From IMG/VR virus record IMGVR_UViG_3300031775_000036, positions 1-25,255 of that record: a stretch of DNA of 25,255 bases. One strand, given 5' to 3'. Shown piece after piece: positions 1 to 25,255 of this stretch (positions are counted from its first letter, which is position 1; each line of letters starts with the position of its first letter). The notes beneath the pieces were generated by a model that was given only the letters and a program-made list of their open reading frames with translations, ran no database searches and was not told where the DNA came from. A program made the translations under genes and the position numbers. Origin of the DNA: a virus.

Positions 1-56
1 GGCTTTAGCGATTTTCGCTTTCGCAGGCAGTTATGCACAGGACCGGTGATTAGATA

Positions 57-244
57 TTGACCACCGGGCGAGCTGGGAGAACGTGTCAGTTAATTGACCA
101 CCGGGCGAGCTGGGAGAACGTGTCAGATAATTGACCACCGGGCGAGCTGGGAGAACGAACGCACCGGGCGAGCTGCACCACCGGGCGAGCTGCACCACCG
201 GGCACCGGAAACCGCTCGAACGCGGGCGAGCTGCACCACCGGGC
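57..244. repeat. GC-rich tandem-repeat block at left edge
   Basis: Two arrays lie side by side. Positions 57-93, 94-130 and 131-157 are a 37-bp direct repeat, the third copy truncated, each beginning TTGACCACCGGGCGAGCTGG. Positions 166-182, 183-199 and 224-240 are exact copies of the 17-bp unit GGGCGAGCTGCACCACC, built on the same GGGCGAGCTG core. A related CGAGCTGCACGAGCTGCACG tract recurs at 1164-1183, also just before a leftward terminator. No gene is convincing here: short frames through the repeats are Pro/Gly/Arg-rich repeat translations. The block could be slipped-strand expansion, a recombination hotspot or a protein-binding array. The repeats are certain, the role unknown. Confidence 0.9.
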
Positions 245-271
245 AAAAAAAACCGGGCACCCGGCCCGGTT
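245..271 (-). terminator. Rho-independent terminator of the Cys-rich protein gene
   Basis: Read on the minus strand, AACCGGGC and GCCCGGTT form an 8-bp stem with a 5-nt loop, followed by a run of T. It lies about 20 nt past the stop codon of the leftward gene at 294-1088. The stem matches that of the terminator at 1190-1216. Confidence 0.9.
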
Positions 272-293
272 CAGTAAAACAAAATGGCGCCAG

Positions 294-1088
294 TTAGACG
301 AGGGCCGCCGCCGGGTCTAATCCAATGTCGCCCACAATGTGGTGACGTAGAATGGAACCACGCTGAGCTGTGCGCGCGAACTCAACCAACCGTTCGCCGT
401 CCGTTTCAACCGCGACGGGTTGCGCTCGCGTTGCTTCCCCATGCAGCCGCACATTACCCCCCGCCGCGTAGCAGCCGCCCTCTTTATCCGGGTCCGCCGC
501 CGCGCGTTTACTCGCCCCGTGGACTGGGAACGCAATCACGTAATCGCGATCACCGCGCGCACACAGTGGCCGACCGCCACCACAAGCCACCGTGCGCTCG
601 CCGCTGGGTAATACGCCGCCGCCGCACGTGACACGTCGCCCATCGACGCGCATGTAATTGGCCGGGCAGTTCACGACCTTGACCCCGTCGCGATCCCGGT
701 ATTGTTTACCGTCCGTAAAATAATTTTCAGGCACCGTGACGACCACCGGGCGCGGCACCCCGTGCAACCGGTTGAGCATATCCGCGCGGAGCGCATGATC
801 GAGATCGATCAAACCGTCGGTGGAATGGTTGATTACGGTTTCGCCCGTTCGCCAGCGATAGCGCAACAGATCAAAATGCGAATATCCAAACGACTGGCCG
901 CCGCGCGGTACCGCCGCGCGCATCGCGCGCAGATAATCGTGATCAATTTCACCGGTGCCCGTACTGTTGGCGGGTTTCAGTGAACAGGTATCAGGACAAG
1001 TATCAAAAAGATCGAGCACCCCGGCGCGATAAGTAATATCACACCCGGCGGTTTTACTTGATCTACTGTTAACTACTGTTTTTAGCAT
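294..1088 (-). CDS. Cys-rich Gp88/DUF7227-like phage protein
   Basis: A 264-residue protein of unknown biochemical role. The ATG at 1088 is chosen because AAAGGGG precedes it at good spacing; the frame stays open upstream to 1121 without a comparable site. Cysteines fall in two groups: C16, C31 and C35 (TCPDTC) near the N-terminus, then C141, C155, C169 and C176 in a run with NCPA, VTCGGG, ACGGG and PLCARGDRDYVIAFPVHG. From memory, a final 'CP...C..G..C..G.LC....R..v.FP.HG' pattern is typical of the Gp88/DUF7227 group of phage proteins, where the cysteines suggest a metal or Fe-S site; this family link is inference. The gene stands alone, with a terminator on either side. The C-terminal 60 residues are Ala/Arg-rich and less conserved-looking. 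Confidence 0.8.
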   Translation of the reverse strand: MLKTVVNSRSSKTAGCDITYRAGVLDLFDTCPDTCSLKPANSTGTGEIDHDYLRAMRAAVPRGGQSFGYSHFDLLRYRWRTGETVINHSTDGLIDLDHALRADMLNRLHGVPRPVVVTVPENYFTDGKQYRDRDGVKVVNCPANYMRVDGRRVTCGGGVLPSGERTVACGGGRPLCARGDRDYVIAFPVHGASKRAAADPDKEGGCYAAGGNVRLHGEATRAQPVAVETDGERLVEFARTAQRGSILRHHIVGDIGLDPAAALV

Positions 1089-1152
1089 TGTTGACCCCTT
1101 TATTAATAAACACGCGAACACCTATACACGACGGCCCCCTGGTATGCAACTT

Positions 1153-1163
1153 TATAGGATACT
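1153..1163 (-). promoter_or_regulatory. AGTATCCTATA motif upstream of Cys-rich gene
   Basis: On the minus strand AGTATCCTATA reads into TATAAA, a plausible -10, about 65 nt before the chosen start codon. The same 11 bases stand 49 nt before the DUF932 gene. No good -35 is visible. A weaker alternative is TTGCAT, 17 nt, TATAGG closer to the gene. The exact sharing is clear; promoter activity is inferred. Confidence 0.45.
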
Positions 1164-1189
1164 CGAGCTGCACGAGCTGCACGCGGGCG

Positions 1190-1216
1190 AAAAAAAACCG
1201 GGCACACTGGCCCGGT
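1190..1216 (-). terminator. Rho-independent terminator of the DUF932 gene
   Basis: On the minus strand AACCGGGC and GCCCGGTT pair across a 6-nt loop and are followed by eight T counting the stem end. It is 25 nt past the DUF932 stop codon. Confidence 0.9.
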
Positions 1217-1241
1217 TCAAAGGTCTCTAATTGACGGTTAT

Positions 1242-2378
1242 TTAGGCTGCTTGCGCGCTCGCGATTGAGGACCATTGCGAAGCCGGGAGATTTAGCAACC
1301 GCCCGCCGCGCCGTTCCCATTCGCCGACGTCGTCAGCATCGATTTTATTAGCGCGTAACGCGGCATCATTGCCAACGGCCGTCACGGCATTGACTAACGT
1401 CGCACGGCTCACGGGCTCGCCCGCGTAACCCGGTTGCGACATTGTCGAGAACAAGCCATCCAACACGGACGCCGTTTCTTTTTTAGTCAATTGGAGCACG
1501 CGTCCGACCTGATCAACCGCCGCCTGAGCGGTCGTTCCAGCGCTCAACGTATCGCCCGCCGCCGAGCGGAACGTCTCCAGCACGTCATCGAAGGATTCGC
1601 GACTAGAATAATTAGCCGCAACATCGCGCAGTTTTAGCGACAACGCCGCGTTATCGGCGTCCTTAGCGGTCTGAGTGAGAACCGACCACACGTCACTTTC
1701 GGATTGCGACGAGGTCAAATGCGCGCTCCGCTGCTTTTTAGCGGTTTGCATACCGTTAAGACAGATCAGCGTCCACGCTAACATTGCGAGTGCGGCACTG
1801 CCGTGCCCCGTTTCTGAATTGCAAATGCTTAATCCCAAAGCCATTAGGTCTCCGACCGACGCGCCGGAGCCAGTGATCGCGGCAGACTTCAACCGCAAAG
1901 TCATTCGCTTTTCAGTAACCGACGCATTGACAATTTCCCAGCGGGCGTCCGACTCGGCCAACACGGGAACGACCGCATTGAGCATATCGAAGTTATCGAA
2001 ACGCTTGAATTTATCCGATAGGAAGGCGCGAAGCACATGTGGGCCGCTCGAATGCTCGGCGGTTCGCAACATGACCTGCTTCGGCTCAGTGGTGAAAATG
2101 CGATTTAACGCGAGATCAAGCACATCCGAGTAGCTTTCCTGCAACCTGCGCCCGGTCCTGCTATCAATGTCGGCTTTTGCGAGGACTTGGCCGAACGCAA
2201 CGTCGTTACACACGCTCGACACCGTAGCCATGCCCGGCTGCTCCGAATGAACAAACGTTTCGCCATCGATCGTGCGAAAATTCAGGCCGGAGGTGTCCGC
2301 GACAAAATCCGCCTTGCGAGCTTCCTGATCCTTTAAATTTACTAGTAGTGACTGAAGGTCACCGTGTTGGTTTTCCAT
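1242..2378 (-). CDS. DUF932 family phage/plasmid-like protein
   Basis: A 378-residue protein that I assign to DUF932 (phage/plasmid-like, TIGR03299 type). The signature is AFLSDKFKRFDNFDML at residues 118-133, with the downstream GDLMALGLSICNSETGHGSA at 176-194. Biochemical function is unknown for the family; members sit on phages and plasmids near recombination or replication genes. Start at ATG 2378 follows AAAGGGGAATCAGA. The C-terminal ~150 residues (about 225-378) are helical-looking and polar and could be a lineage-specific extension. It is a single-gene unit, with a terminator behind it (1190-1216), another just upstream (2444-2471) and its own AGTATCCTATA-type promoter candidate. The family call is fairly secure, any role is not. 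Confidence 0.85.
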   Translation of the reverse strand: MENQHGDLQSLLVNLKDQEARKADFVADTSGLNFRTIDGETFVHSEQPGMATVSSVCNDVAFGQVLAKADIDSRTGRRLQESYSDVLDLALNRIFTTEPKQVMLRTAEHSSGPHVLRAFLSDKFKRFDNFDMLNAVVPVLAESDARWEIVNASVTEKRMTLRLKSAAITGSGASVGDLMALGLSICNSETGHGSAALAMLAWTLICLNGMQTAKKQRSAHLTSSQSESDVWSVLTQTAKDADNAALSLKLRDVAANYSSRESFDDVLETFRSAAGDTLSAGTTAQAAVDQVGRVLQLTKKETASVLDGLFSTMSQPGYAGEPVSRATLVNAVTAVGNDAALRANKIDADDVGEWERRGGRLLNLPASQWSSIASAQAA

Positions 2379-2426
2379 TCTGATTCCCCTTTAAGTTAAA
2401 ATTTCCAATCGTGGAATATCAGATTG

Positions 2427-2437
2427 TATAGGATACT
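2427..2437 (-). promoter_or_regulatory. AGTATCCTATA motif upstream of DUF932 gene
   Basis: The minus strand reads AGTATCCTATACAAT, where TATACA or TACAAT can serve as a -10, 49 nt from the start codon and just after the terminator at 2444-2471. The 11-bp core is identical to that at 1153-1163. Confidence 0.45.
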
Positions 2438-2443
2438 TATGGC

Positions 2444-2471
2444 AAAAAAAAGGGCCGCGTTAGCAGCCCTT
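2444..2471 (-). terminator. Rho-independent terminator of the terminase-small-subunit operon
   Basis: On the minus strand AAGGGCTGC, a TAAC loop and GCGGCCCTT form a stem with one G-T wobble, followed by a T tract. It lies 28 nt after the last gene of the operon that begins at 4455. Confidence 0.85.
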
Positions 2472-2498
2472 AAATTGGTCCCATGGTTTTCGGATCAG

Positions 2499-2681
2499 TT
2501 AATCGTCATACAGCTTGCGCCCGTTTGGATCACAATGTCGGCAATGCGTCACGCCTTCCGCCTCCCCCTTAGCATTAATAATCTCGGTTTGCGTTAGCCA
2601 GCGCGCGATCGTTTCCTCCCCGTCGTAGCCCTCGCCGCAGCAGTCACACTCTTTAGTGTCTTCGCTCATGTCTTCACTCAT
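2499..2681 (-). CDS. small CxxC/CxxC putative zinc-binding protein
   Basis: A 60-residue acidic protein, last gene of its operon. The ATG at 2681 is preferred over the upstream in-frame start at 2741 because AAAAGGAGC lies about 6 nt before it. It has a CDCCG pair near the N-terminus and an HCRHC pair near the C-terminus, enough for one four-Cys zinc site with about 40 residues between. The start overlaps the stop of the preceding 37-codon gene in the sequence ATGAGTGA, implying coupled translation. No specific function is recognisable. Confidence 0.75.
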   Translation of the reverse strand: MSEDMSEDTKECDCCGEGYDGEETIARWLTQTEIINAKGEAEGVTHCRHCDPNGRKLYDD

Positions 2682-2787
2682 GTTTTTGCTCCTTTTCCCG
2701 CTCGCGCTTTTCGCGCTGGATCCGGTCCCAGTCGGTTTCACTTTCGCAGAGTTTAACGACCCATTCGATTAGCTTAAAAATAACCAT
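2674..2787 (-). CDS. 37-residue small protein, hydrophobic N-terminus, charged tail
   Basis: A short frame fills the gap between two genes. ATG at 2787 is 3 nt past the stop of the 123-residue gene, and its TGA (2674-2676) overlaps the start of the next gene by 8 nt. The product begins MVIFKLIEWVVKL, a possible amphipathic or membrane-touching helix, and ends in an Arg/Glu/Lys-rich stretch. The ribosome site is weak, so expression would rest on coupling. Precise fit to both neighbours is the main evidence; the function is unknown. Confidence 0.55.
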   Translation of the reverse strand: MVIFKLIEWVVKLCESETDWDRIQREKREREKEQKHE

Positions 2788-2790
2788 TTC

Positions 2791-3162
2791 TCAGGCGGGC
2801 ACAAAATTGTAGTAACGCCGGGGCGAATGGTCAAAATCCAAACTGCCCCGTTGATTATCCGACCGCCGCCGGACGACGCAGATCCCAGCGCCGAACCCCT
2901 CGACGTCATAGTCTTCCTGCAATTCGGCGGTTGTCCATGTCTTACGCGGTTGCGATGCGCGCTCCAGTAGTTCGGTGAGTTGAAAGTCATACAACCATTT
3001 TGGTCCCAAACGATTTCGTAATTGTTGCAAGTACGCCCACTCGCCTCGATAAGTGGCGGAGCCCGAGCGCATCCAATCCGATTGTAAGCTAGTTTTCCAG
3101 TCATCGCCGTGTTGTTCGGCGTACGCTTTTACAGCGTTTAATTGATCGACGGTAAGTTTCAT
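2791..3162 (-). CDS. hypothetical phage protein
   Basis: A 123-residue protein not recognised from any family. It starts at ATG 3162, 4-nt ATGA overlap with the upstream gene, behind AGGGG. The N-terminus (MKLTVDQLNAVKAYAEQHG) resembles that of the upstream neighbour (MKLSESQESKVRKALLQHG), and both continue through W/Y-rich segments, so the two may be diverged paralogues. Aromatic and basic residues are frequent, consistent with a nucleic-acid-binding role, but that is only a guess. Confidence 0.8.
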   Translation of the reverse strand: MKLTVDQLNAVKAYAEQHGDDWKTSLQSDWMRSGSATYRGEWAYLQQLRNRLGPKWLYDFQLTELLERASQPRKTWTTAELQEDYDVEGFGAGICVVRRRSDNQRGSLDFDHSPRRYYNFVPA

Positions 3163-3446
3163 TTGGTGTCCCCTAGCAAGTTTTCAAACGCCCGAACGGT
3201 TCGCTTTTCGCCATCGACAAAAAAACGGCCTTTGTAATAGTAATTTTTAGCGGACAATTTAACATCCGATTCATACGCATAGTCGATTCCGGCGTTAGTG
3301 AATGCGACGCGCCACGTGTTCCTACTCTCCGTGTCTCGGCGATTAGCCGCATTACCAAACGGCGTCCAGAAATAGCTCTTCTTATGCTTTCCGTGCTGTA
3401 AAAGCGCTTTGCGGACTTTGGATTCTTGTGACTCAGACAATTTCAT
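3159..3446 (-). CDS. hypothetical phage protein, similar N-terminus to its neighbour
   Basis: A 95-residue basic protein of unknown function, starting at ATG 3446 behind CAGGGGAAAC. It contains no recognised motif. The similar opening helix of the downstream 123-residue protein (MKL-x-Q-x-x-x-V-x-A-x-x-x-x-H-G pattern) and a shared tryptophan/arginine pattern suggest common origin. It ends in an ATGA overlap with that gene and starts 24 nt after the nuclease stop, so all are presumably co-transcribed. Confidence 0.78.
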   Translation of the reverse strand: MKLSESQESKVRKALLQHGKHKKSYFWTPFGNAANRRDTESRNTWRVAFTNAGIDYAYESDVKLSAKNYYYKGRFFVDGEKRTVRAFENLLGDTK

Positions 3447-3470
3447 TCGGTTTCCCCTGAAGGTTTAGTT

Positions 3471-3911
3471 TTACACCCCTTCAGCATACCTAATAGTATG
3501 GGACTTTACCAGACTAAAAACGTCCGCCCACGGCACCGGGTTGCGCCAATGGCCCGCCGGTTCCGCCCCCGCCAGCCCGTCGGTCGCCAACGCAATTGCG
3601 TCCGCTCCGCGATACAACAGAACGGAATGCGCTCGATCTTTAAACGGCTGCTTTTTAATTAGAACCCACGCCGAAGCGTGAGCATGGCGGGTCAGGAAGG
3701 AAACTTGATGCGGGGATAAACGAACGGCGTTCGCCGTGCAAACTTTTAATTCAATAAGATGAAACTGGCCGTCCGAATCACAGAGAAGGGTGTCCGGCAC
3801 ACCGGGCACCGCCCACGTCTCGATCCGAGTGACGATCCAACTCTCAGGAAGATTCGCTCGAACCTGCTTCCAGAAGTTCGACTCCCGGTTTTTCGCCGTC
3901 GCTACTTTCAT
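3471..3911 (-). CDS. VRR-NUC / PD-(D/E)XK-type nuclease
   Basis: A 146-residue protein from the ATG at 3911; a TTG at 3938 would add nine residues and neither start has a strong ribosome site. It opens with ESNFWKQVRANLP, then has the nuclease core: an acidic residue in RIETWAVPGVPD (GVPD carrying the second-strand Asp) and FHLIELKV (ExK). A later RLSPHQVSFL matches the Q-containing helix common in VRR-NUC proteins. These small phage enzymes are thought to act on branched DNA, perhaps as Holliday-junction resolvases clearing DNA before packaging. Its start lies within the end of the terminase small subunit gene, a 68-nt out-of-frame overlap, which fits a packaging-related role. Confidence 0.85.
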   Translation of the reverse strand: MKVATAKNRESNFWKQVRANLPESWIVTRIETWAVPGVPDTLLCDSDGQFHLIELKVCTANAVRLSPHQVSFLTRHAHASAWVLIKKQPFKDRAHSVLLYRGADAIALATDGLAGAEPAGHWRNPVPWADVFSLVKSHTIRYAEGV

Positions 3912-4455
3912 CGTTCGAATGGATTGTGCGTGGAGCAAAACTTTCGCGGATTTTGATCAATTCCCGCTCAACGTCGGAACGGGACATCTGGTCAATACTG
4001 CCGTGTCTGATTTCCGATTTCGAAACGTGCAAGCCCGCCGTCGATCCGCGAATTTTCTCGGCGGCCACGGCAGCCGAAAACGCACCCCCGGCCAGACTTT
4101 CCTCACGCAACCGCCAGAGATCGGCAAGATGCTGGTCTTCGTCAATGCCGTATTTAACTTTCATTTCCTCTCGCACTTCGAGGATACGCTTGACGACGTG
4201 GGGGTACATCGCCGGGTTGGTCAGTTCAGAAGCCCGGACGGACGCGCCTCGCGCGCTATAGCCCGCTTTTTCCGCCGCTTCGCGAAGCGTGATGCGCCCC
4301 GTGTTTTCGACCAGCTCGCGAACGAATTTTTCCTGCTTCTTCGTCAACGGGCGATTTTCAGGCAAAAACGCCGGAGGCGACACTTTTCGTGGCGGGCGCG
4401 GTTTGTGCCGTTCCGGATCGGGTACAACGAGGTATCTGCTTTGGTTGACTCCCAT
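3844..4455 (-). CDS. terminase small subunit
   Basis: A 203-residue protein from ATG 4455 (a GTG at 4473 is possible). Terminase small subunits recognise phage DNA and load the large subunit for packaging. The sequence shows the usual pattern: LTKKQEKFVRELVENTGRIT, then LREAAEKAGYSARGASVRAS (a helix-turn-helix with the typical AAxxAGY), followed by a conserved-looking yPhVvkrI...R helix, a DLWRLREESLAGGAF stretch, an AAEKIRGSTAGL segment and EIRHGSIDQMS. The C-terminus is Ser/Glu-rich and likely disordered. It is first in a leftward operon. No large terminase follows on either side, which is unusual. The function call is by family resemblance. Confidence 0.8.
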   Translation of the reverse strand: MGVNQSRYLVVPDPERHKPRPPRKVSPPAFLPENRPLTKKQEKFVRELVENTGRITLREAAEKAGYSARGASVRASELTNPAMYPHVVKRILEVREEMKVKYGIDEDQHLADLWRLREESLAGGAFSAAVAAEKIRGSTAGLHVSKSEIRHGSIDQMSRSDVERELIKIRESFAPRTIHSNDESSDGEKPGVELLEAGSSESS

Positions 4456-4568
4456 GCCTGAATTTTGCCACACGTGGTTAAAATTGGAAACTCTATATAT
4501 AGGGTCTGAACAAAAAAAATAAAAAACTCACTCAAAACGCATTAAAGGTATTTTCTCGATTAAGGTTA

Positions 4569-4621
4569 GGTAACATTTCTGACTAAACAAGTAACACCTT
4601 GTTTAACTATAATTTGTTACC
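4569..4621. repeat. nested inverted repeats (dyad)
   Basis: An outer pair GGTAACA (4569-4575) and TGTTACC (4615-4621) encloses a perfect inner hairpin: TAAACAAG (4584-4591), loop TAACAC, CTTGTTTA (4598-4605). The inner dyad has 8-bp arms, the outer 7-bp arms. This could be an operator or origin dyad; there is no T tract of terminator type. Confidence 0.8.
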
Positions 4622-4656
4622 ACTAAGTTATTGATCCATATACATAAAACACCTAA

Positions 4657-4683
4657 AGTAACACAAGTAACGGTAGTAACGGC
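4657..4683 (+). repeat. three tandem 9-bp iterons
   Basis: AGTAACACA, AGTAACGGT and AGTAACGGC follow one another without gaps. Further GTAAC copies occur at 4570-4574 and 4591-4595. Regular spacing of near one helical turn suggests binding of successive copies of one protein. Confidence 0.7.
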
Positions 4684-4829
4684 ATATTTTTAGAAAAATA
4701 AAAAAACTCACTCAGAACGTATATATAGTAATTCCTGTTCCGTGAGCCGTGGCCCGAAAACCCCAACCCCTAAAAACTTGTTTTAAATCAGCGACTTACG
4801 AGCCGTTTCCCCTGAAGGCCTATCTATGC

Positions 4830-4835
4830 GATAAT
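4830..4835 (+). promoter_or_regulatory. candidate -10 for the ATPase-metallopeptidase gene
   Basis: GATAAT differs from TATAAT by one base and lies about 55 nt before the start codon. The best -35, TTTCCC at 4806-4811 (18-nt spacing), is poor. CCTAT and ATAGG flank the element as a short dyad, which may be an operator. Confidence 0.35.
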
Positions 4836-4888
4836 ATAGGAGCGGCTATCTCGGCTGCAATGTGTTCTTTAAAAAGGGAGAAATGCTT

Positions 4889-6376
4889 ATGCCTTATAAG
4901 GCAAAGGGCCGTGCTGTGCCCAAAACAGCACAACGAGCTTGGTTCGACGTTGATCGAAAAGGTCTGTCTCAGTTGATGGCCGACAGGCCCCGGTCGTTCC
5001 TGCTGTCCGAGCTGATCCAAAACGCTTGGGATCAAAACGTGACCAAAGTAACCGTTGAAATCGAGAAGCTCCGTCGCGGCCTCGCGGTCGTACGTGTAGT
5101 GGACGACGACCCCGACGGTTGGTCTGACTTGACCCATGCTTACACCCTCTATGCGCCGTCGGCTAAGAAGGCCGATCCAACGCGACGAGGGCGGTTCAAC
5201 ATTGGCGAGAAGCTCGTCCTGTCCGTGTGCCGTGAGGCGCGGATCGTAACGGTGACCGGCGGTGTCGCATTTGACGCGAAGGGTCGTCACAACCTTCGCA
5301 GCCGACGGGAGTCGGGCAGTCTGTTCGAGGCGACGTTACCGTTGACCGACGTGGACATTCGGGCGTTCGAAATATTTTTCGATAGCCTGATCTGTCCACC
5401 CGGAATCGCGACGACGCTCAAGGTGCAGGATCGGATCGTGACAATAGACGCACGTTCCCCGGTCAGCACGCTGGAACTGACGCTGCCGACAGTCATTGCC
5501 GACGCCGAAGGCAACCTGAAGCGAAGCCGCCGTACCACGACGGTCGAGCTTTACGAGCCGACGGTGGATGAGATGCCCAGCATTTACGAGTTGGGGATCC
5601 CAGTGGTTGAGATTGAAGGGCGCTGGCACTTGAACGTGCAGCAAAAGGTGCCGCTTAACTCTGATCGCGACAACGTGACGCCCGCCTATCTGGCGGAACT
5701 CAGGGTCGCGGTTCTGAACGCGGCGGCGCACTTGCTAGACACCGAGGACTTTTCTGACGCGTGGGTGACAGAAGCTTCATCGGACGTTCGCTGCACGAAC
5801 GAGGTGACGGAGCGCGTGATGACGGCGAGGTTCGGGGACAAGCGGGTCGCTTACGATCCGTCGAATCCCGAAGCGAACCGTGTCGCGGCGGCCCACGGCT
5901 ACACGGTTATCACCGGGGGCACTCTGACCGGCGGCCAATGGGGGAACGCCAAGGCGGCGTCTGCCATAACGGCTGCGGGGCAGAAGTTCCCGACGAGCTA
6001 CGACGCGTATTCGAACGATCCGAATGCGCCCGAAGCGGAAACCGTGGATCCGGCCAATTGGACGGACGACCAACGCGACACGGTAGCGTTTTCTCAGCGG
6101 CTGCACGAGCTACTGCTAGGCTGCTCAACTGAGGTCGTTCTCGTCAAAACCGACAACGCTTTCGCGGCGGCGTACTCAAAGCGGAGTCTGCACCTGAACG
6201 TTGACGCGCTGGGACGACAATGGTTCCGGCGTGAAAACAGAAAAGTTCAGGTGGAGCTACTGCTCCATGAGTTCGCGCACTTCCATGAAAGCGACCACTT
6301 GTCCGAGAATTTTGCGGACACCGTGGGAAGTTTGGGAGCCAAGCTGGCAGCGCACTTGGGTTTGGACAACCTCTAG
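4889..6376 (+). CDS. GHKL ATPase fused to C-terminal HExxH metallopeptidase-like domain
   Basis: A 495-residue protein; ATG 4889 sits 8 nt after AGGGAG, better than ATG 4883. The N-terminal half shows a GHKL (Hsp90/MutL/histidine-kinase type) ATP site: N-box ELIQNAWDQN at residues 41-50, a DDDPDG box at 72-77 and a glycine-rich lid GRFNIGEK at 101-108. A QKVPLNSDRDNV stretch near residue 251 may be part of the transducer fold that completes such sites. A variable Gly/Ala-rich linker follows. The C-terminus has LLHEFAHFHESDHLSENF: HExxH at 460-464, with a nearby His or Glu available as third zinc ligand. ATP-driven remodelling coupled to proteolysis is an inference. It is the only large rightward gene left of 15 kb, with its own terminator, like a moron. 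From memory, unstudied phage 'ATP-binding proteins' of this layout exist. Confidence 0.88.
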   Translation: MPYKAKGRAVPKTAQRAWFDVDRKGLSQLMADRPRSFLLSELIQNAWDQNVTKVTVEIEKLRRGLAVVRVVDDDPDGWSDLTHAYTLYAPSAKKADPTRRGRFNIGEKLVLSVCREARIVTVTGGVAFDAKGRHNLRSRRESGSLFEATLPLTDVDIRAFEIFFDSLICPPGIATTLKVQDRIVTIDARSPVSTLELTLPTVIADAEGNLKRSRRTTTVELYEPTVDEMPSIYELGIPVVEIEGRWHLNVQQKVPLNSDRDNVTPAYLAELRVAVLNAAAHLLDTEDFSDAWVTEASSDVRCTNEVTERVMTARFGDKRVAYDPSNPEANRVAAAHGYTVITGGTLTGGQWGNAKAASAITAAGQKFPTSYDAYSNDPNAPEAETVDPANWTDDQRDTVAFSQRLHELLLGCSTEVVLVKTDNAFAAAYSKRSLHLNVDALGRQWFRRENRKVQVELLLHEFAHFHESDHLSENFADTVGSLGAKLAAHLGLDNL

Positions 6377-6386
6377 TGCCTTTAAG

Positions 6387-6414
6387 CCCGGCCCTTCACG
6401 GGGCCGGGTTTTTT
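6387..6414 (+). terminator. Rho-independent terminator of the ATPase-metallopeptidase gene
   Basis: CCCGGCCC (6387-6394), loop TTCACG, GGGCCGGG (6401-6408) and six T. It begins 10 nt after the stop codon and its T tract touches the end of the convergent small gene. Confidence 0.95.
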
Positions 6415-6640
6415 ATTGCCACGTTTTTAATGGGTGCTGAGAGAAGGTACAAAAAGCGTGCTCGTCGGCATGGCCTGAAGGCCGATTACACGCCGTGAAA
6501 TAGTCTGTGTCCCTTTTGACCGGCGCTGGGACAGGAGAAGGTTGCCCACACGGAATGATTTCTTCTTCCTTGCCCAAGGACTCCGGGTTGCAAAACTCGC
6601 AACCCCACGCCTCCGGCGGGTCTAGTGTTCGTTCACTCAT
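6413..6640 (-). CDS. small Cys/His-rich putative zinc-binding protein
   Basis: A 75-residue protein starting at ATG 6640 in an 8-nt ATGAGTGA overlap with the DUF3310 gene stop. It has CEFC near the N-terminus and CNRPSGHADEHAFC near the C-terminus; the 'C-R-P-x-G-H-x-x-x-H' form is common in small phage proteins and suggests a zinc site. It closes the four-gene operon starting at 7326. No leftward T-tract terminator follows, though the hairpin at 6387-6408 lies directly downstream. Specific role unknown. Confidence 0.75.
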   Translation of the reverse strand: MSERTLDPPEAWGCEFCNPESLGKEEEIIPCGQPSPVPAPVKRDTDYFTACNRPSGHADEHAFCTFSQHPLKTWQ

Positions 6641-6860
6641 TGCGTTCTTTTATCGAAAGCTCAATCTCGATTCGCTTTTCGATAAAATGTTGGGCCTTAC
6701 GCAGGTCTTCGATCGTGTTGTTTTTAAGTCGGCATCGCGCTAAATATTTGATGGCGCTGCCAACAAAATAATCGCATTCCCACGCGGAGATAACATCCCA
6801 CGGCTCCGGTTGTAACGCCTTATAATGCTGGCCGCCGACTTGTCGTTGATTCGCACTCAC
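6633..6860 (-). CDS. DUF3310 family protein
   Basis: A 75-residue protein beginning at GTG 6860, chosen because it overlaps the upstream stop in GTGA and has CGGAG at good spacing; a longer frame to 6917 would run into the neighbour. The sequence QVGGQHYKALQPEPWDVI, then DYFVGSAIKYLARCRLKNNT and EDLRKAQHFIEK matches DUF3310 (sometimes annotated as a SaV-like nucleotide kinase) from start to end. Members are small, mostly helical and very common in phages; their biochemical role is not established. It is in an overlapping operon with three other small genes. Confidence 0.88.
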   Translation of the reverse strand: MSANQRQVGGQHYKALQPEPWDVISAWECDYFVGSAIKYLARCRLKNNTIEDLRKAQHFIEKRIEIELSIKERNE

Positions 6861-7063
6861 TGCGCTGCTCCGGCGCACTCGGCGCAAATGTCCACTGTGA
6901 TGTAAAAAGGCTCCCACGTATGGACCGTCCCGTCGTACGACGCCATTCCCGCGCGCCCTACGCGCTTCGATCGTTGGCCGTATTGGTCACCCTTGTTGAT
7001 TTCCGCCTCACAGTCTTTGCAGATGCGGGGCTTCCTTGAGCGTTTGGTCTTGTACGTTACCAC
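6857..7063 (-). CDS. small treble-clef-like zinc protein
   Basis: A 68-residue basic protein. The start is GTG 7063, inside GTGGTAA, which also contains the stop of the preceding gene, so translation is probably coupled; no strong ribosome site is present. RICKDCEAEINKGDQYG at residues 14-30 and DICAEC at 58-63 give two CxxC pairs flanking a beta-rich segment, as in treble-clef zinc fingers of phage small proteins. Function unknown; DNA or RNA binding is plausible. Confidence 0.75.
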   Translation of the reverse strand: MVTYKTKRSRKPRICKDCEAEINKGDQYGQRSKRVGRAGMASYDGTVHTWEPFYITVDICAECAGAAQ

Positions 7064-7326
7064 GGTAAATCATCCACTTCGAAGATCCGTGATTCGCGGT
7101 CTTCGACCCGGAGGTTGCGAGCAATGTGTTCAGCTTCCTGTCGCGTATAGGTCGATTCGCTACGCAGCTCCAAGCTCGCGACACTACGATAAACGACGAT
7201 AAAGCGCTGTGGCTCTTGGGACTTTTCCAGCTCGTGGGCGTTCTCGATTTCATACACGTCTTGCATACTTTCCACCACTTTGACGGCGCGAAGCCACGTC
7301 TCTCTGTCATAATTGTTTTTGGTCAT
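7057..7326 (-). CDS. hypothetical phage protein, first gene of small operon
   Basis: An 89-residue protein starting at ATG 7326 behind AAAGGAAAGGAG. It has an N-terminal helical stretch (to about residue 36), then RFIVVYRSVASLELRSE and TYTRQEAEHIARNLR, which look like a small alpha/beta fold. No family recognised. It is preceded by the best promoter of the region (7362-7390). Confidence 0.78.
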   Translation of the reverse strand: MTKNNYDRETWLRAVKVVESMQDVYEIENAHELEKSQEPQRFIVVYRSVASLELRSESTYTRQEAEHIARNLRVEDRESRIFEVDDLPW

Positions 7327-7361
7327 TTACGACTCCTTTCCTTTGAGTTTGTCAGTATATT

Positions 7362-7390
7362 ATTTTAGCGGACAGTATGGGACCGGTCAA
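7362..7390 (-). promoter_or_regulatory. sigma70-type promoter for the DUF3310 operon
   Basis: On the minus strand TTGACC (7390-7385), a 17-nt spacer and TAAAAT (7367-7362), about 35 nt before the start codon at 7326. It begins directly after the terminator at 7393-7423. Both boxes match the consensus at five of six positions. Confidence 0.8.
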
Positions 7391-7392
7391 CG

Positions 7393-7423
7393 AAAAAAAA
7401 CCGGGCGCACTAGGTACGCCCGG
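7393..7423 (-). terminator. Rho-independent terminator of the 7514-8001 operon
   Basis: On the minus strand CCGGGCG and CGCCCGG pair and eight T follow. It carries the same CCGGGC/GCCCGG core as the terminators at 245 and 1190. Confidence 0.88.
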
Positions 7424-7513
7424 TCGGTCGAGGGCTCCGGCGTCGAGGGGACAAATCAGCCGGAGCTATTGGGATGCGCGTGGTGTGTTCCGCCGACGCG
7501 CGCGGCGAGGACT
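7424..7513 (-). other. structured 3' untranslated stretch
   Basis: This 90-nt gap before the terminator is GC-rich and foldable. GCTCCGGC (7434-7441) and GCCGGAGC (7459-7466) form a perfect 8-bp inverted repeat around a 17-nt loop, and CGCCG and CGGCG near 7494-7510 form another. No gene is seen. It could be a protected 3' end or a small RNA, or simply incidental. Confidence 0.5.
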
Positions 7514-7813
7514 TTAGTGAAGTGACCCGTCGTCTTTCAAAAACGGTTCCAAAATATCCGCATATTCGTCATCCGGTGTGTCTTCCTGCGTGTGGAGAGC
7601 GACAGCGATACTGAGGGCCGATCCAATGAGGCCCATCGCTTGCGTTTGGTCTGAAGACCCGCGCAGCAGTGCCTGTAGCATGACAGTCAACGCGCCGCTC
7701 ATCGCTGAATCAAACCCCAACTCGTTCTCGCCAAATTTTTCGATGAGATTTTTTGTGAGTGATGCGGCTTTTTCAAAAGCATGGATTCTGTTTTGGGCTT
7801 CAGCAACAGACAT
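7514..7813 (-). CDS. hypothetical helical phage protein
   Basis: A 99-residue protein from ATG 7813, where AAGGA has 5-nt spacing; an alternative ATG two codons upstream (7819) overlaps the previous stop in ATGA. The sequence is nearly all helix with Ala, Gly, Met and Leu in the middle (SAMSGALTVMLQALL and MGLIGSALSIAVALH), which could be a hydrophobic core or a weak membrane helix, and an acidic C-terminus. No family recognised. Confidence 0.72.
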   Translation of the reverse strand: MSVAEAQNRIHAFEKAASLTKNLIEKFGENELGFDSAMSGALTVMLQALLRGSSDQTQAMGLIGSALSIAVALHTQEDTPDDEYADILEPFLKDDGSLH

Positions 7814-7815
7814 GC

Positions 7816-8001
7816 TCATCCTTGCTGGATCCGGCTCCACGCCCGTTCCAATGCCATTGCGTCGTCCTCGGAGAGGCGTTCTGAAAACTCAGTCAAAGCC
7901 GCTTCGATGATTTGAACAGCGGCGGCCCATTCGAGGGTTTCCGCGTAGACAGGATGTACTTCATCCGCCGGGGGAAGAGAAAAGTTTACAACGTTTGACA
8001 T
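7816..8001 (-). CDS. hypothetical acidic small protein
   Basis: A 61-residue protein starting at ATG 8001 behind ACGGGAAC. It begins MSNVVNFSLPPADEVHPVYAE and continues as two helices with alternating Glu/Ala. The family is not recognised. It is the first of two genes; TTGATG (8059-8054) with a weak TAAGCT/GATAAG box could be the promoter. Confidence 0.72.
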   Translation of the reverse strand: MSNVVNFSLPPADEVHPVYAETLEWAAAVQIIEAALTEFSERLSEDDAMALERAWSRIQQG

Positions 8002-8087
8002 AGTTTTTGTTCCCGTTTACCGTAGGCGTCAGCTTATCGTAGATAGTCTTATACATCAACCGGAGAAAAGCAAAAATGGAGTATATC

Positions 8088-8207
8088 ATGCGAGATCAGC
8101 GGAAACCGAACGAGCGCTATCGACGGCGACAAGCCTTCGAAAAGACGTACATGTGGATCGCATCGGTCGCGGTGTTGTCCGTAACGCTTTATGGCATATT
8201 CCATTAG
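8088..8207 (+). CDS. 39-residue single-pass membrane protein
   Basis: This rightward frame fills an otherwise empty 200-bp gap. ATG 8088 is preceded by TGGAG at ideal spacing; ATG 8076 would add four residues and has its own GGAG. The product has a very basic first half (RDQRKPNERYRRRQAFEK) then one hydrophobic helix, YMWIASVAVLSVTLYGIF, predicting N-terminus in the cytoplasm by the positive-inside rule. Its TAG overlaps the TAA of the convergent RHH gene in TTAG. It could be a lysis, exclusion or host-membrane accessory peptide. Coding status rests on start site and membrane pattern only. Confidence 0.5.
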   Translation: MRDQRKPNERYRRRQAFEKTYMWIASVAVLSVTLYGIFH

Positions 8208-8407
8208 GCGTTCTCTGCGTTGCGCCGAGCGTCGATTTCTTCTTTCAAAAACTTCTGATCTTTTTTAGATAGGTTTTCCCGTTTCCACGCTTCCCACGTG
8301 AGTCGCAACTGGCCCGAAATTGATCGAGCTTCAATGCGAGCGACAGCGGAAATTTCCTCATACATGGGTCTAGTGACAAGCACCGACTTCCATTTCGTCG
8401 TGTCCAT
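8204..8407 (-). CDS. ribbon-helix-helix-like DNA-binding protein
   Basis: A 67-residue protein from ATG 8407, with GGAG 9 nt upstream; the in-frame ATG at 8440 lies too close to the promoter. KSVLVTRPMYEEISAVARIE then ARSISGQLRLTWEAWK fits a ribbon-helix-helix fold: a short beta strand, helix, turn, helix. RHH proteins dimerise and often repress their own promoter; the sigma70-type promoter just upstream fits that. The C-terminus is a charged helix. No toxin partner is adjacent, so I read it as a regulator rather than an antitoxin. Fold call moderate. Confidence 0.75.
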   Translation of the reverse strand: MDTTKWKSVLVTRPMYEEISAVARIEARSISGQLRLTWEAWKRENLSKKDQKFLKEEIDARRNAENA

Positions 8408-8443
8408 TTTTGCGTTCTCCGATTGGTGTAGTGGGATCATGGG

Positions 8444-8471
8444 ATTTTATCGGATTCTCCAATAAAATCAA
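8444..8471 (-). promoter_or_regulatory. sigma70-type promoter for the RHH gene
   Basis: On the minus strand TTGATT (8471-8466), a 16-nt spacer and TAAAAT (8449-8444). It overlaps the polymerase stop codon (8468-8470), so the RHH gene can be expressed independently of the replication operon. Confidence 0.7.
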
Positions 8472-10372
8472 GAGGCTTCGCCCCAGCTCTGTCCTATTTC
8501 AATATCACAACGGTTGGGGATCTCTAAGGGCACCGCGTTCACCATAATTTCCGCATATTTTTCCGCCTGTTCCCGGTTTTCAACTGAAAAGCACAGCTCG
8601 TCGTGGATTTGAACGAGTGGCACCACACCGGTCTGGAACAAATCGATCATGCTCTGTTTGCACATGTCCGCAGCGCTCGCTTGGATCAATCGATTTAAAC
8701 TTTTATACGTATATGCGCGCACCAGTCGGGTCGTTCCGCCGTACTCAGCGATGGCCTCGTCTCTTGGGAGCGCTTTGTGCATCTCAAACGAGTCGGGTTC
8801 CCACAGGTCGAAGCGGCACTTCCGGCCTCGGAGGCTGCGTATCGAGCCGCTGGAGCGCGGATCGTTCAATCGACTGCTTACCCCTCGCATCAGTTGGCGA
8901 ACGAACGGTACGCGCTCGTGGTAGCGGTCGGTGAGGGTCTTGGCTTCGGCTTTGTCGATGTCGAGTTGTTCCGCGAGCTTGTTGACGCCCATGCCGTACA
9001 TCATGGCGAGGTTAATCATTTTTGCTTGCTTGCGGGGGATTTCAGCCATTTCGGCGACGAGGCTGTGGAAGTCCATTTTCGGATCGTTCGTATAGCCGTC
9101 TAGAAATTCGGACAAGCCCTTCAATTCCGTATTTTTTGAATCCCCGTAGGCCTTGGCGTAGTGCACCAAGATCCGTGGTTCTTGCTGGGAATAGTCTATC
9201 GCCGCCCACTGTTGCCCCTCTTCCGGTAGGAACAGACTTCGGATCATCGGTCCGAGTGTCGGGTTCCGTGCAGGCAACTGCTGAATGTTCGGGTTCTGAT
9301 AACTCAGGCGACCGGACACGGTGCCGCCGGAATCGCTGCGGTTTTGATTGATGTGCGCGTGAATGCGCCCGTCCTTTCCAACATACTTCAGGACGTTGCC
9401 GACAAAGGCCGAATGCGTTTTGTTCAGTTCCCTCGCTTGCATGATAAGGGCGGGTAATTCGTGAGAGTGTTCAGACAGGAACCCGCGCGTGAAGGACGGT
9501 GCCCCCTGTTCGGTTTTTGGGTATGACAGGCCCACCTTTTCAAAAGCCGCAGCGACCGATTGAGCGGCCCAGATTTCGATATCTTTCCCGGCCAGTTTTT
9601 TTATCTTTCGGAGCGTGGCTTTTTCCTGTTTGATGAGTTCCTGTTTGGTCCGTTCGGCGCGGTCAAGATCGACGCGAATACCTTTCCATGTCATTTCGAT
9701 CAGGCACGGCAGCAACGCCATTTCCAGTTCCCAGATGGTGGTCAGATCTTGCTTCATCAGTTCCAATTTGAAACAGTGCCACAGTTCCAGCGTTAAACGG
9801 GCATCGGCTTCGCCGTAGGGGCCAACGTACATGGCGGGAAGCAGATACAGTTCGGCTTTTGGATCTACGCCAAACTCTTGCGCGGCTTCGGTGAGCAGGC
9901 GTTCGCTTTTTGTTTGGGACAGGTAGTCATAGGCCAGTGCGTTCAGCGAATAGGAGAAGCGGTTTTCATCGAGCAAGCTGGCGGTGATCATGGTGTCGAT
10001 GAGCTTACCCTTGACGGTAAAGCCCTCGTGTTTCAGAAAACCCACATCGTATGCGGCGTTGTGAAAAATTTTGTCGGCAGGGCATTCGCAGATTTTTTTA
10101 ATCCAGCGGTGCACGATGCGTTCATCCAGATTGCCGCCGCCCATGTGTCGGATCGGCACGTAGCCATTCCACGAAGCGGTGGCAATGGCGTAGCCGACGA
10201 CTTCGCCGTTGCCCGTAGGCCAGCCGGGGCCGTGGGATTTTAAATTGGGGTCTTTTGTTTCCAAGTCGATGGCGATTTCAGTTGCGGACGTGAGGTCTGG
10301 AAGCTCACTGGGAGGCACCCATTCGCTTTTCGGTGGAAACATTGCCATCTGAAGTTTAGTGACAGATTTCAT
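8468..10372 (-). CDS. polA: family A DNA polymerase with 3'-5' exonuclease (Leu762 type)
   Basis: A 634-residue replicative polymerase, close in length to T7 gp5. Exonuclease domain: IAIDLE (D36, E38), HNAAYD (D109) and YGEAD (Y186, D190), all catalytic residues present, so proofreading should be active. Polymerase domain: TVSGRLS near 351, motif A AIDYSQQEPR (D393, E398), O-helix RKQAKMINLAMMYG with R447, K451, L455 and Y459, and motif C QIHDE (H590, D591). The residue matching E. coli Phe762 is L455; Leu there is linked in published work to slower, more accurate synthesis and temperate lifestyles. ATG 10372 overlaps the HTH gene stop in ATGA. It ends the leftward replication operon. No 5' nuclease domain is present, as is normal for phages. 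Confidence 0.97.
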   Translation of the reverse strand: MKSVTKLQMAMFPPKSEWVPPSELPDLTSATEIAIDLETKDPNLKSHGPGWPTGNGEVVGYAIATASWNGYVPIRHMGGGNLDERIVHRWIKKICECPADKIFHNAAYDVGFLKHEGFTVKGKLIDTMITASLLDENRFSYSLNALAYDYLSQTKSERLLTEAAQEFGVDPKAELYLLPAMYVGPYGEADARLTLELWHCFKLELMKQDLTTIWELEMALLPCLIEMTWKGIRVDLDRAERTKQELIKQEKATLRKIKKLAGKDIEIWAAQSVAAAFEKVGLSYPKTEQGAPSFTRGFLSEHSHELPALIMQARELNKTHSAFVGNVLKYVGKDGRIHAHINQNRSDSGGTVSGRLSYQNPNIQQLPARNPTLGPMIRSLFLPEEGQQWAAIDYSQQEPRILVHYAKAYGDSKNTELKGLSEFLDGYTNDPKMDFHSLVAEMAEIPRKQAKMINLAMMYGMGVNKLAEQLDIDKAEAKTLTDRYHERVPFVRQLMRGVSSRLNDPRSSGSIRSLRGRKCRFDLWEPDSFEMHKALPRDEAIAEYGGTTRLVRAYTYKSLNRLIQASAADMCKQSMIDLFQTGVVPLVQIHDELCFSVENREQAEKYAEIMVNAVPLEIPNRCDIEIGQSWGEAS

Positions 10373-10863
10373 TCTTCACCTGCGGTATTCGCGCGGGAGC
10401 GTTGCTTGATAAATAGGAGTAAGGCTTCCGGCTCATAGCAAACGCGGCGGCCTAGCTTAACAAATCTAGGTCCTCCTCCGAGCCAGCGCCACTTCGTCAA
10501 TGCCGATTTGCTCACGCCCAGAAATTCGGCGGCGGCCCGTGTGTCTAGCAGTGCGTCTTCGGGGGCTAATGTTTTTATGGCGGCCCGTTTGGCGACGGGT
10601 TGTGTCGTTTCGTACTCGACGCGATCGTCCCCCATTTCGAGTACAACATCGACCAACAATCCTTGCCACTTTTCGAGAATGTTGATGTACCCCGCCATGT
10701 TCTGCGCGGCGACGGACTCCTCCAGAGCTTGCACCTCATCTAAACCACGTACGGCCATTTGAAACTCTTCCCTCTCGTTATCTAAAATTCTGGACAACCG
10801 GGATTCAAATTCCGTCAAGTCGAGGCTCAAGTCCTTCAACACTTTTTTTCTGATTTCGTTCAT
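10369..10863 (-). CDS. protein with C-terminal excisionase/AlpA-type helix-turn-helix
   Basis: A 164-residue protein. Residues 1-100 are unrecognised, helical and acidic. Residues 105-155 (LLDTRAAAEFLGVSKSALTK, then WRWLGGGPRFVKLGRRVCYE) form a MerR-like winged helix-turn-helix of the HTH_17/excisionase type, with the typical 'G.GP.fvk.G.rv.Y...dl..fi' wing. Such domains bind specific DNA. It overlaps the helicase stop (ATGA at 10860-10863) and the polymerase start (ATGA at 10369-10372), so it is made with both. It may direct the replisome to the origin or regulate the operon; the family alone would suggest an excisionase, but no integrase is nearby. Confidence 0.85.
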   Translation of the reverse strand: MNEIRKKVLKDLSLDLTEFESRLSRILDNEREEFQMAVRGLDEVQALEESVAAQNMAGYINILEKWQGLLVDVVLEMGDDRVEYETTQPVAKRAAIKTLAPEDALLDTRAAAEFLGVSKSALTKWRWLGGGPRFVKLGRRVCYEPEALLLFIKQRSRANTAGEE

Positions 10864-12368
10864 ATTAGGTAGCTCAAATTTAGGTTTTCTGGTTCCACAA
10901 TATATAAGTTTTGTCTTGCGCGTGTTACTCCCACGTAAAAAACGCGGTGCGTGTCATTGTCGAAATCCAACGCGGCTGCGGGCGCTAGATCGGAAAACAA
11001 AACGACGTTATCCGCTTCGCCGCCTTTCGCTTGATGAATGGTGGATAATCGAATACGCGGTTCGGCGTTGAACTTTTCTCCGCGCCGTAACAAGGCGACG
11101 ATGTACGCACGATCGGCATCCGGCAGGCGGTCCATGGCTTCGTGCCAGATCTGGTCCGCACTAGCCACCAATCCGTGTTGTTTCTGAAGTTTTTCCAGTG
11201 TGAACATCGTGGTGTCGTCTTCGAGAATTTTTTTGTGCCCACGGTTGACTCGTACGCCATTTCCGGACATGTATGCATAAATGCACTGAGCCGTGTGCAG
11301 TGAGACTTCGTTCCCTTTCCGCAAAGTTTCCCACCCATTGACAGCTTCGGATAATTTTTCAGAAATCGATCGCTGGCGGGGACGTTCGAAAAGGTAGCCC
11401 ATGGAGCGCAATGTGGTGTCCAGCGGGTCCAGCATGTAATTCGCTTGGGTAAGAATGAGCCATGAGCCGTGGGACAGGTCTGCTTCGGACAGGTCATAGA
11501 TCCGTTCGACGGTGCCCTTTTCCTGCCGGGGCAGGTATCGCTTGGGGTACCGGTCTGTGATCCGCGACACAATTTTATCGGCAACGGTATGGACACTTTG
11601 TGGGATCCGATAGGATTGCTCCAAGGTTTCGGTGCCGCCGGGGAGGTGGATGAATTGATTGATGTCTGCTCCCGCCCAACGGTAGATGGCTTGGTCGTCG
11701 TCGCCCGCGCAATACATTTTTTCGCTGTGCTTATCCAGACCGTGGGCAATGTCCCATTGCAGTGGACTCAGGTCTTGTGCTTCATCGAGAAAGCAGACTT
11801 TGAACCGTGGGCAGTGGTCCGCCATATTTTCCGCAAACATCACGAGCGTATCTGTGTAGTCCAGCAGACCGTTCGCTTTTTTATACTTGTGGTAGGCGCG
11901 GGCCACGTACGACACTTCTTCCCACACGTTATCCAAATGGGATTGGTCGTATTGCGCCCGAACGGAGACTTTCCGCAACCTCGCTAAATTTATGAGGCTT
12001 AGAATGGGGTGGTCCGAGGAAGAAAGTGTTGTTCCATCGCCCACAAAGGGTTCTTTTTTGGACCGTACCAACTCGATCCCAAGGTGCTTTGAAAGCTCAT
12101 GGAAATGTGAGATTTCCATTTGTTGATCTTTGCGAAGCCCGAGGAGCCTGTAGGACAAACTGTGTAATGTGCGAAAGTAGACGAGGTCCTGTTCCGCATC
12201 CAAGTTAAATCGCTTCGCGGCGCGGTCCCGCGCTTCCGTGGCGGCTTTTTTCGTGAACGAGAGGAATGCGATCTGGTTAGGAGGCACTTCATCGGCCAGA
12301 GCTTGATCCACCAGATTCAACAGCGTCGTCGTTTTGCCCGTACCGGGGGGTCCGAAGATCCGAAACAT
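10860..12368 (-). CDS. UvrD/Rep-like superfamily 1 DNA helicase
   Basis: A 502-residue ATP-dependent 3'-5' type helicase expected to unwind DNA ahead of the polymerase or during recombination. All motifs are visible: Walker A GPPGTGKT (6-13), motif Ia FLSFTKKAATEARDRA, Walker B FLDEAQD (193-199), motif III AGDDDQAIYRWAGA (221-234), motif IV with QSYR (251-254), motif V STIHQAKGGEAD (442-453) and motif VI YVGVTRAR (478-485). It is short compared with UvrD (about 720), so the 1B and 2B domains are reduced. Start ATG overlaps the primase stop by one base (TGATG). No DnaB-type helicase is in the window, so this may be the replicative helicase. Confidence 0.95.
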   Translation of the reverse strand: MFRIFGPPGTGKTTTLLNLVDQALADEVPPNQIAFLSFTKKAATEARDRAAKRFNLDAEQDLVYFRTLHSLSYRLLGLRKDQQMEISHFHELSKHLGIELVRSKKEPFVGDGTTLSSSDHPILSLINLARLRKVSVRAQYDQSHLDNVWEEVSYVARAYHKYKKANGLLDYTDTLVMFAENMADHCPRFKVCFLDEAQDLSPLQWDIAHGLDKHSEKMYCAGDDDQAIYRWAGADINQFIHLPGGTETLEQSYRIPQSVHTVADKIVSRITDRYPKRYLPRQEKGTVERIYDLSEADLSHGSWLILTQANYMLDPLDTTLRSMGYLFERPRQRSISEKLSEAVNGWETLRKGNEVSLHTAQCIYAYMSGNGVRVNRGHKKILEDDTTMFTLEKLQKQHGLVASADQIWHEAMDRLPDADRAYIVALLRRGEKFNAEPRIRLSTIHQAKGGEADNVVLFSDLAPAAALDFDNDTHRVFYVGVTRARQNLYIVEPENLNLSYLI

Positions 12369-13906
12369 CAGAAAGGGGAGTCCTTATTTTCCCCGAAATC
12401 TGGGGCAGGCACTTCAACAGCATGCTGTTCGTGCGCCGGAATAGACCAGACGCGGATAGGTTTCCCGCTCACTTTGAGGAGAATCGATTTCCCGTTGATG
12501 TCCCGCAGACGCTGGGCCATCTTGTGCGGTTTGAAATCAAAGAACCGGTTCTTTCGCAGGAAGGCATCAAAATCTTTGAGTCGGAAATATGTGACACCGT
12601 CTTCTTCATCGGTGTAAGGGCGTCTTAAAAGGATTTCCTCCCGTTCACTGGCGCGCTGCTTGCTCGTGCACCACTCTTCGAGGAAATCATAAAACTGTCC
12701 CGCGATGCTGGCGTCCTGACTCACTTCCCGTACGTTTCCCTCGGTTTGCGTCATGTCCATCAACAAGTGGTTCAGGCGTCCTTCCCACACTTCTTTGGTT
12801 TGAGTTCGCGGCATGAAATTCAATTGTTCGACGCAGGATCTCTGGAAGGCGGGCTGGTTCATTAGACCTTCCGTGTCCATTTCCAAGGGCTGTCCGTTCA
12901 CGTCCACAAACCAGACGGGAGGCTGGCTGTTATATTTTCGAAGGTTGGCGATAAGTGTTCCGGTGGCCGTGGCGTCTACGCCGTGCTTTCGTGTCCGGCA
13001 TAAATCAGCATTGCAAAAGGCGTTTATGGGGCTGTCTTTACATTTGTACGTGTAGTCTTTTTTCTGCAACTGCTTGGCGACAACATTGACTTCCGAGAGG
13101 GGCAACGGAGGAACAAGGTAGTTGGCGTTGTAATTCAAAATCTCCGTTTCCCATGCGTCTGGGAAGGCTTTTCGCAAAAAAACGCCGATATTGAACAGGC
13201 CGTTATTTCGGGATCCCTCGGAAATTTTTTGAGAACACAGATGCTGTAGACAGGGAGGGCCGTCGGGAACGGGCGTACCGTCCGTGGCTTCAATGGTCAG
13301 GGCCAGCAACTGCTCTGGAGTTTGAACATGCTTTTCGTGAAGCTCAAAAAACTCGGAAAGTGTGGCAGCGGAGCCGTCATCATGGATAGCGTAGCGCAAC
13401 CCATCGGAGGCATCATAGTACGGAATGTTCAGAAAATTCCCTACATCCCCCCGGTCCAGATTGAGTTGGATCTGTTTAGGAAACACCTCACACGTGCCGT
13501 AGCCCAGCCCTGCGCTCAAACTCTGCAACACCTCTTGCATCTCTTTTGCGGCAATCCACTCCGTGCAGAACAAAAAGCAATGTGCGCCTCCGGATTTGCT
13601 TCGACAAACGACAAGCGGCAATTTTGCTTTGCGGATTTTTTCCACCAGCACTTTGTGGTCCAGCGGATACTCATCAATATCGAGACAACCCCAGCGGCAT
13701 TCGTTCGTTTCGTTGATGGGAATGATCCCAATCGAAACCCCTTCCCCGCTCAAGTGGTTTTCCCACAGAGCCGTGGTTCGTGGTTCGCGAACTAGGCTGG
13801 CTTTTCCTAGATTTTTTCCGTTCGCGTTTTTTCGTTTGACATTGTAGGTTCCGTACGCCTGTCTCAGGCCGTCGAAAATACCTGCAAATTTTCCTGCATC
13901 TGACAT
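12368..13906 (-). CDS. AEP-superfamily primase (TOTE/prim-pol-like)
   Basis: A 512-residue protein from ATG 13906, preceded by AGGGGGG; upstream in-frame ATG 13933 lacks a ribosome site and lies in a hairpin. The AEP catalytic triad is visible: the DxD pair in CLDIDEY (D76, D78), the sxH motif SKSGGAHCFLF (H109) and an acidic EVFPKQ (E140), followed by GNFLNIPYYD. This resembles the primase domain described in TOTE conflict systems and some phages. Around residues 232-280, NNGLFNIGVFLRKAFPDAWE looks like a primase C-terminal helical domain. Cysteines C219, C224, C289, C298 and C303 could bind zinc or an Fe-S cluster. It presumably makes primers for the PolA. The C-terminal ~150 residues contain DNA-binding-like DFDAFLRKNRF. 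Confidence 0.88.
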   Translation of the reverse strand: MSDAGKFAGIFDGLRQAYGTYNVKRKNANGKNLGKASLVREPRTTALWENHLSGEGVSIGIIPINETNECRWGCLDIDEYPLDHKVLVEKIRKAKLPLVVCRSKSGGAHCFLFCTEWIAAKEMQEVLQSLSAGLGYGTCEVFPKQIQLNLDRGDVGNFLNIPYYDASDGLRYAIHDDGSAATLSEFFELHEKHVQTPEQLLALTIEATDGTPVPDGPPCLQHLCSQKISEGSRNNGLFNIGVFLRKAFPDAWETEILNYNANYLVPPLPLSEVNVVAKQLQKKDYTYKCKDSPINAFCNADLCRTRKHGVDATATGTLIANLRKYNSQPPVWFVDVNGQPLEMDTEGLMNQPAFQRSCVEQLNFMPRTQTKEVWEGRLNHLLMDMTQTEGNVREVSQDASIAGQFYDFLEEWCTSKQRASEREEILLRRPYTDEEDGVTYFRLKDFDAFLRKNRFFDFKPHKMAQRLRDINGKSILLKVSGKPIRVWSIPAHEQHAVEVPAPDFGENKDSPF

Positions 13907-13923
13907 GAAACCCCCCTGATCGA

Positions 13924-13944
13924 GACGGCGCATAACGCGCCGTC
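13924..13944 (+). terminator. perfect hairpin before the primase gene
   Basis: GACGGCGC, a 5-nt loop and GCGCCGTC form an 8-bp stem. On the plus strand it is followed by ATAATTTTTTG, so it looks like a rightward terminator that would stop antisense transcripts, although no rightward gene precedes it. In the leftward mRNA it would fold in the primase leader, 18 nt from the start codon, and might control translation instead. Confidence 0.5.
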
Positions 13945-13967
13945 ATAATTTTTTGTTTTATTTCCGA

Positions 13968-14762
13968 TCAGAAAGGCACATCTTCATCTATTTCGGTACC
14001 CCCCTCTTCCTGCTGATGCTTAACCGTGACGGATCCGCTTGCGATGCTGTGAGCAAATTGACGGGCTTCCTGATAGTGGTCCGCGTTGTCCACAGGGCCT
14101 TCCAAGGTCACGTCCCAGTTGAACCATTCGCCCTCATCATTGCCGTCTTCAATGACCTGCAAGGTGTAAACGTAGGCAAAACGAGGCGGGCTAAAAATCT
14201 TCCCCGCGTCGTTAGTCATCACCCGCGAGGCAATCATGCTGTTCCATTTTCGCGACTTTTTTAAGGCCGTGCTTTTCATCGCGAGCAACGCAACAGTGGA
14301 ACTCTCGTTGTCGTCTAAAACCAACAAATAGTGGTGATGCGTGTCCTCAAGGTAGGACCCGCTGTCGGTGTAATCCTTGTTGTCTTCAGGACTTCTGGTG
14401 GTTTCCGGGCGTTTTTCGTCCGGCGTGTAGATAGCGACGGGGGCGTTGTTGCCATCGCCGCGCGGCGTCCACTCAATGAACCGACGTTGGTAGGCCGACG
14501 GAATCACTCGTAATTTTCTGTCGGAGTAAATCTCGTTGGTCACGGTGTTCCAGACATCCCCCGGCGAGGCATTTATCCCCAGCGCCTTCAACTGCTTGAT
14601 GCTTTTTTGGCTGCTGGCTTGCAGGAGTTTCAGGAAGGGCAGCGCGAGGTCTTCCTGCCGCACCTCTTCATTTCCCACCCCCGCGTCCGCTTCGAGCAAT
14701 GTCGTATCCAGCCCAGTAGTTAACGCTTTATTCTCTTTATTTTTGGTCATTTTCGTCGCCAT
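13968..14762 (-). CDS. ssb: single-stranded-DNA-binding-like phage protein
   Basis: A 264-residue protein that starts ATG 14762 in TAATG with the upstream stop. The opening contains PFLKLLQASSQ, then GINASPGDVWNTVTNEIYSD and RVIPSAYQRRFIEWTPRGDG, a pattern I associate with phage SSB-like proteins; the middle has several beta strands (HHHYLLVLDD, STVALLAMKSTAL). The C-terminus is Glu/Asp-rich and ends EIDEDVPF, the acidic tail ending in Phe by which SSBs, including T7 gp2.5, recruit replication partners. It lies directly before the primase in the operon. The function is inferred from tail and context. Confidence 0.78.
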   Translation of the reverse strand: MATKMTKNKENKALTTGLDTTLLEADAGVGNEEVRQEDLALPFLKLLQASSQKSIKQLKALGINASPGDVWNTVTNEIYSDRKLRVIPSAYQRRFIEWTPRGDGNNAPVAIYTPDEKRPETTRSPEDNKDYTDSGSYLEDTHHHYLLVLDDNESSTVALLAMKSTALKKSRKWNSMIASRVMTNDAGKIFSPPRFAYVYTLQVIEDGNDEGEWFNWDVTLEGPVDNADHYQEARQFAHSIASGSVTVKHQQEEGGTEIDEDVPF

Positions 14763-15334
14763 TATTTGCTTCCTCTTTTGATTGTTGCTCGCTGCCCGAC
14801 AAAAACGCCGAACAGCTCCATCGGAATTTCTTCACCCTGCTCCACACGCTCCTTCACAAAGGCTTTGAGCGTTGAGGGGTGAACCTCTGTTTTTTGAGCA
14901 GGAGAAAATCCCTGCCCTTCAATGATGTCTACGAACTCACGCGCCTTGCTGTCTTCGTCTCGTCCGAAGTTCACGCTTACCGTGTTTTTGATCAGATCAT
15001 CGAATTCGTGCTCGCGAAGCCAATTGAAGGCGGCTTCTTTGTTGTCCACTTTTATGTGGGCACCGTAGGTTTGTTTCACAGAAATTTTAGAACCATCTTC
15101 CAATTCGAATGCGGACAGGCCCATCTCAGTGAGCATGGCCGGAAGATCTTCATCGGTTAGTTTGAGCAGGCTTTTTTTCTTTTGCTTGAGCAAGAACTCC
15201 AATTGCTCAATGTCTTCTTCTGTTTCAATAATGCGGTTGGCAACTTCAGCAACCGTTTTGAGATTGGTGTCATCGACGTTGTTTAATTTGGAAGAGACGG
15301 AATCAGCTTCCATATCGAAGGTTAAATCGCTCAT
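14762..15334 (-). CDS. conserved phage early protein of the replication operon
   Basis: A 190-residue protein, first in the leftward replication operon, with ATG 15334 behind AACAGGAG. A charged coiled-coil stretch (ANRIIETEEDIEQLEFLLKQ and on, about residues 32-58) is followed by DLPAMLTEMGLSAFELEDGS, YGAHIKVDNKEAAFNWLREH, and a C-terminal VHPSTLKAFVKERVEQGEE with ELFGVFVGQRATIKR. The pattern is familiar from uncharacterised phage proteins next to SSB genes; a Gam-like or replication-accessory role is possible but not shown. It shares a divergent intergenic region with the SNF2 gene. Confidence 0.8.
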   Translation of the reverse strand: MSDLTFDMEADSVSSKLNNVDDTNLKTVAEVANRIIETEEDIEQLEFLLKQKKKSLLKLTDEDLPAMLTEMGLSAFELEDGSKISVKQTYGAHIKVDNKEAAFNWLREHEFDDLIKNTVSVNFGRDEDSKAREFVDIIEGQGFSPAQKTEVHPSTLKAFVKERVEQGEEIPMELFGVFVGQRATIKRGSK

Positions 15335-15437
15335 AGATTCTCCTGTTTCTTGGTTCGTGTTTCGTGTTTGAAAGGGTGATTGGCCCTTTACGCGGCCTAG
15401 AATGTCTTATATCATTGCACAAGTCAAGGGGAAAACT
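15335..15437. promoter_or_regulatory. divergent control region, replication operon / SNF2 gene
   Basis: A 103-bp gap must hold promoters for both directions. AAAGGG (15371-15376) and CCCTTT (15384-15389) form an inverted repeat with a 7-nt centre, and CGTGTTT is repeated at 15355-15369. For the rightward gene TTTAC at 15387-15391 and TATATC at 15408-15413 are weak boxes; leftward, TTGACT (15427-15422) is a good -35 with a poor -10. A phage repressor could bind the dyad and control both genes. Confidence 0.5.
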
Positions 15438-16907
15438 ATGCTCGCATCGACACGCACTTATGATTTCAAAACGAAGCCCTATGAGCATCAGGCGGTCGCT
15501 CTGAAAACCTCGTGCTTTTCAGAATATTACGCTCTGTATATGGAAATGGGCACGGGAAAAAGCAAAGTTATTGTGGACACGATGGCGTCGCTGTTTGAAG
15601 CAGGACACATTGACACGGTTCTCATTCTGGCTCCGAAGGGCGTTTACGACAACTGGGTCAGAGCTGAGATCCCCCGGCACCTGCCCGACCGCGTCCATCA
15701 CAATTTGGTCCGGTGGCAAAACAACCTCACAAAAAAATTTATTGCTGAGATGCAAGGCATTCTCTATCCAGCCACGCGTGAAGCAGAAACGCTGCACACT
15801 TTGGTGATGAACATCGAAGCCATGAGTACGAAAAAGGGCGCAAGCACGGTTCTCAAATACCTCAAGAACAATCCCAAAAATTTATTGGTCGTAGACGAAA
15901 GCACGGCCATAAAAAATCATAAAGCGCTGCGGACAAAAAACATTATCAAGGCGGCTCAGTTTGCGAAGTACCGGCGAATTCTGACCGGTTCGCCCATCAC
16001 AAAATCCCCTATGGACCTGTACAGTCAATGTACGTTTTTAAGCCCCAAGGCTTTAGGCTTCAAAAGTTTTTATGCGTTTCGAAATCGTTATGCGCGAATG
16101 CAGCAACGTCATATTGGTCCCCGCAGCATTCAGGAAATTGTGGGTTACCAACGGCTCGATGAACTGAATGAAAAGCTTAATCGGTTCTCGCTGAGAACAC
16201 TGAAAAAAGATTGTTTAGATCTGCCCGAAAAAATTTACATGCGCCGAGACGTTCCTTTAACCGCAGAGCAAGAACGCCTCTATCGACAGATGAAAAAGTT
16301 GGCGCTCGCGCAGTTCGATCAAGGAGAACTGGCAACCACTTCTTCTGTTTTGACACAAATCATGAGACTTCAACAAATCACCTGTGGGTTTTTAAAACCA
16401 GACAACGGTGAAATAGAAGAGATCAAAAACAACCGCCTCGACGAACTCATGGCGGTTGTCGAAGAGCTTCAGGGAAAGGCAATCATATGGGCTTCGTGGA
16501 CGCACGATATAGTCCGGATTGACAAAGCCCTGCGCCGTCGCTTTGGAGACGAAGCGGCGGCCTCTTATTTCGGCGAAACCGAACAGAAGCATCGACAGGA
16601 AATAGTCGAAAAGTTTCAGGACCCCGATTCAGAATTGCGGTTTTTTGTCGGCCAGCCGAGAACCGGGGGGTTTGGATTAACTCTCTCCGTCGCTCAGACG
16701 GTCATCTACTTCAGCAACAGTTATGATCTAGAGATCCGGCTCCAGTCGGAAGACCGCGCCCATAGAATAGGTCAAGAAAATAACGTGACCTACATAGATC
16801 TCGTTACTCCCGACACCATTGATGAAAAAATCCTGCAAGCACTGCGGGATAAGATCAATATCTCAAGTCAGGTGCTAGGGGAAAAAGCCCGCGAATGGCT
16901 AATCTAG
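15438..16907 (+). CDS. SNF2-family DEAD-like helicase/ATPase
   Basis: A 489-residue protein from ATG 15438, preceded by AAGGGGAAAACT; the frame is open upstream to 15402 without a ribosome site. Motifs: Q-like YEHQ, Walker A EMGTGKSK (38-42 core), Ia LILAPKGVYDNW, Walker B VVDEST (DES, 153-155, in place of DEAH), III LTGSP, and C-terminal RecA domain with WASW, PRTGGFGLTLSVAQTVIYFS and RLQSEDRAHRIGQ, the SNF2 motifs V and VI. Such phage enzymes translocate on duplex DNA and may remodel protein-DNA complexes in replication or recombination. It is divergent from the replication operon and convergent with the ejection-protein gene, sharing CTAG stop bases. Confidence 0.95.
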   Translation: MLASTRTYDFKTKPYEHQAVALKTSCFSEYYALYMEMGTGKSKVIVDTMASLFEAGHIDTVLILAPKGVYDNWVRAEIPRHLPDRVHHNLVRWQNNLTKKFIAEMQGILYPATREAETLHTLVMNIEAMSTKKGASTVLKYLKNNPKNLLVVDESTAIKNHKALRTKNIIKAAQFAKYRRILTGSPITKSPMDLYSQCTFLSPKALGFKSFYAFRNRYARMQQRHIGPRSIQEIVGYQRLDELNEKLNRFSLRTLKKDCLDLPEKIYMRRDVPLTAEQERLYRQMKKLALAQFDQGELATTSSVLTQIMRLQQITCGFLKPDNGEIEEIKNNRLDELMAVVEELQGKAIIWASWTHDIVRIDKALRRRFGDEAAASYFGETEQKHRQEIVEKFQDPDSELRFFVGQPRTGGFGLTLSVAQTVIYFSNSYDLEIRLQSEDRAHRIGQENNVTYIDLVTPDTIDEKILQALRDKINISSQVLGEKAREWLI

Positions 16908-19900
16908 GGGCGGTACGAACCGATCCCTTGGTTAATCAAGCCTGAAGTAATGTCTCCGGGGAACATTTGAGCAAAGCGCTGCCGGTTCTCCGGCGTGGTA
17001 CCTTGGGCCGTGGGCTGCGGGGCAGGTGCGGGAGCCGTGGACCTTAGTGAAGGGACCATTGGCGGCGATTCTGGGGGTGTTAGAGACTCTAATGCCCGTG
17101 GAACGTACTCCATAAGGGGGCCGACCGGTCCACGCGATTGGGGTGTCCGTGACTGCTCTTGAAAAACCTCTTCGACTTCTTGCCCCGGTGTGACGAAATC
17201 TTCTGCTAAGAGAGGTCGTCTCGCAAGGGCTATAATAGGAACGCCGAGTATTTTACTAAAAGCGTTGCCTATGAAGCCTATAGCCGCCTCTTCTTCCGTT
17301 TTAGAGCGGCCTTTTTTAAGCAGGGCCGTTAATAACTCCGTTCCTTCTTTACCCGGTGTAGCCGCCTTAGTAAGAATATCTTTAATCATTATCGAAGGCA
17401 TACGGTCAAAATATTGCTGCGCGAAAGTAGCGGCTGCACCCGGTATTTGAACTGTCCCGCCCATTCCTGTTTTTGCTGCAAATTGGCGTCCCAAGCCCGC
17501 ACCTAAAACCCGTAGGCCTAATAAATATTCTGGAGATCCCCCTTGGATAAGTCGGCTAACATCCACCCCATCCTCTACGGCGCGTTCAACACGCTCCATT
17601 CTCGTTAATAAGAGTTCAAAGTTATCGCCAAATTGCTTATCTACAATACCGTCCCTTTTAAGGGCTTCCATAAGAGGGGCTTGCCCACGAATATTTCCCA
17701 GAGGCGTGTCATATAGCACCTTTCTTAACTTTATAAGGCTGTATCCTTCCGGCGTTCGAGCCTTTTCCATAGCATATTCAATAATAGAATCCCGAAAAGC
17801 CTCTTGCGTGTTTCTTGCTTTATGGGTTTTAGCCAATTTCACAATGTTTTTGTAATCACGTAGCGTGTTTTTATTGCTCTCGGACAGTATTTCCGCAACC
17901 ACTTTTGTTGGGTTTTCGTCCGCTAAAAACCTAGACCATACGTTTTGGCGTTCGACATTTTTCCAATACTCACCAATCTTCAGGCCCTCCGCACTGTCTC
18001 CAAGTTTTGCATAGCCTCCTGTTCGCGGGTCTATGTCCAAAAGTTTGGGATCATTGCTCGCATAAGCGCGTAAGAGTGTGTCTCGTCTCTGGGGAACTTC
18101 AAAATCGGCCTTTAACTCTTTTAGGCCTTGTAGGCTAAAGACCTCTTCATATTCCTTCATAAAGGCGTCAAAGGCTTTGTCGTCTATAACAAAGGCTTCT
18201 ATGGATTGTCCTGTAGCCGGATTAACTTCGTCTATGTTTTTTACCACATCGTCCATAAAGGCCTGCCTTACAAAGGCCTTGGTGGCGTCATTCACAGACG
18301 CCCTTCTACGTGCTTCTTTGGTCAGTAGCTTACTAAACGACCCAAATGTTCCGAGTTTGTCCGTTCCACGCGCCGCGTAATCCACTATAGTTAGCGCTTT
18401 TTCGAGTTCTTTATGGTGCAAATAAACCTCATCCGCGCCACCCCTGAATAGCTCCATTAAGGCTAATTCCGGGGGTTTTCTATACTCTCCGGTGCTTTTT
18501 AATATACCCAATTCCCCGCCTACCGCTCTTGTAAACGTATCGTGAAGCTCTTTGGAAAAAGTGTGGGCTTTTAATAAATTTATTTGATTTTCGGACATGT
18601 CTTCAAGCGTCCTATTTATTATATTTCCTGCTTCATCGATATTACCCGCGATGCCCATATCAAGTAATGCCGCGTCCGCCAGATCCCCATAAATACGAAC
18701 GGTGTTGTAATTGACCGCTTCCCCGGCTCCACGATTTCGGATATAAGCAAGCATTTCACTCCTGAAGTTCATCAGTTCCCCAAGATTGCTTTCTTGCAGT
18801 CCGGGTAAATCGTCAAGCCCTGTAGGCGCAAGCTCCAGAAGTTCCTGTGCTAATTCATCTTGTTGATTCCTAGCTTGTTCTATTTTTATTCTTTTATTAA
18901 AGATCGAAGCTACTCTTTTTCTATCAATTGAATTAGGAAGAGGCCGTTCCTTAGATCTTGGCGTAGGCTTATACATGCCGGGAACGCCGCCCTTGTCAAT
19001 GGAAAGTTTAAAAGCATCTTCTGCGGCGTATAGCTTATCGAGTTCATTCAAATCTTTAAGCTCAGAACCGTCCAGATAATTTGAAGCCGCCTGTTGAAGC
19101 CGATTTTCTTTACCGCCTCGTTCGGCTAGTTTTTCGATCTCTTGTTGAAGGTTTGTAATTTTTTGGTCTGCTGTTTTGGACTGGTTTACCAAGGCGTCAT
19201 ATTGCCTACGGATAGGGTGCATTTGATTTTTAATAAAACTAGGGACGCCCGACCCAACTATATCTTTATAGGTTAGGCCCTCTTTAAGAAGGTTGGGTAA
19301 TTCAGATGCCCACGCGGCTGCGATGTTTTCCGCTACAACGGGGGCTTTTTGATCGAGCTTGGCATAAAGCCCCCTTTCTATACTTCTTGCGTCTTCAAGG
19401 GCGTCGCGTAAGCCTGTATGAACTTGTGCAGAAAAAAATCGTCGTATTTCACCGGGCGTCGCGCCACTTCGAGCAGCCAGCGCCTCTGTTTCTGTAACGG
19501 CTTTGGAGAGGTTGTCATTAAGCCAGTTTGTAAAGGTATGCGCGGTCATTTCCCGCTCTAGGTCTGCGGCCAAATGAACAGGCCCCGCCTTTCGGTGACT
19601 TATAAGGGACTCCACCAAGCCCGCTAGTGCTTCGTGGCCCTCCTTCGCGGCTCTTTTTTGGACCTCAGAATAAGTGGTTCCGGTCTTCGCAAGGTATTTT
19701 TCCAGTATTTTAAAGGTCGAACTTCCCGTTAATTGGCTAGGCGTAAGTTCAACTATATTTCCCTGAGCATCTTTAAACTGTGCGGCGGTAAGGACTTTTA
19801 AAAACTCTTCTGGGGACTCGTTTATTCCCCCTTTATTTAATTCACTAAAAAGGCCTGTTAAATAATCAGCGGCGCGTTGCTCTCTGGCACCCGGCCCGAA

Positions 19901-21259
19901 AGAACTAAATAGCTGTTTTGCGTGCTTTCTTCCCCAGCCAAGAAACGCACCGGGATAAAATATAGACATCCCCACTTCTGCCGCCAACTTCGGACCTTCC
20001 TGCAAGGGAGCAACCTCTTCTACATACATCGCTCCAAGCGGCGTCCATGCGGTGCCAATTAATGCTTCCCCGGCAAGATATTTTTTGGGGTTCCTAAGAA
20101 AATGTTCCCCCGTTGCTTTTGCCCCTTTTGCCCCCGCCGCCACAAAATCTCTTCCGACTCCGTAAACTGAGGCGGGAACGGCACCCACGGCTGCTCCAGC
20201 AGCTTGAGCCTTGGCGGCTCCGTACCTTCTTGCCTTGTTCCACATTCGAGTTAAAAAGGGGCTAACCGGTCCCGGTGCCACCTTGGGAAGAGGGGATAAA
20301 GCCAAGGCCTGTCCCATTTTTGTCACGTTGTCCGTAACTACAAGGGGCGCTATTTGAGGCATATGCGCGAGGCCTTTTGCCATTAAGGCACTAAGCGGGT
20401 AGACCCCTCCGGCCAAAAGGCCCGCCGTTCTTCCCGCCTCATATGACGTATAGTCTTCTAAAGGTAATTCCGGGTAAGCCCCCTCTTCTTTTTCACGAAG
20501 AACGGCAGAAAGTTCCGCTGCGCCTAACGCAGATCCCACCAAAGCACTTACATAACCAAGACCCTTCGCAGTTTTACCCACAAGTCGGGCTGTGCGCCCT
20601 ACCGGGGTACCCGAAAATACGGCAGAGGCGGCTTCTTTTGCTTTTGGCGCAAGGTTTAACGCCCGTTGCATTAAAGTGGGTTTGCTCGTGACGGAAGCTG
20701 CCCCACTGGGTGCTACCGTAATTACTTGTGGAATAGGCCCCGCTGCTTTAGCCCCATAGGCCATAGCCCCTTTTCCCGCTTCCGCTGCCACTTGTGCCGC
20801 GCCACGTGCGGCCTGCTTGCCCACCGAATAAATGGCGGGGACTGCTTTCGCGGCGGCGGCAACGCCAACCCCCGCCGCAAGGGCTTCCGGGGCTTCTTGC
20901 TTGAACCCTAAAAAAGCAGAACCGGCACGCCCCTGTGATTCTATTCCGGTCAATTTAGTTATAATATCGTCGTAAGAAAACCCGGCGTTTAAAGCGCGGT
21001 CTAGGTCAAAATCAGTTTCTCCAGCTAACCGGACTGCGATCTTTTCCTTGGCTTCTAGTTCACCATCGCCTTTTAATCGTAGCGAAGAATAAGCGCGTCT
21101 TGTGTCGAAATTTTCAACAAACCGTGCCCCTGTCTTGCTAACCCCAATAATAGGTCGTGTAGATTGAGGCGTCTCTGACGTGACAGAAGCTGCTTTTTTT
21201 AAAAACTCATCTTTTTCTAAAATAAGCGACGGATCAAATATGTCTTGCGGTGAAGCCAT
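16904..21259 (-). CDS. giant putative internal virion/ejection protein
   Basis: A 1451-residue protein from ATG 21259, five nt after the upstream stop; ribosome site weak. No enzymatic motif was recognised. The N-terminal ~450 residues alternate Ala/Gly-rich hydrophobic stretches (PEALAAGVGVAAAAKAVPAI, VSALVGSALGAAELS, AGRTAGLLAGGVYPLSALM) that could enter membranes or line a channel. The rest is long helical, with a coiled-coil-like region near 690-830, and ends in a Pro/Ala/Ser-rich tail. Giant helical proteins with membrane-active N-termini beside coiled-coil partners are typical podovirus internal proteins injected with DNA. A tail-tape or other virion role is possible. The TAG stop overlaps that of the SNF2 gene. 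Confidence 0.85.
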   Translation of the reverse strand: MASPQDIFDPSLILEKDEFLKKAASVTSETPQSTRPIIGVSKTGARFVENFDTRRAYSSLRLKGDGELEAKEKIAVRLAGETDFDLDRALNAGFSYDDIITKLTGIESQGRAGSAFLGFKQEAPEALAAGVGVAAAAKAVPAIYSVGKQAARGAAQVAAEAGKGAMAYGAKAAGPIPQVITVAPSGAASVTSKPTLMQRALNLAPKAKEAASAVFSGTPVGRTARLVGKTAKGLGYVSALVGSALGAAELSAVLREKEEGAYPELPLEDYTSYEAGRTAGLLAGGVYPLSALMAKGLAHMPQIAPLVVTDNVTKMGQALALSPLPKVAPGPVSPFLTRMWNKARRYGAAKAQAAGAAVGAVPASVYGVGRDFVAAGAKGAKATGEHFLRNPKKYLAGEALIGTAWTPLGAMYVEEVAPLQEGPKLAAEVGMSIFYPGAFLGWGRKHAKQLFSSFGPGAREQRAADYLTGLFSELNKGGINESPEEFLKVLTAAQFKDAQGNIVELTPSQLTGSSTFKILEKYLAKTGTTYSEVQKRAAKEGHEALAGLVESLISHRKAGPVHLAADLEREMTAHTFTNWLNDNLSKAVTETEALAARSGATPGEIRRFFSAQVHTGLRDALEDARSIERGLYAKLDQKAPVVAENIAAAWASELPNLLKEGLTYKDIVGSGVPSFIKNQMHPIRRQYDALVNQSKTADQKITNLQQEIEKLAERGGKENRLQQAASNYLDGSELKDLNELDKLYAAEDAFKLSIDKGGVPGMYKPTPRSKERPLPNSIDRKRVASIFNKRIKIEQARNQQDELAQELLELAPTGLDDLPGLQESNLGELMNFRSEMLAYIRNRGAGEAVNYNTVRIYGDLADAALLDMGIAGNIDEAGNIINRTLEDMSENQINLLKAHTFSKELHDTFTRAVGGELGILKSTGEYRKPPELALMELFRGGADEVYLHHKELEKALTIVDYAARGTDKLGTFGSFSKLLTKEARRRASVNDATKAFVRQAFMDDVVKNIDEVNPATGQSIEAFVIDDKAFDAFMKEYEEVFSLQGLKELKADFEVPQRRDTLLRAYASNDPKLLDIDPRTGGYAKLGDSAEGLKIGEYWKNVERQNVWSRFLADENPTKVVAEILSESNKNTLRDYKNIVKLAKTHKARNTQEAFRDSIIEYAMEKARTPEGYSLIKLRKVLYDTPLGNIRGQAPLMEALKRDGIVDKQFGDNFELLLTRMERVERAVEDGVDVSRLIQGGSPEYLLGLRVLGAGLGRQFAAKTGMGGTVQIPGAAATFAQQYFDRMPSIMIKDILTKAATPGKEGTELLTALLKKGRSKTEEEAAIGFIGNAFSKILGVPIIALARRPLLAEDFVTPGQEVEEVFQEQSRTPQSRGPVGPLMEYVPRALESLTPPESPPMVPSLRSTAPAPAPQPTAQGTTPENRQRFAQMFPGDITSGLINQGIGSYRP

Positions 21260-21264
21260 TTTAT

Positions 21265-21963
21265 TTAAAGCCTAAAGAATTGGTCTAAATCATCCATGCT
21301 ATCTTCTTCTGGACCCGATATTTTACGTTCGTAAGCACTTACCAATTTGTCATATTCTCTTTGCAAAGCTCGCGCGGCAGATAAATCTCGCCTTGTTTGT
21401 ATCGTTTGTTTCCTGTCCAACTCCCCTGATTCCAGTTTTTCGGAAAGCAGGTTTCCTGCAAAATCCATTGTGCGGGAGGAAGTTTTAAATTGGTTTAAAG
21501 CGCGTCTATCGTTATATAAAAACTTTGCAGGGGGAACCTGTAATTGTTGTAAACGTATTTGAAGTTGAAGATTTTCTTTTCCCGAAATGGTTTTCATCAT
21601 TTCCGTAGTAGCAATCGTACTCAATGCGGAGATAGCCGGGATAAGCTCTTCTGCGGCTTCTGAAAAAGCCGGAAGGTCTGTGCCAATTAGTTCGTTTACG
21701 AGATCAGAAGCCTGATTCATAACCGTACTACCTAATGCACTTGCACCTGTGGCAGAGGTTAGATCCAAACCCGGAGACACCCCTAATAGACTAACGTCTT
21801 GCTCTTCTAAAGGATCGGGTAACACCACATTTAAATAATCTTGATAAGGCACCTCAGAATAGAACCGTTTATGAAGTTCCTTAGCTAACAGGTCCGAAGG
21901 CTCCTCCCCAAATTCTGGGTTACGCTCCTTAAATTCACGAATTGTCATAGTAGGTAACGGCAT
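21265..21963 (-). CDS. putative internal virion protein
   Basis: A 232-residue protein from ATG 21963, with AGGA about 9 nt upstream. Its first 45 residues, including IREFKERNPEFGEEPSDLLA and HKRFYSEVPYQDYLNV, resemble the N-terminal module seen on many phage virion proteins of ejection apparatus. The rest is helical: ISALSTIATTEMMKTI, then an Arg/Gln-rich coiled-coil, and an acidic DDLDQFFRL end. It lies between two giant virion proteins, so it is likely part of the same complex. Not otherwise recognised. Confidence 0.8.
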   Translation of the reverse strand: MPLPTMTIREFKERNPEFGEEPSDLLAKELHKRFYSEVPYQDYLNVVLPDPLEEQDVSLLGVSPGLDLTSATGASALGSTVMNQASDLVNELIGTDLPAFSEAAEELIPAISALSTIATTEMMKTISGKENLQLQIRLQQLQVPPAKFLYNDRRALNQFKTSSRTMDFAGNLLSEKLESGELDRKQTIQTRRDLSAARALQREYDKLVSAYERKISGPEEDSMDDLDQFFRL

Positions 21964-21976
21964 ATCAACAATCCTA

Positions 21977-24900
21977 TTAATTGAGGGGAGTTAGGCCTGC
22001 CCGTTCTTCTAATGCCGCGTATCTAGGATCCTTACGACTTAAATAGGGTGCTCTAAAGTTTGGATCATTGTCTCTACGCACAGCTATTGCGTCTAAAACA
22101 GGTCGCGGCAATAGCATACCCGGCACTTCTTGATTGAGTTGAGGATCCCATTTACTTTGAGTAGCCGAAGTTATATAGGCATTTAAATACGATTCCGTAT
22201 CAGCATCTAAAGTTCCCGCAGCATATCGATCCCAAAGATCTTTATTTCCAAACACATTACTCGTCCTTCCCAAGGCATCCTTTCCGCCAAAAGGGCCTTC
22301 CGTTAAATCTAAATCAGGCGTTCCCGTTTGTTTCATATATTCTAATGCGCTCAACATGTCCCAACGGGCCTTTTGCAGTTGCTGGCCCGTAACCGCAAGG
22401 CCATGAGATTTTTCAAACTGAAGTGTTTTTGCATCTAAGGCCGTCATAAACTGGTTATAGGATTGATCGCCCGCTTGTTCTTGAATGGCTCGCCTTAACC
22501 TATTCTCTTCTATTAGATCGTCTCGATTAAGTTGCATATCTTCCATAAATTCTTGTTTTAGCTTTATCAACTCGAACGCATCTTTTCGAACATCCTCTCG
22601 AAAGTCTTGTGTATCGTCCTCCACATCTTCGCGCCAATCTTGAAGATCTTCTTGCCAGTCAAAGTCTCGGTTGGCTTTAGCAACGTTATATTCCGTCAAT
22701 CGCTTCGCGGCGAGTGTGTCGTACGTTGTTCTATATTGTTGTAACTTAAACATGCCTTGCATCTGCCTGCTTTGTTGCGTTAAAGCCTGTTCGCCTCTTA
22801 TCAAATCTCTTTCTACTATCTGTCCAAAGGAATTGGCGCTTTGTTGCAAGGCATTTGTATGACTTACTTCGGCCAACCGTTCTTGAATGGCTCCCAAAAG
22901 ACCGCGCTCTTTTAGCTGTGTATTCATACGTTGGTTTGACAACATGGCAGTTAACTGGTTTTGTACATTTGAAAGCCGTGTTTGAAATTCTCGTGTGGTT
23001 TCATTTTCTAGTTTTGTAATTTTGGCGGCGAATTCCTCCCGACTTTTAAGGGCCGAAAAACCTATTTTTTGGCTGCGTTCTGATAGAGCGGCACTTCTCG
23101 TTGCGGTTTCTTCCCGTTCTGCTGCTTGTAGGGCAGAACTTTTTATCGCCAGTTGTTCTTGCCTTTGTTGAGCAATGCGCTCACCCATGGTTTTTGGAAC
23201 TTGGGAAAAAGCGGCGGCAAACTGGGCCGCAGGAGATCGTGAGGCAACATTCTCACCACCCGCACCGCGCCCACCTGCAAAGTTTAAGCCTGCCCCGGCA
23301 ATGTCAAACAGCATCTGAGATTTAGTAAAGTCTTTTTGATCCTGCCCAGAGCCTAAAAGGTCTTCATACAGCGGCAATCTTTCTTTAAACTGACGTTTTA
23401 AGCGCTCGGGATCCGCGTAGTTGGTCATTAGATCAAAACCGGGGTCTAAGCTGTCCATTGTTGGAAGGGTATATCCCTTCGGTGCGGTAACCGTTCCGGC
23501 TGTTACACGCTCTTCTTGTGGAATCATCCCCATTATATTTACGCGAGGATCCCGTATAGCTGTGTCCGGTGTGAGATAACGCCGTCGGGATTCTGGGGTA
23601 CTGCGCTGTCGATCTGGATCAAGATCTAAAAAATCGGTACCTATGGGCACCGGGGTCTTATACGCGTCTGGATTTACTACGAGTTCATCATCCCCGAAGC
23701 CTAACAAACCTTTTTTTTTACGGGTGACAGATGCAACGCTCCCCGGCTCATCTCTAAAAAGATTCGCAATGCTACCAAAAAAGCCGGGTTTTTCTACGCC
23801 TTGACCTACAGCAAAATGCTGTACGGGGCCGCCATAAGCAAAACGCTGTACAGGGCCGCCATAAGCCATTCCTCCGGGCGGGGGTGGCATCATCGCTCCG
23901 GGCGGTGGACCCATCATGGCTTCAGGGGGGAGCGCTTCCATTGCCGGTTGTGCACCAGCCATCATCAAATTTCCGAGGCCCTCTCCCATCGGAGTGGCTT
24001 CACCCTCTTCCGTCAGCATTTCGGCACTACTCGAAAATTCCTGCATCAGATTGCCTATACCACTGTCCACGGCACCCTGCTCTGTCATCATAATCGCAGG
24101 CTGTACCAAGGCTAAAACAGAAGGCGGCGTGGCCTCTGCATCCTGTTCGCCCACGATTTGGGCGAGTTCGTCATACCGTTGCTCAAGGGGTACGTCTGTT
24201 CCACGAAGCGCGTTTATTAACTCTTCGGGATCTTCTGCCATGTCTACCGCAGATAACGTGTCGTTGACGTACTCACGGCCCACGTCTTCCATTCGGTTTG
24301 ATACGGCCCCTTCGGCTTGGTTTAGGATCTCTGGGGCTTTCGATATTAACGCATCCATGCCCGCAGGCCCTGCTTGTGGGGGAGGCATCATTGCCTGCGG
24401 CGGCATTCCCTGCGGCGGCATTCCCTGTGGAGGCATCATTGCCTGCGGCGGCATGACAGGACCACCAGCCTGCATTTCTAAAGGAGCCTCTTCCTGTACA
24501 GAGGCGTCAACTGTTTCTAAGGCATCTTCAACAGACATGCCTTGATCAACCAAGGCTTTTACCTGTGCCTTTTGTTCCGGGGGTAAAAGGGCCAAGGCTT
24601 CTTGTTCTTGTCGTCCCGATGAAGTAAGGGCGTGGTATCCCAAAAGTGCGGCCCCCGACCCAAGAGCCGCAGGAGTGGATTTGAGCGCTAATGCCCCCGC
24701 CCCAAGCGCCGCAAGACCCCCCAACGCAAAATGTTGTACGGGGAACTCAAGCGGTCGCAGAGGAGCGAAACGCTCACTGTCACCAGCCTGCATTTCTAAA
24801 GGAGCCTCTTCCTGTGCCGGTGCAGTGGCTCTTTCCAATGCTTCTTCAAGCGAAAGGCCCTGATCGATCAAATAGGCTACATAAGAGCGTGTTTCTGGGT

Positions 24901-25246
24901 CCAGTTGTGCCAACACATCCTCTGGAGAATCCGTGAGAGCGTCATAAGCTAAAGGAATACCCACGGTTGCTCCAAGAACATAAGGGTTCACTGCAAAACG
25001 TCCTGCTGCGCCCGCAACACGACCCGCTTTTCCTAACAGAGATCCTAAACCGCTTTTTCCTGCGGGTGTTGCCCCGATCCTTGTCCTTCTAAAAAGCTCA
25101 TCTGAAGACTGCGTAGGTACGGGTAAATTAGGACTTCCGAAACCGCCGGGGGGTGCATTCACTGGACCTGCACCAACGCCGCCGGGGGGTACGCCACGTA
25201 GGCGTTCCATAAGTCCTTTTCCACGTTCAAGGGCTTCGCCTGCCAT
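21977..25246 (-). CDS. low-complexity virion protein with coiled coil (5' end probably outside window)
   Basis: At least 1089 residues. ATG 25246 has no ribosome site and the frame is open to the window edge, so the gene likely begins further right. Residues ~85-261 contain a duplicated module about 106 residues apart, each with a hydrophobic Ala/Gly segment, an LDPE/LPPE-x-x-x-V-x-x-L-[IV]-DQG helix and QEEAPLEMQAG. Then come Pro-Met-Gln repeats (PPQGMPPQGMPPQAMMPP), 'PVQxFAxGG' repeats and a structured part. About residues 650-920 form a long charged coiled coil. The design resembles virion or ejection proteins of uncultured marine phages, possibly the head-tail connector or DNA-injection machinery. 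No lysozyme or transglycosylase motif was seen. Exact role unknown. Confidence 0.82.
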   Translation of the reverse strand: MAGEALERGKGLMERLRGVPPGGVGAGPVNAPPGGFGSPNLPVPTQSSDELFRRTRIGATPAGKSGLGSLLGKAGRVAGAAGRFAVNPYVLGATVGIPLAYDALTDSPEDVLAQLDPETRSYVAYLIDQGLSLEEALERATAPAQEEAPLEMQAGDSERFAPLRPLEFPVQHFALGGLAALGAGALALKSTPAALGSGAALLGYHALTSSGRQEQEALALLPPEQKAQVKALVDQGMSVEDALETVDASVQEEAPLEMQAGGPVMPPQAMMPPQGMPPQGMPPQAMMPPPQAGPAGMDALISKAPEILNQAEGAVSNRMEDVGREYVNDTLSAVDMAEDPEELINALRGTDVPLEQRYDELAQIVGEQDAEATPPSVLALVQPAIMMTEQGAVDSGIGNLMQEFSSSAEMLTEEGEATPMGEGLGNLMMAGAQPAMEALPPEAMMGPPPGAMMPPPPGGMAYGGPVQRFAYGGPVQHFAVGQGVEKPGFFGSIANLFRDEPGSVASVTRKKKGLLGFGDDELVVNPDAYKTPVPIGTDFLDLDPDRQRSTPESRRRYLTPDTAIRDPRVNIMGMIPQEERVTAGTVTAPKGYTLPTMDSLDPGFDLMTNYADPERLKRQFKERLPLYEDLLGSGQDQKDFTKSQMLFDIAGAGLNFAGGRGAGGENVASRSPAAQFAAAFSQVPKTMGERIAQQRQEQLAIKSSALQAAEREETATRSAALSERSQKIGFSALKSREEFAAKITKLENETTREFQTRLSNVQNQLTAMLSNQRMNTQLKERGLLGAIQERLAEVSHTNALQQSANSFGQIVERDLIRGEQALTQQSRQMQGMFKLQQYRTTYDTLAAKRLTEYNVAKANRDFDWQEDLQDWREDVEDDTQDFREDVRKDAFELIKLKQEFMEDMQLNRDDLIEENRLRRAIQEQAGDQSYNQFMTALDAKTLQFEKSHGLAVTGQQLQKARWDMLSALEYMKQTGTPDLDLTEGPFGGKDALGRTSNVFGNKDLWDRYAAGTLDADTESYLNAYITSATQSKWDPQLNQEVPGMLLPRPVLDAIAVRRDNDPNFRAPYLSRKDPRYAALEERAGLTPLN
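23811..23864 (-). repeat. two tandem 27-bp coding repeats
   Basis: Copies at 23811-23837 and 23838-23864 differ at two positions and encode the repeat 'FAYGGPVQ(R/H)'. A further diverged copy of the first 18 bases is at 24726-24743. Confidence 0.9.
24381..24454 (-). repeat. Pro-Met-Gln coding repeats
   Basis: A 26-bp unit at 24381-24406 is repeated exactly at 24429-24454, with two 15-bp units (24407-24421 and 24422-24436) between. They encode (MMPPQA/GMPPQ) repeats, low-complexity and prone to length change. Confidence 0.9.
24463..24815 (-). repeat. perfect 35-bp direct repeat of the duplicated module
   Basis: Positions 24463-24497 and 24781-24815 are identical over 35 bp and 318 bp (106 codons) apart. 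They encode the QEEAPLEMQAG ends of both module copies. Perfect identity here against diverged flanks suggests recent duplication or gene conversion. Confidence 0.92.
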
Positions 25247-25255
25247 GCCTTTTCC

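Follow-up and report, generated by a model that had tools for sequence, protein, structure and literature searches.

A recurrent phage fusion of a GHKL ATPase and a minigluzincin-type domain, which may be an ATP-controlled protease

The locus and its genomic setting

The window is a stretch of 25,255 nt from a marine phage (IMG/VR record IMGVR_UViG_3300031775_000036). Its genes include those for a terminase small subunit, a family-A DNA polymerase, a UvrD-like helicase and a TOTE-type primase, together with a Pam3 gp34-like gene. Between the divergent terminase small subunit gene and a leftward gene lies a gene for a GHKL-zincin fusion protein (Table 1). The open reading frame gives 495 aa from the ATG at 4889; a longer alternative start, GTG at 4862, also exists. 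The ATG is preferred since a putative ribosome-binding site is found 8 nt ahead of it.

Table 1. Features of the GHKL-zincin locus in the window, with related loci on other contigs and plasmids (labelled positions)
Feature	Position	Strand	Basis or remarks
AT-rich divergent intergenic region; 43-nt direct repeat (4514-4556, 4694-4736), inverted TATATATAG boxes	4474-4888		Conserved in close relatives
Putative ribosome-binding site AGGGAG	4875-4880	+	Sequence; upstream of ATG 4889
GHKL-minigluzincin fusion gene, 495 aa	4889-6376	+	ORF call, conservation
GHKL (Bergerat) ATPase domain, about residues 18-190	4940-5458	+	Pfam HATPase_c_3/HATPase_c; structure matches to MutL, GyrB, TopoVI-B, Hsp90/TRAP1
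N-box E41-x2-Q-N45-x2-D48, reads ELIQNAWDQ (41-49)	5009-5032	+	E41, N45, D48 in 98/98
GHKL motif II DDDPDG (72-77)	5102-5119	+	D72, G77 in 98/98
ATP-lid glycine motif GRFNIGEK (101-108)	5189-5212	+	G101, G106, K108 in 98/98
Transducer (S5-like) domain, about residues 191-300, with Q252 and R260 (QKVPLNSDR)	5459-5788	+	Structural alignments; Q252, R260 in 98/98
Linker/middle alpha-beta region, about residues 301-377	5789-6019	+	Predicted secondary structure
C-terminal minigluzincin-type domain, residues 378-495	6020-6373	+	Separate model; best match Wss1 5xbn, Z 9.1
Putative zinc motif HEFAHFHESDH (460-470)	6266-6298	+	H460/E461/H464 in 96/98, H470 in 93/98; Wss1 H115/H119/H125 spacing
Intrinsic terminator, 12 pairs, 8 GC	6384-6411	+	Follows stop codon
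Second-family loci	L077:6085-7401, L074:5504-6883, L111:2831-4138, L068:1586-2947 (-), L230:3001-4323, L026:5017-6357 (-)		HExxH minigluzincin-like end; near first family in jumbo-phage contigs
DAC + GHKL-zincin + CHAT rows	L014:7423-9572, L015:5424-7575, L016:5431-7587		Picosynechococcus plasmids
DUF4145 (HEPN-type) + GHKL-zincin + TIR	L043:6670-13026, L041:83-3242		Cyanobium-type loci

The original prediction described this gene as a moron-like cassette, rightward in a leftward region, with its own terminator and a candidate promoter. The gene is indeed rightward but shares this direction with a SNF2-like helicase gene (15402-16907, +), within a region whose genes mostly run leftward. Behind the stop codon lies an intrinsic terminator; as a class, terminator-like sites in the window do not exceed the shuffled number. 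The candidate promoter does not stand out from chance (2 sites observed, 1.0 expected). The divergent intergenic region upstream of the gene may act as a divergent promoter or an operator of the phage. The two exact copies of the motif AAAACTCACTCARAACG are both in this region.

The fusion gene is found at the same place in all six close relatives and in none of the 36 more distant ones with enough upstream sequence. It is a clade-restricted, stand-alone accessory insertion, like an accessory conflict gene; this bears out the moron-like character that had been predicted.

Three further observations were made in the window. The protein encoded at 12368-13933 is of the AEP-TOTE primase type (Pfam E 3e-11); this small phage carries a primase of the archaeo-eukaryotic kind. 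Tandem repeats (37-nt x2.9 and 17-nt x2.5) are present at 52-203, at the contig start, and are possibly an assembly edge effect. Rfam and tRNA scans gave no matches.

Domain layout and predicted structure

The GHKL ATP site and the HEFAH motif noted in the original prediction are both present in this one protein. In Pfam, the window protein matches only HATPase_c_3, below threshold (E 6.7e-5). It has no match to a peptidase domain, none at gathering score to the YgjP-like or WLM families proper, and none specific to Hsp90; its C-terminal domain is a zincin instead. A PHROG search with the window protein gave no match under 0.01. Among 93 relatives, weak Pfam matches are found to YgjP-like (10/93, best E 1.6e-4) and WLM domains (6/93, best E 1.5e-4); a SACS match is also found among relatives. 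Neither the window protein nor its relatives match DUF4263 (the Shedu nuclease) in Pfam.

The AlphaFold model of the whole protein (pLDDT 91.5, pTM 0.78) resembles TRAP1/Hsp90, MutL, GyrB, Topo VI-B and MORC over about residues 6-330, which are modelled as a Bergerat ATPase plus transducer. Hsp90/TRAP1 is the top Foldseek match of the whole model; matches of the ATPase and transducer to MutL, GyrB, TopoVI-B and TRAP1 have Z of about 16 over about 240-320 residues. It is the GHKL part of the protein that accounts for the structural matches to rIIA models. The loop that carries R260 resembles PLNxxR, which we take to be the loop of the Hsp90 catalytic arginine. Because this likeness is one of a short motif, and a PDB sequence search with the transducer alone gave no match, R260 as catalytic arginine is only a lead.

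The 118-residue C-terminal domain (378-495) was also modelled alone (pLDDT 96.1, pTM 0.88). This model has the zincin order of elements: a helix, a beta-sheet, the HExxH helix and a C-terminal helix. Its best match is yeast Wss1 (5xbn; Z 9.1, rmsd 3.1 over 104 residues); further matches are S. pombe Wss1, selecase/jannalysin (jannalysin Z 7.6), abylysin and SPRTN. By Foldseek alone the domain is borderline (best E 1.4e-3). In Wss1, zinc is bound by H115, H119 and H125, and E116 is catalytic (PMC5557861). H460, H464 and H470, together with E461, have the same spacing, HExxHx5H. Structure prediction had been proposed as a check for a third zinc ligand; spacing, fold and conservation point to an accessible three-ligand zinc site with H470 as the third ligand.

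The closest zincin structures, Wss1 and SPRTN, are DNA-protein-crosslink proteases, and for the ATPase part Hsp90 is no closer than MutL, GyrB and TopoVI-B. Both facts are consistent with a DNA-linked protease, in which a MutL/topoisomerase-type clamp would hold DNA while the Wss1/SPRTN-like domain clears phage DNA of bound or cross-linked proteins, or host DNA of its nucleoid proteins. This is considered unlikely. The likeness to Wss1/SPRTN-type structures is at the level of the fold, with 11-23% identity, and no DNA-binding domain is found by Pfam in the window protein or its relatives. The transducer is also acidic (net -11 in the window protein, family median -6), as is the whole protein, and in this it is more like a protein clamp than a DNA clamp; net charge is weak evidence and makes a DNA clamp only less likely.

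Conservation and distribution of relatives

Uncharacterised phage relatives had been expected, and a profile-guided scan found them on at least 158 IMG/VR contigs, many of which are 100-435 kb (jumbo phages); 80 of the 158 contigs were retained. Elsewhere, relatives occur at 33 loci in GTDB genomes and at six in plasmids. Among phage isolates, a single record contains the family of the window protein, that of an uncultured 485-kb phage.

Conservation was assessed in 98 relatives, non-redundant at 90%, most of which are 23-51% identical. E41, N45, D48, D72, G77, G101, G106, K108, Q252 and R260 are invariant. H460, E461 and H464 are kept in 96 relatives, and H470 in 93. Of the residues proposed earlier for such a check, N45, D72, H460, E461 and H464 are thus retained apart from two copies without HExxH. 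One of these is frameshifted and has HELAH...EH in another frame (L037), and the other is truncated to 345 aa (L046); genuine loss of the motif was rejected for both. In a curated alignment of 93 rows, H460, E461, H464 and H470 are all invariant. Relatives as distant as about 23% identity keep the two active sites together. A chance HExxH is expected in about 1-2% of proteins of 495 aa, by our own estimate; conservation across relatives rules out this explanation.

No gene family is conserved beside the phage copies, and flanking genes occur in every orientation. The commonest neighbour cluster, probably a serine recombinase, is present at six loci and at varying distance. As there is no conserved neighbour in phages, the gene probably acts alone. 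Restriction-modification or defence neighbours were considered for the main clade and show no consistent pattern: one Rhodovastum plasmid copy is near HerA-SIR2, and others are near phage-type genes.

The neighbourhoods also bear on a possible role as a phage chaperone-peptidase, which would act in folding or maturation of the phage's own virion or replication proteins. The Hsp90/TRAP1-like fold speaks for this role, and other pairs of chaperone and peptidase are known from jumbo phages, MoxR-vWA-peptidase among them (PMC7824862). It is distinctly unlikely for the fusion protein, given that the gene is patchy and missing from the same site in related phages, and that no linkage to any structural gene family was found among the phage neighbourhoods.

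A second phage family with the same fusion

A second, distant GHKL family, whose GHKL part is phrog_6077, is a near neighbour of the first in five jumbo-phage contigs, at a distance of up to about 5 kb (5 of the 15 viral contigs with the second family). Its members end in a conserved HExxH...DG...H domain, and 14 of the 15 viral loci retain both sites. Homology between the two families extends over the full length (HHalign probability 97.1%, E 6e-11, 378 columns). Since this distant family keeps both sites and is close to the first in five contigs, the pairing of domains is judged to be selected, and the GHKL-zincin fusion to be a recurrent design. The second family is a possible heterodimer partner of the first.

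The protease domain is not universal in phrog_6077. It is absent from the proteins of Pseudomonas, Serratia and Vibrio isolates, while the protein of Moorella phage MTATph1 carries an HETLH version. The members without it indicate that the phrog_6077 ATPase can work without a protease.

A distant cyanobacterial branch

Distant relatives with about 25% identity, mostly from picocyanobacteria, form a clade of their own (support 100) and also keep both active sites. The occurrence of this branch is patchy: 2 of 339 genomes from the phylum have it and, within one order, 5 of 349. On three Picosynechococcus plasmids, the GHKL-zincin gene is flanked on one side by a gene for a single-domain diadenylate cyclase (DAC, E 1.2e-30) and on the other by one for a CHAT protein; this row may be a conflict operon that uses a second messenger. 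The gene has DUF4145 and TIR genes on its two sides in Cyanobium FGCU52 and an uncultured cyanobacterium; DUF4145 is a HEPN family (PMC3710099). DAC, CHAT, DUF4145 and TIR are typical parts of conflict operons, and their presence beside this branch suggests a conflict role. The contexts are few and varied and are suggestive only.

These neighbours also favour superinfection exclusion by a module derived from bacterial defence. The protease would be off until a rival phage is sensed; it would then cut a host or phage protein and the infection would be stopped. The gene is solitary with its own terminator, and the defence protein VcSduA is a precedent for a GHKL ATPase with an effector. Nevertheless, this explanation is unlikely. 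Large, presumably lytic phages hold most of the members, and the benefit of exclusion to such phages is less obvious; in addition, no partner or sensor gene is conserved beside the phage copies. PADLOC gives only weak partial matches to the window protein (TmtA, E 0.001; PDC-M22B, E 0.017).

Proposed mechanism

The best explanation, with a probability of about one half, is that the fusion protein is an ATP-controlled cytoplasmic zinc protease, expressed by the phage, which cleaves a protein of the host or of a competing phage. In GHKL proteins that have a transducer, the closed state is normally an ATP-bound dimer. By analogy, ATP binding would cause the GHKL ATPase and transducer clamp to dimerise and close around a client protein. 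Closure would present the client to the C-terminal Wss1/YgjP-type minigluzincin, or unmask this domain, and the client would be cut. ATP hydrolysis, with R260 as the likely catalytic arginine, would then reset the clamp. Made from the phage's own cassette during infection, the protein would inactivate its host or competing-phage target.

This explanation builds on the architecture, the conserved active sites, the fold matches and the accessory insertion-like distribution; from these we infer dimerisation, ATP gating, proteolysis, a client and a conflict role. The conflict reading is indirectly supported by the clade-restricted insertion and by the patchy bacterial branch with its conflict-type neighbours. 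Several points count against the explanation as a whole: the conflict context comes from a branch that is about 25% identical, the phage copies have no informative neighbours, and some phrog_6077 members have no protease domain at all. Phage proteases can also serve virion maturation.

More tentatively, the families may be read together as a distinct class of ATP-gated proteases, outside the AAA+ and Lon types, in which a MutL/Hsp90-style clamp would shut on a client protein and pass it to a zinc site of the Wss1 type. In jumbo phages, heterodimers may form between the two paralogous families. The distant bacterial relatives may act in second-messenger (DAC) immune operons, either as executioners or as processors.

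Should the protease be under the control of the ATPase, the protein would be an energy-dependent protease built on a GHKL clamp instead of an AAA+ ring. It would be the protease counterpart of the GHKL-nuclease defence protein VcSduA. It would also provide a concrete clue to the rIIA-type phage GHKL proteins, whose counter-defence role is so far unexplained. The protein is a single chain of 495 aa and allows clear tests by point mutation.

Comparison with known systems

No description of a GHKL-zincin fusion was found in the literature searched, coverage of which is incomplete. Both halves are of known kinds; what seems not to have been described is their combination, along with how strictly it is conserved and how it has spread in giant phages. 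The fusion may represent a type of ATP-controlled protease, so far undescribed, that serves in phage-host conflict.

A survey of jumbo phages describes rIIA GHKL proteins with variable C-termini, discussed as counter-defence, and separate SprT-like peptidases (PMC7824862); the survey does not mention a GHKL-zincin fusion. T4-type rIIA and phrog_6077 proteins are, like the window protein, phage GHKL ATPases with a variable C-terminus, and jumbo-phage members of phrog_6077 also carry HExxH. In contrast to the window protein, rIIA is not described with a zincin and many phrog_6077 proteins are without one.

In Hsp90/TRAP1, the C-terminus is a client-binding dimerisation domain; in the window protein it is replaced by the predicted protease. 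The Wss1/WLM, SPRTN and proabylysin/selecase minigluzincins share the C-terminal fold and HExxHx5H, but their known structures have no GHKL ATPase. Prokaryotic MORC/paraMORC proteins are built on a module of GHKL and S5, to which some add an effector at the C-terminus (RecB-like nuclease or Ymh HEPN), and they occur in conflict loci (PMC2292703; for nuclease or HEPN effectors also PMC3710099). Unlike the window protein, no peptidase effector is mentioned for paraMORC (PMC2292703).

VcSduA of Vibrio cholerae is a Shedu-type defence protein whose C-terminal nuclease is proposed to be under the control of its GHKL ATPase (PMC12137116). It resembles the window protein in having an N-terminal GHKL ATPase, a clamp-like middle and a C-terminal hydrolytic effector in one chain, and as a conflict gene of mobile elements. 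The two differ in the effector, which is a PD-(D/E)xK nuclease (DUF4263) in VcSduA and a predicted zinc protease in the window protein.
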